The position numbers were made by a program, and so were the translations under genes. Shown piece after piece: positions 1 through 64,000 of a stretch of DNA of 64,000 nt. Positions within the stretch are counted from its first letter, which is position 1, and the number at the start of each line of letters is the position of its first letter. The notes beneath the pieces were generated by a model. It was not told where the DNA came from, searched no databases, and saw only the letters and a program-made list of their open reading frames with translations. The stretch is from Gaiellales bacterium (GTDB lineage: Bacteria > Actinomycetota > Thermoleophilia > Gaiellales > JAICJC01), in NCBI GenBank assembly GCA_036403155.1, contig DASWRM010000007.1, positions 62,001-126,000 on the forward strand. The letters run 5' to 3'.

Positions 1-295
1 CGTCCACCGTCACGCGCTTGGGCTCACCGGGCCGGTAGCCGATCTCGACGGCGATCTCGCGCTGACGCAGCCCGGCGCGGCTCTCGACCCGTGTCAGCTC
101 CGCGCCGAACCGGACGACCTGCGCCTCGTTCGAGGTACGCGGCGAATAGCCAAGCAGGCCGAAGTGCACCATCTCGATCAGCGCCGTCTTGCCGGCGCCG
201 TTGGGGCCAACCACGCCCACCAGCCCGCCGGGGAGCTCCACCTCGACGCGCTCGTAGCAACGGAAATCCGCTCCCCGGACGGCTACGGCGCGCAC
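1..295 (-). CDS. recF: RecF recombination/replication repair ATPase, N-terminal part (cut by window edge)
   Basis: The reading frame from a GTG at 295 gives a protein with a Walker A motif GPNGAGKT near residue 30, followed by an LGYSPRTSNEAQ-type segment typical of RecF. RecF is an SMC-like ATPase that helps load RecA at gaps. The start lies 10 bases after the dnaN stop, in the conserved dnaA-dnaN-recF order, so the three genes are probably co-transcribed. Only about 98 residues are inside the window; the C-terminal part continues to the left. Family assignment rests on the P-loop plus gene order. Confidence 0.9.
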   Translation of the reverse strand, partial: MRAVAVRGADFRCYERVEVELPGGLVGVVGPNGAGKTALIEMVHFGLLGYSPRTSNEAQVVRFGAELTRVESRAGLRQREIAVEIGYRPGEPKRVTVD

Positions 296-305
296 GGCGC
301 CGCTG

Positions 306-1397
306 TCAGGACGGCAGGCGGATGGGCATGATCAGGTACCAGAACGACCCGTCGTCGCCCTGGAGCAGCCCTGGCCGCAGCGAGCTGATCAGCCGGAGGC
401 GGACGGTGTCGCCCTCCACGCTCTCGACGCCGTCGCGCAGGAAGTCCGGGTTGAAGCCGATCTCGAGCTTGTCGCCGTGGAAGTCCACCGGCAGCGACTC
501 ACGCGCTTCGCCAACGTCCTGCGTCTGCGCCGTCAGGGTGAGCGACCCCTCCTCGAAGCTCAACCGCACCGGCAGGTTGCGCTGGGCCATGAGCGCCGTC
601 CGGCGGATGACGTCCAGCAGCTCGTCCTTGGAGATGCTGACCTCGTGCTCGAACGACTGCGGCAGCAACTGGCGGTAGTTGGGGAACTGCCCGTCGATCC
701 GGCGTGCCGACAGCCACACGCCGTCCATCCCGAACAGCACCTGGTTCTCCTGCACCGAAACCTCGAGCTTGTCACCGGATGCGATCCGCGCGATCTCGGT
801 GAGCGCACGGGCCGGCACGATCGCCTGGACCTCGCCGGTCGCGCCCGGCAACGCCGACTCCTTGACCGAGAGCCGGTAGCTGTCCGTCGCGGCCATGGTG
901 ACGGTGCCATCGCCGAGCTCGACCAGCACGCCGGTCAGCACCGGGCGGGACTCGTCCTTGGACGCCGCCCGCCCCACGTGTGCCACGGTGTCGACGAACG
1001 CATCGCGGTCGACGGTGAACGACGATCCACCGGGCATGGGGAGCTGGGGGAAATCCTCGGCGCTCTGGGTGCTCAGCGAATAGCGGCTGGGACCGCACTC
1101 GAGCTGCGCTGCGCCGGTGCCACCCGGCTGCGAGACGGTGACGTCCTCGGCCGGCAGCGCGCGCACGATGTCGAGCAGCAACCGGCCCGGGAGCACCACG
1201 TCTCCCGGCTCCTCGACACGGCAGCTCAGCGGCACCCTCAGCGAGATCTCCATGTCCGTGGACGCGAGCTCGGCGCCATCGGGCGTGGCGCGCATCAGGA
1301 CGCCCGACAGGATCTGCACGGTCGATCGCTGGGACACCCCACGGGCCGCGATCTGCAGTTTCGCCAGGAGCTCATCCTGGGAGCAGACGATCTTCAT
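306..1397 (-). CDS. dnaN: DNA polymerase III beta subunit (sliding clamp)
   Basis: The 363-residue protein has the usual length of the ring-forming clamp and its three repeated domains of about 120 residues each. It ends in MPIRL, close to the clamp C-terminal consensus MPMRL. It tethers DNA polymerase III to DNA and is a docking platform for repair proteins, possibly including the NucS encoded at 22775. It lies between dnaA and recF. A purine-rich GAGGAG stands about 9 bases before the ATG, so this gene appears to have a normal ribosome binding site, unlike many neighbours. Confidence 0.97.
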   Translation of the reverse strand: MKIVCSQDELLAKLQIAARGVSQRSTVQILSGVLMRATPDGAELASTDMEISLRVPLSCRVEEPGDVVLPGRLLLDIVRALPAEDVTVSQPGGTGAAQLECGPSRYSLSTQSAEDFPQLPMPGGSSFTVDRDAFVDTVAHVGRAASKDESRPVLTGVLVELGDGTVTMAATDSYRLSVKESALPGATGEVQAIVPARALTEIARIASGDKLEVSVQENQVLFGMDGVWLSARRIDGQFPNYRQLLPQSFEHEVSISKDELLDVIRRTALMAQRNLPVRLSFEEGSLTLTAQTQDVGEARESLPVDFHGDKLEIGFNPDFLRDGVESVEGDTVRLRLISSLRPGLLQGDDGSFWYLIMPIRLPS

Positions 1398-1635
1398 ACA
1401 GGTGCGCTCCTCACTACTGCATCTTCTTGGTTTAAGGAATTAAAGGAGGTTATAGGAGTAGGCCCTGTGCATGGTGCGGAAAAGTGCCGCAAGGCCGCAT
1501 CGCTCCTGTGCCTGCGGCGTTGACGGGCTGGTGGAAGGAGTTGGTGGTTGTCCACGGCGCGGCTCCCGTCGTTCGTTCCACCTGGGGAATGCCGTGGGTC
1601 CATCCGCGAGTGTCCACAGCGGTCCCACCGTGTTG
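1398..1635. other. dnaA-dnaN intergenic region, candidate oriC
   Basis: This 238-base gap has no gene. It contains an unusually AT-rich tract at about 1422-1456, next to dnaN, which could serve as the DNA unwinding element. Two sequences close to the actinobacterial DnaA box TTGTCCACA occur: TTGTCCACG at 1548-1556 and GTGTCCACA at 1610-1618, each one mismatch away. A DnaA-trio-like TATAGGAGTAGG flanks the AT-rich tract. Position between dnaA and dnaN matches the origin site in many bacteria. The number of clear boxes is small, so the exact origin boundaries remain inference. Confidence 0.55.
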
Positions 1636-3012
1636 TCAACGGCCCTGCTTGATGCGGGTGGTGAGCTCCTGGACGACGTTGAAGGCCTCGCGGTCCTCCT
1701 TGAGGACACGCGCGATCTTGTTCACGCCGTGCAGGACGGTGGAGTGGTCGCGGCCGCCGAACTTGGCGCCGATCTTTGGAAGCGAGGCGTCCGTCAGCTC
1801 GCGGCACAGGTACATCGCGATGTGCCGCGGATAGGCGATCGACTGCTGGCGACGGTCACCGCGGAGCTCGGCGATGGAGAGGTGGAAGAGCTCGCTGACC
1901 GCGCTCTGGATGTGCTCGATGGTGATCGGCCGCGTTGGCCCGTGGGGAAACAGGTCCCGCAGCACCTCTTCGGCGACGCCGGTGGAGATCGGCCTGCCGG
2001 TCAGCGACGCATATGCCACGACGCGTGTCAGCGCCCCCTCCAGCTCGCGGATGTTCGTCGTCACCCGGTCGGCGATGTAGGTCAGCACCTGGGGATCGGG
2101 GATCTCGATCGACTCCGTCATCACCTTCTTGCGAAGGATCGCAATCCGCGTTTCCAGGTCAGGCGGCTGGACGTCTGTGATCAGTCCCCACTGAAAACGC
2201 GAGCGCAGTCGGGACTCGAGCGTTGCCAGTTCGTGCGGCGGCCGGTCCGACGACAGGACGATCTGCTTCCCCGCCTCGTACAGGCTGTTGAACGTGTGGA
2301 AAAACTCCTCCTGGAGGCGCTCCTTGCCCTCGATGAACTGGATGTCGTCGACGAGCAGCAGGTCGTAGGTGCGGTAGCGCTGCTTGAAGCTGACCATGCG
2401 CCCATCCCGCATGGAATCGACGAACTCGTTCAGCACGGTCTCCGTTGTGACGTAGCGGACGTTCAGCCGCGGGTGCTGCTGGAGCACGTAGTGGCCGATC
2501 GCCTGCAGCAGGTGCGTTTTCCCCAGGCCGGTGCTTCCGTGGATGAAAAGCGGGTTGTAGGACTGCGCCGGCGCCTCGGCCACGGCCAGCGCGGCCGCGT
2601 GTGCAAAGCGGTTGCTCGCACCGATCACGAAGATGTCGAACGTGTACTTCGGATTGATGCCGGTCGCCGCCACCGGCGGAGCGGTCGCGGTGTCCTCCTC
2701 GGCCTCCTCGGCCCGGGCCTCGGGCGGGTCCGGGTCCGCGTCTGCGGGACGTGCGACGGCCTCGGCGACCGCCACGCGCAGCTCCACGACCAGCTCGTGC
2801 TCGGCGGCGGCGGCGTCCAGCAGGCTGCCGAAGTGGCCCTCGATCCAGTTCTTCGTGAACTCGTTGGGCACGGTCACCACGAGCCGTTCGTCCTGCTGAT
2901 CGACGCCGTGCGCACTTCCGAACCAGGTCGTGTAGGTGCCCTCGTTCAGCATCTGCTGGAGGCGCTGGGAGATCGTCTCCCAGCTGCTGCTGGCGATCGG
3001 CTGGTGCTGCAT
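1636..3012 (-). CDS. dnaA: Chromosomal replication initiator DnaA
   Basis: The 458-residue protein has an N-terminal helical domain, an acidic linker around residues 85-115, an AAA+ ATPase domain with Walker [10 protein letters not shown] at about 159-167 and Walker B LLVDDIQF near 220, and a C-terminal DNA-binding domain with the signature [12 protein letters not shown]. It binds DnaA boxes and melts the origin. The frame stays open upstream, but the ATG at 3012 gives the family N-terminus and lies 9 bases after a TACACT hexamer. The gene is divergent from rpmH. Confidence 0.97.
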
Positions 3013-3021
3013 CGAACGGCG

Positions 3022-3051
3022 AGTGTAACCGGCTCCGCTCGGCGCGTACAA
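3022..3051 (-). promoter_or_regulatory. Predicted dnaA promoter
   Basis: On the minus strand TTGTAC (3051-3046) and TACACT (3027-3022) are separated by 18 bases and lie just before the dnaA ATG at 3012. The spacing and hexamers fit a housekeeping sigma promoter. A transcript from here would have almost no leader. Confidence 0.5.
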
Positions 3052-3084
3052 CAGCAACGCACGCCGGCCGCTGCAGACGAGAAC

Positions 3085-3234
3085 ATGGGAAATTGCAGGC
3101 ACAACGGCGGTTTCCCACACGCCCGTCCACACATGTGGAAACCCCTTCCCACACGGCACCGAACTGGGAAAAGGCCTGCTCGGCGCATCATTGCCGATAC
3201 CGCGCGACGGATTCGCCCGGCACCCTTTTCCACA
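3085..3234. promoter_or_regulatory. Cluster of DnaA-box-like sequences upstream of dnaA
   Basis: The 298-base dnaA-rpmH gap carries at least five sequences resembling DnaA boxes: TGGGAAAT near 3086-3093 (reverse), TTTCCCACA at 3111-3119, TGTGGAAAC at 3134-3142 (reverse of GTTTCCACA), CTTCCCACA at 3145-3153, and TTTTCCACA at 3226-3234, which is one base from the E. coli consensus TTATCCACA. They could be a second part of the origin or sites for DnaA control of its own gene. No gene other than the flanking ones is visible here. Confidence 0.5.
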
Positions 3235-3310
3235 GTGAAAAAATCTTCGCGCACCGAGCGAGGATGCGGCGGATCGGCGGGCGGACCGGCTGCTCTATAC
3301 TCCCGCTCCC

Positions 3311-3445
3311 ATGAAGCGCACCTATCAGCCCAACACCCGCAAGCGCGCAAAGACCCACGGTTTCCGCAAGCGCATGAGCACCCGTGCCGGCCGCGCGGTG
3401 CTGAAGCGGCGCCGCCTCCGTGGCCGGAAGCGCCTCTCCGCCTAG
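3311..3445 (+). CDS. rpmH: 50S ribosomal protein L34
   Basis: The 44-residue, very basic protein begins [18 protein letters not shown] and ends in RKRLSA, the standard L34 sequence. It is a structural protein of the large ribosomal subunit. It stands first in the plus-strand block rpmH-rnpA-yidD-yidC-jag-rsmG-parA-parB that diverges from dnaA, as in many bacteria. A TATACT hexamer at 3296-3301 ends 9 bases before the ATG and is the likely -10 element. Confidence 0.98.
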
Positions 3446-3850
3446 GTGCCGGCCGACATGACCGGCGACCCCGTGTCCGCCTCGCCGGCGGCGCCCAAGC
3501 GCGGCCGCTTGACCCGTGCCGCGGAGTTCGACGCGGTCAGCCAGCTCGGCCGCTCGGTGGGCGGGCGGTACCTGACGCTCCGCTACCGGACGGCGGAGGG
3601 TGGCGAGGGCGCACGCGTCGGGTACGCGGTGCCACGCAAGGTCGGTGGAGCGGTCGACCGCAACCTGGTCAAACGTCGCCTGCGTGAGGCCGTCGCGCGG
3701 CACGACGCGCTGCTGCAACCCGCCACCGACTACGTGCTGATCGCGCGGCCGGGGCTGGCGGCCGCCGCGGACGCCCAGGGATTCGACTGGCTGTCGGGTC
3801 AGGTCGAGGAGCTGCTGCGCGCGGCCGCCGAGAGGCCGGCCGGCACGTGA
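3446..3850 (+). CDS. rnpA: Ribonuclease P protein component
   Basis: This 134-residue basic protein contains the RNase P signature: [22 protein letters not shown]-type segment at about residues 52-75, followed by the conserved LREAVARHD. It helps the RNase P RNA cleave 5' leaders from tRNA precursors. The GTG at 3446 directly abuts the rpmH stop; an ATG at 3458 is an alternative start giving a protein four residues shorter. The N-terminal 20 residues are low-complexity and not conserved in the family. The last bases overlap yidD by 4. Confidence 0.95.
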
Positions 3851-4098
3851 GGTCCGCGCTTATCTGGGCGCTGCGCGTGCTTCGAGCAGCGCTCGTGCCG
3901 TTTCAGGCGATGACCTCGCTCACTCCCCGGACATGCCGGTACGAGCCGACCTGTTCGCACTACGCCGAGCAGGCGATCCGCCGGCATGGCGCCGTCCGCG
4001 GCCTGCTGCTGGCGATCCGGCGGCTCGGGCGCTGCCATCCGTGGTCGCGTGGCGGCTACGACCCGGTGCCCGGGGAGCAGCAGGCGGTGCGCCCGTGA
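3847..4098 (+). CDS. yidD: Membrane protein insertion efficiency factor YidD
   Basis: The 83-residue protein has the family core [19 protein letters not shown] around residues 30-48 and [15 protein letters not shown] near the C-terminus. YidD is a small, membrane-associated protein that assists YidC-dependent insertion. The GTG start overlaps the rnpA stop in a GTGA, and its own stop overlaps the yidC GTG in the same way, which suggests translational coupling along the operon. Confidence 0.95.
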
Positions 4099-4907
4099 TC
4101 GAGCTCTTCATCGTTCTGCAGCAGATCGAAGACGTCCTGCTGCACGTCATCAAGTTCTACCACGACACGGTCGGCGTTCCGTGGGGCTGGGCCATCGTCA
4201 TGCTCACGGCCACCGTCCGGATCGCGATCCTTCCGCTGACCATCAAGCAGTTCCGGTCGATGGCCGCCATGCAGCGGATCCAGCCGAAGGTGAAGGCTCT
4301 CCAGAACAAGTACAAGGGCAAGAACGACCCGGATGCCAAGAAGGAGATGCAGAAGGAGCTGATGGAGCTCTACCGGGAGCACAACGTCAACCCCTTCGCC
4401 TCGTGCCTTCCCCTGGTCTTCCAGATGCCGGTGTTCATCGGCCTCTACCAGACGCTCCGCAACTTCCATCCCAGCGGCGACCGGTCGTTCCTGGGGATCC
4501 ACGACATCTTCGTGAACCTGGGCACCATCGGCGGCGCGACCGAGATCATCATGGTGGCCGCCTACTGCCTCTCGATGCTCGGCTCCACGCTGCTCTTCTC
4601 GTTCGTGCAGGACCGCCAGCAGAAGTTCCTGTTCGCCAGCATGTCGGTGATCTTCATCCCGTTCATCATTCGGGTGCCGGCCGGCGTCGGCATCTACTGG
4701 ATCACCACCAACCTGTGGACGATCGCCCAGCAGGGCATCGTCAAGCGGACGATGGGCCACCACTTCCCGGTCGTCCAGAAGGACGAGCGTGACAAGCATG
4801 CCCAGCAGCCGCGAACGTCGCGCAATCCGCCGAAGCCCGACGGCGGCGCGGGCAAGGCCAAGGGCCCGAACCGCTCGCAGTCCCGGCGGCCGAAGAAGCG
4901 GCGATGA
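4095..4907 (+). CDS. yidC: Membrane protein insertase YidC
   Basis: The 270-residue protein has the short form typical of Gram-positive-type YidC/Oxa1: a first membrane segment, the cytoplasmic hairpin rich in K and Q ([18 protein letters not shown]), then hydrophobic segments with [19 protein letters not shown], and a long basic tail from residue 220 ending in RRPKKRR. The conserved TVRIAILPL carries the membrane arginine used for substrate contact. It inserts proteins into the membrane with or without Sec. The GTG at 4095 was chosen because it overlaps the yidD stop; the frame remains open further upstream. Confidence 0.95.
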
Positions 4908-5614
4908 GCGAGCAGCGCGCGGAGGTAGAGGCCTCCGGCGAGACGGTCGGTGAGGCTCGGTGGTCGGCGCTGCACGAACTGGAGCGGCGGTTTCCTGCGC
5001 TCGACCGCGATGCCGTCCAGTTCGTCGTGCTCTCGGAGGGTGAGCGGGGCCTGCTCGGCGTCGGCTACCAGCCCGCTCGAGTGCTCGCGTCGGTCGTGGT
5101 CGACGCCGCGGCCGCGCCCGCCCAGCGGGCGCCGGCAAGGGCCGGCCAGGAGGACTCGCCGGGCGCGGCCGCTGTGCGCGAGCTGCTCGAGCAGGTGGTG
5201 GCGGCGCTGGCGATCGACGGCGACATCGACGTGACCGAGCGCGACGGCGCGGTGACCGCAACTGTGCATGGGAGCGACCTCGGGCTGCTGATCGGCAAGC
5301 ACGGCCAGACGATCGACGCCATCCAGTATCTCGCCAACGCCATCCAGCATCGTCGTGCCGCGGAGCCGCTCGAGGTGATCGTGGATGCCGAGGGCTATCG
5401 GAAGCGCCGGGAGCGGACGCTCACCGAGGTCGCCGCCCGCGCCGCCGCGGATGTCCGCCGGACCGGCCGGGCCGTCGAGCTTGAGCCGATGACGTCGGCG
5501 GAGCGGAAGATCGTGCACGCGAAGGTGCAGTCGATGGGCGGACTGGCCACCGCCAGCGAGGGTGGCGAGCCGAACCGCTACGTCGTCGTGCGGCCGGCTG
5601 ACGACGAGGTGTAA
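4904..5614 (+). CDS. jag: Jag/KhpB-type RNA-binding protein (Jag-N, KH and R3H domains)
   Basis: The 236-residue protein has an N-terminal Jag domain (GLLGVGYQPARV near residue 50), an alanine-rich linker, a KH domain with the GxxG-type loop LIGKHGQTIDAIQ near 128-140, and a C-terminal R3H domain (MTSAERKIVHAKVQ through NRYVVVRP). Proteins of this family bind RNA and affect cell division and envelope growth. The ATG overlaps the yidC stop. Its stop codon lies inside a parS-like palindrome at 5610-5625. Confidence 0.93.
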   Translation: MSEQRAEVEASGETVGEARWSALHELERRFPALDRDAVQFVVLSEGERGLLGVGYQPARVLASVVVDAAAAPAQRAPARAGQEDSPGAAAVRELLEQVVAALAIDGDIDVTERDGAVTATVHGSDLGLLIGKHGQTIDAIQYLANAIQHRRAAEPLEVIVDAEGYRKRRERTLTEVAARAAADVRRTGRAVELEPMTSAERKIVHAKVQSMGGLATASEGGEPNRYVVVRPADDEV

Positions 5615-5625
5615 CACGTGAAACA
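5610..5625. other. parS: parS-like centromere site
   Basis: The 16 bases TGTAACACGTGAAACA match the ParB-binding consensus TGTTTCACGTGAAACA at 14 of 16 positions, with an intact CACGTG core and right half. The site contains the jag stop codon (5612-5614) and the rsmG GTG start (5618-5620). parA and parB follow within 1.4 kb, as expected for an origin-proximal parS. The two mismatches are together in the left half. Confidence 0.75.
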
Positions 5626-6256
5626 CCCCGAGCCGGCGCTCGAGCGGTACTGCCGGCTGGTCGCCGCCGCCGATGTCTCCGTCACCGGGCTGCGGTCGGT
5701 GGACGCCATCCGGGCGGAGCTCGTGGACGACGCGCTCGCCGCTCGCCCGCTGATCGGCGACGCGCTGCCCGGCCGCACCATCGACGTCGGCAGTGGCAAC
5801 GGCTCCCCCGGGATCCCGCTGGCACTGGTCTACGACGCGCCGGTGACGCTGCTCGACGCCGTGGCGCGCAAGGTACGGTTCATGGAGCGGGTGGCCGGCG
5901 AGCTGGGCCTGGCGGCCACGGTCGTGGCTGAGCGGTCGGAGACGTACGCGCGCGGCGACGGCCGTGACCGCTTCGACCTGGCGCTCGCCCGAGCGCTTGC
6001 GCCGCCCCCGGTCGCCGTGGAGCTGTGCCTCCCCCTGGTGCGGCCGGGTGGCCGGCTGATCCTCTGGACCGGCCGGGTGCGCCCGGAGCTGCTGGAGCCT
6101 GTCTGCGCGCTGCTGTCGGCGGGGATCGGAAGGACGCACCTCGCCGGCGGGCGCATGCTGCTCGAGATCCTCAAGCACGGCCCGACCCCTGATCGCTTCC
6201 CGCGGCGCCCGGGGATGGCCGGGAAGCGTCCGCTCGCGTCGCTACCATCGGACTGA
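5618..6256 (+). CDS. rsmG: 16S rRNA (guanine527-N7)-methyltransferase RsmG
   Basis: The 212-residue protein begins with the family ERYCRLV region and has the S-adenosylmethionine-binding loop DVGSGNGSPGIPLAL near residue 50, a variant of the usual DIGSGAGFPGLPLA. It methylates G527 of 16S rRNA. The position between jag and parA is the classic gidB location. The GTG start lies inside the parS-like site and its stop overlaps the parA ATG by one base. Confidence 0.92.
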   Translation: MKHPEPALERYCRLVAAADVSVTGLRSVDAIRAELVDDALAARPLIGDALPGRTIDVGSGNGSPGIPLALVYDAPVTLLDAVARKVRFMERVAGELGLAATVVAERSETYARGDGRDRFDLALARALAPPPVAVELCLPLVRPGGRLILWTGRVRPELLEPVCALLSAGIGRTHLAGGRMLLEILKHGPTPDRFPRRPGMAGKRPLASLPSD

Positions 6257-7008
6257 TGACCTCCCGGGTGTATGCCCTGGCCAACCAGAAGGGCGGCGTG
6301 GGCAAGACCACGACCGCCATCAACATGGCGGCCTGCGTGGCCGAGGCCGGCACGCCGGTGCTGCTGATCGACCTCGATCCCCAGGCCAACGCGACCACCG
6401 GGCTCGGATTCCGCCCTGACGACCTGGCGGCGAGCACCTACGACCTGCTGCACGGACGCGCGCTCGACGATGTGGTGCTCGAGACCGGTGTCCCGAACCT
6501 GTTCCTGGCGCCCTCGCATCCGGATCTGGCCGCGGCTCAGGTGGAGCTTGCGCACGGGGACATGCTGCTCCGCGATCTGCTGGCCGGCACCGGCGAGCGC
6601 TACCCCTACGTGTTCGTGGACTGCCCGCCGTCGCTCGGCCTGCTCACCGTGAATGCCCTGTCTGCGGCAAACCGCTTGATCGTGCCGGTGCAGTGCGAGT
6701 ACTACGCGCTGGAGGGCCTGGCCCAGCTGCTCCAGAGCGTCGAGCTGGTGCGAACGCGCCTGAATCCGCGCCTGGGGGTGACCGGGGTGCTGCTGACGAT
6801 GTACGACGCACGCACGACGCTCGCTCGCGATGTGGCGAGCGAGGTGCGGGAGCACTTCGGCCCGCTGGTCTTCGACACCGTGGTGCCGCGCAGCATCCGC
6901 CTGGCCGAGGCGCCAAGCCATGGTGTACCGATCACGCGGTACGATTCGAGGTCCGCGGGGGCGGATGCGTACTATCGGGTAGCGCTGGAGGTCGTCGAGC
7001 GTGGCTAA
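6256..7008 (+). CDS. parA: Chromosome partitioning ATPase ParA (Soj)
   Basis: The 250-residue protein has the deviant Walker A KGGVGKTTTAIN at about residues 12-23, Walker A' DLDPQANATTGLG near 40, and DCPPSLGLLT near 123. These are the hallmarks of MinD/ParA ATPases that form gradients on the nucleoid and move ParB-parS complexes. A TACCAT hexamer at 6243-6248 stands 7 bases before the ATG, suggesting an internal leaderless promoter in addition to read-through. The 3' end overlaps parB by 8 bases. Confidence 0.96.
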   Translation: MTSRVYALANQKGGVGKTTTAINMAACVAEAGTPVLLIDLDPQANATTGLGFRPDDLAASTYDLLHGRALDDVVLETGVPNLFLAPSHPDLAAAQVELAHGDMLLRDLLAGTGERYPYVFVDCPPSLGLLTVNALSAANRLIVPVQCEYYALEGLAQLLQSVELVRTRLNPRLGVTGVLLTMYDARTTLARDVASEVREHFGPLVFDTVVPRSIRLAEAPSHGVPITRYDSRSAGADAYYRVALEVVERG

Positions 7009-7867
7009 GAATCGGGGATTGGGTCGAGGGCTGGCCGCGCTCGTGGCGGAGTTTCCGGCTGGGCAGGTCATGCTGATGGAGCTGGAGATGTCGCAGATCC
7101 GGCCGAACCCCCGTCAGCCGCGAACCGTGTTCGACGCTGACGCGATCGAGGCGCTCGCAGAGTCGATCAAGAGCGAAGGCGTGGTGCAGCCGATCATCGT
7201 TCGCGATTCCGGCGACGGCTATGAGATCGTTGCGGGCGAGCGCCGGTGGCGCGCTGCGCAGCGTGCCGGCCTGACGACGATTCCGACGATCGTGCGGCCT
7301 TTGGACGAGCGCGAGGCGATGATCATGGCGCTCGCGGAGAATGTCGCGCGCGAGGATCTTAACCCGGTGGAGCAGGCCCGGGCCTATGCCGTCCTGGCCG
7401 ACGAGCTCGATCTCAGTCAGACCGAGATCGCTCGCCGTGTCGGCAAGAGCCGTCCCGCCGTCGCCAATACGATGCGGCTGCTCGAGCTGCCTGACGACGT
7501 GCTCGGGATGATCTCCGCGGGCGAGCTGTCCGAGGGCCATGGACGTGCGCTCCTCCTCACCGCCGGGCAGGACGAGCGCCGTGCGCTCGCCAAGCGCGCG
7601 GCGGCGCGCCGGCTGTCCGTGCGCGAGCTGGAAGCGGCCGCCAAGCGGGCCGGCCGTGCGCGTCCCCCGAAGCGCCCGGTGACCGGGTGGGTCGACGAGG
7701 AGCTGGCCAACCTGGCCGTCGACGCGGCGTGGCAGTCACTCAAGCTGCGAGCGTCGGTCAAATCCGGCCCGCGCGGCGGGTCGGTGGAGATCAGGTTCGG
7801 ATCCCCGGCCGAATTAGGACGGATCATCGACCAGCTTCGCGCCGAGCGCGTCAGCTGGGCCGACTGA
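7001..7867 (+). CDS. parB: Chromosome partitioning protein ParB (CTPase, parS-binding)
   Basis: The 288-residue protein opens with NRGLGRGLAALV, then has the ParB/Srx core with PRTVFDADAIEALAESI, box II GERRWRAAQRAG near residue 80, the ENVAREDLNPVEQA segment, and a helix-turn-helix (LSQTEIARRVGKSRPAVANTMRLL) near 135-160. It binds parS, spreads using CTP and recruits SMC. A likely target is the site at 5610-5625. The GTG start overlaps parA, indicating coupled expression. Confidence 0.96.
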   Translation: MAKNRGLGRGLAALVAEFPAGQVMLMELEMSQIRPNPRQPRTVFDADAIEALAESIKSEGVVQPIIVRDSGDGYEIVAGERRWRAAQRAGLTTIPTIVRPLDEREAMIMALAENVAREDLNPVEQARAYAVLADELDLSQTEIARRVGKSRPAVANTMRLLELPDDVLGMISAGELSEGHGRALLLTAGQDERRALAKRAAARRLSVRELEAAAKRAGRARPPKRPVTGWVDEELANLAVDAAWQSLKLRASVKSGPRGGSVEIRFGSPAELGRIIDQLRAERVSWAD

Positions 7868-7923
7868 CGGCGCCTGCCGGCCCGCCGGGTTACCCACCAT
7901 CGGGTCGATATACTCCGCCTCCC

Positions 7924-7997
<74 letters not shown>

Positions 7998-8056
7998 CTT
8001 CCCCGGGTCACGCCCGCCACGGTTAGATCGCCGAGCACAGTGGCATAATCGAAGGC

Positions 8057-8542
8057 GTGCAGGAGGTCAGCATCTACGGGGTGTCGTTCGACATGGTCGG
8101 CAAGCAGCCGATCGTGTTGCTGAAGACCCTGAACGGGAACAAGTTCCTGCCGATCTGGATCGGTCACCCGGAGGCGGCGGCCATCCTGGTCAAGCTGCAG
8201 GGATCGCCGACGCCACGGCCCATGACCCACGACCTGGTTGCCGAGATGCTGGGGGAGCTGAACGCGCAGGTCACCAAGATCGCGGTGACGGAGCTGCGCG
8301 AGAGCACCTTCTATGCCGTCATCACCCTCCAGGTGAACGGCTCCGAGATCGACGTGGACTCGCGTCCGTCGGACGCCCTGGCGCTCGCCGTTCGCACCAG
8401 CGCGCCGATCTTCGTCGCCGACCAGGTGATCGACGACTCCGCAATCGAGTTCGGTGGCGAGCCCGAGGAGGAGCAGGAGGTCGTCGACGAGTTCCGAAAG
8501 TTCCTCGAGAACGTCAACCCCGACGACTTCGCCAGCTCCTGA
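8057..8542 (+). CDS. DUF151 family bifunctional nuclease
   Basis: The 161-residue protein carries the DUF151 core: FLPIWIGHPEAAAI near residues 30-43, PMTHDLVAEMLGELNA near 55-70, and the conserved DSRPSDALALAVRTSAPI near 100-117, followed by an acidic tail. Related plant and bacterial proteins have DNase and RNase activity. The GTG start is preceded by CATAAT at 8044-8049 with 7 bases between, which fits a leaderless transcript. The gene is a single unit between tRNA-Ile and an unknown small gene. Confidence 0.88.
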   Translation: MQEVSIYGVSFDMVGKQPIVLLKTLNGNKFLPIWIGHPEAAAILVKLQGSPTPRPMTHDLVAEMLGELNAQVTKIAVTELRESTFYAVITLQVNGSEIDVDSRPSDALALAVRTSAPIFVADQVIDDSAIEFGGEPEEEQEVVDEFRKFLENVNPDDFASS

Positions 8543-8565
8543 GCGCCCCGCCTTGCGGGCGGCGC
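8543..8565 (+). terminator. GC-rich hairpin after the DUF151 gene
   Basis: Starting right after the stop codon, GCGCC and GGCGC pair as the outer stem, with a further GCC/GGC inner stem, a small bulge and a short loop around TTGC. There is no U tract. It may end the DUF151 transcript or simply be a stable 3' structure. Confidence 0.35.
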
Positions 8566-8608
8566 CCACTCCTGCTTTGCTAGGGGCTCCCTCGAGAAAG
8601 GACCTTCG

Positions 8609-8959
8609 ATGCGCAACGGCGGTGGGTCGGCGCGGTTCGCGGAGCGCGAGGTGCACGGAGTCGGCGATGATGGCGGGCGGGAGCTGATCACCATCTGGAT
8701 CGAGCGCCGGCCCGGAGCGGTGTGGGCCGTGGGGCGCGCCGTCGACGTGCAGGAGCGGGCGGACGGGGCCGTCCGCGAGGACGACCTCGTCTTCGAGGGC
8801 TACGAGATGGGCGACGCGCTGGAAGCGGCCAACGACGCGCTCAGCTCGGACCTCGAGATCAGCCGGCGGGACGGCCGTTCTCAGGACGTGGAGCCGTTCC
8901 ACGAGCGCGAGCTGCTGGAGCCGCTCGAGCGCTGGTTCTTCGGCCGCACGCCGCGCTAG
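8609..8959 (+). CDS. Small protein of unknown function
   Basis: The 116-residue protein is soluble and charged, with no signal peptide, membrane segment or metal motif. A beta-rich middle (ELITIWIERRPGAVWAVGRAVD) is followed by a helical EGYEMGDALEAANDALSSDLEI segment and an acidic/arginine-rich C-terminus. A GAAAGGA sequence lies about 8 bases before the ATG, so it has a normal ribosome binding site. Codon use matches the neighbours. I do not recognise the family; it could be a conserved actinobacterial small protein. Its stop is 3 bases from that of the convergent mntH. Confidence 0.7.
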   Translation: MRNGGGSARFAEREVHGVGDDGGRELITIWIERRPGAVWAVGRAVDVQERADGAVREDDLVFEGYEMGDALEAANDALSSDLEISRRDGRSQDVEPFHERELLEPLERWFFGRTPR

Positions 8960-8962
8960 CGC

Positions 8963-10228
8963 TCAGCCGGCCACCGTCACGGCCAGCAGGACGACGTTCA
9001 TCGCGATCACGAGGCACGCCACGAGGATCGCAAGCGCGCGGATTCCCTTTCCGTTGGCGAGGTCGCCCATCACGTCGCGGCGGTTCGTCAGCCAGACGAG
9101 CGGCACCACCGCGAACGGCAGCGTCATCGAGAGCACGACCTGGCTCGCAACCAGCGTCGTCAGGGTGTTCACGCCGAGCCCGATCACGACCATCGCGGGC
9201 ACCATCGTCACCAGCCGGCGGAGGAAGACGGACACACGCCACTGCATGAACCCGTCCACGATCATCTGGCCGGCCATCGTGCCCACCGTCGAGGATGACA
9301 GGCCGGACGCGAGCAGTGCGATGCCGAAGGCATAGGCCGCCCCCTCGCCCAGCAGCGGCTTGAGCGTCGCCTGGGCGTCCTCGATCCCGTTGATCGGCAC
9401 GCCGCCCGAGAAGAACACCGCCGAGGCCATGATCACCATCGAGGAGTTGATCAGCCAGGCACCGTTCATGGCGAGCGCGATGTCCACGAGCTCGCGACGG
9501 AAGTGCTCGTGCTTGCTGGCGCCGTCCAGCAGCCGTGCCCGGTGCTGCACGAGCCCCGAGTGCAGGTAGACGACGTGCGGCATCACGGTGGCGCCGACCA
9601 TGCCGACAGCCACGTAGAGGGCGCTCGCGTCCATCCTCGGCACCAGCATGCCGGTGAGGATGCCGGCCGGGTCGGGGCTGCTCGTGAAGATCTCGAGGAA
9701 GAAGCACGCCCCGATGATCACGACGAACGCCATGATCAGCGCCTCGAAGTGCGTGTGGCCGCGCCGTTCCACGGCCAGGATGGCGAAGGAGATGACCGCC
9801 GTGATGAGCGCGGAGACGAACAGCCCGAGCCCGAACAGGATGTGCATTCCGACGGCCGCTCCCAGGAACTCGGCGAGGTCGGTGGCCATGGCGGCCGCCT
9901 CGGCGGCAAGCCACAGCCCGACGTTCGTGCGCCTGGTCGTGTGCGCGCGGATCGCCTGCGGCAGCGTCATGCCCGATGCGATCCCGAGCTTCGCCGACAG
10001 CGACTGGATCAGGATCGCCATCGCGTTGGACGCGAGCAGCACCCACAGCAGCATGTATCCGTAGTCCGCGCCGGCCTGGATGTTCGTGGCGAAGTTGCCG
10101 GGATCCATGTAGGCGACGCTGGCGACGAACGCCGGCCCGAGGAAGGGGAGGACGCGCTTGGCCCGCGCCAGCGGCGACCGCACGCCGTGAATGGGAGCCA
10201 CCGCCGCCTGGAGCGACTTCGGCGTCAT
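8963..10228 (-). CDS. mntH: Nramp-family Mn(II)/Fe(II) transporter MntH
   Basis: The 421-residue membrane protein has about 11 hydrophobic segments. The metal-binding DPGN of segment 1 is at about residues 42-45 and the segment 6 motif MPH is near 228, both diagnostic of Nramp proton-coupled divalent metal transporters. It imports manganese and possibly iron. Its ATG overlaps the stop of mntR by 4 bases, so the regulator and transporter form one operon controlled by the palindromic operator at 10879-10894. Confidence 0.94.
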   Translation of the reverse strand: MTPKSLQAAVAPIHGVRSPLARAKRVLPFLGPAFVASVAYMDPGNFATNIQAGADYGYMLLWVLLASNAMAILIQSLSAKLGIASGMTLPQAIRAHTTRRTNVGLWLAAEAAAMATDLAEFLGAAVGMHILFGLGLFVSALITAVISFAILAVERRGHTHFEALIMAFVVIIGACFFLEIFTSSPDPAGILTGMLVPRMDASALYVAVGMVGATVMPHVVYLHSGLVQHRARLLDGASKHEHFRRELVDIALAMNGAWLINSSMVIMASAVFFSGGVPINGIEDAQATLKPLLGEGAAYAFGIALLASGLSSSTVGTMAGQMIVDGFMQWRVSVFLRRLVTMVPAMVVIGLGVNTLTTLVASQVVLSMTLPFAVVPLVWLTNRRDVMGDLANGKGIRALAILVACLVIAMNVVLLAVTVAG

Positions 10229-10878
10229 GAGGCCTCCACCCGGATCATCTCTGCGACACCGATACCCAGCGACCGCGGGCTGCCGTCAACCTCGATCGTC
10301 ACCGGACCAGCAAACGGCGCCTTCTCGACCATGCGGACGGCGGCGGCCGGCACGACGCCCAGATCCGCCAGGTAGCGAAGCAGCTCCGGATCGCCGTCCG
10401 GCACGCGGCGCACGACGCCGGCCTGCCGCGGCTCGAGATCGGTCAGGCTGAGCAGTGTGTCGGCGGGCAGGGTGAGGTCGGGCCCGGGAATCGGGTCGCC
10501 GTGGGGGTCGGTGTCGGGATAGCCGAGCGCGCGGTCGAGTGCGGCCTCGAGCTGCTCGGAGAGGACGTGCTCGAGCCGCTCGGCCTCGACGTGGACGCTG
10601 TCCCAGGGAAGTCCCAGCGCCTCGGTCAGGTACAGCTCCAGGAGGCGATGGTGTCGCACCAGCTCGACCGCGATGCGCTCGCCGGCGTCGGTGAGCTGGG
10701 CGCCGTGGTACCGGCGATGCTCGACGAGGCCCATCTCGGCGAGCTTCTTGATCATGGCCGTCGCCGACGCCGCAGACACGTCCATCCGCTCGGCGAGCTC
10801 ATTGGTCGTCGCCTTTCCCGAGCGCGTCTGGAGCAGGTAGATCTGCTTGACGTAGTCCTGGACTGCCACCGACTCCAT
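10225..10878 (-). CDS. mntR: DtxR/MntR-family metal-dependent repressor
   Basis: The 217-residue protein has an N-terminal winged helix (TTNELAERMDVSAASATAMIKKLAEMGLV), a dimerization domain with metal-ligand-type residues (VQDYV, RHHRLLELYL, EAERLEHVLSE), and a C-terminal SH3-like domain from about residue 140 with LADLGVVPAAAVRMVEKAPF. When Mn or Fe is bound it would repress its own operon with mntH. The SH3 domain makes it DtxR/IdeR-length rather than the short MntR form, so iron responsiveness is also possible. Context with mntH favours manganese. Confidence 0.9.
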   Translation of the reverse strand: MESVAVQDYVKQIYLLQTRSGKATTNELAERMDVSAASATAMIKKLAEMGLVEHRRYHGAQLTDAGERIAVELVRHHRLLELYLTEALGLPWDSVHVEAERLEHVLSEQLEAALDRALGYPDTDPHGDPIPGPDLTLPADTLLSLTDLEPRQAGVVRRVPDGDPELLRYLADLGVVPAAAVRMVEKAPFAGPVTIEVDGSPRSLGIGVAEMIRVEAS

Positions 10879-10917
10879 CTAAACCGAAGTTTAGAGGAGG
10901 TTAAAGGTGCGCGTCAA
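10879..10917 (-). promoter_or_regulatory. mntR promoter with overlapping palindromic operator
   Basis: On the minus strand TTGACG (10917-10912) and TAAACT lie 18 bases apart, followed by 9 bases to the mntR ATG at 10878. The -10 lies in a perfect inverted repeat CTAAAC-CGAA-GTTTAG at 10879-10894 (plus-strand reading), so a bound dimer would cover the -10 and start site. The TGA inside the -35 hexamer is also the mqnD stop codon. The promoter sits in only 39 bases between mqnD and mntR. Confidence 0.65.
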
Positions 10918-11744
10918 CCCACGATCTCGAGCGGCACGGCGGCCGGGGCGACGATGCCGGCCGCCCGCGCGGTGCGGACGAGCACGTCGAGCGCGCGCGC
11001 GCCGTCGGGGCCCAGGTCGACCGTGTGGTCGTTGACGTACAGCTCGACGTAGGGCCAGATCACGTCCTCGGTCATCTCCTGCGCGTACCGGCGGATCGTC
11101 GTCAGCGTCTCCTCGCGGTTGGCCCACCCGTAGGCGATCGACTCGCGCAGGATCTCGGTGAAGGTCTCCGCGGCGCCGTCCGGCAGCGTCCGCGAGGCCA
11201 GGATTCCGCCGAGCGGGATCGGGGCGTCCGCGAGCCGCTCGAAGGACGCGCCGAGGTCCTCGACGAGCGCCAACCCGTCCCGCTCGTACGTCAGGCGGCC
11301 CTCGTGGATGAGCACGCCGAGATCGGCGTCCCCCCGGAGCACGGCGGGCCCGATATCCGAGAAGACCGCGTGCGCGATGCGGCCACCGTCGGGGTGCAGA
11401 CAGCGGTAGAGCAACGCGCCGGTGGTCGTGGGGCCGGGGCAGAGCACGCGGGCGTCCGCGGCCGGCGCGGCCCCGTTTCCCGCCGACACCAGCAGCGGCC
11501 CGACCCCGAACCCGAGCGCCGACCCGGCCGCGAGCACGACGTACCGGTCGGCGAGCAGCAGGGCGGCGTGGAAGCTCGCCTTGGCGATGTCGTAGCGACC
11601 CTCGAACAGCCCGTCGTTCAACCGCTGTACGTCGACCAGTTCCACGTCGATCTCCAGCCCACGGAGATCGATCCGCCGCTCGAGGATCGCGTGGAACGCG
11701 AACGTGTCGTTCGGGCAGGGGGAGATGCCGAGCCGCAGGGTCAT
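10914..11744 (-). CDS. mqnD: 1,4-dihydroxy-6-naphthoate synthase MqnD (futalosine pathway)
   Basis: The 276-residue protein begins RLGISPCPNDTFAFHA; SPCPNDTF (residues 8-15) is the MqnD signature, and GPTTTGALLYR and DLGVLIHEGRLTY are further family segments. It converts cyclic dehypoxanthinyl futalosine to 1,4-dihydroxy-6-naphthoate, a menaquinone precursor. The fold is that of periplasmic-binding proteins, but there is no signal peptide. The start overlaps the mqnB stop by 4 bases. MqnA, MqnC and MqnE genes are not in the window. Confidence 0.92.
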   Translation of the reverse strand: MTLRLGISPCPNDTFAFHAILERRIDLRGLEIDVELVDVQRLNDGLFEGRYDIAKASFHAALLLADRYVVLAAGSALGFGVGPLLVSAGNGAAPAADARVLCPGPTTTGALLYRCLHPDGGRIAHAVFSDIGPAVLRGDADLGVLIHEGRLTYERDGLALVEDLGASFERLADAPIPLGGILASRTLPDGAAETFTEILRESIAYGWANREETLTTIRRYAQEMTEDVIWPYVELYVNDHTVDLGPDGARALDVLVRTARAAGIVAPAAVPLEIVG

Positions 11745-12292
11745 TCCGCGAGCATGCTAGCCAGCACCGCCCGGACCGCCTTCAGCGCGGGAGCGATGCG
11801 CCAGTCCGCCCGGTCGCGGTGCCCGGCGTGGTTGGCCACGCCGCGCACCATCGTGCAGGACGCCCCGACAAGCGTTGCCGCAAAGGCAACCGCATATCCC
11901 TCCATCTCCTCGATGCAGGCGCCGGGCGCCTCGGCTGCCCGCTCAGCCGCCTCCTCGGGGGTGCCGGACGCCGACGCGACCGAGAGCGCCAGGCCGTCGC
12001 GCCCGTCGAGGGCCAGCTCATCGGTGGCCGCGAACCCCAGCTCTGCTGCCGACCGGCCGCCCGCGCCGACGCCGACGCAGCGCACCCGCGACGGGATCAC
12101 CGCCGATCCGATCGGCGCCGCGACGGCGTCGTATGTGCCGGCGATGCCGGCAAGCACCACCCGCGCCGGGCGGTGTGCCGCCATCGCGTGCATCGCCCGC
12201 GCGCCCGCCTCGGCCAGCCCGAATCCGCACAGCTCGACGGCTCGGTCGTGAAGCCCGAGCCCGTCCGCCTCGAGGCGTGTGGGCACCAGCAC
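11741..12292 (-). CDS. mqnB: Futalosine hydrolase MqnB
   Basis: This 183-residue protein belongs to the nucleoside phosphorylase/hydrolase fold, with VLAGIAGTYD near residue 47 and the substrate motif EEMEGYAVAFAA near 128, followed by RGVANHAGHRD. It is short, like other futalosine hydrolases, which release hypoxanthine from futalosine. It is next to mqnD, which supports the assignment. The start is uncertain: GTG at 12292 or an in-frame CTG at 12295. It lies 20 bases after the nadA stop in the same transcript. Confidence 0.85.
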   Translation of the reverse strand: MLVPTRLEADGLGLHDRAVELCGFGLAEAGARAMHAMAAHRPARVVLAGIAGTYDAVAAPIGSAVIPSRVRCVGVGAGGRSAAELGFAATDELALDGRDGLALSVASASGTPEEAAERAAEAPGACIEEMEGYAVAFAATLVGASCTMVRGVANHAGHRDRADWRIAPALKAVRAVLASMLAE

Positions 12293-12312
12293 CAGGGTGC
12301 CGGAGCGCCCGT

Positions 12313-13230
12313 TCAGACGATCTCCACCATGCGCTCGATCGCGAGCCGCGCGCGGTCGGCCACCTCGGGCGCCACCCGCACCTCATGGCGGAGGTCGCGC
12401 AGGCTGTCGCGGAGCTTGGGCAGGGTGATCTGCTTCATGTAGCGGCACACGGCCCGCTCCGACATCGCGAAGAACCGCTTGTCCGGCGCCTCCTTGCGAA
12501 GCCTGTGCAGGATGCCCGTCTCGGTGGCCACCACGAAGTCGCGCTTCGGCGAGCCGGTGGCGTGCCGCACCATGCCCTCGGTCGACAGCACGTGGGTCGT
12601 CTCGGCGAGCGACCGGTCGTGCGCGGCGGCGTACATGCACTGGCTGGCACAGCCGCACTCCGGATGGATCAGCAGGTCGGTGCCGGGCCGCTCCGCCACC
12701 ATCCGGCTGACGTCCTCGGGGCGGATGCCGGCATGCACGTGGCACTCGCCCGGCCAGATCCGCATCTTCCGCCCGGTCAGCCGCTCGAGATAGGCACCGA
12801 GGAACATGTCGGGCAGGAACAGGATCTCCCGGTCCTCCGGCACCGCCTCGATCACCGCCCGCGCGTTGCCGGACGTGCAGCAGTAGTCGGAGAGCGCCTT
12901 CACCTCGGCCGTCGTGTTCACATAGCTGACGACGACCGCATCCGGGTACTCCGCCTTCCACCGCGACAGTGCCTCGGCGTCGATGCTGGCGGCCAGCGAG
13001 CAGCCGGCCTCGAGGTCGGGGATCAGCACGGTGCGGTCGGGCGCGAGGATGGCAGCCGTCTCGGCCATGAAGTGCACCCCCGCGAACACGATCACGTCCG
13101 CGTCCGTGGCCGCCGCCTGCTGGGACAGCCCCAGCGAATCGCCGACGTAGTCCGCCACGTCCTGCACCTCGGGCACCTGGTAGTTGTGGGCGAGGATGAC
13201 GGCGTTGCGCTCCTCTGCAAGCGCGCGCAC
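12313..13230 (-). CDS. nadA: Quinolinate synthase NadA
   Basis: The protein contains AVILAHNYQVPEVQDVADYVGDSL, AGCSLAA, CCTSGNA and HPECGCASQC, covering the conserved substrate histidines and the three cysteines that hold the [4Fe-4S] cluster. It condenses iminoaspartate with dihydroxyacetone phosphate to quinolinate. GTG at 13230 is the first usual start codon. A family-like N-terminal extension of 15 residues reads through to ATC at 13275-13273, placed 6 bases after a strong GGAGGTG ribosome binding site inside nadC, so translation may begin at ATC. Confidence 0.94.
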   Translation of the reverse strand: MRALAEERNAVILAHNYQVPEVQDVADYVGDSLGLSQQAAATDADVIVFAGVHFMAETAAILAPDRTVLIPDLEAGCSLAASIDAEALSRWKAEYPDAVVVSYVNTTAEVKALSDYCCTSGNARAVIEAVPEDREILFLPDMFLGAYLERLTGRKMRIWPGECHVHAGIRPEDVSRMVAERPGTDLLIHPECGCASQCMYAAAHDRSLAETTHVLSTEGMVRHATGSPKRDFVVATETGILHRLRKEAPDKRFFAMSERAVCRYMKQITLPKLRDSLRDLRHEVRVAPEVADRARLAIERMVEIV

Positions 13231-13262
13231 CTCGTCGTGCAGCCGCGTGATGTCGCTGTCGG

Positions 13263-14105
13263 TCAGGATGCTGATGGTGTCACCTCCATGGCGAGGTCGA
13301 GCGCGCGCACCGAGTGCGTCAGCGCGCCCACCGAGACGGCGTCGACGCCGGTCTCTGCGACCTCGCGGATCGTGTCGATGGTGATGCCGCCCGAGGCCTC
13401 GAGGCGGGCCCTGCCGTTCGCCGCGGCGACCGCCGCGCGCAGCTGCTCGGGAGGCATGTTGTCCAGCAGGATCACATCGGCGCGCGCCTCGAGCGCCTGC
13501 GCCAGCTGCTCGAGCGTGTCCACCTCGACCTCGACGGCCGCACCCGGATGCCGCTCCCTGACGCGCGCGACGGCCGCGGCCACGGAGCCGGCGACCGCCA
13601 GGTGGTTGTCCTTGATCAGGACCGCGTCATGCAGGCCGGCCCGGTGGTTCGTGCCGCCACCGCAGGCGACAGCGGCCTTGTCGAGCGTTCGCAGGCCCGG
13701 GGCGGTCTTCCGCGTGTCGAGCACGGCGACGCCCGTCCCGTCGACCGCGTCGGCATACCGCCGCGTCGTGGTCGCGATGCCCGACATGCGCTGGAGGATG
13801 TTCAGCGCCGTCCGCTCGGCGGTGAGCAGTGCCCGCATCGATGCGTGGATGCGCGCGACGAGTGCCGGGACGGTGTCGATCCGGGTGCCCTCCTCGGCCA
13901 GCCGTTCCAGCCGCGCATCGGGGTCGAGCCGCTGGATGACCGCGAATGCCGCATCGAGCCCGCAGACGACACCCGCTTCGCGCAGCACGATGCCGGCGCT
14001 GCCGCGCAGGCCGGCGGGGACGATCGAGTCCGTCGTCACGTCGCCGTCGCCGACGTCCTCGGCGAGCGCCTCGTCGATCACACGGTCGAGTGCAGCTCTG
14101 GACAT
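13263..14105 (-). CDS. nadC: Nicotinate-nucleotide pyrophosphorylase (carboxylating) NadC
   Basis: The 280-residue protein has EDVGDGDVTTDSIVP near the N-terminus, LNILQRMSGIATTTRRYADAV, DTRKTAPGLRTLDKAAV and GGGTNHRAGLHDAVLIKDNH, all core quinolinate phosphoribosyltransferase motifs. It makes nicotinate mononucleotide from quinolinate and PRPP. The frame is open for 87 codons further upstream, but the ATG at 14105 gives the family N-terminus; that start overlaps the end of nadB by 28 bases. It is the middle gene of nadB-nadC-nadA. Confidence 0.96.
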   Translation of the reverse strand: MSRAALDRVIDEALAEDVGDGDVTTDSIVPAGLRGSAGIVLREAGVVCGLDAAFAVIQRLDPDARLERLAEEGTRIDTVPALVARIHASMRALLTAERTALNILQRMSGIATTTRRYADAVDGTGVAVLDTRKTAPGLRTLDKAAVACGGGTNHRAGLHDAVLIKDNHLAVAGSVAAAVARVRERHPGAAVEVEVDTLEQLAQALEARADVILLDNMPPEQLRAAVAAANGRARLEASGGITIDTIREVAETGVDAVSVGALTHSVRALDLAMEVTPSAS

Positions 14106-15568
14106 GGGAGGTGGCGGAGGTAGGCGGAATCCTCGTCCGGGTGGTCGAGGCGGACGTGCGCGCCGCGGGTCTCCTCCCGCGCGAGCGCCGAGCGGGCGAT
14201 CATCTGCGCGACGGTGACGGGGTTCGACGCCGGCCGGTCGTCCAGCCAGTCGATCAAACGACTCAGGCCGGCGGCGTCGCGGAGCGGCCCCGCGCCCTCC
14301 CACATGCGGCGCCGCAGGTCGCCGAGCGGAGCGCGCGCCAGCGGCCGCAGCGGCGGCGCACCGCACTCGACGGCGTCATGCCCGGCCGCGAGCCCGGCCT
14401 CGACCGCGCGATGCGAGAAGACGAAGCACTCGAGCAGCGAGTTGGAGGCAAGGCGGTTGGCACCGTGAACGCCGCTGGATGCGCACTCGCCGCTGGCGTA
14501 GAGCCCGCGGAGGCTGGTGCCCCCGTCCGGTGCGGTCGCGATCCCGCCCATCAGATAGTGCGCGGCGGGTGACACCGGCAGCGGGTCCCTGGTCAGGTCG
14601 AGCCCGGCCTCCTGGGCGCCGGTGACGAGGTTGGGGAAGCGCATGCGAATCGTCTCGCTGTCCAGGTGCGCGAGCGTGAGATAGCTGGGACGGCCGCCGG
14701 CCAGGCGCGCCTGGATCTCGCGGGCGACCACGTCGCGAGGGGCCAGCTCGCCGTCGGCATGGACGTCGAGCATGAATCGTGCGCCCTGCTCGTCCACGAG
14801 GTGGGCGCCCTCTCCGCGGGCCGCCTCGGAGATCAGGAACGCGCGGTCGCCGACCGCGAGGGCGGTCGGGTGGAACTGGACGAACTCCATGTCCCTGATC
14901 GCGGCGCCGGCGCGATGGGCGATCGCGATGCCGTCGCCGAGGGCTCCCGGCGGGTTCGTCGTGCGTGCGTACAGGGCGGCTGCTCCGCCGGTGGCGATCA
15001 GCGTCATCCGGGCGCGGACGGCGAGCAGCTCGTCGTGGCCGAGCACCCAGGCGCCGCCGCAGTCCTGCCCGTCGGCGATCAGCTCCAGCACCGCCGCATG
15101 CTCGAGCACGCGGATGCGGGGCTCGGCGAGCACCTGCTCGATCAGGGTGGTGGCGATCCGCTCGCCGGTGGCGCTGCCTCCGGCGTGGAGAATGCGCCTG
15201 CGCCCATGCCCGCCCTCGCGGCCGAGCGCCGGGAGTCCCGCCTCGTCAAGGTCGAAGGCTACCCCGAACCGCTCGAGGTCGCGGATCCGCTCGGGGCCCT
15301 CGTGCACGAGGATCCGCACGGACGCGGGGTCGCACAGCCCGCGACCGGCTGCCAGCGTGTCCGTCATGTGCAGTGCCGGGTCGTCGTCCGGCGCGATCGC
15401 GGCGGCGACCCCGCCCTGCGCGTAGAAGGAGTTCGACGAGCGCAGCGACCCCTTGGTGACGAGCACCACGTCGGCCGCGCTTCGGGCGGCCTGCAGCGCG
15501 GCGTACAGCCCCGCGAGCCCGGCTCCGGCAACGAGCAGATCGGCTGGCGGGTGGGCATCCGGCTTCAC
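14078..15568 (-). CDS. nadB: L-aspartate oxidase NadB
   Basis: The 496-residue flavoprotein has an N-terminal FAD motif (VAGAGLAGLYAALQAA, residues 13-28), SNSFYAQGGVAAA near 45-57, FVQFHPTAL, and HGANRLASNSLLECFVF near 365. These match the succinate-dehydrogenase-like oxidases that turn aspartate into iminoaspartate. It leads the operon nadB-nadC-nadA-mqnB-mqnD. The GTG start lies 9 bases after a TAATAT hexamer. The helical C-terminal domain is present, so the gene appears complete. Confidence 0.96.
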   Translation of the reverse strand: MKPDAHPPADLLVAGAGLAGLYAALQAARSAADVVLVTKGSLRSSNSFYAQGGVAAAIAPDDDPALHMTDTLAAGRGLCDPASVRILVHEGPERIRDLERFGVAFDLDEAGLPALGREGGHGRRRILHAGGSATGERIATTLIEQVLAEPRIRVLEHAAVLELIADGQDCGGAWVLGHDELLAVRARMTLIATGGAAALYARTTNPPGALGDGIAIAHRAGAAIRDMEFVQFHPTALAVGDRAFLISEAARGEGAHLVDEQGARFMLDVHADGELAPRDVVAREIQARLAGGRPSYLTLAHLDSETIRMRFPNLVTGAQEAGLDLTRDPLPVSPAAHYLMGGIATAPDGGTSLRGLYASGECASSGVHGANRLASNSLLECFVFSHRAVEAGLAAGHDAVECGAPPLRPLARAPLGDLRRRMWEGAGPLRDAAGLSRLIDWLDDRPASNPVTVAQMIARSALAREETRGAHVRLDHPDEDSAYLRHLPCPELHSTV

Positions 15569-15577
15569 GGCCGGGGC

Positions 15578-15597
15578 ATATTAGCTCAAGTGACTAA
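15578..15597 (-). promoter_or_regulatory. nadB promoter -10 with imperfect palindrome
   Basis: TAATAT on the minus strand (15583-15578) is a good -10 element 9 bases before the nadB GTG. It overlaps TTAGCTCAAGTGACTAA (15581-15597), an inverted repeat with arms TTAG/CTAA and TCA/TGA and a single-base bulge. The location suits an operator for a NAD-responsive repressor; which one cannot be read from the sequence. Confidence 0.45.
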
Positions 15598-15607
15598 AAC
15601 TCGCCCG

Positions 15608-15633
15608 GGAATACCTCGGCGTCCGCCACGTTG
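15608..15633 (+). promoter_or_regulatory. SigR/SigH-type promoter upstream of the sigma gene
   Basis: GGAATA at 15608-15613 and GTTG at 15630-15633 are separated by 16 bases. This matches the actinobacterial thiol-stress sigma consensus GGAAT-N16/18-GTT. Transcription would start near 15639-15641, at the GTG that opens the longer form of the sigma factor. It implies positive autoregulation. Confidence 0.6.
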
Positions 15634-15673
15634 ACCAATCGTGATGCTGCTGGTTGCTGATAGCGTGAGGCTG

Positions 15674-16273
15674 ATGGCCGACGCCACTTCCGACGACGCG
15701 GAGGAGCCCGCCGGTTCTGACCGCGCCCGCGAGGCGGGCGAGCGCGCGCACTTCGAGGAAGAGGCGCTCGCGCATGCCGACCAGCTCTACCGGATCGCGC
15801 TTCGTCTGAGCGGGTCGTCCCAGTCCGCCGAGGAGCTCGTGCAGGAGACGTACCTCCGCGCGTTCCGCGGCTGGCGCAGCTACCGGCCGGGCAGCAACCT
15901 GGCCGCCTGGCTCGCGACCATCCTGCGAAACGCGTTCCTGGACGAGGCGCGCAAGCAGCAGCGCCGCCCGGCGCAGGAGTCGTTCGAGGACACCACCGAG
16001 TACTACCTGTACAACCAGCTCGCGGAGTCCGGCGGCGAGCCGCAGGAGGCGGTTCTGAACCGTCTCGCCGGCGGCGCGATCGTGGACGCGCTGGCCGACG
16101 TCCCACCCACGTTCCGCGAGGTGGTCGTGCTCGTCGACATCGGCGATTTCAGCTATCAGGAGGCTGCGGACATCCTGGGCGTGCCGATCGGCACCGTGAT
16201 GTCGCGGCTGCACCGGGGCCGGCGCGCCCTCAAACAGGCGCTCGCGCAGCGGGCGGGTGCGGAGGCACCATGA
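15674..16273 (+). CDS. SigR/SigH-like ECF RNA polymerase sigma factor
   Basis: The 199-residue protein has sigma region 2 (LYRIALRLSGSSQSAEELVQETYLRAFRGW and WLATILRNAFLDEARKQQR) and region 4 (FREVVVLVDIGDFSYQEAADILGVPIGTVMSRLHRGRRAL). The next gene encodes a zinc anti-sigma protein, the arrangement of SigR-RsrA and SigH-RshA thiol-stress systems. TAGCGT at 15661-15666 stands 7 bases before this ATG, supporting a leaderless short form. An in-frame GTG at 15641 would give an 11-residue extension and matches the start site expected from the SigR-type promoter at 15608-15633. Confidence 0.93.
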   Translation: MADATSDDAEEPAGSDRAREAGERAHFEEEALAHADQLYRIALRLSGSSQSAEELVQETYLRAFRGWRSYRPGSNLAAWLATILRNAFLDEARKQQRRPAQESFEDTTEYYLYNQLAESGGEPQEAVLNRLAGGAIVDALADVPPTFREVVVLVDIGDFSYQEAADILGVPIGTVMSRLHRGRRALKQALAQRAGAEAP

Positions 16274-16518
16274 CGACGAGCGTGGATCCCTGCGTCGGCG
16301 TCGAGAGCAAGCTCCAGCCATACCTCGACCGGCAGCTGACGCCGGGCGAGGTGTCGATGATCGAGCAGCACCTGGGCGATTGCGCGTACTGCCGGGAGCG
16401 GTACCACTTCGAGGCGAAGCTCCGCGACACGGTCAAGACGGTCTGCTGCGGCGATCCCGTGCCCGAGGGGCTGGTCGACCGCGTGCGCCTGCACTGCCGC
16501 GGTCACCGCGAGGCGTAG
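16270..16518 (+). CDS. Zinc-binding anti-sigma factor, RsrA-like
   Basis: The 82-residue protein contains HLGDCAYC near residues 34-41, the HxxxCxxC core of zinc anti-sigma proteins, plus an upstream Cys8 and a downstream CC pair near 58. In RsrA, oxidation of these thiols releases zinc and frees the sigma factor. The ATG overlaps the sigma-factor stop by 4 bases, so the pair should be made together. The 3' end overlaps the convergent nucleotidyltransferase gene by 16 bases. Confidence 0.88.
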   Translation: MTTSVDPCVGVESKLQPYLDRQLTPGEVSMIEQHLGDCAYCRERYHFEAKLRDTVKTVCCGDPVPEGLVDRVRLHCRGHREA

Positions 16519-17027
16519 TCGACGTCGCCCGGCGCCGGGAGATCCGAGCAATCCACGAGCGCGACGGCGACCGTCCGTCCGGGCGTGTCGCCGGTGTCCG
16601 GGAGCCCGGGCCACTCCGCGCGCGGGAGCACCACGGGGTGCGCCCGGCCGCTGCCGTAGTCAGCGGCCCGCGCACCGCGGCCGGCTGCCACCCTGCGCAC
16701 CGCCTCGGCGCTCAGCGCCGGCCCGTCGCCGAGCACGACCAGCGCCTCGTCCACCTCGACCGGCAGCGATGCCAGGGCGCAGCGCAGCGAGGCGGCCTGG
16801 CCGGCGCGCCACGCGCCGCAGGTGACCGGCTGCGCGCCGTGCAGCGGCACCCGCGCGAGGATCTCCTCGGCACGGGCGCCGAGCACCACGCGCCGCGTCT
16901 CGACGCCCGCGTCGGCCACCGTCGCGCAGACCACCTCCAGCATCGGCCGGCCGCCGACGTCGTGCAGCTGCTTGGCGCCTCCGTAGCGGCGCCCTTCGCC
17001 GGCGGCAAGGATCACGGCTGCGAGCAC
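16503..17027 (-). CDS. MobA/MocA-like nucleotidyltransferase
   Basis: The 174-residue protein starts VLAAVILAAGEGRRYGGAKQL, the nucleotide-binding loop of molybdenum-cofactor cytidylyl/guanylyltransferases (LAAGxSxRxGxxK). LVVLGDGPALSAEAV holds the metal-binding aspartate, and GRAHPVVLPRAEW is a further MocA-type segment. It probably transfers CMP or another nucleotide to a cofactor. The GTG at 17027 is chosen because TACGGT lies 6 bases upstream; GTG at 17051 is the alternative. modABC and two MOSC genes are elsewhere in the window. Confidence 0.8.
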   Translation of the reverse strand: MLAAVILAAGEGRRYGGAKQLHDVGGRPMLEVVCATVADAGVETRRVVLGARAEEILARVPLHGAQPVTCGAWRAGQAASLRCALASLPVEVDEALVVLGDGPALSAEAVRRVAAGRGARAADYGSGRAHPVVLPRAEWPGLPDTGDTPGRTVAVALVDCSDLPAPGDVDYASR

Positions 17028-17068
17028 GCGCCAACCGTAGCCGAGCGCCACCTGCTAGGTTCTCGGCC

Positions 17069-18217
17069 ATGACCAGACCGCTCCTCATCCATGCCGACTC
17101 CATGCGCGACGCGGACATGTTCGTGGCCACCGGCGTCACCGTGGTCGACCCGTTCACGTACCTCGAGCTGGACGGCAGGCGGATCATCGTCGCCAGCGTG
17201 CTCGAGGCGGACGTGATCCAGCGCGACTCCCGTGCCACGGAGGTGTGGCGCGACGACGATTTCGGCACGCGCGATCTCGTCAGGCAGGGATGGGACTACG
17301 AGGACGCGGTCATGGAGCGGGTGCGCCGCGTGCTCGAGCGAGCCGGGGTGGCCGAGGTCGCCGTGCCCCCGTCGTTCCCTGTCGCGCTGGCGGACTACCT
17401 GCGCGCGAAGGACGTCGCGGTGGTGCCCGACCGTGCCGCATTCGAGGCGCTACGGCGAAGCAAGGACGCAGAGCAGCTCGCCGCGATCCGTGCCGCGCAG
17501 CGCGCCACGGAGGCGTCCTTCACAGCGGCTCGCGAGCTGCTCGGCTCGGCGTCTCCGGGGCCGGACGGTCTCGTCGCCGGCGGCGAGCCGGTCACCAGCG
17601 AGCGGGTGCGCGATGCCATCGTGCAGACCCTGCGCGCGCACGGGTGCGAGGGCGAGCCGCCGCTGGTCGGAGCCGGCCCGACCGGAGCACGGGTGCACGA
17701 CCTCGGCAGCGGCCCGATCCACCCGAACGAGCCGATCATCATCGACGTTTTCCCGCAGAACGCGGCGAGCCGCTACTGCGCCGACATGACGCGCACCTTC
17801 TGCTGGGGCGATGCGCCGGACCGGCTGAAGGCGATGCACGCTGCGGTGCTCGAGGCGCTCCGTCGCAGTACCGAGGCGATCGCGCCCGGGGTCTCCGGCG
17901 AGCGGCCGTGGGAGGTGGCGTGCGACGTGATCGAGGCTGCCGGGTTCCGCACGACCCGCCAGCTCGGCGAGGGCGAGACGCTCGACGAGGACTTCTTCCA
18001 CGGCCTCGGCCACGGCGTCGGGGTCGAGGTGCACGAGGCTCCGAACATGGGGCTCGGTGCACGCGAGGAGCTCCGTGCCGGCGACGTCGTGACCGTCGAA
18101 CCCGGCGTGTACCGCAAGGATTTCGGCGGCGTGCGGCTCGAGGATCTGGTGCTCGTCACCGACGGCGGGCACGAGGTGCTCACCGACTACGACTACGAGC
18201 TCGAGATCCGGCCCTAG
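17069..18217 (+). CDS. M24 family metallopeptidase (Xaa-Pro aminopeptidase-like)
   Basis: The 382-residue protein has an N-terminal creatinase-like domain of about 135 residues and a pita-bread catalytic domain. Metal ligands are visible: IIIDVFPQN and CADMTRTF supply two aspartates, [13 protein letters not shown] the histidine, and VTVEPGVY and VRLEDLVLV two glutamates. It is likely a cytoplasmic dipeptidase or aminopeptidase. TAGGTT at 17056-17061 lies 7 bases before the ATG. The gene is divergent from the nucleotidyltransferase with only 41 bases between starts. Confidence 0.9.
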
Positions 18218-18224
18218 CCAACGG

Positions 18225-18242
18225 CGCCGCCGTCAGGCGGCG
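18225..18242. terminator. Bidirectional hairpin between convergent peptidase genes
   Basis: CGCCGCC (18225-18231) and GGCGGCG (18236-18242) form a perfect 7-bp stem around the loop GTCA. The right part contains the stop region of the M16 peptidase gene. It follows the M24 stop by 7 bases and could end transcripts from both sides. No U tract is present. Confidence 0.5.
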
Positions 18243-19495
18243 ATGACGTCCAGGAACCGCTGCTGGTCGTCGAACGGCCCTACGATCGCGAGGTTGAGGC
18301 CGTCGTCGACCACGACTTGGCGGGCGACTCGCTGGATGTCCTCTGCGGTGACGCGCTCGATTCCCTCCAGCACCTCGTCGATCTCGGCCACCTTGTCCTC
18401 GAGCACCTCGCGCCGCAGGCCGAACATCAGCAGGCCCTTGGGGTCCTCGAGCTGCAGCACCATGCGGCCCTTGAGGTAGTTCTTGCAGCGCCGCAGCTCG
18501 TCGGCCGGCACCGGGTCCGCGACCAGCTTGCGGAACTCGCCCGCGATCGTCCCGACCGCCTGGTCGATGCGCTCGACATCGACCCCCGCCTGGGCGAAGA
18601 GCGTGCCCGTGTCCGCGTAGCTCTGGTGGTAGCCGTAGACGTAGTAGGCCAGGCCGAGCCGCTCGCGCACCTCGATGAACAGCCGCGAGGACATGCCGCC
18701 GCCCAACACGGTCGTCAGCACCTGCATGGCATAGCGGTCGGGGCTTCGCGTCTCGAGCCCCCGCACTCCCAGCCGGAGGTGCGCCTGATCGGAGTCGCGT
18801 GTCTCGAGCATGACCCGCGGCTCGGTCTGCACGAACTCCACCGGGGCCATGTCACCGCTGGCGCGGTCCTCCAGGTGTCCGAACTTCTCGCTCACCTCGG
18901 CGGCGAAGTCGCCGTCGACGGCACCGGCCGCTCCCACGACCATGCGGCGCGGCGTGTACCAGGCGTCCAGGTAGCCGAGGAACGTGTCCCGGGTTGCGGC
19001 GCGGATCGTCTCCTTGCGCCCGATGATGTGCCAGCCGAGCGGCTGATCGCCGTAGAGCAGCGTCTCGTACACATCGTCGACGTGGTCGCGCGGCGTGTCG
19101 ACGTACATGTTCAGCTCTTCGATGATGACGCCTTTCTCCCGCTCGATCTCGTCGGGGTCGAAGCGGGACGCAAGCAGCTGATCGGAGAGCACGTCGAGCG
19201 CCAGCCGGCGGTGCTCGGCAGCGCACTTGATGTAGTAGCCGGTGTACTCCTTGCCCGTGAACGCGTTGAACTCGCCGCCGATGCCGTCGACCTCGGCCGA
19301 GATGTCCTTTGCGGTCGGCCGCTTCTCGGTGCCCTTGAAGAACATGTGCTCGGCGAAGTGCGCGATGCCGCTGGTCGGCTTGGTCTCGTAGCGGGAGCCG
19401 GCGGCGAGCATCACCATCACCGCGACCGACTTCGCGCCGGTCATGGGGTTGGTGATGACGCGCAGGCCGTTTGGAAGCTCGGTCTTGGTGAACAT
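18233..19495 (-). CDS. M16 family zinc peptidase (processing-peptidase-like)
   Basis: The 420-residue protein carries the inverted zinc motif HFAEH (H46, E49, H50) and the downstream glutamate in EREKGVIIEELNMY. The second half (GGGMSSRLFIEVRERLGLAYYVYGYHQSY) is the inactive M16 C-terminal domain that completes the chamber. It has no signal peptide, so it probably acts in the cytoplasm. TACGAT (19508-19503) stands 7 bases before the ATG, suggesting a leaderless message. It is divergent from the hydrolase at 19551. Confidence 0.92.
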   Translation of the reverse strand: MFTKTELPNGLRVITNPMTGAKSVAVMVMLAAGSRYETKPTSGIAHFAEHMFFKGTEKRPTAKDISAEVDGIGGEFNAFTGKEYTGYYIKCAAEHRRLALDVLSDQLLASRFDPDEIEREKGVIIEELNMYVDTPRDHVDDVYETLLYGDQPLGWHIIGRKETIRAATRDTFLGYLDAWYTPRRMVVGAAGAVDGDFAAEVSEKFGHLEDRASGDMAPVEFVQTEPRVMLETRDSDQAHLRLGVRGLETRSPDRYAMQVLTTVLGGGMSSRLFIEVRERLGLAYYVYGYHQSYADTGTLFAQAGVDVERIDQAVGTIAGEFRKLVADPVPADELRRCKNYLKGRMVLQLEDPKGLLMFGLRREVLEDKVAEIDEVLEGIERVTAEDIQRVARQVVVDDGLNLAIVGPFDDQQRFLDVIAA

Positions 19496-19550
19496 GGGCG
19501 TGATCGTAGTCGCAGCGGGGAACCGGTGTCGATGTGCGAGACTCGGAGCC

Positions 19551-20333
19551 GTGACGCCGACGCCCGACCCCTCGAGTCCGGTCCGGAGCGAGACCGTGCG
19601 GGTGGACGCGCCCGATGGCCCCGCAGACGTGCTGGTGTCCCGGCCCGAGGGCGGCGGGCCGCTTCCCGCCGTGCTGCTCTACACCGACGCCTACGGCATC
19701 CGTCCTGCGGCGCAGGCCCATGTCGAGCGCCTCGCGTCCCACGGGTACCTGGTGATTGCGCCGAACCTGTTCTACCGGCATGGTCCGCCGCGTGTCGTCC
19801 CCGACCTCGAGCGGCTGATGCGCTCGGAGGACCGCTCCGCGCTGTTCGAGGCGCTGGGGCCGAAGATGGCGGCTCTGACGCCCGACGCGACCGTGGCCGA
19901 CGCCCGCGCCTGGCTGGGATGCCTGGCGGAGCGGCCGGACGTCCGCGACGGCCCGATCGGCACGGTCGGGTACTGCCTGGGCGGCCGCCTCAGCCTGCGC
20001 ACCGCCGGCGCGTTTCCCGACGCCGTTTCGGCGGCGGCCAGCTTCCACGGCGGCAACCTTGCCACGACCGAGGGGGACAGCCCACACCTCGTGGCGGTGA
20101 ACGCGGCGGCTGAGCTCTACATCGGCCACGCCGACAACGACCGCTCGATGGATCCGGAGCAGATGGGCAGGCTCACCAGGGCGCTCGCCGAGGCCCATGT
20201 CCGCCACACCGCCGAGCTCTACGTCGGCGCCGGCCACGGGTGGACGCAGACGGACACGCCTGTGTACGACGAGCCGTCCGCGGAGCGCCACTGGCAGCGC
20301 CTCGTGGACCTGTTCGACCGCGTGCTCGGTTAA
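19551..20333 (+). CDS. Dienelactone hydrolase family protein
   Basis: The 260-residue alpha/beta hydrolase has the nucleophile elbow GYCLGGRLS (catalytic Cys), an aspartate in YIGHADND and the histidine in GAGHGWT, the Cys-Asp-His triad of dienelactone hydrolases. Such enzymes open lactone or ester bonds in catabolic pathways, but the substrate cannot be told. The GTG at 19551 gives the family N-terminus; the open frame upstream belongs to antisense of the peptidase gene. Its TAA stop is shared, in TTAA, with the convergent sigma-factor gene. Confidence 0.88.
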   Translation: MTPTPDPSSPVRSETVRVDAPDGPADVLVSRPEGGGPLPAVLLYTDAYGIRPAAQAHVERLASHGYLVIAPNLFYRHGPPRVVPDLERLMRSEDRSALFEALGPKMAALTPDATVADARAWLGCLAERPDVRDGPIGTVGYCLGGRLSLRTAGAFPDAVSAAASFHGGNLATTEGDSPHLVAVNAAAELYIGHADNDRSMDPEQMGRLTRALAEAHVRHTAELYVGAGHGWTQTDTPVYDEPSAERHWQRLVDLFDRVLG

Positions 20334-21502
20334 CCCGGAAGGTCGGCCAGCCGCCTCTGCACGAACGCCCGCTCGTGGGCGTCCGTGACCAGCGGCAGCG
20401 CGCGGCGATAGGCCTCACGCGCCTCGTCCAGGCGTCCCAGCCGGCGGAGCAGCTCCCCGCGCGTCGTGTGGAGATAGCGGTAGCCGTCGAGGTCGAGGGC
20501 ATCCGCGATCCGCAGCCCGGCCGCCGCGCCGTGCGCTTCGGCGACGGCGACGGCCCGGTTCAGCTCGACCACCGGGGACGCGGTCAGCCGCGCCAGCTCG
20601 CCGTAGAGGACGGCGATCTGCGGCCAGTCGCGCTCCGGCTCCACATGCAGTGCCGCGATCGCCGCCTGCACGACGTAGGGGCCGCGGCCGCGGAGTGCGA
20701 GACCGCGGTCGAGCGCGGCGATGCCGGCTGCGATCTGGCGCTCATCCCACAGCGCCCGGTCCTGGTCCTCGAGCAGCACGATCGCCCCGTCCCGCACCCG
20801 CGCGTCCCGCCGGGCGTCCTGCAGCAGCATCAGCGCGAGCAGCCCGAGCGGCTCCGGCTCGTCCGGCATCAACGCGGTCAGCGCGGTGCCGAGGCGTATC
20901 GCCTCCGCCGTGAGCGTCCCTCCCGACGTATACCCCTGATTGAAGATCAGATACACCGTTGCCAGTACGGCAGACAGGCGGTCGGGAAGCAGGTGCGGCG
21001 GCGGGACGCGGAACGGGATTCCGGCGGCCGCGATCTTCTTCTTTGCGCGGACGAGCCTCTGCGCCATGGTGGTCTCGGGTACCAGGAACGCGTGTGCGAT
21101 CTGCTCGGTCGTCAGCCCGCCCAGGGTGCGCAGCGTGAGCGCCACCTGCGCATCGAGCGAGAGCGCGGGGTGGCAGCACGTGAAGACCAGCTCGAGCCGT
21201 TCGTCCGGGAAGCCCGTGTCGTCCATCTCGTCCTCCACCCCCTCCACCGGCTCCAGCTGCCGGAGCTTCGCCTCGTAGGTGCGGTCGCGGCGGATGCGGT
21301 CGACCGCCCTGTTGCGGCCCGTGGCGATCAGCCAGGCGGCCGGGTGGTCGGGTGTGCCGTCGGCGGGCCATCGCTCGGCCGCCCGGGCGAACGCCTCCTG
21401 CGCGGCTTCCTCGGCGAGGTCGAAGTCGCCGAGGAAGCCGATCAGCGCGGCCAGCACGCGGCCCCAGTGGTCGCGATAGACCGCCTCGAGGTCGCTCACC
21501 AC
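20330..21502 (-). CDS. ECF42-type RNA polymerase sigma factor with C-terminal DUF6596/TPR-like extension
   Basis: The 390-residue protein has sigma region 2 (LAEEAAQEAFARAAERWP, AAWLIATGRNRAVDRIRRDRTY), region 4 (LRTLGGLTTEQIAHAFLVPETTMAQRLVRAKKKI), and a C-terminal domain of about 200 residues with helical-repeat character. Such extended sigma factors are paired with YCII/DGPF proteins instead of anti-sigma factors, and that gene is directly upstream at 21496-21855 with a 7-base overlap. The extension is thought to regulate activity. Target promoters are unknown. Confidence 0.9.
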   Translation of the reverse strand: MVSDLEAVYRDHWGRVLAALIGFLGDFDLAEEAAQEAFARAAERWPADGTPDHPAAWLIATGRNRAVDRIRRDRTYEAKLRQLEPVEGVEDEMDDTGFPDERLELVFTCCHPALSLDAQVALTLRTLGGLTTEQIAHAFLVPETTMAQRLVRAKKKIAAAGIPFRVPPPHLLPDRLSAVLATVYLIFNQGYTSGGTLTAEAIRLGTALTALMPDEPEPLGLLALMLLQDARRDARVRDGAIVLLEDQDRALWDERQIAAGIAALDRGLALRGRGPYVVQAAIAALHVEPERDWPQIAVLYGELARLTASPVVELNRAVAVAEAHGAAAGLRIADALDLDGYRYLHTTRGELLRRLGRLDEAREAYRRALPLVTDAHERAFVQRRLADLPG

Positions 21503-21855
21503 TCGGCGACCGGCCGGATCTCGATCGCGCCGCCCATCCGGGCAGCCGGGATCCGGGCGGCCAGCTCGATCGCCGCGTCAAGATCCTCGGCCTCGTAGGT
21601 CAGCCATCCGCCGAGCGCCTCCTTCGTCTCGGTGAAGGGGCCGTCGGTCGTCAGCGTGCGGCCGTCCTGCACCCGCACGGTCGTTGCCGTCTCCGGCGGC
21701 TGCAGTCCCGTGCCGGGCGTGACGCCGGGCGTCTGGGTGACGGCCTGGTAGTCGGCGTACACCTGCTGCTGCTCCTCGGCGGACAGCTTCGCCCACTCAT
21801 CGGGGCTGGCCGGGGTGGGGGTGGTGCCCTGCTGGATCAAGAGCACGTACTTCAT
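21496..21855 (-). CDS. YCII-related (DGPF domain) protein
   Basis: The 119-residue protein starts MKYVLLIQQG and contains TTDGPFTETKEALGGWL near residues 67-83; DGPF names the family. The fold is a small ferredoxin-like barrel with unknown chemistry. It is co-transcribed with the ECF42-type sigma factor and is the usual partner of such factors. A GAAGGAGG ribosome binding site stands about 6 bases before the ATG, and TACATT further upstream is a possible -10 element, so this transcript has a true leader. Confidence 0.9.
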   Translation of the reverse strand: MKYVLLIQQGTTPTPASPDEWAKLSAEEQQQVYADYQAVTQTPGVTPGTGLQPPETATTVRVQDGRTLTTDGPFTETKEALGGWLTYEAEDLDAAIELAARIPAARMGGAIEIRPVAEW

Positions 21856-21932
21856 GGTGGTCCTCCTTCGGGGGAATGTAGTGCCTGGAGGACGAACGGC
21901 GGCGGCCGGAATCGACAGCGAATGACGGGGGA

Positions 21933-22724
21933 TCAGCCGATGGCCGCGATCCGGTCGCCGAGGGCGATCGTCCCTCCGCGCAGGATGTCGGCTCGAAGCC
22001 CGCCGCGATGGACGAGAGGGCGCAGGATCCCGGGGCGCGCGAGCCGCTCAAGATGCGAGCAAGGCTCGGCCAGCCGGCGGCCGACGCATTCGGCGTCGCC
22101 CACCGCGAACCGCCGGCCGACCAGCGCGTTCAGCTCGATGCCGGTGGTGACGATGTTGCGGCGCGCTGCCTCCCACGGAAGGCCGATGTCGTCCAGCACC
22201 TCCGCCTCGACCAGGGTCAGCTGGTAGCCGCGCCCGGGCTTGCTGAACGTCCCCTGCCCGGCGTGGTAGCGGTCGCCCTCGAGCCCCCGGCCCTCCACGG
22301 CGCGTCCGGTGTCGACCCGCACCAGCGGCCGTTCGGCGGCGTCCGCCACCAGGATGGCCGCCACCCGGCCGGTACCGGGCGTCGTGCCGTATGGCTCGTC
22401 GATCGGCAGGCGGACGTCCAGGCGGGCGAGCAGCCACCCCTGCTCGATCGTCCCGCCGCCGGCGAGCACGGCCTCCGGGTCGTGGAGCGGCCCGGCGGGC
22501 GACCCGAACATGACCACCGCATGACGGCGATCGCCGCGCCGTACGCCGGCGATCCAGGGCCCCGGCCAGGCGAACGCGTCGGGATCCGCCACCGGCACGA
22601 GCCCGAGATTCCTCTCCGCCAGCCACTGGCCGAAGAAGGTGAGGGCGTCGCCGTCCGGAGCCGGCAGCTGCGACTGGAGGATGACGGCCAGGCAGTCCCG
22701 CACCTCGAGGTCGAACGGCGTCAT
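21933..22724 (-). CDS. MOSC domain protein with an unrecognised N-terminal domain
   Basis: The 263-residue protein has a C-terminal MOSC beta barrel from about residue 120 (GRAVEGRGLEGDRYHAGQGTF, LTLVEAEVL, RRNIVTTGIELNALVGRRFAVG) with the catalytic-type cysteine in AEPCSHLERL. MOSC domains handle molybdenum cofactor or N-hydroxylated substrates. The first 115 residues, including FFGQWLAERNLGLVPV and FAWPGPWIAGV, are not a domain I recognise. TACGAT stands 6 bases before the ATG, giving a leaderless arrangement. It is divergent from nucS. Confidence 0.8.
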   Translation of the reverse strand: MTPFDLEVRDCLAVILQSQLPAPDGDALTFFGQWLAERNLGLVPVADPDAFAWPGPWIAGVRRGDRRHAVVMFGSPAGPLHDPEAVLAGGGTIEQGWLLARLDVRLPIDEPYGTTPGTGRVAAILVADAAERPLVRVDTGRAVEGRGLEGDRYHAGQGTFSKPGRGYQLTLVEAEVLDDIGLPWEAARRNIVTTGIELNALVGRRFAVGDAECVGRRLAEPCSHLERLARPGILRPLVHRGGLRADILRGGTIALGDRIAAIG

Positions 22725-22774
22725 GCCGGCATCGTAGGTGGTCGAGCGCCCTGCGAGCGCCTAGGCTCCCGCCG

Positions 22775-23440
22775 ATGCGGATCCTCGTCGCCCGTTGCGA
22801 GATCGCCTACCACGGGCGCGCCACGACGCGGCTCGGCGCCGGCGACCGCGTGATCCTGTTCAAGCAGGACGGCTCGCTCTGCGTCCACGCGGACAAGGGG
22901 TTCAAGCCCCTGAACTACATGCCCGGGCCGACAGCCGTCAGCCAGGAGGGGGACGTCATCAGGGTCTACCGCCCGGCATCGGACGAGTCGCTCGTGATCG
23001 TCCTGCACGAGGTGTTCGCGGACGCCGAGCAACCGCTCGAGGACGATGCCGTGCTCGAGCACGAGGGCGCCGAGCGCCAGATCCACGTGCTGCTCGAGCG
23101 GGCTCCCGAGACGATCGAGGCAGGGCTGACGGTGCTCGAGCGGGAGCGGTTCACGGACACCGGGCCGATCGACCTGTTCTGCCGCGATGCCGAGGGCCGC
23201 ACCGTGGTAGTCGAGGTGAAGCGGACGCGGGCGGTCGCTGCCCACGTCGAGCAGCTGACCCGGTACTGTCAGCGCGTCGATCTCGACCCTGTGCATGCTC
23301 CCTGCCGCGGTATCCTGGTCGCCCCCGAGATTGCGCCTCAGGCGCGGGTGCTCTGCGAGGCGCGCGGCTACGCCTTCGTGGAGCTCGACTTCGGCGCGTT
23401 GAAGGACGGGGCCGCGCCCGAGCTGACGCTCTTCGAGTGA
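22775..23440 (+). CDS. nucS: Endonuclease NucS (EndoMS, mismatch-specific)
   Basis: The 221-residue protein has the N-terminal DNA-binding domain (DRVILFKQDGSLCVHADKGFKPLNYMPGPT) and a RecB-like nuclease domain with DTGPIDLFCRDAEGRTVVVEVKR, supplying the D, E and K catalytic residues, and QLTRYCQRVD. NucS cuts both strands at certain mismatches and replaces MutSL in many actinobacteria and archaea. The last residues ELTLFE resemble a clamp-binding motif, fitting a role with DnaN. TAGGCT at 22762-22767 lies 7 bases before the ATG. Confidence 0.93.
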   Translation: MRILVARCEIAYHGRATTRLGAGDRVILFKQDGSLCVHADKGFKPLNYMPGPTAVSQEGDVIRVYRPASDESLVIVLHEVFADAEQPLEDDAVLEHEGAERQIHVLLERAPETIEAGLTVLERERFTDTGPIDLFCRDAEGRTVVVEVKRTRAVAAHVEQLTRYCQRVDLDPVHAPCRGILVAPEIAPQARVLCEARGYAFVELDFGALKDGAAPELTLFE

Positions 23441-23454
23441 CGCCGGAGCTCGGC

Positions 23455-23898
23455 CTACGCCTGGGCTGCCGGGTGCGCGCCGCGGTCCGACGCGAACGCT
23501 GCGAACGAGGCGGACTGCTTCCGGAGGTCGCGGCGGATCATCGGCCCCATCGCGGGGAACGCGAACCGGAGCGCGCCCTTGGGCCGGAAGTCGAAGTCGC
23601 CGTGCAGCCGCGACCCGGCGCCGTCGTGGCTGAACCGGAACGTCGCCGTGATGTCCATCTGCTTGCCGGTGACCTCGAAGACGAGCAGCTCGGGCTGCCG
23701 GTGGGTCGTGATCACCGCCTCGTACTCCTGCCCGCGGTTGACCGTGAGGAACCGGGAGCCCTGACCGATCGGCTCACCGCTCAGGAGCTCCGAGCGCGAC
23801 ACCTGCCCGTTCCACGCCGGCTCGTTGCGGGCGTCCGCCATGGCCGCGAACGCCTCCGCTGCCGGCGCCGCGATCGTGCTGTCCGTGGTGAACGTCAC
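23455..23898 (-). CDS. SRPBCC (START-like) family protein
   Basis: The 147-residue protein starts MTFTTDSTIAAPAAEAFAAMADARNEPAW, the usual opening of polyketide-cyclase-like/SRPBCC ligand-binding proteins, and continues with an alternating beta pattern (ELLVFEVTGKQMDITATFRF) before a C-terminal helix. These proteins bind hydrophobic ligands in a helix-grip fold; the ligand here is unknown. The GTG start lies 6 bases after TAGCAT, so a leaderless message is likely. It is convergent with nucS, 14 bases apart. Confidence 0.82.
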   Translation of the reverse strand: MTFTTDSTIAAPAAEAFAAMADARNEPAWNGQVSRSELLSGEPIGQGSRFLTVNRGQEYEAVITTHRQPELLVFEVTGKQMDITATFRFSHDGAGSRLHGDFDFRPKGALRFAFPAMGPMIRRDLRKQSASFAAFASDRGAHPAAQA

Positions 23899-23938
23899 GC
23901 GGCGATGCTACCGCGGCGCGGCGGATCGTGCAGCCCGC

Positions 23939-25093
23939 TCAGCGGATCGCCGCGACGGCCTCGAGGAAGCGGTCGATCTCCTCGACGGTCGTGTAATGCA
24001 CGGCACCGACACGTACCGCGCCACCGGCGGCCTCGAGCCCCAGCCGTTCCATCAGCTCGAGCGCGTAGTAGTTGCCATCCCAGACAAATATCCCCTGGCG
24101 CCCGAGCGTCGCCGCCACATCCGCCGGCGCATGGCCCTCGACCGTGAAGGCGACGGTCGGCACCCGCCGGTCGAGGTCGCGCGTGCCGTACTGCGTCACG
24201 CCGTCGATCCCGTCCAGCCCCTCGATCAGGCGGGCCGTCAGCGTTCGTTCGTACGCGGTGATCGCCTCGGCCCCCATCGCGACCATGTAGCGCGCCGCTG
24301 CGGCGGTGCCCGCGATCCCTTCCAGGTTCACGGTGCCCGTCTCCCACGAGCCGGGCGGCTCGTCGTGCGCGGGGCGCACCTTGTACGGGCGGATCCGCTC
24401 GAGCAGCTCCGCGCGTCCGTAGAGCACGCCGACGTGCGGGCCGAAGAACTTGTAGGCCGAGCAGGCGAGGAAGTCGCACCCGAGCGCGCGTACGTCCGTC
24501 GGCCCGTGCGGCGCGTACTGGACGGCATCGACGTAGGAGATCGCGCCCGCCGCGCGCGCCATCCGGCACATCGCGGCGGCGTCCGAGATCGTTCCCGCTC
24601 CGTTGGATGCCCAGTTGAAGGCGGCGATCCGCGTCCGGTCGGACAGCGCCTGCGTGAAGTCGTCAAGGTCGATCAGGCACGTCTCCGGATCGACGTCAAC
24701 GTGCCGCACGGTCAGCCCGCGGTCCTCGGCGGCCAGGAGCCACGGTGCCACGTTGCCGTCGTGGTCGACGCGCGTGACGATGATCTCGTCGCCCGGCTGC
24801 AGGCCGCGCGTCAGCGCCCGCGATGCGTGGAACGTGAGCGTGGTCATGTTGGCCCCGAAGACGACCTCGCCCGGGCTCGACCCCAGCATCGCCGCGACGT
24901 CGGCGCGTGCCCCGGCCAGCACCTGGTCGGACAGCTGCGAGGTCTCGAACGACCCGCCGAGGTTCGCGTTCGCCTGGAGGTAGTAGTCGCGGATCGCCTC
25001 GATCACCGACCCGTGCACCTGGGTGCCGCCCGGGTTGTCCAGGTAGATCCGCCCAGGCCGCAGCGACGGGAACTGGTCCCGAACCGCCTGCAC
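23939..25093 (-). CDS. Class V aminotransferase / cysteine desulfurase-like protein
   Basis: The 384-residue PLP enzyme has YLDNPGGTQ near the N-terminus, ASNGAGTISD, YVDAVQYAPHG (cofactor aspartate region) and the Schiff-base lysine in SAYKFFGPHVG near residue 215. It resembles the cysteine desulfurase-like subgroup, in which the exact reaction is often unknown; no SUF or ISC genes are nearby. GTG at 25093 is the first usual start, but family-like residues continue upstream to ATC at 25120-25118, which lies 6 bases after a TAGACT hexamer. Confidence 0.88.
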   Translation of the reverse strand: MQAVRDQFPSLRPGRIYLDNPGGTQVHGSVIEAIRDYYLQANANLGGSFETSQLSDQVLAGARADVAAMLGSSPGEVVFGANMTTLTFHASRALTRGLQPGDEIIVTRVDHDGNVAPWLLAAEDRGLTVRHVDVDPETCLIDLDDFTQALSDRTRIAAFNWASNGAGTISDAAAMCRMARAAGAISYVDAVQYAPHGPTDVRALGCDFLACSAYKFFGPHVGVLYGRAELLERIRPYKVRPAHDEPPGSWETGTVNLEGIAGTAAAARYMVAMGAEAITAYERTLTARLIEGLDGIDGVTQYGTRDLDRRVPTVAFTVEGHAPADVAATLGRQGIFVWDGNYYALELMERLGLEAAGGAVRVGAVHYTTVEEIDRFLEAVAAIR

Positions 25094-25185
25094 GTCGAAG
25101 CTGGTCGCCGTCGCGCCGATGCGGACAGTCTAGAGGGTGCCGCCACGTCGCCGGGACATGGGATCGACCATCTAGGATCTTCGGC

Positions 25186-26589
25186 ATGAGACTCGCCATC
25201 CTCGGCGGCGGCCCCGCGGGCTATGCCGCCGCCACGGCCGCCGCGCACCTCGGCGCGGAGGTGACGCTGATCGAGGACAACCAGCTCGGCGGCAACTGCA
25301 CGATGACGGATGCGATCCCGTCGAAGACGCTGCTGACGACCGCCGATGCCATGCAGAAGATCACGCAGGCGGAGGAGGAGGGCGTCGACTTCGCGCGCGG
25401 GTTCCCGGAGGTCAACCTCCGCCGCACGCTGGCCCGGGCCCGCGCCGTGGCGCTCCACCAGAGCCGCGGCGTCCGCGAGCGCATGGACGGGATGAACGTG
25501 CGCGTCCTCCCCGGCCACGGCGTCGTCACCGGCGCGAACAGCCTGATCGCGCACGTCGAGGACCAGCGGATCGAGGTGCCGTGGGACGCGCTGCTGGTCT
25601 GCACGGGTGCCTCGCCGTTCGTGCCGCCGTTCACCCGCCCCGACGCGCGCCGGGTGCTCACGACCCGGCAGGTGTTCGAGCTGCGCGCGCTCCCCGAGCA
25701 CCTGCTGGTGCTCGGCGCCGGACCGACCGGCTGCGAGTTCGCTGACTTCTTCTCGCGCTGCGGGTCGCGCGTCACGCTGATCTCGGCCCGGGACCAGATC
25801 CTTCCCAACGACGACGCGGACCTGGCCGAGGTGCTCGAGGAGGTGTTTCTCAACCGTGGGATGGACGTGATCAAGAACGGCCGCGCGGCAGCCGTGGACA
25901 CGGAGGAGAGCAGCTGCGTCCGGCTGGTGCTCGAGGACGGCCGCGAGCTGGACGGATCGCACCTACTGCTCTGCATCGGCATGCGGCCGAACACGACCGA
26001 GCTCGGCCTCGAGAACGCCGGCGTCACGCTGGGCGAGCGGGGCTCGCTGGCGATCGACGAGTTCTGCCGCACGAACGTCGAGAACGTCTACGCGTGCGGC
26101 GACGTCACGGGCCAGATCATGCTCGCCAACACCGCCGCGATGCACGGGCGCACCGCCGCCATGCATGCGCTCGGCGTGCATGTCGACCCCGTCAGCTACA
26201 CCGGCGTTGCGTGGTGCGTGTTCACCCGGCCCGAGATCGCCAAGGCGGGCATCTCCGAGCGGCAGGCGCGCATCGACGGCACGCCGGTCAGCATCACCAA
26301 GCACCTGATCCGCGCAAACCCGCGCGCGGTCATGGAGAGCGAGACGGACGGGCTGATCAAGCTGCTGTCCGACCCCGACGACGGCACGGTGCTCGGCGGG
26401 GCCATGGTCGGCCTGCGCGCGTCGGAGGTGATCACGACGGTCGCTCTCGCGGTGCACGCCAAGCTGAACGTCCAGGCGCTGGCCGAGACGGCTGCGGTCA
26501 ACCCGTCGATGTCCGAGAGCCTGCAGCGCACGGCCGAGAAGGCCGCCGAGGGCATGCTCGGCGTCTCGCGGGTCACGCTGTCGAGCTGA
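25186..26589 (+). CDS. LpdA-like flavoprotein disulfide reductase homologue lacking the redox disulfide (probable NAD(P)H-quinone reductase)
   Basis: The 467-residue protein has FAD motif ILGGGPAGYAAA, NAD motif LGAGPTGCEFADFF, and YACGDVTG. The active-site segment reads GGNCTMTDAIPSK: Cys38 is present, but the second position of the CxxxxC pair is Ala43. The usual C-terminal HPTLSE-type motif reads VNPSMSE, so the catalytic histidine is Asn. It therefore cannot be an ordinary dihydrolipoamide dehydrogenase. Mycobacterial LpdA (Rv3303c) is a similar non-lipoamide member with quinone reductase activity. TAGGAT stands 7 bases before the ATG. Confidence 0.88.
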   Translation: MRLAILGGGPAGYAAATAAAHLGAEVTLIEDNQLGGNCTMTDAIPSKTLLTTADAMQKITQAEEEGVDFARGFPEVNLRRTLARARAVALHQSRGVRERMDGMNVRVLPGHGVVTGANSLIAHVEDQRIEVPWDALLVCTGASPFVPPFTRPDARRVLTTRQVFELRALPEHLLVLGAGPTGCEFADFFSRCGSRVTLISARDQILPNDDADLAEVLEEVFLNRGMDVIKNGRAAAVDTEESSCVRLVLEDGRELDGSHLLLCIGMRPNTTELGLENAGVTLGERGSLAIDEFCRTNVENVYACGDVTGQIMLANTAAMHGRTAAMHALGVHVDPVSYTGVAWCVFTRPEIAKAGISERQARIDGTPVSITKHLIRANPRAVMESETDGLIKLLSDPDDGTVLGGAMVGLRASEVITTVALAVHAKLNVQALAETAAVNPSMSESLQRTAEKAAEGMLGVSRVTLSS

Positions 26590-26590
26590 G

Positions 26591-27349
26591 TCAGACGTCG
26601 ATGCGCAGGCCGGGCGTCGCCAGGTCGATCGGGCCCGGGTACTCGCGCGCGGCGCGCTCACGCACCGCGTCGTAGCCGATCTCGTGGGGTATGTGGGTCA
26701 GCAGCAGCCGCTTGGCCCCGGCCCGGGAAGCCTCGCGGCCGGCCTCGGCCGCGTCCATGTGCCCGCGCTCGCTCGAGTCGTTCGACGCATCCCCCAGCGC
26801 GGCCTCGCAGACGAACAGGTCGGCGCCCTGCGCGAAGCGCGCGAGCCGCTCGGTGGGCGCGGTGTCGGCCGAGAAGACGATCACGCCGTCCGGCGCCGCG
26901 ACCTTGACCGAGTAGCACGTGGTGTAGTGCAGGCAGGGCGCAAACGTGATGTGCAGGTCGCCCAGCCGCAGGTCCTCGTGCGGGTCGTACTCGGAGAGGT
27001 CGAACGCCGCCTCGAACGTCTCCACCGATCCGTCCCATACCGACGCGACGGTGTCGAGCACCCCGCGCCCGCCCGGTGGAAGATGCAGGCGGGGCTTCGG
27101 CCGGTCCCTCCAGCTGCCGTAGCGGAACGCGTAGTGCAGCGGCACCAGGTCGAACCAGTGGTCGGCGTGGAAGTGCGTGATCAGGATGTCGGTCAGCGGC
27201 CGCGGGTCGGCGGCGCGCAGCTCCTGTGCGATCCCCGATCCGCAGTCGACCAGGACGTGTCGCTCGTCGGACTCGAGCAGGTAGCCGCTGGCCGCCTGCC
27301 CGGGATTCGGCCAGGCGGGGCTTCCGCCCAGCACCGTCCAGGCGAGCAC
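26591..27349 (-). CDS. Metallo-beta-lactamase-fold hydrolase (RNase Z-like)
   Basis: The 252-residue protein has THFHADHWFDLVPLHYA near residue 58, the HxHxDH zinc motif, plus HYTTCYSV, FSADTAPT and a C-terminal LTHIPHE, in the layout of RNase Z/ribonuclease-like and phosphodiesterase members. The substrate is unknown. The GTG at 27349 is 2 bases after the fabI stop, so the two genes are probably one operon; the frame is open further upstream only as antisense of fabI coding sequence. Confidence 0.83.
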   Translation of the reverse strand: MLAWTVLGGSPAWPNPGQAASGYLLESDERHVLVDCGSGIAQELRAADPRPLTDILITHFHADHWFDLVPLHYAFRYGSWRDRPKPRLHLPPGGRGVLDTVASVWDGSVETFEAAFDLSEYDPHEDLRLGDLHITFAPCLHYTTCYSVKVAAPDGVIVFSADTAPTERLARFAQGADLFVCEAALGDASNDSSERGHMDAAEAGREASRAGAKRLLLTHIPHEIGYDAVRERAAREYPGPIDLATPGLRIDV

Positions 27350-27351
27350 CC

Positions 27352-28131
27352 CTACATCCCCATCGCGTGGTAGCCGGAATCGACGTAGAGGGTCGTGCCG
27401 GTGACCATCGCGGCGAGCGGGCTGCAGAGGTACAGCGCCGCGTTGCCGACGTCGGCCGCCTCGATGTTCCGCTGAAGCGGCGAGCGCTGCTCGATCACCG
27501 ATTCCATCTCGTCGAACCCGGGGATGCCCTTCGCCGCAAGCGTGCGCACCGGACCGGCCGAGAGGGCGTTGACGCGGATCTGTGCGGGGCCGAGCTCGTA
27601 TGCCAGGTAGCGAACGGAGCATTCCAGCGCTGCCTTTGCCACCGCCATCACGTTGTACTTGGGGAACACACGCTCGCTCGCCATGTAGGTGAGGGTGACC
27701 ATCGACCCGCCGCCGCGCGGCGCCATCAGCGGCTCCGCCGCGCGCGCCATCGCGATCATCGAGTACGACGACACGTCGAGCGCCGTGTGGAACGCGGGAC
27801 GCGACGTGTCGGTGAAGCGGCCCTCGAACGTCTCGGCGGGCGCGAACGCGATCGAGTGGGCCATCACGTCGATGCCGCCGAACCGCTCCCCGAGGCGGCC
27901 GAACGCGGCGTCGATGCTGGCGTCGTCGGACACGTCGCAGGGGACGACCACGTCCGATCCGACCGAGGCTGCGAGCTTGCGGACGGAGTCCTCGAGCCGC
28001 TCGCCCTGGTAGGTGAACGCGAGCGTCGCGCCTGCGCCGTGCAGCGCCTGTGCGATCGCCCAGGCGATCGACCGTTTGTTGGCGACGCCGGCAACGAGCG
28101 CGACCTTGCCCTCGAGGATTCCCTCAGTCAC
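27352..28131 (-). CDS. fabI: Enoyl-[acyl-carrier-protein] reductase (NADH) FabI/InhA-type
   Basis: The 259-residue SDR enzyme has AGVANKRSIAWAIAQALH at the nucleotide site and YNVMAVAKAALE with the Tyr-x6-Lys pair of FabI. IRVNALSAGPVRTLAA follows. It performs the last reduction in each fatty acid elongation cycle. The GTG at 28131 begins VTEGILEGKVALV; AAAGGA a few bases upstream is the ribosome binding site. The fatty acyl role fits with the desaturase at 58388, though that is not linked. Confidence 0.93.
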   Translation of the reverse strand: MTEGILEGKVALVAGVANKRSIAWAIAQALHGAGATLAFTYQGERLEDSVRKLAASVGSDVVVPCDVSDDASIDAAFGRLGERFGGIDVMAHSIAFAPAETFEGRFTDTSRPAFHTALDVSSYSMIAMARAAEPLMAPRGGGSMVTLTYMASERVFPKYNVMAVAKAALECSVRYLAYELGPAQIRVNALSAGPVRTLAAKGIPGFDEMESVIEQRSPLQRNIEAADVGNAALYLCSPLAAMVTGTTLYVDSGYHAMGM

Positions 28132-28188
28132 AACCGTCCTTTCGGTGCAGAACCGCGCAGACGCTAGCACGGCGCTGCAGCTCGCGGG

Positions 28189-30117
28189 CTACGGCGCGAA
28201 CTGCGCCAGGACGGCGGGATCCTCGAGCGACGAGAGGTCGCCGGGGTCCTCGCCCAGCGCCGCGGCGCGCACCGCGCGGCGCACGATCTTCGCCGTCCGC
28301 GTCTTCGGCAGGGCGTGGACGAAGCGGATCTGCGCGGGCGCGAATGCCTTCCCCAGCTCGCGCACGACCTCGCCCCGCACAGCGTCCCGCAGAGCGTCGC
28401 CGCCCTCGACGCCCGGGCGCGGGACGCAGAACAGCCACGCCACCTCGCCCTTCAGCTCGTCGGGCACCCCGATCGCGCAGGCCTCGGCGATGTCCTGGCA
28501 GTGCACCGCGGCCGACTCGAACTCGGCCGGGCCGATCCGCTTCCCGGCGATGTTCAGAGTGTCGTCCGACCGGCCGTGCAGGTACCAGTACCCGTCCTCG
28601 TCGACCGATGCCCAGTCGCCGTGCACCCAGATGTTCGGCCAGCGCGACCAGTAGGCCTCCAGGAACCGCTCCGGGTCGCCCCATACGCCGCGCGTCATCG
28701 ACGGCCACGGCTTGCGGCACACCAGCTCGCCGACCTCACCGGGCCCGACCGGCGCGCCGTCGGGGCCGAGGACGTCCATCGCCATCCCCAGCGCCGGCAC
28801 GCCGAGGGTGCACTCCTTGAGCGGCATCACCGGCATCGGCGAGAGGAAGCATGCACCGACTTCGGTTCCGCCGGACAGGTTGATGATCGGACAGCGGCGC
28901 TCGCCGCCCACCTCGAACAGCCAGCGGTACGGATCCGGGTTCCACGGCTCGCCGGTCGACGCCAGGATCCGGAGGGAGCTGCGGTCGTGCGCGCGCACCG
29001 GGTCGTCGCCGTGCCCGCGCAGCGCCCGGATCAGCGTGGGGGAGACGCCGAGCACCGAGATACGGTGCCGCTCGACCAGCTGCCACAGCCGGTGGGGACC
29101 GGGGTAGTCCGGCGCACCCTCCGACAGCACGAGCGTCCCGCCCAGCGCTCCCGTGCCGACGACCTCCTTCGGCCCCATGATCCAGCCCATGTCGGTGACC
29201 CACATGAAGCGGTCATCGGCGCCCACGTCGGTCTGGAAGGCGCACTCCTCGGCGATCTTGACGAGAAAGCCCCCGTGCACGTGCACCGCGCCCTTGGGCC
29301 GGCCGGTCGTCCCCGACGTGTAGATGACCATCATCGGCGTCTCCGGGTCGAGCGCCGGGGCGGCCAGCTCCGTGGACTGGCGGGCGACCAGCTCCTCCCA
29401 GCGGTGGTCGCGCCCCGACGTCATCGGCGGGTCGGTGCCGAGCCTGTCCCAGACGATCACGTGCCGCACCGACGCCACCTCGGCGAGGGCCTCGTCGACC
29501 GTGCGCTTCATCGAGACCAGGCGGGCGCGGCGCGGCACGGCGTCCGCGGTCAGCACCGCCACGGCGCCCGCGTCCGCGAGCCGGGCGGCCACGGCCGGTG
29601 CGCCGAAGCCGGAGAAGATCGGCACGACGATCGCGCCGATCTTGCAGATCGCGTAGAAGCCGGCGACCACCTCGATCGACATGGGCAGGAACAGGCCGAC
29701 CGCCTGCCCCTCGCGGACGCCCAGCTCGAGCAGCGCGTTGGCGATCCGGTTCACCTCCGCCGAGAGCTGTGCATAGGTGACGGTTCGCACCTCCCCGTCC
29801 TCGCTCTCCCAGATCGCCGCATGCCGCTCCGGGGTGTCGCGGGCATGCCGGTCGACGCAGTTGTGCGTCAGGTTGACGGTTCCGCCAGTGAACCATCGCG
29901 TCCACATCGGCCCGCGGCTGTCGTCGTAGACCCGCTCGTACGGCCTCGAGAACTCGATGCCGAGGTGCCGCACCACCGCATCCCAGAACCAGCCGATGTC
30001 GTCCTGCGCGCGCCGGTGCAGCTCCCGCCAGTCGTCGATGCCCTGCTCGCGCATGAACGCCGTGACGCGGGCCCGCTCGACCGTCGCCGGGCTCGGTGAC
30101 CAGATCACATCTTGCAT
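28189..30117 (-). CDS. Acetyl-CoA synthetase-type AMP-forming acyl-CoA ligase
   Basis: The 642-residue protein has the length of acetyl-CoA synthetases. The AMP-binding loop YTSGTTGRPKGAVHVHGG is at about residues 263-280, followed by MGWIMGP, LSGGTEVG and DDTLNIAGKRIGPAEFE. The C-terminal acylation lysine is in LPKTRTAKIVRRAV, a variant of the usual TRSGKI. Acetate is the most likely substrate by length and N-terminal domain, but propionate or another short acid is possible. It is divergent from the molybdate operon with 30 bases between starts. Confidence 0.88.
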   Translation of the reverse strand: MQDVIWSPSPATVERARVTAFMREQGIDDWRELHRRAQDDIGWFWDAVVRHLGIEFSRPYERVYDDSRGPMWTRWFTGGTVNLTHNCVDRHARDTPERHAAIWESEDGEVRTVTYAQLSAEVNRIANALLELGVREGQAVGLFLPMSIEVVAGFYAICKIGAIVVPIFSGFGAPAVAARLADAGAVAVLTADAVPRRARLVSMKRTVDEALAEVASVRHVIVWDRLGTDPPMTSGRDHRWEELVARQSTELAAPALDPETPMMVIYTSGTTGRPKGAVHVHGGFLVKIAEECAFQTDVGADDRFMWVTDMGWIMGPKEVVGTGALGGTLVLSEGAPDYPGPHRLWQLVERHRISVLGVSPTLIRALRGHGDDPVRAHDRSSLRILASTGEPWNPDPYRWLFEVGGERRCPIINLSGGTEVGACFLSPMPVMPLKECTLGVPALGMAMDVLGPDGAPVGPGEVGELVCRKPWPSMTRGVWGDPERFLEAYWSRWPNIWVHGDWASVDEDGYWYLHGRSDDTLNIAGKRIGPAEFESAAVHCQDIAEACAIGVPDELKGEVAWLFCVPRPGVEGGDALRDAVRGEVVRELGKAFAPAQIRFVHALPKTRTAKIVRRAVRAAALGEDPGDLSSLEDPAVLAQFAP

Positions 30118-30147
30118 AGGTAATGCCTAGGTGGTAGCGTCCGGCGG

Positions 30148-30531
30148 ATGGGACGGATGGTACCGGTCGGGGAGGCGGCGCGAGCGCTTGGCATCTCGGT
30201 GGACACTCTGCGCCGCTGGGAGCGCAGCGGCCGCATCGCCACCCGCCGCGATGCCGCCAACCGGCGCGTCGTCGACGAGGGGGAGATCACCCGGCTGGGT
30301 GGGCACACGGCCGCGCCGGTCGACCCGTCCTTCTCGGCGCGAAACCGGTTCGAGGGCGTCGTCACGAGCGTCGAGGTGACGGGCGTCGTCGCCCAGGTCG
30401 AGATCGAGGCCGGCCCGCACCACGTCGTATCGGTGATCACCAGGGACGCCGTCGAGGAGCTCGGCCTGCGACCAGGCGTGCGGGCGGTGGCCACGGTCAA
30501 GGCCACGTCGGTGATGGTCGCGCGGGCGTGA
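30148..30531 (+). CDS. MerR-type HTH regulator fused to a molybdate-binding TOBE (Mop) domain
   Basis: The 127-residue protein has an N-terminal helix-turn-helix (VPVGEAARALGISVDTLRRWERSGRI, residues 5-30) and a C-terminal Mop-type TOBE domain (NRFEGVVTSVEV through VKATSVMV, residues 67-124) that can bind molybdate or tungstate. It precedes modA with a 4-base overlap, so it is likely the molybdate-responsive regulator of the operon, replacing ModE. TAGCGT at 30135-30140 lies 7 bases before the ATG; GCATAGGTAATGC at 30115-30127, a small inverted repeat, may be its operator. Confidence 0.85.
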   Translation: MGRMVPVGEAARALGISVDTLRRWERSGRIATRRDAANRRVVDEGEITRLGGHTAAPVDPSFSARNRFEGVVTSVEVTGVVAQVEIEAGPHHVVSVITRDAVEELGLRPGVRAVATVKATSVMVARA

Positions 30532-31292
30532 TGCGGCGCGTCATCCTGACCGCGGCCCTGCTCGCGGTCGCCGCCGGCTGCGGCGGCGGCTCCTCGCCGG
30601 CCGGCGGCGGCACGCTGACCGTCTTTGCGGCGTCCTCGCTGACCGATGCGTTCACGAAGCTGTCCGCGACGTTCGGGCATCAGCATCCCGGCTGGACCGT
30701 GCACTTCGAGTTCCTCGGCTCCGACCAGCTGGCTGCCCAGATCGAGCAGGGCGATCCTGCCGACGTGCTCGCCTCGGCCAGCGCGAAGTACGCGGACCGG
30801 CTCCAGGCCGATCACCTGCTCGGCGCCACGAAGGATTTCGCCACCAACACGCTCGTGCTGGCCGTCCCGCCGGACAACCCGGCGGGGATCACGTCCGTCA
30901 CGGGTCTCGGGAACGCGAAGGTGATCGTCGGCGACCCGGCCGTGCCGGTCGGCGCCTACACGCAGACGGTGCTCGGAAACCTCGGCATCGACCCCTCCAG
31001 CCTGAACATCGTCAGCCGCGAGCAGAAGACGACGGACATCGTCGGCAAGCTCGAGCTGGGGGAGGCCGATGCCGGGTTCGTCTACACGAGCGACGCGACA
31101 ACGGCCGGAGACAAGCTCCGGACGATCAGGCTGCCCGCCTCGGCGCAGGCGACCGCCACCTATCCGGTCGGCATCGTGACGGGCTCAGAGAACGCAAAGG
31201 CGGCGCAGGAATGGATCGATCTGGTGCTGAGCAGGGCGGGCCGGCGCGTGCTGGCCGCCGACGGCTTCGGCCCGGCGCCTTCGGGCTCCTAG
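30528..31292 (+). CDS. modA: Molybdate ABC transporter substrate-binding lipoprotein ModA
   Basis: The 254-residue protein has a lipoprotein signal peptide ending VAAGC (lipidated Cys18), then TLTVFAASSLTDAFTKL, the ModA N-terminal signature, and PADVLASASAKYADRL and VPVGAYTQTVLGNLG. It captures molybdate outside the membrane. It is second in the operon. Its last 82 bases overlap the start of modB, which is far more than usual for this operon. Confidence 0.93.
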   Translation: MMRRVILTAALLAVAAGCGGGSSPAGGGTLTVFAASSLTDAFTKLSATFGHQHPGWTVHFEFLGSDQLAAQIEQGDPADVLASASAKYADRLQADHLLGATKDFATNTLVLAVPPDNPAGITSVTGLGNAKVIVGDPAVPVGAYTQTVLGNLGIDPSSLNIVSREQKTTDIVGKLELGEADAGFVYTSDATTAGDKLRTIRLPASAQATATYPVGIVTGSENAKAAQEWIDLVLSRAGRRVLAADGFGPAPSGS

Positions 31293-32056
31293 GCGCCGCG
31301 ACAACGGGCATCGCCCTGGCGTTCCTGGCCGTGCCGCTGCTCGCGATCTTCCTGCGGGGCGACCTCTCCGCCGGGCTGCGATCGTCGGACACCCGCGCGG
31401 CGCTGCTGCTGTCGCTCGAGACCAGCGTGATCGCGCTTGCGGTCATGGTCGCCGTCGGCACGCCGCTTGCCCATGCCCTCGCCACCCGCCGGTTCCCCGG
31501 CCGGTCGCTGGCGATCACCGCCTTCGAGCTGCCGCTGGTGCTGCCGCCGGCCGTGGCGGGCATCGGCCTGCTGATGGCGTTCGGCCGCCGCGGCCTGCTC
31601 GGCCACCAGCTCTCGGCCCTCGGCCTGGAGCTCCCCTTCACCAAGGTCGCCGTGGTCATGGCGATGACGTTCGTCGCCTCGCCGCTCTACGTCCGGCAGG
31701 CGATCGCCAGCTTCGAGGCGGTCGACCGCACGCTGCTCGACGCCTCGCGGACGCTCGGCGCGGGCGCCGGGCGCACGTTCTGGCGTGTTGCGCTGCCGCT
31801 GGCACGCGGCGGGCTGGGCGCCGCGGCCGCACTCGGCTGGGCGCGGGCGGTGGGCGAGTTCGGGGCGACGATCATCTTCGCCGGCAGCCTCAAGGGCGTG
31901 ACCGAGACCGCGCCGATCCAGATCTACGCGGGGCTGTCGGACAACCTCGACGCGGGGCTCGCCACGGCCGCCGTGCTGGTCGCCGTCAGCGCGGCGGTGC
32001 TGCTCACCGCGAAGCTGATCGCCTCGGGGAGGTCGCGGCGCTTCACCTTGCCGTGA
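31211..32056 (+). CDS. modB: Molybdate ABC transporter permease ModB
   Basis: The 281-residue membrane protein has about six hydrophobic segments and the cytoplasmic coupling loop DASRTLGAGAGRTFWRVALP typical of binding-protein-dependent permeases, with VGEFGATIIFAGSL near the end of the core. The ATG at 31211 lies inside modA; no ATG, GTG or TTG occurs in frame between it and residue 44, which is already in the first membrane segment. The first 22 residues would be a charged cytoplasmic tail. The stop overlaps modC. Confidence 0.9.
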   Translation: MDRSGAEQGGPARAGRRRLRPGAFGLLGAATTGIALAFLAVPLLAIFLRGDLSAGLRSSDTRAALLLSLETSVIALAVMVAVGTPLAHALATRRFPGRSLAITAFELPLVLPPAVAGIGLLMAFGRRGLLGHQLSALGLELPFTKVAVVMAMTFVASPLYVRQAIASFEAVDRTLLDASRTLGAGAGRTFWRVALPLARGGLGAAAALGWARAVGEFGATIIFAGSLKGVTETAPIQIYAGLSDNLDAGLATAAVLVAVSAAVLLTAKLIASGRSRRFTLP

Positions 32057-33060
32057 CGCGGGCCCTGCGGCACGCGGTGCTGCGGGTGGAGCTGGAGGTG
32101 GACGGCGTGACCGCCCTGGTCGGGCCGTCCGGAGCCGGGAAGTCGACGCTGCTGCGAATGGTCGCGGGGCTCGTCCGCCCCGACACCGGAACGATCGAGT
32201 GCGACGGCGAGCGCTGGTTCGGCGGCGGCCGCGACGTCCCGCCCGAGCGCCGTCGGTGCGGATTCGTGTTCCAGGACTACGCCCTGTTCCCGCACATGAC
32301 CGTCGCCGAGAACGTCGCGTACGGCGCCCGCGGCGCCGCGACCGGGTCGCTGCTCGAGCGGCTCGGCATCGGCCATCTCGCGGCCGCGCGCCCGCCGTCC
32401 CTCTCCGGCGGCGAGCGGCAGCGGGTGGCCGTGGCCCGGGCGCTCGCACTGCGCCCGCGCGCGATGCTGCTCGACGAGCCGCTGGCAGCTCTCGACCCGG
32501 CCACACGCGGGTCGGTCGCCACCGAGCTCGCGGCCGTCCTGCGGGACGCGGGCGTGCCGGCGATCGTGGTCACGCACTCCTACGAAGAGGCCGTGACGCT
32601 GGCCCGTCGAGCCGCCGTGCTCGAGGACGGCCGCGTCGTGCAGGCGGCCGGCGTGCAGGAGCTGCTGGAAGCGCCCGCCACGCCGTTCGTCGCCGAGTTC
32701 GCCGGCACGAACTACCTGCCCGGGTTCGCGGCGGGATCCACCGTCCGGCTCGACCGCGGCGGGACGGTCGAGATCGCGGGCGCCGCCCACGGCCGGGTGG
32801 CCGTGCTGATCGCTCCGTGGGAGGTCACGCTGGCACACCGCCGGCCCGACGACTCCGCGCGCAACGCCCTCGCGGGACGGATCGAGCGCGTGGTTCCGCT
32901 CGGCAACAGGGTGCGTGTCGTCCTGGCGGGCATCACGGCGGAGATCACGCCCGAGTCGGCTGAGCGGCTCGAGCTGCGGCCGGGTGTGCACGCCGTCGCA
33001 TCCTGGAAGGCGACCAGCACCCGGCTGGTTCTGACCGGGGAGGACCGCGGGACCGGATAG
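32053..33060 (+). CDS. modC: Molybdate ABC transporter ATP-binding protein ModC
   Basis: The 335-residue ATPase has Walker A GPSGAGKST near residue 25, Q-loop VFQDYALFPHMTVAENVAYG, the signature LSGGERQRVAVARAL, and Walker B AMLLDEPLAALD. A C-terminal TOBE domain from about residue 265 (NALAGRIERVVPLGNR to VASWKATSTRLV) can bind oxyanions and resembles the TOBE domain of the operon regulator. It powers molybdate import. The final TAG also forms part of a TAGGGT hexamer before glxK. Confidence 0.93.
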   Translation: MTRALRHAVLRVELEVDGVTALVGPSGAGKSTLLRMVAGLVRPDTGTIECDGERWFGGGRDVPPERRRCGFVFQDYALFPHMTVAENVAYGARGAATGSLLERLGIGHLAAARPPSLSGGERQRVAVARALALRPRAMLLDEPLAALDPATRGSVATELAAVLRDAGVPAIVVTHSYEEAVTLARRAAVLEDGRVVQAAGVQELLEAPATPFVAEFAGTNYLPGFAAGSTVRLDRGGTVEIAGAAHGRVAVLIAPWEVTLAHRRPDDSARNALAGRIERVVPLGNRVRVVLAGITAEITPESAERLELRPGVHAVASWKATSTRLVLTGEDRGTG

Positions 33061-33069
33061 GGTCGCCGG

Positions 33070-34029
33070 GTGCTCGTCGTGATCGCCCCGGACAAGCTGC
33101 GCGGCACCTACAGCGCCGCGGAGGCGGCCGAGGCGCTCGCTCGAGGCTGGCGCGCGCGGCGGCCCGGTGACGAGACCCGGCAGGTGCCGCTCGCGGACGG
33201 CGGCGAGGGCACGGCGGGGGCCCTGCTGGCAGCGCGCAACGGAACCTGGCGGAGGGCGGCCGCGCACGACGCCGCAGGCCGGCCCATCGACGCGCGCTAT
33301 GCGCGCCTCCCCGGTGACGAGGCCGCGCTCGACGTCGCTGAGGCGTGTGGCGCCTGGCGCGTCGCCGACCTGGCGCCCGATCCGCTCGGCTCGAGCTCGT
33401 TCGGCGCCGGGGAGCTCGTGCGAGCGGCGATCGCCGGCGGCGCGGAACGCGTCGTGATCGGTGTCGGCGGCACGGCCACGACCGACGGTGGGGACGGCCT
33501 GCGCCGCGCGCTGGGGCCGGTGCCGGCGGGCGTCCGGCTGGTCGCCGCGCTCGACGTCGACAACCCGCTGCTCGGCCCGTCCGGCGCCGCAGCGGTGTAC
33601 GGCCCTCAGAAGGGCGCCACACCCGAGCAGGTGGACGAGCTCGACCGCCGCCTGGCGGGGCTCGACCTGCCGACGGCCGACATTCCGGGCGCCGGCGCCG
33701 GTGGCGGCATCGGCGCGATGCTGATGGCGCTCGGCGCCGAGGCTCGTGCGGGGGCGGAGCTCGTCCTCGGCGAGGTGGGCTTCGACGCCCTGCTCGCGGG
33801 CGCCGGGTGCTGCATCACGGCGGAGGGCCGCATCGACATGCAGACGCTCCGCGGCAAGGTCGTGTCGGCCGTCGCGGAGCGGTGCCGGGCGGCGGGCGTC
33901 CCCTGCATCGCCGTCGGCGGGCAGGTCGAGCCGCAGGCGGCCGCCGAGCTCGCCCGGGTGGGCGCCCGCTGTCACGAGCAGGGCGACCTGGAGCTGGCCG
34001 GCGCCGAGCTGGCGTCCTCGCTCAGCTGA
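33070..34029 (+). CDS. glxK: Glycerate kinase (GlxK/GarK type)
   Basis: The 319-residue protein begins VVIAPDKLRGTYSAAEAAEAL and has PLADGGEGTAGALL, GSSSFGAGELV, GVGGTATTDGG and GVALMALG-type segments, the standard layout of the type I glycerate kinase family. It phosphorylates glycerate to a phosphoglycerate, linking serine or glyoxylate breakdown to glycolysis. The GTG start is 6 bases after TAGGGT at 33058-33063, which includes the modC stop. The 3' end overlaps htpX by 8 bases within TCAGCTGA. Confidence 0.9.
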   Translation: MLVVIAPDKLRGTYSAAEAAEALARGWRARRPGDETRQVPLADGGEGTAGALLAARNGTWRRAAAHDAAGRPIDARYARLPGDEAALDVAEACGAWRVADLAPDPLGSSSFGAGELVRAAIAGGAERVVIGVGGTATTDGGDGLRRALGPVPAGVRLVAALDVDNPLLGPSGAAAVYGPQKGATPEQVDELDRRLAGLDLPTADIPGAGAGGGIGAMLMALGAEARAGAELVLGEVGFDALLAGAGCCITAEGRIDMQTLRGKVVSAVAERCRAAGVPCIAVGGQVEPQAAAELARVGARCHEQGDLELAGAELASSLS

Positions 34030-34936
34030 GCGTGAACCCGCCCAGCTGCTCGAGCCGCGCGATGCGGTCCTCCAGCGGCGGGTGGGTGTCGAACAGCCCG
34101 CCCAGGCTCGACCGCAGACCCTTGTGGTCGCGAAGGGGCGACTCGATGTAGAGGTGTGCGGTGGCCCGCGTGACGGTGTGCAGCGCCTGTGTGTCGTCGC
34201 GCAGCGCGGCCAGTGCGCGGGCCAGGCCCTCCGCATCGCCGGTGATCTCCACGGCACTCGCGTCGGCCAGATACTCCCTGCGGCGGGACAGGCACATCTG
34301 CAGCAGCGACGCCCCGATCGGCGCGAGCACCGCGGCGACCAGGCCGATGACGACCGCCAGGCCGCCGAGGCCGCCGTCACGCCGCTCCGACGACCCGCCG
34401 CCGAAGATCGTGATGCGCATCAGCAGATCGGCCGAGAGCGCGATGACGCCGACGAGCACGGCCGCCAGGCTCATCAGGCGCACGTCGCGGTTTCTGATGT
34501 GCGAGACCTCGTGGGCCAGCACGCCCTCCAGCTCGCGGCGGTCCATCAGCTTGACGATGCCCGAGGTGACCGCGACGTACGCATGCTCGGGGTCGCGGCC
34601 GGCGGCGAAGGCATTGGGCGCCGAGTCGTCGATCATGTACAGGTCCGGCGTGCGCGGCAGGCCGGCCGCGATGGCGACGTTCTCGAGCACCCGGTACACC
34701 TCCGGCTGATCCTCCTTGGTGACCTTGTGGGCGCCCGAGGCGGCGGCGATGATCGAGCCCGCCGCGAACCACGAGATGACGCCGTACACGATCGCGACGA
34801 TGCCGATGATGCCGGCGACGCCGGGCTGGTAGGCGTAGAACACGACGGCGACGAAGACGCCCGACAGCAGGCCGAAGCCGAGCAGCACGAGCAGCGTGCG
34901 CACCCGGTTCGACCGGATCTGCTGCTGCAGCGTCAC
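34022..34936 (-). CDS. htpX: HtpX-type membrane zinc metalloprotease (M48)
   Basis: The 304-residue protein has two N-terminal membrane segments (TLLVLLGFGLLSGVFVAVVFYAY and GIIGIVAIVYGVISWFAAG), the HExxH motif in VLAHEVSHIRNRD near residue 145, two further membrane segments, and a downstream glutamate region (REYLADASAVEIT). It degrades damaged membrane proteins. The GTG at 34936 abuts the lemA stop by 1 base, making a lemA-htpX operon, a pairing found in many bacteria. The upstream open frame is not coding. Confidence 0.93.
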   Translation of the reverse strand: MTLQQQIRSNRVRTLLVLLGFGLLSGVFVAVVFYAYQPGVAGIIGIVAIVYGVISWFAAGSIIAAASGAHKVTKEDQPEVYRVLENVAIAAGLPRTPDLYMIDDSAPNAFAAGRDPEHAYVAVTSGIVKLMDRRELEGVLAHEVSHIRNRDVRLMSLAAVLVGVIALSADLLMRITIFGGGSSERRDGGLGGLAVVIGLVAAVLAPIGASLLQMCLSRRREYLADASAVEITGDAEGLARALAALRDDTQALHTVTRATAHLYIESPLRDHKGLRSSLGGLFDTHPPLEDRIARLEQLGGFTLS

Positions 34937-34937
34937 G

Positions 34938-35492
34938 TCAGAGCGACACGCTGACCGGCGCCCGGTCCCCGTCGTCCTCGAGCCGGAAGAACTCGCGCGG
35001 CGCGAACCCGAACGTCCCGGCGACAAGGCTCGCCGGGAAGGTCTGCTGTGCGGTGTTGAACTGCTGCACGACCGTGTTGTAGTAGCGGCGCGCGGCCGCG
35101 ATCTTGTCCTCGGTGTCCGTCAGCTCCTCCTGGAGGCGCTGGAAGTTCTCGCTCGCGCGCAGCTGCGGGTAGGCCTCCGCGACCGCAAACAGGCGGCCCA
35201 GCGCGGCGCTCGTCCTGCCCGCCGCGTCGGAGGCCTGCGCCACGCCCGTCGCCGAGAGGGTGGACGCCCGCGCCTGCGACACCTCGTCGAAGACGCCCTG
35301 CTCGTGTGCCGCATAGGCCTTGACCGATTCGACCAGGTTCGGGATCAGGTCGGCGCGCCGCTTCAGCTGGATGTCGATCCCCGAGAACCCCTGCGACGTC
35401 TCGTTGCGCAGCCGCACGAGCCGGTTGTAGGTGAACACCAGCCACAGCAGGGCGACGACGACGAGCGCACCGATGATCCAGACGACGAGCAT
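34938..35492 (-). CDS. lemA: LemA family protein
   Basis: The 184-residue protein has one N-terminal membrane segment ([21 protein letters not shown]) with a short outside tail, then a long helical domain with [31 protein letters not shown], the LemA signature, and [20 protein letters not shown]. The function is not settled; linkage with htpX suggests envelope protein quality control. The ATG at 35492 follows TAGGCT (35506-35501) by 8 bases, so it seems leaderless. It is divergent from the aldolase gene. Confidence 0.92.
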
Positions 35493-35557
35493 GCGGGGAA
35501 AGCCTACTCGCGCGCGCCGATAGAATGGCGACAAAACGCGGCCTTCCGGGGGATGAC

Positions 35558-36628
35558 ATGGCAACGACGAGCGGATCGCAGATCGAGCAGCTGCTGGGCG
35601 ACGAGGCCGAGTCGCTGCTCACCTACCAGGCGCAGGGCATCGACAGCAGCCGGCTGCAGCTACCCGGCCCAGACTTCATCGACCGGGTGCTGGTCGACAG
35701 CGACCGCCCGGTGCCCGTGCTCCGCAACCTCGCACAGGTGCTCAACACCGGCCGGCTGGGCGGGACGGGCTACCTCTCGATCCTGCCGGTCGACCAGGGC
35801 ATCGAGCACTCCGCCGCGGCGTCGTTCTCGAAGAACCCCGCGTACTTCGACCCGCGGAACCTGCTGGAGCTGGCGCTCGAGGCGGGCTGCAACGCCATCG
35901 CCACGACCTTCGGCGTGCTCGGCATCGAGGCGCGGCGCTACGCCCACCGGATCCCGTTCATCGTCAAGCTGAACCACAACCAGCTCCTGACCTACCCCAA
36001 CGAGTACGACCAGATCATGTTCGGCTCGGTGCGGCAGGCCTACGAGCTGGGAGCCGTGGGCGTCGGCGCGACCATCTACTTCGGCTCCGAGCAGTCGAGC
36101 CGCCAGATCATCGAGGTCAGCGAGGCCTTCGAGGAGGCGCACGCTCTGGGGATGTTCACGGTGCTGTGGTGCTATCTGCGCAACTCGGCCTTCAAGACCG
36201 ACCAGGGCGACATGCACGTCGCGGCCGACCTGACCGGACAGGCGAACCACATCGGCGTCACCATCCAGGCCGACATCATCAAGCAGAAGCAGCCCGAGCG
36301 AAACGGCGGGTACCTGGCGCTGAAGGGCTTCGGCAAGACCGACCCGCTCGTGTACGACCGGCTGACGACCGACAACCCGATCGACCTCACGCGGTGGCAG
36401 GTCGTGAACAACTACATGGGCCGCGTGCCGCTGATCAACTCGGGCGGCGAGTCCGCCGGCGAGTCGGATCTGGCGCAGGCCGTGCGCACGGCTGTCATCA
36501 ACAAGCGGGCGGGCGGAGCCGGCCTGATCGTGGGCCGCAAGGCCTTCCAGCGACCGCTCGACGAGGGCGTCGCCCTGCTGAACACGATCCAGGACGTCTA
36601 CCTGGACGAGTCGATCGCCCTGGCGTAG
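35558..36628 (+). CDS. Class I fructose-bisphosphate aldolase (DhnA/FbaB family)
   Basis: The 356-residue protein has [48 protein letters not shown] and [15 protein letters not shown]-type segments of the archaeal/bacterial class I aldolase family. It would interconvert fructose 1,6-bisphosphate and triose phosphates. Two starts are possible: ATG 35525, which lies inside the -10-like TAGAAT at 35521-35526, and ATG 35558, preceded by CCGGGGGA. The second is preferred. It sits beside a sugar kinase and the pentose phosphate operon. Confidence 0.9.
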
Positions 36629-36632
36629 CGGC

Positions 36633-37592
36633 TCAGGCGATCTGCAGTCCGGCGCCGATCGCGCCGCCGAGGTCGCCGAGCTCGGCCGGCACCACCGGAG
36701 GTGGGCGGTCGTCCACGAACAGGTGGGGGAGCATCCGGTCGCGGATCCGGCCGACGTAGGGGTCTGCCAGCCGCGTCCCCAGCCCACCGCCGATCACGAC
36801 CGCCTCGACGTCGAGCAGGTTGACGGCCGAGGCGATCCCGGCCGCCAGCGCCTCCACCGCACGGTCGATCAGCTTGACCGCCATCCGGTCCTCACGCGCC
36901 AGCGCCCGCGCCCACACACCGCTGGTCAGCTGCGCACGCCCGCGCTTCTCCATGATCTCGAACAGATCGGTGTGGTCGCCGTGCTCCTGCAGCTCACGCG
37001 CGTGCAGCTCCATCGCCTTGCGGCCCGCGTAGGCCTCGACGCAGCCGTGGCGGCCGCAGGTGCACTTCGCGCCGCCGATCTTGACGACCATGTGGCCGAT
37101 CTCGCCCGCGGCGCCGCGCCCCGACCACATGTCGCCGTTCAGGACGATGCCGCTGCCGACGCCGGTGCCCCAGAACACGCCGAGCAGCGACCCGCGACCG
37201 CGGCCGGCGCCCAGCCGCAGCTCCGCGAGCGTGCCCACCTTGACGTCGTTGCCCAACCGCACCTCGACGCCGCCGAGCGGCTTGCCGACTGCCGCAGCCA
37301 GCGCGAAGCTGCCCGTCCAGTCCGCCGTCACGTTCCGCGCCTGCGTCACCGTCCCCGCGGCGTCGTCGCTCGTCCCGGGCGAGCCGATGCCGGCGCCGCG
37401 CAGGTCGTCCTGCGTCGCACCGGCGGCTGCGAGCGCCTCGCGCACCGCGGCCACGATCTCCTCGGCGACACCCTCGGGCCCGCGGTCCTTCGGCGTCGGG
37501 TGGCGCGCCTGCCCGAGCACCCGGTGCTCGTCGTCGATCACCACCGTCTGGATCTTCGTGCCGCCGAGGTCGACACCGGCGCGAACCGTCAT
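36633..37592 (-). CDS. ROK family sugar kinase (probable glucokinase)
   Basis: The 319-residue protein starts VRAGVDLGGTKIQTVVID (phosphate-binding loop), has GSPGTSDD and LLGVFWGTGVGSGIV, and the ROK zinc motif CTCGRHGCVEAYAG near residue 172, preceded by GEIGHMVV. ROK kinases phosphorylate glucose or other hexoses. Glucokinase is favoured because the divergent operon begins the pentose phosphate pathway. GAGGAAG before the ATG is a normal ribosome binding site. Its stop is 4 bases from the aldolase stop. Confidence 0.85.
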   Translation of the reverse strand: MTVRAGVDLGGTKIQTVVIDDEHRVLGQARHPTPKDRGPEGVAEEIVAAVREALAAAGATQDDLRGAGIGSPGTSDDAAGTVTQARNVTADWTGSFALAAAVGKPLGGVEVRLGNDVKVGTLAELRLGAGRGRGSLLGVFWGTGVGSGIVLNGDMWSGRGAAGEIGHMVVKIGGAKCTCGRHGCVEAYAGRKAMELHARELQEHGDHTDLFEIMEKRGRAQLTSGVWARALAREDRMAVKLIDRAVEALAAGIASAVNLLDVEAVVIGGGLGTRLADPYVGRIRDRMLPHLFVDDRPPPVVPAELGDLGGAIGAGLQIA

Positions 37593-37771
37593 GGCTTCCT
37601 CGCTGTGTGAGCTGGTCGTGGTCGGGGAAATCTACCGGACGTCCCCCAGGTCGCCCGCGCCGTGGCGCCGCGCCGATCGCCGCCGGGCGGCCCTTCGCAG
37701 CGGGGCCGGTCCGGTCAGATCGCCGGTGATACGGTTCCGCGCGACCGACCGTCGTGTCCCAAGGAGAGCGC

Positions 37772-39760
37772 GTGCCACAGCCGTTCGACGACATCGACCA
37801 GCTCTGCGTCAACACCGTCCGCACACTCTCGCTGGACGCGGTCGAGCAGGCGAAATCCGGTCACCCCGGGCTGCCGCTCGGCTCGGCTCCGATGGCCCAC
37901 GTGATCTGGACGCGGCACCTGCGCTACAACCCCGCTGACCCCGCGTGGCCGGGGCGCGACCGCTTCGTGCTGTCGGGCGGGCACGGCTGCATGCTGCTGT
38001 ACTCGCTCCTGCACCTGACCGGCTACGACCTGCCGCTCGAGGAGCTGAAGCGGTTCCGGCAGTGGGGCAGCATGACCCCCGGCCACCCGGAGTACGGGCA
38101 CACGCCCGGCGTCGAGACGACAACCGGACCGCTCGGCCAGGGCAGCGCGAATGCCATCGGCATGGCGATCGCCGCGAAGCACCTGGAGGCGGTCTACGGC
38201 CCCGATGCCGGCTTCCGCGTCTATGCCATCGTCACCGATGGCGACCTGATGGAAGGGATCTCCGGGGAGGCGTCGTCCATCGCAGGGCATCTCGGACTCG
38301 ACAACCTGCTGTTCCTCTACGACGACAACCATGTCACCATCGACGGCGACACCGAGATCACGTTCACCGAGGACCGCATGGCCCGGTATGCCGCCTATGG
38401 CTGGCACACCGACGTTGTCGCTGACGGCAACGATCTCGAGGCGATCGAGGGGGCGGTCGAGCGTGCGCTGGCCGTGACCGGCAGGCCGGGCATCATCGCG
38501 GTCAAGACGATCATCGGCTTCGGGTCGCGGGACGCCGGCACGTCGCGTGCGCACTCGGACGCGCGAGGCCCCGAGCAGCAGGCCGAGACGAAGCGCGCGC
38601 TCGGCTTCGACCCCGACGAGTGGTTCGTGGTGCCCGACGCGGCGCGCGACCGCTACCGCGAGGCGCTCGAGCGCGGCGCCCGCGAGCAGCGGGAGTGGAC
38701 GGAGCGGATTTCGCAGAGCCCGAAGTGGGACGAGCTGCAGCGGATCTACGCGGGCACCGGCCCCGGCGACCTGACGATCGACTGGTTCTCGCCCGAGGAG
38801 AAGCCGATGGCGACGCGGGCAGCCTCCGGCAAGGTGATCGCGCAGATCGCGCCGCAGGTGCCCGAGCTGGTGGGCGGGTCGGCCGACCTGACCCCCTCGA
38901 ACAACACCAAGCCGCCCGACTGGACGGATCTCGAGCCCGGACAGTACGACGGCCGCTACCTGCGCTTCGGCGTTCGCGAGCACGGCATGGGCGGCATCGT
39001 GAACGGGCTGGTCGTCTCGCATCTGAGGGCGTTCGGCGCGACGTTCTTCAACTTCCTCGACTACATGAAGCCGGCAGTCCGCCTCTCGGCGCTGATGAAC
39101 ATCCCGGCCATCTGGATCTACACGCACGACTCGATCGGCCTGGGCGAGGACGGTCCAACACACCAGCCGATCGAGCAGCTTGCCACGCTGCGGGCCACGC
39201 CCAACCTGACCACGTTTCGCCCTGCCGACGCCAACGAGACGGCGGTCGGCTGGCGCATCGCGCTGGCGCGGCGGACGCCCACCGCGCTGATTCTGAGCCG
39301 CCAGGCGCTGCCGGTGCTGGACTCGGCCGAGCTGCCGATCACGGAGGCGGCGCGGGGCGGCTACGTGCTCGAGAGCGACGACGACCCGGCCGTCCTCCTG
39401 ATCGCGACCGGCGCGGAGGTGCACACGGCGCTCGAGGCGCGCGCACTCCTGGCCGAGGACGGCATCGCCAGCCGCGTCGTCTCGCTGCCGTCGTGGGAGC
39501 TGTTCGACGAGCAGCCGGAGGAGTACCGCGAGCAGGTGATCCCGCCGTCCGTCGAGGCGCGCGTCTGCATCGAGGCCGGCGCCTCGCTCGGCTGGTCGAG
39601 GTTCGCCGGCGAGCATGGGGCGATCGTTGCGCTCGACCGCTTCGGGGCGTCGGCGCCCGGCACGTCGGTGCTCGAGCATCTCGGATTCACGCCGCGCCAC
39701 GTCGCGGACGAGGCGCAGCGCGTCCTGTCACATCTCCGCCAAGGGGGCGTTCCGTCATGA
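37772..39760 (+). CDS. tkt: Transketolase
   Basis: The 662-residue protein has [20 protein letters not shown], the thiamine diphosphate motif [19 protein letters not shown] near residue 155, [13 protein letters not shown], and [15 protein letters not shown]. It shuttles two-carbon units in the pentose phosphate pathway and needs Mg and TPP. GTG 37772 is preferred over GTG 37754 because AAGGAGAG sits directly before it. TACGGT at 37730-37735 is a possible -10 element. It is first of the operon tkt-tal-gnd-zwf-opcA-pgl. Confidence 0.95.
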
Positions 39761-40854
39761 CCCGTCTGCACGACCTCGCCGCCGCGGGCACGAGCCCGTG
39801 GCTCGACAACATCCAGCGCGGTTGGCTGGGCTCGGGAGAGTTCCGCCGGATCCTCGGAGAGGGCATCGTCGGGGTGACGTCCAACCCGACCATCTTCCAG
39901 AAGGCGATCGCGGAGTCGAGCGACTACGACGCCGCCATCCGCGCGCTCGCGGGCAGCGGGATGTCGGCCACCGATGTGTTCTTCGAGCTGGCCGTTGCCG
40001 ACGTGCAGGGCGCCGCCGACCAGATCCGGCATGTCTACGACGAGACCGGCCACCTCGACGGCTACGTCTCCTTCGAGCTGCCGCCCGCGATGGCGAACGA
40101 CACCGATGCGTCGATCGCGGCGGCGCCCGAGTTCTGGGAGCGGATCGCCCGGCCCAACATCTTCATCAAGATCCCCGGCACGGCCGAGGGCGTCGCGGCG
40201 ATCGAGGAGTCGATCGTACGCGGCATCAACGTCAACGTCACGCTGCTGTTCTCGCTCGAGAACTACGAGCGGGTGCACTGGGCGTTCATCCGCGGTCTCG
40301 AGCGGCGGCTGGAGGCGGGCGATCCCATCGACGACGTGCACTCGGTTGCGAGCTTCTTCGTGTCCCGCGTCGACACCGCGGTCGACAAGCTGCTGCCCGA
40401 GGGGTCGCCGCTGCGCGGCACCGCCGCCGTCGCGAACGCGAAGCTCGCCTACCAGCGGTTCCTCGAGATCACCGCGGACGAGCGCTGGCAGGCGCTCGCG
40501 GCCAAGGGCGCGAAGGTGCAGCGGCCGCTGTGGGCGTCCACCGGCACGAAGAACCCCGACTACTCCGATGTGCTGTACGTCGACGAGCTGATCGGCCCGG
40601 ACTGCGTGAACACCATGCCGAACGCGACCATCGATGCGTTCCTCGACCACGGCACCGTGCGGCGCACCGTGGACGAGGACGTGGACGGAGCCCGCCGGAT
40701 CATGGACGAGCTGGCGGCAGCCGGGGTTGAGCTCGACGACGTCACTCGGAAGCTCGAGACCGACGGCGTCGAGGCGTTCAGCGACTCCTTCGACTCGCTG
40801 GGCGACACGATCAAGCAGGAGCTCGACCGGATGGGCGCGCGGGGCGCCGCCTAG
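39757..40854 (+). CDS. tal: Transaldolase (long actinobacterial type)
   Basis: The 365-residue protein has [16 protein letters not shown] near residue 36, and the Schiff-base lysine in [17 protein letters not shown] near residue 137, then [17 protein letters not shown]. It moves three-carbon units between sugar phosphates. The ATG overlaps the tkt stop in ATGA; the frame is open far upstream through tkt but that is not coding. Length matches Tal proteins of Streptomyces-type PPP operons. Confidence 0.95.
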
Positions 40855-40889
40855 CCGCGCGCGCTGCCCCCAAACGCAAGGACAGGGAC

Positions 40890-41782
40890 ATGGAACTGGC
40901 AATGATCGGGCTGGGCCGCATGGGCGGCAACATGGCTCACCGGCTGAGCGACGCGGGTCACCGCGTGGTCGGCTGGACGCAGGGCGGGGATGCCTCGACC
41001 GCGGAGGAGTTCGGGATCGCCTGGGCCGGCTCGCTGGCCGACGCGGTGGCGGCGCTGGAGCAGCGTCCGCGCGTGGTCTGGCTGATGATCCCGGCCGGCG
41101 CGCCGACCGCGGCCACGCTCGACGAGCTCGCCGGCCTGCTCGCGGAGGGTGACATCGTTGTCGATGGAGGCAACTCCAACTTCCGGGAGTCGCAGGAGCA
41201 CGCACGCCGGCTGGCCGAGCACGGCATCGAGTTCATCGACTGCGGCACCTCGGGCGGCGTATGGGGGTACGCCAACGGCTACTGCCTGATGATGGGCGGC
41301 AGCGACGCGGCCGTCGCGACGCTCGCGCCCGCCTTCGAGACGCTCGCCCCGCCGGACGGCTGGCTCCATACGGGCCCGGTCGGGTCCGGGCACTTCACGA
41401 AGATGGTGCACAACGGGATCGAGTACGCCCTGATGCAGGCCTACGGCGAGGGCTTCGAGGTGCTGGAGAAGAGCGAGTTCGACCTCGACCTGCCTGCCGT
41501 GGCGGAGGTCTGGCGGCACAGCTCGGTCGTCCGCTCGTGGCTGCTCGACCTGCTCGCCTCGGCGCTGAAGGACGACCCGAAGCTCGAGCACATCAAGGGC
41601 TACGTCGACGACTCCGGAGAGGGCCGCTGGACGGTGTTCGAGGCCATCAACGAGAGCGTCGCGGCGCCGGCCATCGCGATTGCGCTGATGGCGCGGTTCA
41701 CGTCCCGGGATCCCGACCCGTTCTCGATGAAGGCGATCGCCGCGCTCCGCAACCAGTTCGGCGGCCACGCGGTGGTGCGGGA

Positions 41783-41786
<4 letters not shown>
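40890..41786 (+). CDS. gnd: 6-phosphogluconate dehydrogenase, decarboxylating (short type)
   Basis: The 298-residue protein has the nucleotide loop MIGLGRMGGNMAHRL, the substrate motif DGGNSNFRESQEHARR, FIDCGTSGGVWGY, and GSGHFTKMVHNGIEYALMQAYGEG with the catalytic Lys and Asn. It oxidises 6-phosphogluconate to ribulose 5-phosphate. The short form of about 300 residues often prefers NAD. It lies 35 bases after tal, and its stop overlaps the zwf GTG. Confidence 0.94.
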
Positions 41787-43296
<1,510 letters not shown>

Positions 43297-43300
<4 letters not shown>

Positions 43301-44214
43301 GCCAGCCGGAGGTGCGAAGCGCGGGGTGGATCGAGCTGGCCGGCGTCGAGCGCGCGCTCGCGGAGCTGCGCGGCGGCGACAGCCTGGGCAGCGTCCGCGC
43401 GACGACGCTGAACCTGGTGATCACGTGCAGCTGTGACGAGGACGCGGAGGCGACGGAGCGCGTCCTCGAGGGCATCGGCGGCAGCCGCCCGCTGCGCGCC
43501 ATCGTCATATCGCCCAGCACCGGCACACCGAAGGCGCGCGTGTCCAGCGCCTGCTGGATGGGCGGCGGGCAGCAGGTCTGCACCGAGCGGATCACGATCC
43601 GCGGCCCCCGTGCCGCCCTGCCCAGCGCGGTGGTCGCGCTGCTCGTCGCCGACCTTCCCGCGTTCCTGTGGTGGCAGGGCGAGATCCCGGACGCCGACGA
43701 CCCGGTGCTCGACGAGCTGGTCGAGACGGCAACGCGCGTGATCGTCGACTCCGACCTCGCAGGCATCGACGCGGTGCGACGCATCGAGCCGCGGGCCGCC
43801 GGCCTGGTCGACCTCGGATGGGTGCGCACGAACCCGTGGCGGGAGGCGATCGCCGCGCTGTTCGACGGCGCTCGCCAGCGCAAGGCGCTCGACCACCTGG
43901 TCGGGATCGAGGTGTCCGGGCCGCCCAACCAGGCCGCCCTGCTGGCCGGGTGGCTGCGCTCGCGGCTGGGTCGCCAGGTCGGCCTCGACGTGTCGCGTGC
44001 GAAGCGCATCAACCGCGTGAAGGTGCTCTGCGGCGACGAGACGTTCATGGTGGAGCGGTCGGGCCGCAATGAGCACGGCGAGGCGCGAGGGCCCGGGCTG
44101 GCGCCGCGAGCCGTCGGCCTTCCCGCGCCGAGCCTCGTGGCGCTGCTCTCCGGCGAGCTCGACCGGCTCGGCGCCGAGCGGCCGTTCGAGCAAGCGCTCG
44201 GCGCCGCGGCGTGA
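43297..44214 (+). CDS. opcA: Glucose-6-phosphate dehydrogenase assembly protein OpcA
   Basis: The 305-residue protein has RATTLNLVITC near the N-terminus, the segment LVADLPAFLWWQGEIPD typical of OpcA, and DSDLAGIDAVRR and ALFDGARQRKALDHL. OpcA promotes oligomer assembly and activity of glucose-6-phosphate dehydrogenase. The GTG overlaps the zwf stop, as expected for proteins that work together, and its 3' end overlaps pgl by 4 bases. Confidence 0.92.
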
Positions 44215-44879
44215 ACCTGCGCGTGCTCGAGGACGGCGCCGCGGTGGCGTCGGCTGCCGCGGACGAGATCGCGGACGCGTCGGCCGGGGCGGGCGACCGG
44301 TTCGCGATAGCGCTATCCGGCGGGTCGACGCCCAGGGCCACGTTCGGGCTGCTCGCCGGCGAGGAATACCGCGACCGCATCGACTGGGCGGCGTGGCACG
44401 TCTTCTTCGGCGACGAGCGCCGGGTGCCGCTGGAGGACGAGCGGTCGAACTACCACAGCGCGCGCGAGGCGCTGCTGTCGCGGGTGCCGATCCCCGAGAG
44501 CCAGGTCCATCCGCTGACGGATCCCGATCAGTACGAGGGGCTGCTGCGCGCGTTCTTTGGCGAGGCGCCCGCCTTCGACGTGCTGATGCTCGGGATGGGG
44601 GACGACGGCCACACCGCCTCGCTCTTCCCCGGGTCGATCTCGCTGCTCGAGGACGAGCGGTGGGTGATCGCGCCGCCCGATGTCGTCCAGGGCATGCCGC
44701 GGCTCACGCTGACGATGCCGGCGCTGAACGCGGCCCGCCGGACGCTGTTCCTGGTCAGCGGCGCCGCGAAGGCGGACGCGTTCGGGCGGATCCGTGCCGG
44801 CGAGCAGCTGCCGGCCGGAATGGTGAAGGGCGCCGAGTGGCTGGTCGACCGGGCGGCCCTGGGGGAGGCCGGCTCGTAG
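44211..44879 (+). CDS. pgl: 6-phosphogluconolactonase
   Basis: The 222-residue protein has ALSGGSTPRATFGLLA near residue 32, HVFFGDERRVPLEDERSNYHSA, and LGMGDDGHTASLFPG, the conserved motifs of the DevB/Pgl family in the glucosamine-6-phosphate isomerase fold. It hydrolyses the lactone made by Zwf. As the last gene of the operon, it is followed by two strong hairpins at 44888-44959. Confidence 0.95.
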   Translation: MNLRVLEDGAAVASAAADEIADASAGAGDRFAIALSGGSTPRATFGLLAGEEYRDRIDWAAWHVFFGDERRVPLEDERSNYHSAREALLSRVPIPESQVHPLTDPDQYEGLLRAFFGEAPAFDVLMLGMGDDGHTASLFPGSISLLEDERWVIAPPDVVQGMPRLTLTMPALNAARRTLFLVSGAAKADAFGRIRAGEQLPAGMVKGAEWLVDRAALGEAGS

Positions 44880-44887
44880 GGGCTGGG

Positions 44888-44959
44888 TGCCGGCCGGTTA
44901 CGCGCCGGCATAGGACGGCCTACCCCTCGGGGGCTGGCCCGGCAGGCCCGCACCGGGCC
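44888..44959. terminator. Two GC hairpins between convergent pgl and phoU
   Basis: TGCCGGC (44888-44894) pairs perfectly with GCCGGCA (44904-44910), and GGCCCGG (44936-44942) pairs perfectly with CCGGGCC (44953-44959). Both stems are 7 bp, with 9- and 10-base loops. They fill the 96-base gap between two convergent stops, so they may act as a bidirectional terminator. No U tract is present. Confidence 0.55.
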
Positions 44960-44975
44960 CTCGCCGCGCCGCGGC

Positions 44976-45659
44976 CTACTCGCCAGGATGGTGCGATGCG
45001 TCCGTGAACTCGCGGAACTCGCCCGAGGCCAGGTACGCCACGCGCTCGCCGATGTCGACGGCGTTGTCTCCGATCCGCTCCATGCACCGCGAGATCAGGA
45101 TCGCGCGCAGGCCGGCCTCGCGCATCCGTTCGTCGCCGCCGAGCGCCATGATGCGACGGGCCAGCTCGCGGTTCTCGCCGTTGATCACGGCGTCCATGAT
45201 CACCAGCCGCTCCGCGCGCTCGATGTCGCGCTCGGCGAAGGCGGTCATCGCGTCGGCCGTCATCGCCTCCGCCTGCTCGCCCATCTTGCGGAACGACTCG
45301 AGCAGCTCCGATGCGATCACCAGTCCCAGCGTGAGCTTCGTCAGCTTTGCGATGTTCACGCACTGGTCGCCCATTCGCTCGAGGTGCAGGTTGATGTGGA
45401 GGATGGCGAGGATCAGCCGCAGGTCGGTTGCCAGCGGGGTCTGGAGCGCCAGCAGGCGCTCGACCTCGTCTTCGATCCGCAGGTACGACGCGTCGTTCTC
45501 GTCGTCCTCGGCGATCACGAGATCCGCCAGCTGCTCGTCGCCCGCGAGCAGTGCCTGCATCGCGCGGTCGAGCGCGCGCAGCACCAAACGGCCGTGGTGC
45601 TGGAGCTCCTGCTCGACCGCATCGAGCTGCTGCTGAAACGTCTGTCGTGTGCTGGCCAT
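44976..45659 (-). CDS. phoU: Phosphate uptake regulator PhoU
   Basis: The 227-residue protein consists of two PhoU repeats, each a three-helix bundle. The acidic metal-binding segment EDDENDASYLRIEDEVERLL and MERIGDNAVDIGERV are visible, and the HINLHLERMGDQCVNIAK segment marks the first repeat. PhoU links PstSCAB to the PhoR/PhoP two-component system and represses phosphate uptake genes when phosphate is high. It is divergent from pstS with a PHO-box-like array in the shared gap. The sensor and regulator genes are not in the window. Confidence 0.93.
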   Translation of the reverse strand: MASTRQTFQQQLDAVEQELQHHGRLVLRALDRAMQALLAGDEQLADLVIAEDDENDASYLRIEDEVERLLALQTPLATDLRLILAILHINLHLERMGDQCVNIAKLTKLTLGLVIASELLESFRKMGEQAEAMTADAMTAFAERDIERAERLVIMDAVINGENRELARRIMALGGDERMREAGLRAILISRCMERIGDNAVDIGERVAYLASGEFREFTDASHHPGE

Positions 45660-45708
45660 TGCGGAAGTCTGGCAGATTCGCTGCCCGTGCCGGGGCCTCC
45701 GCCCGGCG

Positions 45709-45741
45709 ATTCACCGGATCTTCACCATATGGCCACCATCC
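45709..45741 (+). promoter_or_regulatory. PHO-box-like direct repeats
   Basis: Three 11-base units occur in register: ATTCACCGGAT, CTTCACCATAT and GGCCACCATCC. A weaker CTGCACC follows at 45741-45747. The actinobacterial PhoP consensus is a direct repeat of GTTCACC plus four bases. The position, in the phoU-pstS gap 86 bases before the pstS ATG, fits activation of the pst operon by phosphate starvation. Confidence 0.65.
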
Positions 45742-45826
45742 TGCACCCCCAGTGCGGCAGGCCGTCGTCCATCCTGCAGCCAGAGGCAGGCCCGGACGGG
45801 TCATTCACTATGGAGGGGTGTTCGGA

Positions 45827-46879
45827 ATGCATAGAGCGAAATCATCTGCGCTGCTCGCTGCGGTGCTCGCGGTCGTGGCCATGGCGGCCGCGTGCGGCTC
45901 GTCGGGCAGCTCGGGCTCCGGCGGCGCGGGATCCAGCGACAAGGCCCTGAACGGAGCCGGCAGCACGCTCGTCGCACCGCTGGTCGCGCAGTGGGCGCCC
46001 GACTACAACAGCAAGGCCGGCGTCACCATCACCTACGGCCCGGTCGGGTCGGGCGGTGGGATCGACGCGATCACCAACCGCACGGTCGACTTCGGCGCGA
46101 GCGACGCTCCTCTGTCGCCCGATCAGGCGACAGCGTGCAAGGACTGCGTCCAGGTTCCGTGGGCGCTGTCCGCCACGGTCGCCACGTACAACGTGAAGGG
46201 CGTGCCGGACAAGCTGAAGCTGACAGGCGAGGTCCTGGCCGATATCTTCCTCGGCACCATCACGAGCTGGAACGACCCGAAGATCGCATCGCTCAACCCC
46301 GGCGTGAACCTGCCGGGCACGCACATCACCCCGATCTACCGCAGCGACGGCTCGGGCGACAGCTACGTGTTCACGAGCTACCTGACGGCCGTCAGCTCCG
46401 ACTGGAAGAGCAAGGTGGGAGCGTCGACGCAGCCGTCCTTCCCGGCCGGTCAGGGCGCCGAGAAGAACTCGGGCGTCGCCGCCGCCGTGCAGAGCACGGA
46501 CGGTGCGATCGGCTACGTCGCCGTGTCGTACATCGCCGCGGACTCGCTGGATGAGGCGCTGGTGCAGAACGCGGCCGGCAATTACTCCGAGCCGACCACG
46601 GATGCCATCAGCGCGGCTGCGGCCGCGGTGACGACGATCCAGCCGGACGGCTCGATACCGCTGGTCAACCCGCCCGCCTCGGCTGCGGACGCCTATCCGC
46701 TATCGACGTACTCGTACGCGATCGTGCCGAAGAGCTCGCCCAAGGCGGCCGCGCTGAAGAAGTTCTTCACGTATGCGATCACCGACGGGCAGAGCTTCGG
46801 GCCGGATCTCGGGTTCCCGAGCCTGCCGGAGGCGGTCGTCACCCATGACAAGCAGGTGGTCGCCTCGATCACCGGCTGA
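45827..46879 (+). CDS. pstS: Phosphate ABC transporter substrate-binding lipoprotein PstS
   Basis: The 350-residue protein has a lipoprotein signal with lipobox MAAAC (Cys23), a serine/glycine-rich linker, then LNGAGSTLVAPLVAQWAPDY, VGSGGGIDAI, DFGASDAPLS and YRSDGSGDSYVFTSYL, the phosphate-binding residues of PstS. It is anchored outside the membrane. The ATG lies 6 bases after a GGAGGGG-type ribosome binding site and CACTAT further upstream is a possible -10 element. Confidence 0.94.
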   Translation: MHRAKSSALLAAVLAVVAMAAACGSSGSSGSGGAGSSDKALNGAGSTLVAPLVAQWAPDYNSKAGVTITYGPVGSGGGIDAITNRTVDFGASDAPLSPDQATACKDCVQVPWALSATVATYNVKGVPDKLKLTGEVLADIFLGTITSWNDPKIASLNPGVNLPGTHITPIYRSDGSGDSYVFTSYLTAVSSDWKSKVGASTQPSFPAGQGAEKNSGVAAAVQSTDGAIGYVAVSYIAADSLDEALVQNAAGNYSEPTTDAISAAAAAVTTIQPDGSIPLVNPPASAADAYPLSTYSYAIVPKSSPKAAALKKFFTYAITDGQSFGPDLGFPSLPEAVVTHDKQVVASITG

Positions 46880-46937
46880 TCCCGAGCCTCCCGGCCGGCG
46901 CTCGAGTCCGGGCGCCGGCCGGCACCCCGACTGCACC

Positions 46938-47906
46938 ATGGCAACAGACGCTCCCCTCCACCCCATCCCGCTCGCCGGCAGCCGCCGGCGCCCGCGTCTC
47001 GGCGATCTGGCCCTGCGCGGCATCACCGGCCTCGCGGCCGTCGTGCTGGCAGCGCTCATGGTGCTGCTGGTCTACGAGGTCACGCGCGAGGCGTGGGCGA
47101 GCATCAGCGCGTTCCGCCTCGGCTTCGTCACGGCAACGGACTGGAACGCCGTTACCGACACGTTCGGCGCTCGCGACCTGATCCTGGGCACACTGGTCAC
47201 GAGTCTCGGAGCGCTGGTCATCGCCGTGCCGATGTCGATCGCCATCGGCGTCTTCCTCAGCGAGCTGGCACCGCGCGCCATCCGCACGCCGGTGACGATG
47301 CTGGTCGAGCTGCTGGCCGCCATCCCGAGCGTCGTGCTCGGGCTGTGGGGCATCCTGGTCATGGGGCCGTTCGTGGCGCAGCACCTGGAGCCGACACTGC
47401 TCCGCCACTTCGGCTGGGTGCCGTTCATCTCCGGCTATCCGTCGAACCAGGGGCTGCTGCCGGCCATCCTCGTGCTCACGATCATGGTCGTCCCGATCGT
47501 CGCCAGCATCAGCCGTGAGCTGTTCCTGAACGTCCCCAGCGACCTCAAACAGGGCTCGCTGGCGCTGGGGGCGACGCGCTGGGAGATGGTGCGCTCCGTC
47601 ATGATCCCGCAGGTCAGCGGCGGCCTCGTCGCGGCCGTCATGCTCGGCTTCGGCCGTGCGGTCGGAGAGGCCATCGCCGTCACCCAGGTGATCGGCGGCG
47701 CCAACAGGCTTCCCGGCTCGCTGTTCGGCCCGGCCGACACGATGGCCAGCCGCATCGCGGCCCAGTACGCCGGCAGTGCGACCACGCTCCAGCGCTCCTC
47801 ACTCGCGTACCTGGCCGTGCTCCTGCTGGCGATCAGCCTGCTCACGAACCTGAGCGCCCAGCTGATCGCGGCCAGGATCCAGCGCCGGATGCGGGGTGTG
47901 GCATGA
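46938..47906 (+). CDS. pstC: Phosphate ABC transporter permease PstC
   Basis: The 322-residue protein has six hydrophobic segments and the permease coupling loop LALGATRWEMVRSVMIPQVSGG near residue 200. IGVFLSELAPRAIRTPV and SVVLGLWGILV are PstC-like. It forms the membrane channel with PstA. The ATG at 46938 is chosen because it gives the usual cytoplasmic tail before the first membrane segment; the frame is open upstream within pstS. The stop overlaps pstA. Confidence 0.92.
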   Translation: MATDAPLHPIPLAGSRRRPRLGDLALRGITGLAAVVLAALMVLLVYEVTREAWASISAFRLGFVTATDWNAVTDTFGARDLILGTLVTSLGALVIAVPMSIAIGVFLSELAPRAIRTPVTMLVELLAAIPSVVLGLWGILVMGPFVAQHLEPTLLRHFGWVPFISGYPSNQGLLPAILVLTIMVVPIVASISRELFLNVPSDLKQGSLALGATRWEMVRSVMIPQVSGGLVAAVMLGFGRAVGEAIAVTQVIGGANRLPGSLFGPADTMASRIAAQYAGSATTLQRSSLAYLAVLLLAISLLTNLSAQLIAARIQRRMRGVA

Positions 47907-48796
47907 GCGCGGCGCCGCGGCCGCTCGCCACGGTGAACCGGCGCACGCTCCGGCGCCGGCGGTGGAGCCGCGTGATGGAGGGGCTGGCGACGGTCGCCGC
48001 CGTGATCGCGATCGCCGTCCTCGTGATCGTGATCGTCTCGGTCGCCCGCAAGGGGCTGCCGGCCCTGAACGCCGACCTGTTCACGCAGGTGACATCCACC
48101 TTCGGCATCCCCGGCGAGGGCGGCGGCATCAAGAACGCGATCATCGGCACGGCGCTGATGACGCTGATGGCGACCGCGACCTCCGTCCCCGTGGGAGTGC
48201 TGATCGCGATCTACAGCAGCGAGTTCGCACCGCCACGGGTGGCGCTCGCCCTGCGGATCACGCTGAACGTGCTGGCCGGCGTGCCGACCATCGTGATCGG
48301 CGTGTTCGTGTTCGGCCTGCTCGTCGTCGGCAACGGCTACAGCGCCTACGCCGCCGCGCTCGCGCTCGCGATCATCCAGCTGCCGGTCGTGGCGCGCTCG
48401 ACCGAGGAGGTGCTGCTGCTCGTCCCGACGGCGCTCCGGGAGGGCGGCATGGCGCTCGGCGCAAGCCGGGCGCGCACGGTCGTCACGGTGATCCTGCCGA
48501 CGGCCGTCGGCGGCATCGTCACCGCCACGATCGTCGCTGTAGCCCGTGCCGCCGGCGAGACCGCGCCGCTACTGTTCACCGCCGGGATCTTCGCGAACGC
48601 GGTGGTCACCGACCCGACGAAGTCGATGGCCTCGATTCCGCTCGTCATCTTCCAGGGATCGGAGTCGCCCAGCGCGCACGACCAGCAGGTGGCGTGGGCG
48701 GCGGCGCTCGTGCTCCTCGCCGGGGTGCTGATCGCCAGCAGCACCGGCCGGCTGCTCTCCCTGCGGAGCCGGCGCAGGATCGAGCAGACGCGATGA
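47903..48796 (+). CDS. pstA: Phosphate ABC transporter permease PstA
   Basis: The 297-residue protein has six hydrophobic segments and the coupling loop MALGASRARTVVTVILPTAVGG near residue 190; VARAAGETAPLLFTAG is the PstA signature that follows. It pairs with PstC. The ATG overlaps the pstC stop in ATGA. The gap to pstB is only 30 bases and contains no strong hairpin. Confidence 0.93.
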   Translation: MSAAPRPLATVNRRTLRRRRWSRVMEGLATVAAVIAIAVLVIVIVSVARKGLPALNADLFTQVTSTFGIPGEGGGIKNAIIGTALMTLMATATSVPVGVLIAIYSSEFAPPRVALALRITLNVLAGVPTIVIGVFVFGLLVVGNGYSAYAAALALAIIQLPVVARSTEEVLLLVPTALREGGMALGASRARTVVTVILPTAVGGIVTATIVAVARAAGETAPLLFTAGIFANAVVTDPTKSMASIPLVIFQGSESPSAHDQQVAWAAALVLLAGVLIASSTGRLLSLRSRRRIEQTR

Positions 48797-48826
48797 CCAT
48801 GTACGTCACGATGCACGGGGATCCCG

Positions 48827-49765
48827 ATGTCTGAGACCATCCGTCCCGAGGGGACCGCACACATGACCGACCAGCCCGAGGACACGACGTCGGTGGATCC
48901 GCCCGACCGGCCCGAGATCGCCGACGCGCGGCTCACCGCGCGCCTCGGGGCGGTGGCCGCCGGCCACGACGATGACCCCACCGCCGGCCATCCGACCGTG
49001 TTCGACCTCGAGGGCGTCGACGTCTCCTACAGCGGCAAGGTGGCGGTCCGCGACGTCACGATGGGAATTCACGAGAACCTCGTGACCGCGTTCATCGGCC
49101 CCTCCGGCTGCGGCAAGACCACGCTGCTGCGGACGCTCAACCGCCTCAACGATCTCATCCCGGGCGCCGTGGTCGAAGGCGCGGTGCACTACCGCGGGGA
49201 GGATCTGTACGGCCCGGCCGTGGACGCGGTCGAGGTGCGGCGGCGGATCGGCATGGTGTTCCAGCGCCCGAACCCCTTCCCCAAGTCGATCTACGACAAC
49301 GTCGCGTACGGCCTCCGGCTGCACGGCATGAAGGACGACCTGGACGGCCGCGTCGAACGGGCGCTGCGCCACGCCGCGCTCTGGGACGAGGTGAAGGACC
49401 GGCTGAAGGCGAGCGGGCTGTCGCTCTCCGGCGGCCAGCAGCAGCGCCTGTGCATCGCCCGCGCGCTCGCCATCGAGCCGGATGTGGTGCTGATGGACGA
49501 GCCGGCGTCGGCGCTCGATCCGATCTCGACACAGAGCATCGAGGATCTGGTCGAGCAGCTCAAGCGGGACTACTCGATCATCATCGTCACGCACAACATG
49601 CAGCAGGCCGCGCGCGTCGCCGACGTGACCGCGTTCTTCAGCGTCGACGTCGGCGAGGACGGGTCGCGAAGCGGTGTGCTGGTGGAGCAGGGGCCGACCT
49701 CGAAGCTCTTCATCCGCCCGTCCGACCCCCGCACCGAGGCGTACGTCACCGGCCGTTTCGGCTGA
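48827..49765 (+). CDS. pstB: Phosphate ABC transporter ATP-binding protein PstB with N-terminal extension
   Basis: The 312-residue ATPase has Walker [10 protein letters not shown] near residue 90, [24 protein letters not shown] (typical PstB Q-loop region), the signature [15 protein letters not shown], and Walker [13 protein letters not shown]. PstB is normally about 250-260 residues; here some 55 hydrophilic, acidic residues precede the core. ATG 48863 (residue 13) is an alternative start but still leaves a long extension. It energises phosphate import. Confidence 0.93.
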
Positions 49766-49822
49766 TCCGCCGGCCAGGCGCGTGGAGAAGGCGACCTCCG
49801 CGCGCTGATACCATCACGATCC

Positions 49823-52800
49823 GTGAGCAGCGAGGCAGTTCCGCCCGTCGCGACATCGCCCGGCGATCCCGACGCTGAGCTGACCGCCGCGGTGCTCGCG
49901 GATCTGGACGGCGCGGACGATCGGCTCGCGGCCTTCGCACGCTCCTACGCCCGGCGGATGGGGATCGACCAGGTGCAGCGGCCGGCCCCGGCCGCGCTGG
50001 CCGGACAGATCCGCAGCCTGTTCGCCTTCGTCGACGGCCGCCGCGGCGAGGTGGCGGTGCGGGCGCTCAACCCCGTGCGTGAGAGCGACGGCTACGTCGC
50101 CGCCGGCACCGTGGTCGAGGCGAACCTCCCGGACTCGCCGTTCCTGATCGACAGCGTGGGCGAGGAGCTGCGCAGCCACGGGCTCGACGTCCGCCTGGTC
50201 GTCCACCCGGTGATGGGCATCGAGCGGGCGCCGGACGGCTCGATCGCGGCCGTCGGGCCCGCGCGCGGCGCACTGCACCGCGAGTCCGTGATGCACTTCG
50301 AGGTGTCGCGGCGCGTGCCCGAGACCGAGCTCGCATCGCTGGAGGAGGGCGTCGCCCGGGTGCTCGGCGACGTGCGGCTCGCGGTGCGGGACTTCCACGC
50401 GATGGTCGACCACGTCGACCGGATGGTGGAGATCGCCCACGAGGCGGTGTCGCGCTATCCGAAGGACGAGATGGCCGAGGCGATCGCCTTCCTGCACTGG
50501 CTGAAGGCCGACAACTTCGTCTTCCTGGGGTACCGCGAGTACGAGGTGGCCGGGACGGGTGCGGACGCCGTCGTGCGCGTCGTGCCGGAGTCCGGGCTCG
50601 GCGTCCTGTCCGACGAGTCGAGCTCCACCTTCGCGAAGCCCGTCGCCGTCGGGACGCTCAAGCAGACGCTGCAGGACCGGATCGTCGGCGGTCCGCTGGT
50701 GGTGGTCTCGAAGACCAACCGCCAGGCCACGGTGCACCGCCGCGTCAAGATGGACTACGTCGGCGTCAAGCGTGTCGATCAGGCGGGCAACGTGGTCGGG
50801 GAGCTGCGCATGATCGGGCTCTTCACCAGCAAGGCGCTCATGGAGCCGGCGCGCGACGTGCCGCTGATCCGGCGCAAGCTCGACCACATCATGGAATCGG
50901 AGGACCTGTTCCCGGGGTCGCACGACTACAAGGCGGTCGTGACCATCTTCGACAGCTTCCCGAAGGACGAGCTGTTCGCGTCGACCGCCGAGGACGTGCG
51001 GCGCACGGTGATGGCGCTGCTGACCCTCCAGGAGAAGCGTCAGGTGCAGCTGTTCGTCCGCCCCGACCTGAACGGCCGCTTCGTCTCGGCGACCGTGGCA
51101 CTGCCGCGCGACCACGTGTCGACCGAGCTGCGGCTCCGGCTCCAGAACCTGCTCGAGGAACGGTTCAACGGCGAGTCCGTCGACTACCACATGTCGCTCG
51201 GTGAGACCGATCCCGCGCGGTTCCACTTCATCGTGCACGTCCCGGAGGGCGAGATTCCCGAGGTGTCGTACGCGCAGCTCGAGCACGAGGTGCTCGATGC
51301 CGCGCGCACGTGGGACGACGCGCTCTCCGACGCGCTGGTGGAGCGGTACGGCGAGGTGCAGGGCCACGCGCTGGCGCGCCGCTATGCCGGGCTGTTCCCG
51401 GAGTACTACAAGAGCGCCACGCCGATGTTCATGGTGGAGTTCGATGTCGACCAGTTCGAGCGCCTGGGGCCCGAGCGGCCATACACGGTGGCGCTGCAGA
51501 ACGAGGACGCAACGGCCGAGCCGCTGACGCGGCTGAAGCTCTACAAGACCGGGGGAAAGGCGCCGCTCTCGGACCTGCTGCCGGTGCTCGAGGCGCTCGG
51601 CCTGACGGTGGTCGAGGAGGTGCCGACCCGCCTGCAGGAGCACGAGGGCAGCGGCCGCTACCTCCACGACTTCGGCGTGCTGGACGCGAGCGGCTGGCCG
51701 CTCGACCTCGACAGCGTCGGGGGGCTGGTGGCGGACACCGTCCGGGCCGTCTGGGACGGCCGCGCGGAGTCCGACTCGCTGAACCGGCTGGTGCCCGCGG
51801 CACGCCTGAGCTGGCGGCAGGTCGCGATCCTGCGCGCCTACCGCCAGTACCGGCAGGTGCTCGGCGGCGGGTTCACGAAGCGCTACATCAACGACGCATT
51901 CGTCCGGAACTCGGGGCTCGCGCGCAAGCTGGTGGAGCTGTTCGAGCTGCGGCTCGACCCGGCGCGCGAGGGCGAGGGTGACTCGGCGGCGCTCGAGGAG
52001 CAGATCCTCCGCGGTCTCGACGAGATCGCGAGCCTCGACGACGACCGCATCCTGCGCAGCTTCTTCGGCATGATCCTGGCCACCGTCCGCACCAATGCGT
52101 TCAAGGACGGCGGTGCCCTGCCGTATCTGTCCTTCAAGCTGCGCTGCGCGGACGTGCCGGGCATGCCCAAGCCGGTCCCGCGCTGGGAGATCTTCGTGTA
52201 CTCGACGGCGATGGAGGGCGTGCACCTGCGCGGTGGCTTCGTGGCCCGCGGCGGCATCCGCTGGTCGGACCGGCTGGAGGACTACCGCACCGAGATCCTT
52301 GGGCTGATGAAGGCGCAGATGGTCAAGAACGCGGTGATCGTGCCCACCGGCGCGAAGGGCGGGTTCGTGCTGAAGCAGCCGCCGTCCGAGCGGGACGCCC
52401 TCCGCGAGGAGGAGCGCCGGCAGTACATCGTCCTGATGCGCGGCATGCTCGACCTCACCGACAACATCGCCGGCGGTGAGGTGCGCCGGCCCCTGGGGGT
52501 GCGGGTGCTCGACACGGACTCCGACGCCTACCTGGTGGTCGCGGCGGACAAGGGCACCGCTCACCTCTCGGACACCGCCAACGAGGTCAGCGCCGAGTAC
52601 GGGTTCTGGCTGGGCGACGCGTACGCCTCGGGCGGATCGGCCGGCTACGACCACAAGGCGCTGGGCATCACGGCGAAGGGCGCGTGGGAGAGCGTGAAGC
52701 GGCACTTCGGCGAGCTCGGCCACGACGTCATGACGGAGCCGTTCACCGTCATCGGCATCGGCGACATGTCGGGGGACGTCTTCGGAAACGGCATGCTGCT

Positions 52801-54631
52801 CTCGCCGGCGATCAGGCTGGTGGCGGCGTTCGACCACCGGCACGTGTTCATCGACCCCGACCCCGACCCCGAGCGGTCGATCGAGGAGCGGCGGCGGCTG
52901 TTCGAGCTGCCGAGCAGCTCCTGGGACGAGTACGACCGGTCGCTGATCTCGGCCGGCGGCGGTGTGTGGCCGCGAACGGCGAAGTCCGTGCCGCTGTCCG
53001 TGGAGGCGCGCACCGCCCTCGGCGTGCAGGCCGAGAGCCTGTCGCCCACCGAGCTCTGCCAGGCGATCCTGCGCGCGCCCGTGGACCTGTTCTGGAACGG
53101 CGGCATCGGCACGTTCGTTAAGGCGTCGAGCGAGTCGCATCCCGACGTCGGCGATCGTGCGAACGACGCGCTGCGGGTGAACGGCGGCGACCTGCGCTGC
53201 CGGGTCGTGGCGGAGGGCGGCAACCTCGGCTTCACGCAGAACGGCCGCATCGAGTACGCGGTGGCCGGCGGCCGTATCAACACCGACGCGATCGACAACT
53301 CGGCCGGCGTCGACTGCTCCGACCACGAGGTGAACCTGAAGATCCTGCTCGCGCAGGCCGTCGAGTCGGGCGCGCTGACCACCGAGCAGCGCAACGAGCT
53401 GCTCGAGTCGGTGGCCGACCACGTCACCGCGCACGTCCTCTACGACAACTACCTTCAGGTGCAGATCCTCTCCCAGGAGTCCAAGGTCTCCGCGGCCCGG
53501 ATGGAGGCGTACGAGTCGCTGATGGAGGAGCTGGAGCGGGCGGGGCTGCTCGACCGCCAGCTGGAGTCTCTGCCCGGCAGCGACCGGATGGCCGAGCGCG
53601 AGGGCGCCGGAGCCGGGATGGTGCGGCCGGAGCTGTGCGTGCTGCTCGCCTATGCGAAACGGCTGCTGCGCGACCAGATTCAGCCGTCGAGCCTGCCCGA
53701 CGACCCGTATCTCGACGCCGACCTCGCCTCGTATTTTCCCGAGCCCGTGGTCGAGCGCTTCGGTGACCTGCTGTCGACGCACCCGCTCCGGCGCGAGATC
53801 GTCGCGACGATCGTCACCAATGACGTCATCAACTCGATGGGGAGCACATTCGTCGCGCGCATGGCGGCCGAGACGGGCGCGGCGCCGGACGAGATCTGCC
53901 GGGCGTTCCTGATCGCGCGCGAGGTGACCGGGGCGCGCGAGCACTGGGGGCACATCGAGGGCCTGCGCAGCGACGTGCCGGTCGAGACGGCGGCCGAGCT
54001 GATGGCCGGGCTCGACAGCATGGTGGAGCAGTTCGCTCGGTGGTACCTGCGCTACGACGCCGAGCTCGACCTGCAATCGGCGATCGACCGCGACCGGCCG
54101 GGGTTCCGCGAGCTGCTCGCGCACCTGCAGGAGGCCGCCACGACCTCGTGGCGCCTCGAGTTCGACGAGCGGCTCGAGGGCTACGTCACGCTGAACGTGC
54201 CGGAGGACACGGCCCGTTTCGGCGCGACGGTCCCCGATCTGGTGTATGCGCCGGACGTGATCGCGGTGGCTCGCGAGACCGGCCGTTCGATCGCCGAGGT
54301 GGCCCACGCATTCTTCGTGGTGGGCGAGCGGCTGTACCTGAACGTCGTCGAGGAGCGCGTCGCCCACTTCCCGGCGAAGACGCGCTGGCAACGCCTCGCC
54401 TGGGGCTCGCAGCTGGACGACCTGCGGTTGCTCCGCAGGCAGATCGTGGCGCGCGTGATCGAGCAGGGCGCGGGCGAGGACATCGACGCCGCGGTGGACG
54501 CCTACCTCGCCGCGCGCGTCGATCCGTATCAGCGGTTGGCCACGCTGATGGGGACGACCGCCGGCTCACAGGTCGACGACGCGTCCGCGGTCATGGTGAT
54601 GGTGCACCAGATCCGCCAGGTGGTGGCCTGA
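49823..54631 (+). CDS. gdh: NAD-specific glutamate dehydrogenase, large (180-kDa) type
   Basis: The 1602-residue protein has the size and layout of the giant GDH first described in Streptomyces: a long N-terminal regulatory part with ACT-like segments, then the dehydrogenase core with [41 protein letters not shown] near residues 810-850, an NAD-binding part with [19 protein letters not shown], and a C-terminal domain. It converts glutamate to 2-oxoglutarate and ammonium. The GTG lies 8 bases after TACCAT at 49809-49814. It is a single-gene unit; a long antisense frame is an artefact of base composition. Confidence 0.95.
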   Translation: [1602 protein letters not shown]

Positions 54632-54645
54632 GCGCCGCCCCAGCC

Positions 54646-54791
54646 CGTCACGATTCTGCAACGATCTTGCACCACCCCCCGGTCGGGGCTTGACTCCAAT
54701 AATTGGCCCTTGCGGGCGATCCGCCAACCATGCGGGCGCAACGTCACAAAGGTGCAACGAGAGCGTCAAACCCACCCGTCGGGGCTTTGAC
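54646..54791. repeat. Imperfect direct repeat of about 50 bases between gdh and the DUF255 gene
   Basis: Copy 1 (54646-54694) and copy 2 (54742-54791) share, in order and spacing, CGTCAC, five variable bases, TGCAACGA, seventeen variable bases, GTCGGGGC and TTGAC (copy 2 has one extra T). Copy starts are 96 bases apart. Between them is the perfect palindrome CCAATAATTGG at 54696-54706. The 220-base gap has no gene. It may hold paired regulatory sites or promoters for the gene at 54852. Confidence 0.6.
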
Positions 54792-54851
54792 ACCGTCTCG
54801 GGCCTCCCCCGGACGGGCGGTTGACGATGGGCGGGTACGCTTTCCCGCGTC

Positions 54852-56848
<1,997 letters not shown>

Positions 56849-56852
<4 letters not shown>

Positions 56853-57541
56853 GCGACGACCCGGGCCGCCTCAAGCGCGAGGCGGCCGAGGCGGCGATCG
56901 AGGCGGAGGTGCGAAGCGGGATGGTGCTCGGCCTCGGCACGGGATCGACCGCGATGTGGCTGCTCGAGGGGCTGGCCGCCCGCCTCGCCTCCGGTGCGCT
57001 GGCCGACATCGTCGGCGTGCCGACGTCCGAGCAGACGGCCGTGCGCTGCCGGGACCTCGGCATCCCGCTCGCCTCGCTTGAGCAGCGCCCGGCGCTCGAC
57101 CTCGCGATCGACGGCGCCGACGAGATCGCTCCCGGCATCGACCTGATCAAGGGCCTCGGGGGGGCACATCTTCGCGAGAAGGTCGTGGCCGCCTCCGCCG
57201 CCCGCTTCGTCGTCGTCGCCGACGACTCCAAGCTCGTCTCGCGCCTCGGCCAGCGGGCGCCGCTCCCGGTCGAGGTGATCGCGTTCGCCCGGCCGCTGTG
57301 CGAGCGGCTCCTGCGCGACGCCGGCTGGACGCCGGCGCTCCGCGCCGCGGGCGGTGAGCCGTTCGTCACCGACGAGGGCAACCACCTCGTCGACTGCCGA
57401 CGCAACGACTGGAGCGATCCGGCGCTGCTCAGCGCGGAGCTGCACGCCATGCCGGGGGTCGTCGAGCACGGCCTGTTCCTGGGCATGGCCGCCGCGGCGT
57501 ACGTCGCCACGCCGGACGGCGTGCGCGTGCTCGCACCCTAG
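56849..57541 (+). CDS. rpiA: Ribose-5-phosphate isomerase A
   Basis: The 230-residue protein has [18 protein letters not shown] (phosphate loop), [41 protein letters not shown] with catalytic Asp, Asp and Lys, and the [12 protein letters not shown] segment. It interconverts ribose 5-phosphate and ribulose 5-phosphate, complementing the pentose phosphate operon 12 kb away. The ATG overlaps the DUF255 stop. Its stop codon shares CTAG with the convergent methyltransferase gene. Confidence 0.95.
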
Positions 57542-58359
57542 CCGTGGGGTGGAGCGAGCCGCCGGCGCATCACCTCGACCGCCTCGGGACTCGAATCGAT
57601 CAGGACGTACCGGCGGTCCAGCGACCGTGCCACCGCGCCCAGCGTCCCGGAACCGGCGAAGAAGTCGAGCACCACGTCGCCCGGCCGCGTCGAGGCCTGC
57701 ACCATCCGGCGGACGATCCCCTCGGGCTTCTGCGTGGGATATCCCGTCTTCTCGCGGCCGTTGGTGGGGACGATCGTGTGCCACCAGACGGAGGTGGGCA
57801 GCTTGCCGCGCGCCCGCTTCTCGGGCGTTACGAGGCCCGGCGCCATGTACGGCTCCCGGTCGACCTCGTCGGAGTCGAAGAAGTAGCGGCCCGGGTCGCG
57901 CACGTAGACCAGGATCGTGTCGTGTTTCGTCGGCCATCGCCGGCGGCTCTTCGCGCCGTAGTCGTACGCCCAGATCAGCTCGTTCAGGAAGCACGCGCGT
58001 CCGAAGATCCCGTCCAGCAGCACCTTCACGTAGTGCGCCTCCCGCGGGTCGAGGTGCACGTAGAGCGTGCCCGACTCGTGGAGCAGGCGGCGTGCCTCGC
58101 GGAGCCGCGGCTCGAGGAAGGCCGTGTAGTCCTCGAACCTGTCGTCGTACGCCGCGCGCGCGAGCTCGTCGGTGCGGTAGCGCCGGCCGGCGAAGCCGGT
58201 GCGGTCGCCTGCGCTGTCCGCCACCGTTGCGAGCGTCCGCCGCTCCTGCCTGCGCCCGGTGTTGAACGGCGGGTCGATGTAGATCAGCTGAAACGCCGCG
58301 TCGGGAAGCGACGGCAGGAGATCGAGGTTGTCGCCGAGCAGGATCTGGTCGAGCTCCAC
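57538..58359 (-). CDS. Orphan beta-class DNA adenine/cytosine-N4 methyltransferase
   Basis: The 273-residue protein has the catalytic motif IV DPPFNT at about residues 29-34, a central region of about 190 residues that includes the target recognition part, and motif I VVLDFFAGSGTLGAVA near 227-242. The order IV then I marks the beta-type amino-methyltransferases. DPPF fits N6-adenine or N4-cytosine methylation. There is no restriction endonuclease gene beside it, so it is likely a solitary methylase. It shares its terminal CTAG with rpiA. Confidence 0.88.
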   Translation of the reverse strand: MELDQILLGDNLDLLPSLPDAAFQLIYIDPPFNTGRRQERRTLATVADSAGDRTGFAGRRYRTDELARAAYDDRFEDYTAFLEPRLREARRLLHESGTLYVHLDPREAHYVKVLLDGIFGRACFLNELIWAYDYGAKSRRRWPTKHDTILVYVRDPGRYFFDSDEVDREPYMAPGLVTPEKRARGKLPTSVWWHTIVPTNGREKTGYPTQKPEGIVRRMVQASTRPGDVVLDFFAGSGTLGAVARSLDRRYVLIDSSPEAVEVMRRRLAPPHG

Positions 58360-58387
58360 GCCGCGAGTCTACGACCCGCGCGCGACG

Positions 58388-59329
58388 CTACTCGGGATCG
58401 TCCGGGCGGCCCTTCAGCTTCCGCACGATCTGCTCGCTGCTCGGCCGTCGCACCTTCGTCACCCAGCCGAGCTTCTCCCAGCCCTGGATGACGAGCCCGG
58501 AGACGTCGACCTGCTTGCGCCCGAGCCCGTGGAATGCGGACGTCGGGAAGACGTGGTGATTGTGATGCCATGACTCACCCAGCGACGGCAGGGCCAGCAC
58601 CCAGTTGTTCGTGGACAGGTCGTACGCTGCGAACGGCCTGCGGCCGAAGTAGTGGCAGATCGAGTTCACGCTCCAGGTCACGTGGTGATTGAGGAACAGC
58701 CGCACGAGCCCGCCCCAGAGCAGTCCTGTGAACGCCCCGCGCCACGTGCCGCCGGTGAGGACGTACCCGAGGGCGAACGGCACCACGAACCCCATCACCG
58801 CCCAGAGCACGAACGTGCGATCGATGAACCGGATCAGCGGATCCTCGACCAGGTCGCGTCCCATGCGGTCCTGCTCCAGCGCCTGGCGGTGCGTGAACAT
58901 CCACCCCATGTGCGCGTGCACGAGGCCGCGCAGCTGGCCGCCGATGCCACCGCCGAACCCGTGATGCGGGCTGTGCGGGTCGCCCTCCTTGTCGGAGTGC
59001 GCGTGGTGCGTGCGGTGGTCGACGGCCCACGTGATCGCCCGCCCCTGCACGGCCATCGACCCGAAGATCAGCAGCGCCGCCTTGAGCGGCTTGACTGCTT
59101 CGAAAGCACGGTGCGTCAGCATGCGGTGGAAGCCGATGGTGATGCCGAAGCCGCACAGCACGTAGAGCACCACCAGCAGCGCCAGATCGGTCCACCCGAC
59201 CGCCGTGTTCCACAGCAGCGCGACCGCCGCGACGAACCCGACGAACGGGATCGTCGTGATGACGAGCATGGTTGCCTTCTGCCCCCATCCGGCAGTCTCG
59301 ACCGGCGGGTGGTCTGCGGTGATCTGCAC
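58388..59329 (-). CDS. Membrane fatty acid (acyl-CoA/acyl-lipid delta-9 type) desaturase
   Basis: The 313-residue membrane protein has the three histidine boxes of non-heme di-iron desaturases: HRMLTH near residue 68, DHRTHHAHSD near 104, and WHHNHHVFP near 250. Hydrophobic pairs flank them (TIPFVGFVAAVALLW, LALLVVLYVLCGFGI, and a later pair). It adds a double bond to saturated acyl chains using oxygen. It is 28 bases from the start of the methyltransferase gene, in the same direction, but functional linkage is not evident. Confidence 0.93.
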   Translation of the reverse strand: MQITADHPPVETAGWGQKATMLVITTIPFVGFVAAVALLWNTAVGWTDLALLVVLYVLCGFGITIGFHRMLTHRAFEAVKPLKAALLIFGSMAVQGRAITWAVDHRTHHAHSDKEGDPHSPHHGFGGGIGGQLRGLVHAHMGWMFTHRQALEQDRMGRDLVEDPLIRFIDRTFVLWAVMGFVVPFALGYVLTGGTWRGAFTGLLWGGLVRLFLNHHVTWSVNSICHYFGRRPFAAYDLSTNNWVLALPSLGESWHHNHHVFPTSAFHGLGRKQVDVSGLVIQGWEKLGWVTKVRRPSSEQIVRKLKGRPDDPE

Positions 59330-59333
59330 GATG

Positions 59334-59918
59334 TCAGCCCTTTCGCTGTGCCTGTGCCCGGAGCGCCGCCTTGTGCGCGCGCTTCCCGGCCTGGTAGTGC
59401 TCGAGCGCCTCGGCGGAATCGACGTCGCCGAGCGTTGGATGGTTCGGCACGACGCCCTCCCATCCCTGCGGCCTGACGCCGAACCGGTTCACCAGCGTTG
59501 CCGTCAGGCTCCGCACCTTCATGTCACCAAAGCCCGGCAGCGCCGCCAGCCGGGCGACCATGTCCTGCCCGGATGTGGCCTCGCTCCAAACCCGCGAGCC
59601 GTCGCCGCCGTACGTCTCGGATATCTCTTGGCAGAGCCGCTGCACCCGCTCCGCCATCGAGCCGGGGAAGCGGTGGATGGCCGGCTTCTCCCGGAACACC
59701 GCCTCGAGCCGATCCGGCGGCATTGCCGCGATCCGCCCGGGATCGAGGTGCCCGAGCCGCTCCCTGAGCACGAGCGGCCCGGCGAACGCCTTCTGCACTG
59801 TCACCTGCTGGTCGAGCGCGAAGCCGATCAGCAGCGCGTTGGGGTCCTCCGCCAGCAGCCGGTTTGCGCGCTCGTCGTCGGTGAAGTGGAGCTGCGCCGG
59901 AAGGGCGGTCGATGCCAT
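59334..59918 (-). CDS. HhH-GPD family base-excision repair-like protein
   Basis: The 194-residue protein has the helix-hairpin-helix region VARLAALPGFGDMKVRSLTATL near residues 120-142 and a helical N-terminal half (LLIGFALDQQVTVQKAFAGP), the pattern of an uncharacterised actinobacterial HhH-GPD group (TIGR03252-like). The strictly conserved catalytic Lys or Asp cannot be assigned with confidence from sequence alone. It may be a DNA glycosylase. It lies 4 bases from the desaturase start, so the two are probably co-transcribed. Confidence 0.8.
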   Translation of the reverse strand: MASTALPAQLHFTDDERANRLLAEDPNALLIGFALDQQVTVQKAFAGPLVLRERLGHLDPGRIAAMPPDRLEAVFREKPAIHRFPGSMAERVQRLCQEISETYGGDGSRVWSEATSGQDMVARLAALPGFGDMKVRSLTATLVNRFGVRPQGWEGVVPNHPTLGDVDSAEALEHYQAGKRAHKAALRAQAQRKG

Positions 59919-59927
59919 ACGGGAAAT

Positions 59928-60641
59928 CTACCTGTACCCGGCGGTTGCCGATCCGCTCTCCAATGCGTCGACAACCCAGCGCGCCACCTTCTCGGGCGGG
60001 TCGCCGCCCGTGCGGCGCGTCACGCCCCGGGCAACCGCCGCGAACTCCGTGTCCGTCAGGGCCGGCTTGACGTTGACCACGTGGATGCCGTGGTCGCGCA
60101 GCTCCCGGTAGGCGGTTCGCGAGAGCAGGTCGACCGCGGCCTTGGTGGCGGCGTATGCGCCGCTCCCTGGATCCGGGAACTCGCCGACGATCGATGACAC
60201 GTTGACGATGCCGCCGCCGTGGCCCTGGCGGATGAGCTGCTCGCCGGCGGCGCGCATGCCGTGGATCACGCCCAGCACGTTCGTCCTGATCATGCCGTCG
60301 ACGCGCTCGACGTCGATCTCGTGCAGCGGTCCGTACACCCCGTACCCGGCGTTGTTGACCATCACCGTCAACCGTCCGCCCCAGTCGACCGCCGCAGCGA
60401 CCAGCGCCTGCACCTCCCCGTAGTCCCCCACGTCGCATGCAACGGCGAGGCCGTCCAGCTCCTCGGCGACCGGCTCCAGCCGGTCCATGCGGCGCGACGA
60501 GACGACCACCCGCGCGCCCGCGTCGCGAAGCGCCCGGGCCACGGCCAGTCCGATCCCGCTGGAGGCTCCGGTGACCACGGCAACCGCCCCATCGAGCGAC
60601 ACCGTTGCGCCTCGTGGGCCCGGTATCTCGTCTGCGCTCAT
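59928..60641 (-). CDS. Short-chain dehydrogenase/reductase
   Basis: The 237-residue protein has the nucleotide motif VTGASSGIGLAVARAL near residue 23, NNAGYGVYGP near 97, the catalytic serine in VNVSSIVGEF, and YAATKAAVDLL with Tyr-x3-Lys. It is a classical SDR, probably NADP-linked because of the RR following the second strand. Substrate unknown. A GGGAGGA ribosome binding site precedes the ATG. It is divergent from a small membrane protein gene, 30 bases apart. Confidence 0.88.
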   Translation of the reverse strand: MSADEIPGPRGATVSLDGAVAVVTGASSGIGLAVARALRDAGARVVVSSRRMDRLEPVAEELDGLAVACDVGDYGEVQALVAAAVDWGGRLTVMVNNAGYGVYGPLHEIDVERVDGMIRTNVLGVIHGMRAAGEQLIRQGHGGGIVNVSSIVGEFPDPGSGAYAATKAAVDLLSRTAYRELRDHGIHVVNVKPALTDTEFAAVARGVTRRTGGDPPEKVARWVVDALESGSATAGYR

Positions 60642-60671
60642 GACGTCCTCCCGTCGCTACCCTGCATGTGT

Positions 60672-61010
60672 ATGGCGAATCCCGTGACAGCCGTCTGGAA
60701 GCCGGTCGAGCGGCGCATGGCCGGCGCCTGGCGCCTCGTCGAGCGACGCTTTGCCGCCGCCGGTCTGCGAATGATACGGCCATGGGAACGGCTGCCGGTC
60801 GGCGCCCAGGTCGCGATCGCCTTCCCGACCTGGACGGTGCTGCTGTTCCTGTTCCATCTCGGCCCGCTCAATCAGCCGCCCGTGCGGGCGGCCTTCTACG
60901 GCGTCTTCTGGTCGCTGTTCTTCACACCCCTGGTCGTCCTGGGCACGCAGAACGAGCTGCGCAAGCGCCGTGAGCGTGAGCACGAGACGGCCGGTACCGG
61001 CCCCGGCTAG
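60672..61010 (+). CDS. Small membrane protein of unknown function
   Basis: The 112-residue protein has a basic, amphipathic N-terminal 45 residues, two hydrophobic segments (VAIAFPTWTVLLFLFHL and AAFYGVFWSLFFTPLVVLG) and a highly charged tail. I do not recognise the family. ATG 60672 is preferred over ATG 60666 because TACCCT at 60658-60663 lies 8 bases before it, matching the leaderless pattern of neighbouring genes. The stop shares CTAG with the convergent alcohol dehydrogenase gene. Confidence 0.7.
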   Translation: MANPVTAVWKPVERRMAGAWRLVERRFAAAGLRMIRPWERLPVGAQVAIAFPTWTVLLFLFHLGPLNQPPVRAAFYGVFWSLFFTPLVVLGTQNELRKRREREHETAGTGPG

Positions 61011-62164
61011 CTCCTGGACGGGCCGAGCGCCAGGCCCTGGCGGAGCGCCGCGACCACCTCGTCGTGCGTCCACGGCGACGGTGCGACCGAGATGAAGTAG
61101 TCCTTCAGCGCGTTCTCGGCCAGCTCGTCGAGGTGCTCCTCAGCCACGCCGACCGAGGTCAGCGTCTCGAAGTCGAGCTCCTCGAGGATCCGCCGCACGG
61201 CGCGCACGGCCCGAGACCCGTCGGCGGATCCGTCGTCCGCCTCGCCGAGGGCGTCGGCGACGCGCTCGAACTGCTCGGGCACGTACGCGCGGTCCCGGTC
61301 CATCGTCTCGGCGAGGACGAGCCCGATGGTGAGGCCGTGCGGCAGGCCGAACCTTCCTCCGATCGCCTGCGCGATCGAGTGCTCGGAGCCGCAGTCGGAG
61401 ATGTTCATCGCGAGCCCTCCCATCAGGCTGGCGCACATCATCTCGCTGCGCGCGTCGGCGTCCGACCCGTCGCGGACGGCCCGCACCAGCGCCCCGCCCG
61501 CGAGCCGCGTGCCCTCCAGCCCGATCGCGTCCCCCACCGGCGTGCGCGCCGTGACGACGAGCGCCGCGATCGACTGAGCCAGCGCGTCGATGCCGGTGTA
61601 GGCGGTCAGCTTCGTGGGCAGCCCATGGGTGAGTGTCGGGTCGACCAGCGCATGCTGGGCGCGCAGCAGCGGACTGGCGATGCCGGCCTTGATGTGCGTC
61701 TCCTCGTCGGTGATGACCGCCCCGCCCGACACCTCGGAGCCCGTGCCGGCCGTCGTCGGCACGCAGATCAGCGGGATGGCCGGCGGCTCGTAGGCAGCCT
61801 CCCCGCGTGCGAACCGCATGTACGGCCCACCCTGCGCCGCGACCAGCCGAGCGGCCTTGGCGGTGTCCATGGAGGAGCCACCCCCGAGCGCCACGACCGC
61901 GTCGCACCCCGACTCGCTGAGCGCGGCGGCCGCCTGCTCGACGACGGCGACGGTCGGCTCGCCGGCGTCCTTCTCGAACCGCACGGCATTGCCCAGCGGG
62001 CCGATCGCCGCGGCGATCCCCGGCACGAACGCGTCCAGCCCACGGTCCATGATCAGGAACGGCCGCGACGCCCGCTCCTCCGCGAGCACGGCGGCGAGCT
62101 GCGACGCGGCGCCGTCGCCGAAGCGGATCTTCACTGGCAGGTGGTTCCGGAACGGGGCGATCAT
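61007..62164 (-). CDS. Iron-containing alcohol dehydrogenase (group III)
   Basis: The 385-residue protein has ALGGGSSMDTAKAARLV near residue 90 (nucleotide loop), PTTAGTGSEVSGGAVITD, AYTGIDALAQSI, and HSIAQAIGGRFGLPHGLTIGLVL near 250-275, supplying the metal ligands Asp and His typical of Fe-type alcohol dehydrogenases. Substrates range widely, from ethanol to maleylacetate; none can be fixed here. The ATG at 62164 is preferred over the longer upstream frame. It lies 10 bases from the MOSC gene. Confidence 0.9.
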   Translation of the reverse strand: MIAPFRNHLPVKIRFGDGAASQLAAVLAEERASRPFLIMDRGLDAFVPGIAAAIGPLGNAVRFEKDAGEPTVAVVEQAAAALSESGCDAVVALGGGSSMDTAKAARLVAAQGGPYMRFARGEAAYEPPAIPLICVPTTAGTGSEVSGGAVITDEETHIKAGIASPLLRAQHALVDPTLTHGLPTKLTAYTGIDALAQSIAALVVTARTPVGDAIGLEGTRLAGGALVRAVRDGSDADARSEMMCASLMGGLAMNISDCGSEHSIAQAIGGRFGLPHGLTIGLVLAETMDRDRAYVPEQFERVADALGEADDGSADGSRAVRAVRRILEELDFETLTSVGVAEEHLDELAENALKDYFISVAPSPWTHDEVVAALRQGLALGPSRS

Positions 62165-62174
62165 CGCGGTCCTT

Positions 62175-62936
62175 TCAGATCGGTTCGACGCTGTCGCCCA
62201 CCGAGACCACCCCCGGCTCGACGACGTCGGCATAGACACCGAAGCAGATCTCGCGGTCGACCGGCGGCCGGTAGGCGCCGATCAGCCGCAGGGTGTCGAG
62301 ATCGCGCGCGCCGCTGTCGGGGTTCTTGGTGGTGAGCGAGCAGCGCGCATCGCGCTCGACGACGCGGAGCACCGCTTCGCCGGCGCGGATGTCGCGGCCC
62401 ACCCAGCCGTCCTCGCCGTGGGGCGGCACGCCGTCGATCAGCAGCGTGTTGCGGAATCGCCTGGGATCGGGGGCGTGGTCGAGCCCCGAGCGGTCGGCCA
62501 GCTCCTGCAGCGACTCGCGCGAGAGCAGCGACATGGGGTGGGCGTCCTGAGCGTGCTCGCCATCGTCCGCCCGCAGCAGCCGCATCGGCCGGCCGGTCAG
62601 CTCCGAGAGCGCGTCCGCCCACGGCCCGCCGACCACCACGCCGTGCAGCTCGCGGCCGAACAGCGAGACCGTCTTGGGCGTGCCGCCGTCCACGGTTCCC
62701 TCGACGACGCGGTCGTCCGGCATCGTCACCGCCAGACGGCCCGTCGAGGGGTCATACCGGGAGCGCGCCTGCGCCAGGGCACCGTACGTCCGCAGGGTGG
62801 CGACCTCGTCCTGCTCGTCCAGCACCACGAAGGAGCGGTCGCCGGCAATCCCGAGCGGCGTCACGGTGGCGCGGTCGGTGCTCTCGAGGCCCAGGGACTT
62901 CACGGGAGAGAGGTAGATGGCGCGGACGCGGGCCAC
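62175..62936 (-). CDS. MOSC domain protein with N-terminal beta-barrel domain (YcbX/MARC-like)
   Basis: The 253-residue protein starts VARVRAIYLSPVKSLGLES, then ATVTPLGIAGDRSFVVLDEQD, the MOSC N-terminal domain opening, and has a C-terminal MOSC domain with RFRNTLLIDG, the catalytic-type cysteine in ERDARCSLTTKNPDSG, and RLIGAYR. This layout is that of molybdenum-cofactor enzymes reducing N-hydroxylated compounds. GTG 62936 is preferred; ATG 62963 would add 9 residues and come close to the divergent ferritin start. Confidence 0.85.
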   Translation of the reverse strand: MARVRAIYLSPVKSLGLESTDRATVTPLGIAGDRSFVVLDEQDEVATLRTYGALAQARSRYDPSTGRLAVTMPDDRVVEGTVDGGTPKTVSLFGRELHGVVVGGPWADALSELTGRPMRLLRADDGEHAQDAHPMSLLSRESLQELADRSGLDHAPDPRRFRNTLLIDGVPPHGEDGWVGRDIRAGEAVLRVVERDARCSLTTKNPDSGARDLDTLRLIGAYRPPVDREICFGVYADVVEPGVVSVGDSVEPI

Positions 62937-62992
62937 GGGCGTCGGATAGCCTACTGCGCGCATCGCCAAGGTTCGACCAGGAGCGTCCCAGC

Positions 62993-63523
62993 ATGACCCA
63001 GTCACGGTTCGCGGAGGCCCTCAGCGGCCAGATCGCCTACGAGTTCGGCGCGTCGCAGCAGTACATCGCGATCGCCGTCCACTACGACGCGGAGACGCTG
63101 CCCCGGCTCGCCGCGCACTTCTACCAGCAGGCGCTGGAGGAGCGGAATCACGCCATGATGATGGTGCAGTACCTGCTCGATGCCGGCGTCGACGTGACGA
63201 TCCCGGGCGTGGAGGCACCGCAGGTCTCGTTCGGCGACGTGGTCGAGCCGGTCGCGCTCGCGCTGGCCCAGGAGCGGCGGGTGACCGAGCAGATCGGCGC
63301 GCTTGCGACGCTCGCGCGCGAGACGGGGGACTACGCGGGCGAGCAGTTCATGCAGTGGTTCATCAAGGAGCAGGTGGAGGAGGTCTCCAGCATGTCCGGC
63401 CTGCTCACGGTCGTCGAGCGAGCGCGCGAGAACCCGTTGCTGGCCGAGGAGTACCTCGCCCGCGAGTCGGCAGCCGAGGCCGTCGACCCGACCGCTCCCC
63501 ATGCCGCCGGCGGCGCGCTCTAG
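62993..63523 (+). CDS. Ferritin-like di-iron protein (bacterioferritin B-like)
   Basis: The 176-residue protein has the ferroxidase-type ligands in AYEFGASQQYIAIAVHYD (Glu near 17), EERNHAMMMVQYLLD (Glu-x2-His near 53) and a later QERRVTEQI plus FIKEQVEEVSSM. The four-helix bundle length agrees with ferritins that store iron as a cage. AGGAG at 62979-62983 is a normal ribosome binding site 9 bases before the ATG. The divergent neighbour is a MOSC gene. It overlaps the next gene by 23 bases. Confidence 0.92.
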   Translation: MTQSRFAEALSGQIAYEFGASQQYIAIAVHYDAETLPRLAAHFYQQALEERNHAMMMVQYLLDAGVDVTIPGVEAPQVSFGDVVEPVALALAQERRVTEQIGALATLARETGDYAGEQFMQWFIKEQVEEVSSMSGLLTVVERARENPLLAEEYLARESAAEAVDPTAPHAAGGAL

Positions 63524-63980
63524 CGCCGCGACCGCCCTCGCCTGCGTGGCTCTCGCCGCGGGATGCCTGGGAGGCGGCTCCGGCCAGTCGAGCGGGCGGG
63601 CGGGTGGGGACGGGCCTTCGAGGTCGCAGTTCTCCGCGCGGGCCGTGGCGATCTGCCAGCGGTACCAGCGCCGGATCGGCTCGCTCACGAGCTCGACCGA
63701 TCTGGCCCACCTGGCCGCGCAGGGGCGCCGCGCGGTGGCGCTCGAGCGCGCCGAGCTTCGCGAGCTGCGGGCGCTCACGCCCCCGGCGGCCGACCGCACG
63801 GCGGTCGACCGCCTGTTCTCGACCCTCGAGGGCGCGATCGGCACGGGCGACAAGCTTGTCGCCGCCGCCGGCGCTCAAGACGCGGCCGGCGTGGCCGCGG
63901 ATGCGGAGCTGCTGAGGGCGCAGCTGGCGGCGACGGCCCGGCTCGCCCGCCCGTTCGGCCTGAACGCCTGCGCGCGGTAG
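63501..63980 (+). CDS. Small secreted lipoprotein of unknown function
   Basis: The 159-residue protein has a signal peptide with lipobox LAAGC (Cys22), a glycine/serine-rich linker, and a helical domain from about residue 45 (RAVAICQRYQRRI through AQLAATARLARPFG). The domain has two cysteines, in AICQRY and NACAR, that could pair. No known family is apparent. The start is inside the end of the ferritin gene, suggesting coupled translation. It ends 20 bases before the window edge. Confidence 0.72.
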   Translation: MPPAARSSAATALACVALAAGCLGGGSGQSSGRAGGDGPSRSQFSARAVAICQRYQRRIGSLTSSTDLAHLAAQGRRAVALERAELRELRALTPPAADRTAVDRLFSTLEGAIGTGDKLVAAAGAQDAAGVAADAELLRAQLAATARLARPFGLNACAR

Positions 63981-64000
63981 CGCCGCACGCCGCCGCTACA

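Follow-up and report, generated by a model that had tools for sequence, protein, structure and literature searches.

Probable Initiation at a Conserved ATC Codon in an Apparently Leaderless Aminotransferase-Fold Gene

A class V aminotransferase-fold gene on the minus strand of the window (the whole stretch of 64,000 nucleotides of Gaiellales DNA analyzed here) has no canonical start codon at the position orthologous to the starts of its relatives, a state that is conserved in evolution. To judge from sequence and conservation, the gene very probably starts at an ATC codon and, somewhat less certainly, this ATC is also the first codon of a leaderless mRNA. Near-cognate initiation on the AUC by the initiator fMet-tRNA appears to be the best explanation of the locus (probability of about 0.77). 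The genome that contains the window (G000) is a draft assembly of 3.22 Mb in 79 contigs, and it was compared within a set of five family genomes comprising two of its own, uncultured actinobacterial genus (G000 and G001) and three of a sister genus (G002, G003, and G004). The features of the locus are the following:

23939–25120, minus strand: class V aminotransferase-fold gene (TIGR01976, "cysteine desulfurase-like"), 393 codons plus TGA
25118–25120, minus strand: proposed start codon ATC and predicted 5′ end of the mRNA; ATC in G001, aligned ATG in G002, G003, and G004
25121–25126, minus strand: spacer GTCCGC, 6 bases from the hexamer to codon 1
25127–25132, minus strand: -10 hexamer TAGACT; same hexamer at loci L007, L008, and L009, TACGAT at L010
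25091–25093, minus strand: GTG, first canonical in-frame codon and rival start; not conserved
25173–25178, plus strand: -10 hexamer TAGGAT of the divergent oxidoreductase gene
25186–26589, plus strand: divergent FAD/NAD-type oxidoreductase gene (MRLAILGGGPAGYAAA...), TAGGAT-7-ATG with leaderless spacing; function assigned by eye from sequence

Organization of the Locus

The minus strand of the window reads CCCTC-TAGACT-GTCCGC-ATC-GGC-GCG-ACG-GCG-ACC-AGC-TTC-GAC-GTG-CAG, which confirms the claim of the initial annotation that the ATC (25120–25118) lies exactly 6 bases past TAGACT. Since the TAG of this hexamer (25132–25130) is an in-frame stop for the aminotransferase-fold gene, translation must start at or after ACT GTC CGC ATC. 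The locus shows two marks of leaderless genes: TANNNT is found 6–7 bases 5′ of the codon (here TAGACT plus 6, an arrangement kept in four relatives and in line with the leaderless class of the genome), and inspection of the 5′ region revealed no Shine-Dalgarno sequence before the ATC. The third mark, ATG or GTG as the 5′-terminal codon, is replaced by ATC in both genomes of the genus.

Two in-frame ATGs of the window lie further upstream, at codons -12 and -16, in a short frame (25170–25130) that ends exactly at the TAG of TAGACT. They were rejected as starts because they are closed by this stop and are absent in G001, and the short frame is probably a product of chance inside a spacer of about 42 bp that G001 lacks.

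The divergent oxidoreductase gene was confirmed next to the aminotransferase-fold gene in four of the five family genomes; the fifth is L010, where the divergent start reads ATGAAGCTC (read from sequence). At four loci of the family (L007, L008, L009, and L010) a mere 22–24 bp separate the divergent starts, and the opposing -10 hexamers overlap each other (ATCGTAGACT or AGTTTACGAT), forming a very compact bidirectional promoter. The intergenic gap of G001 is just 23 bp; in the window 65 bp (25121–25185) lie between the divergent starts and the hexamers are separate.

Identity of the Enzyme

The encoded protein matches the TIGR01976 model (am_tr_V_VC1184) over its full length (model positions 1–401) with 448.7 bits against a curated cut-off of 352.35, and was assigned to this family, from which the gene differs in its start codon only. 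Pfam Aminotran_5 also matches the protein, and the PLP lysine motif SAYKFFGPH is present. The catalytic cysteine in the GHHCA loop that marks SufS/CsdA is not found, GNYYA being at the aligned place, and the score against the SufS model is far below the SufS cut-off. The nearest solved structure, the FGM3 aminotransferase-like protein (9x4u), likewise has no cysteine at the SufS catalytic place. The GNYYA loop together with this structural neighbor suggests that the "cysteine desulfurase-like" enzyme likely performs a PLP reaction other than that of cysteine desulfurases.

Conservation of the ATC in Relatives

The aminotransferase-fold gene is present in all five family genomes. The G001 ortholog encodes a protein 84% identical to that of the window, a level that makes G000 and G001 different species, and it can be aligned from residue 1. 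Its start region reads CGTAGACTGTCGGC-ATC-GGC-GCC-ACA-GCT-GCC-ACC-TTC-GAC-GTC, so that TAGACT-N6-ATC is identical in hexamer, spacing, and codon in both genomes of the genus, the two on which conservation of the ATC within the genus rests. At the place of the GTG at 25093, G001 has GTC. Between its hexamer and codon 25 (75 bases from the proposed start) there is no ATG, GTG, or TTG in any frame, and not until codon 35, within the conserved domain, does a canonical start appear in frame.

The initial annotation had also described the nine codons before the GTG as family-like and had suggested an alignment of homologs to see whether residue 1 is Met in relatives. The first point is borne out by the TIGR01976 match, which begins at residue 8 counted from the ATC (that of Pfam Aminotran_5 begins only at residue 25), and by the alignment of the G001 ortholog from residue 1. 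Regarding the second, residue 1 is Met encoded by ATG in all three sister-genus genomes, and G000 and G001 both have ATC as this codon; with the hexamer kept in G001 as well, the suggestion that the gene may begin at ATC is strongly supported, short of proof. Codons 1–9 differ between G000 and G001 by three synonymous and two non-synonymous changes (pS 0.43 and pN 0.10, from five changes only), values close to those of the whole gene (pS 0.41 and pN 0.10; dS 0.60 and dN 0.11), and the same substitution pattern is found over codons 1–34. Within these small counts, the comparison of the two genomes shows what looks like coding constraint across the first codons.

In the sister genus the start region is TAGACT-N7-ATG in G004 and G002 and TACGAT-N6-ATG in G003, and this ATG is exactly the same codon in a gapless alignment, eight codons before a conserved Asp. 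Among the 30 best orthologs in the order, most have TANNNT 6–8 bases before their ATG or GTG, which falls at aligned codon 0, 3, or 4; others, a minority, show a Shine-Dalgarno-like stretch or neither signal, and the likely starts of relatives fall at aligned codons 0 to 7. The leaderless ATG or GTG in most orthologs of the order, together with the ATG of the sister genus, suggests that the ancestral start was probably a leaderless ATG or GTG and that the ATC is a derived, genus-specific replacement.

Frequency of Leaderless Spacing in the Genome

Leaderless spacing, scored as TANNNT lying 6 or 7 bases before the codon, was surveyed in 2.15 of the 3.22 Mb of G000, where 1,928 coding frames were called by codon usage. 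It precedes 146 ATG, 101 GTG, 1 TTG, 1 ATC, and 1 ATT codons, which agrees with the earlier claim that the spacing at the ATC equals that of leaderless ATG and GTG genes. About 13% of the genes (247 of 1,928) thus look leaderless, and they use ATG and GTG almost exclusively. The single ATC match is the aminotransferase-fold gene and the single ATT match is gyrB. As a background, 238 of 65,227 in-frame codons that lie near gene starts without being starts (0.36%) have TANNNT 6 or 7 bases before them; given this background against the restriction of the spacing to ATG and GTG, and its conservation in the sister species, the spacing between TANNNT and the ATC is not due to chance. The hexamer TAGACT itself is rare (74 sites on both strands). 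Searches of the whole G000 and G001 genomes for TAGACT-N6/7-ATC returned two sites each, among which only the aminotransferase-fold pair heads a coding frame and only this pair is shared; the second sites were rejected, that at L121 by a stop two codons later and that at L124 because it heads no coding frame.

TTG is nearly absent from the leaderless position (1 vs. 247 ATG or GTG), in keeping, in a distant class of actinobacteria, with what holds for mycobacteria. It is avoided at this position even in a lineage whose gyrB and infC appear to be leadered genes with TTG starts. By this token the ribosome of G000 looks as strict on leaderless codons as that of mycobacteria, which counts against the ATC reading.

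The ATT of gyrB (G000:C7:60699) was rejected as a leaderless start because a TTG six codons downstream is conserved (ATG in relatives) and the hexamer is not, a rejection that serves as a useful negative control for the comparison method. No ATG is found near the start of gyrB (G000:C7 near 60699, minus strand; L165–L168), whose likely start is TTG, with ATG in some relatives; in the family a conserved leader (ATTTCAAGCGGGTTT and variants) stands in front of it and a TGGTAGACT-type promoter about 20–30 bases further upstream. infC (L277–L281) seems to start at a TTG with no in-frame ATG nearby in five family genomes; with this TTG conserved in five of five, the idea that infC reveals a loosened start choice throughout the genus was rejected.

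Among the tRNAs in the part of G000 that was read, none combines initiator-like features with an Ile anticodon; there is one ordinary tRNA-Ile(GAT), and a CAT tRNA has the GGG/CCC initiator-type anticodon stem. A predicted selenocysteine tRNA gene with the anticodon TCA is located at G000:C74:10131–10224, and the organism may make selenoproteins.

Proposed Mechanism and Alternative Explanations

In the preferred reading, transcription from the TAGACT promoter would place the 5′ end of the mRNA at, or within about a base of, the A of the ATC. The ribosome would bind this end and initiate directly on the 5′-terminal AUC with fMet-tRNA, whose CAU anticodon would tolerate a mismatch at the third codon position, so that fMet would be the first residue. 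The change of ATG to ATC would have occurred in the ancestor of the genus and been retained since, the sister genus keeping ATG. Expression is likely to be below that from an ATG. The Met is probably removed, given that Gly follows it in G000 as in G001, leaving GATATSFDVQAVR as the mature N-terminus.

The ATC could also be the start of an mRNA with a short leader, transcribed from a few to tens of bases upstream, in a case of ordinary rare near-cognate initiation without a Shine-Dalgarno sequence. AUC counts among the rare start codons of bacteria in general (PMC9094748), and in Mycobacterium smegmatis the ATC used as a negative control was weakly active (0.2% of reads), and then only if a leader with a Shine-Dalgarno sequence preceded it (PMC4633059). 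Such a leader is improbable given that no Shine-Dalgarno sequence precedes the codon, that the conserved distance between hexamer and codon equals exactly that of leaderless genes, and that the intergenic space of G001 would leave only 23 bp. Translation from the GTG at 25093 (residue 10), with the first nine codons as an untranslated leader, is a still weaker candidate. In the open frame of the window the first canonical start is this GTG, and it precedes the Pfam domain, which starts only at residue 25. Already named as an alternative in the initial annotation, it is not conserved, since the sister species has GTC and offers no substitute start before codon 35; it too lacks a Shine-Dalgarno sequence, the family model reaches upstream of it, codons 1–9 vary like coding sequence, and the likely starts of relatives lie ahead of it.

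Decay of the gene in the genus, in which loss of the ATG would have ended efficient translation and left only trace or internal initiation, would agree with the very weak activity expected of a leaderless AUC (PMC4633059). It has little probability, as both species have an intact gene, purifying selection acts on it (dN 0.11, dS 0.60), and the promoter hexamer is kept. The least credible alternative is an error of sequencing or assembly at 25118–25120 that hides a true ATG; the window does come from a draft assembly of 79 contigs, but the identical ATC in the independent genome of another species excludes this explanation, which the initial annotation had also raised. Initiation on a leaderless AUC is thus left as the preferred reading. 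It seems likely that a natural AUC has been kept at the 5′ end of a leaderless mRNA, that leaderless initiation admits more than AUG and GUG, and that the codon perhaps holds the level of one enzyme low.

Relation to Known Systems

A ribosome on a leaderless mRNA has almost no signal other than the start codon. Only ATG and GTG initiate leaderless mRNAs in M. smegmatis, where CTG and TTG fail (PMC4633059), and in Escherichia coli non-AUG codons are much less efficient on such mRNAs, although GUG does better in certain other species (PMC9031893). The open-access literature searched yielded no description of a leaderless AUC start occurring in nature. If true, the conserved ATC at the head of a leaderless mRNA would be an exception, arisen in nature, to the ATG/GTG-only rule of mycobacteria; either such a start would be aided by other sequences or factors, or weak starts would be tolerated or favored by selection. 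Gene finders will misplace starts of this kind; the shift here is nine residues for one species, 34 for the other.

Leaderless genes of Actinobacteria are marked by TANNNT about 12 bp upstream (PMC3160421), and the aminotransferase-fold gene shares with them the -10 hexamer, the spacing, and the lack of a Shine-Dalgarno sequence, its orthologs also looking leaderless (PMC3160421; PMC4633059). It differs in codon 1, which is ATC in place of the ATG or GTG that are the only functional codons in mycobacteria. Rare near-cognate starts (AUU, AUC, or AUA) are known from leadered genes, as in the AUU starts of infC and pcnB in E. coli. These have a leader, whereas the ATC described here has no Shine-Dalgarno sequence and apparently no leader; in both cases the AU is kept, the third base is changed, and the start is probably weak.
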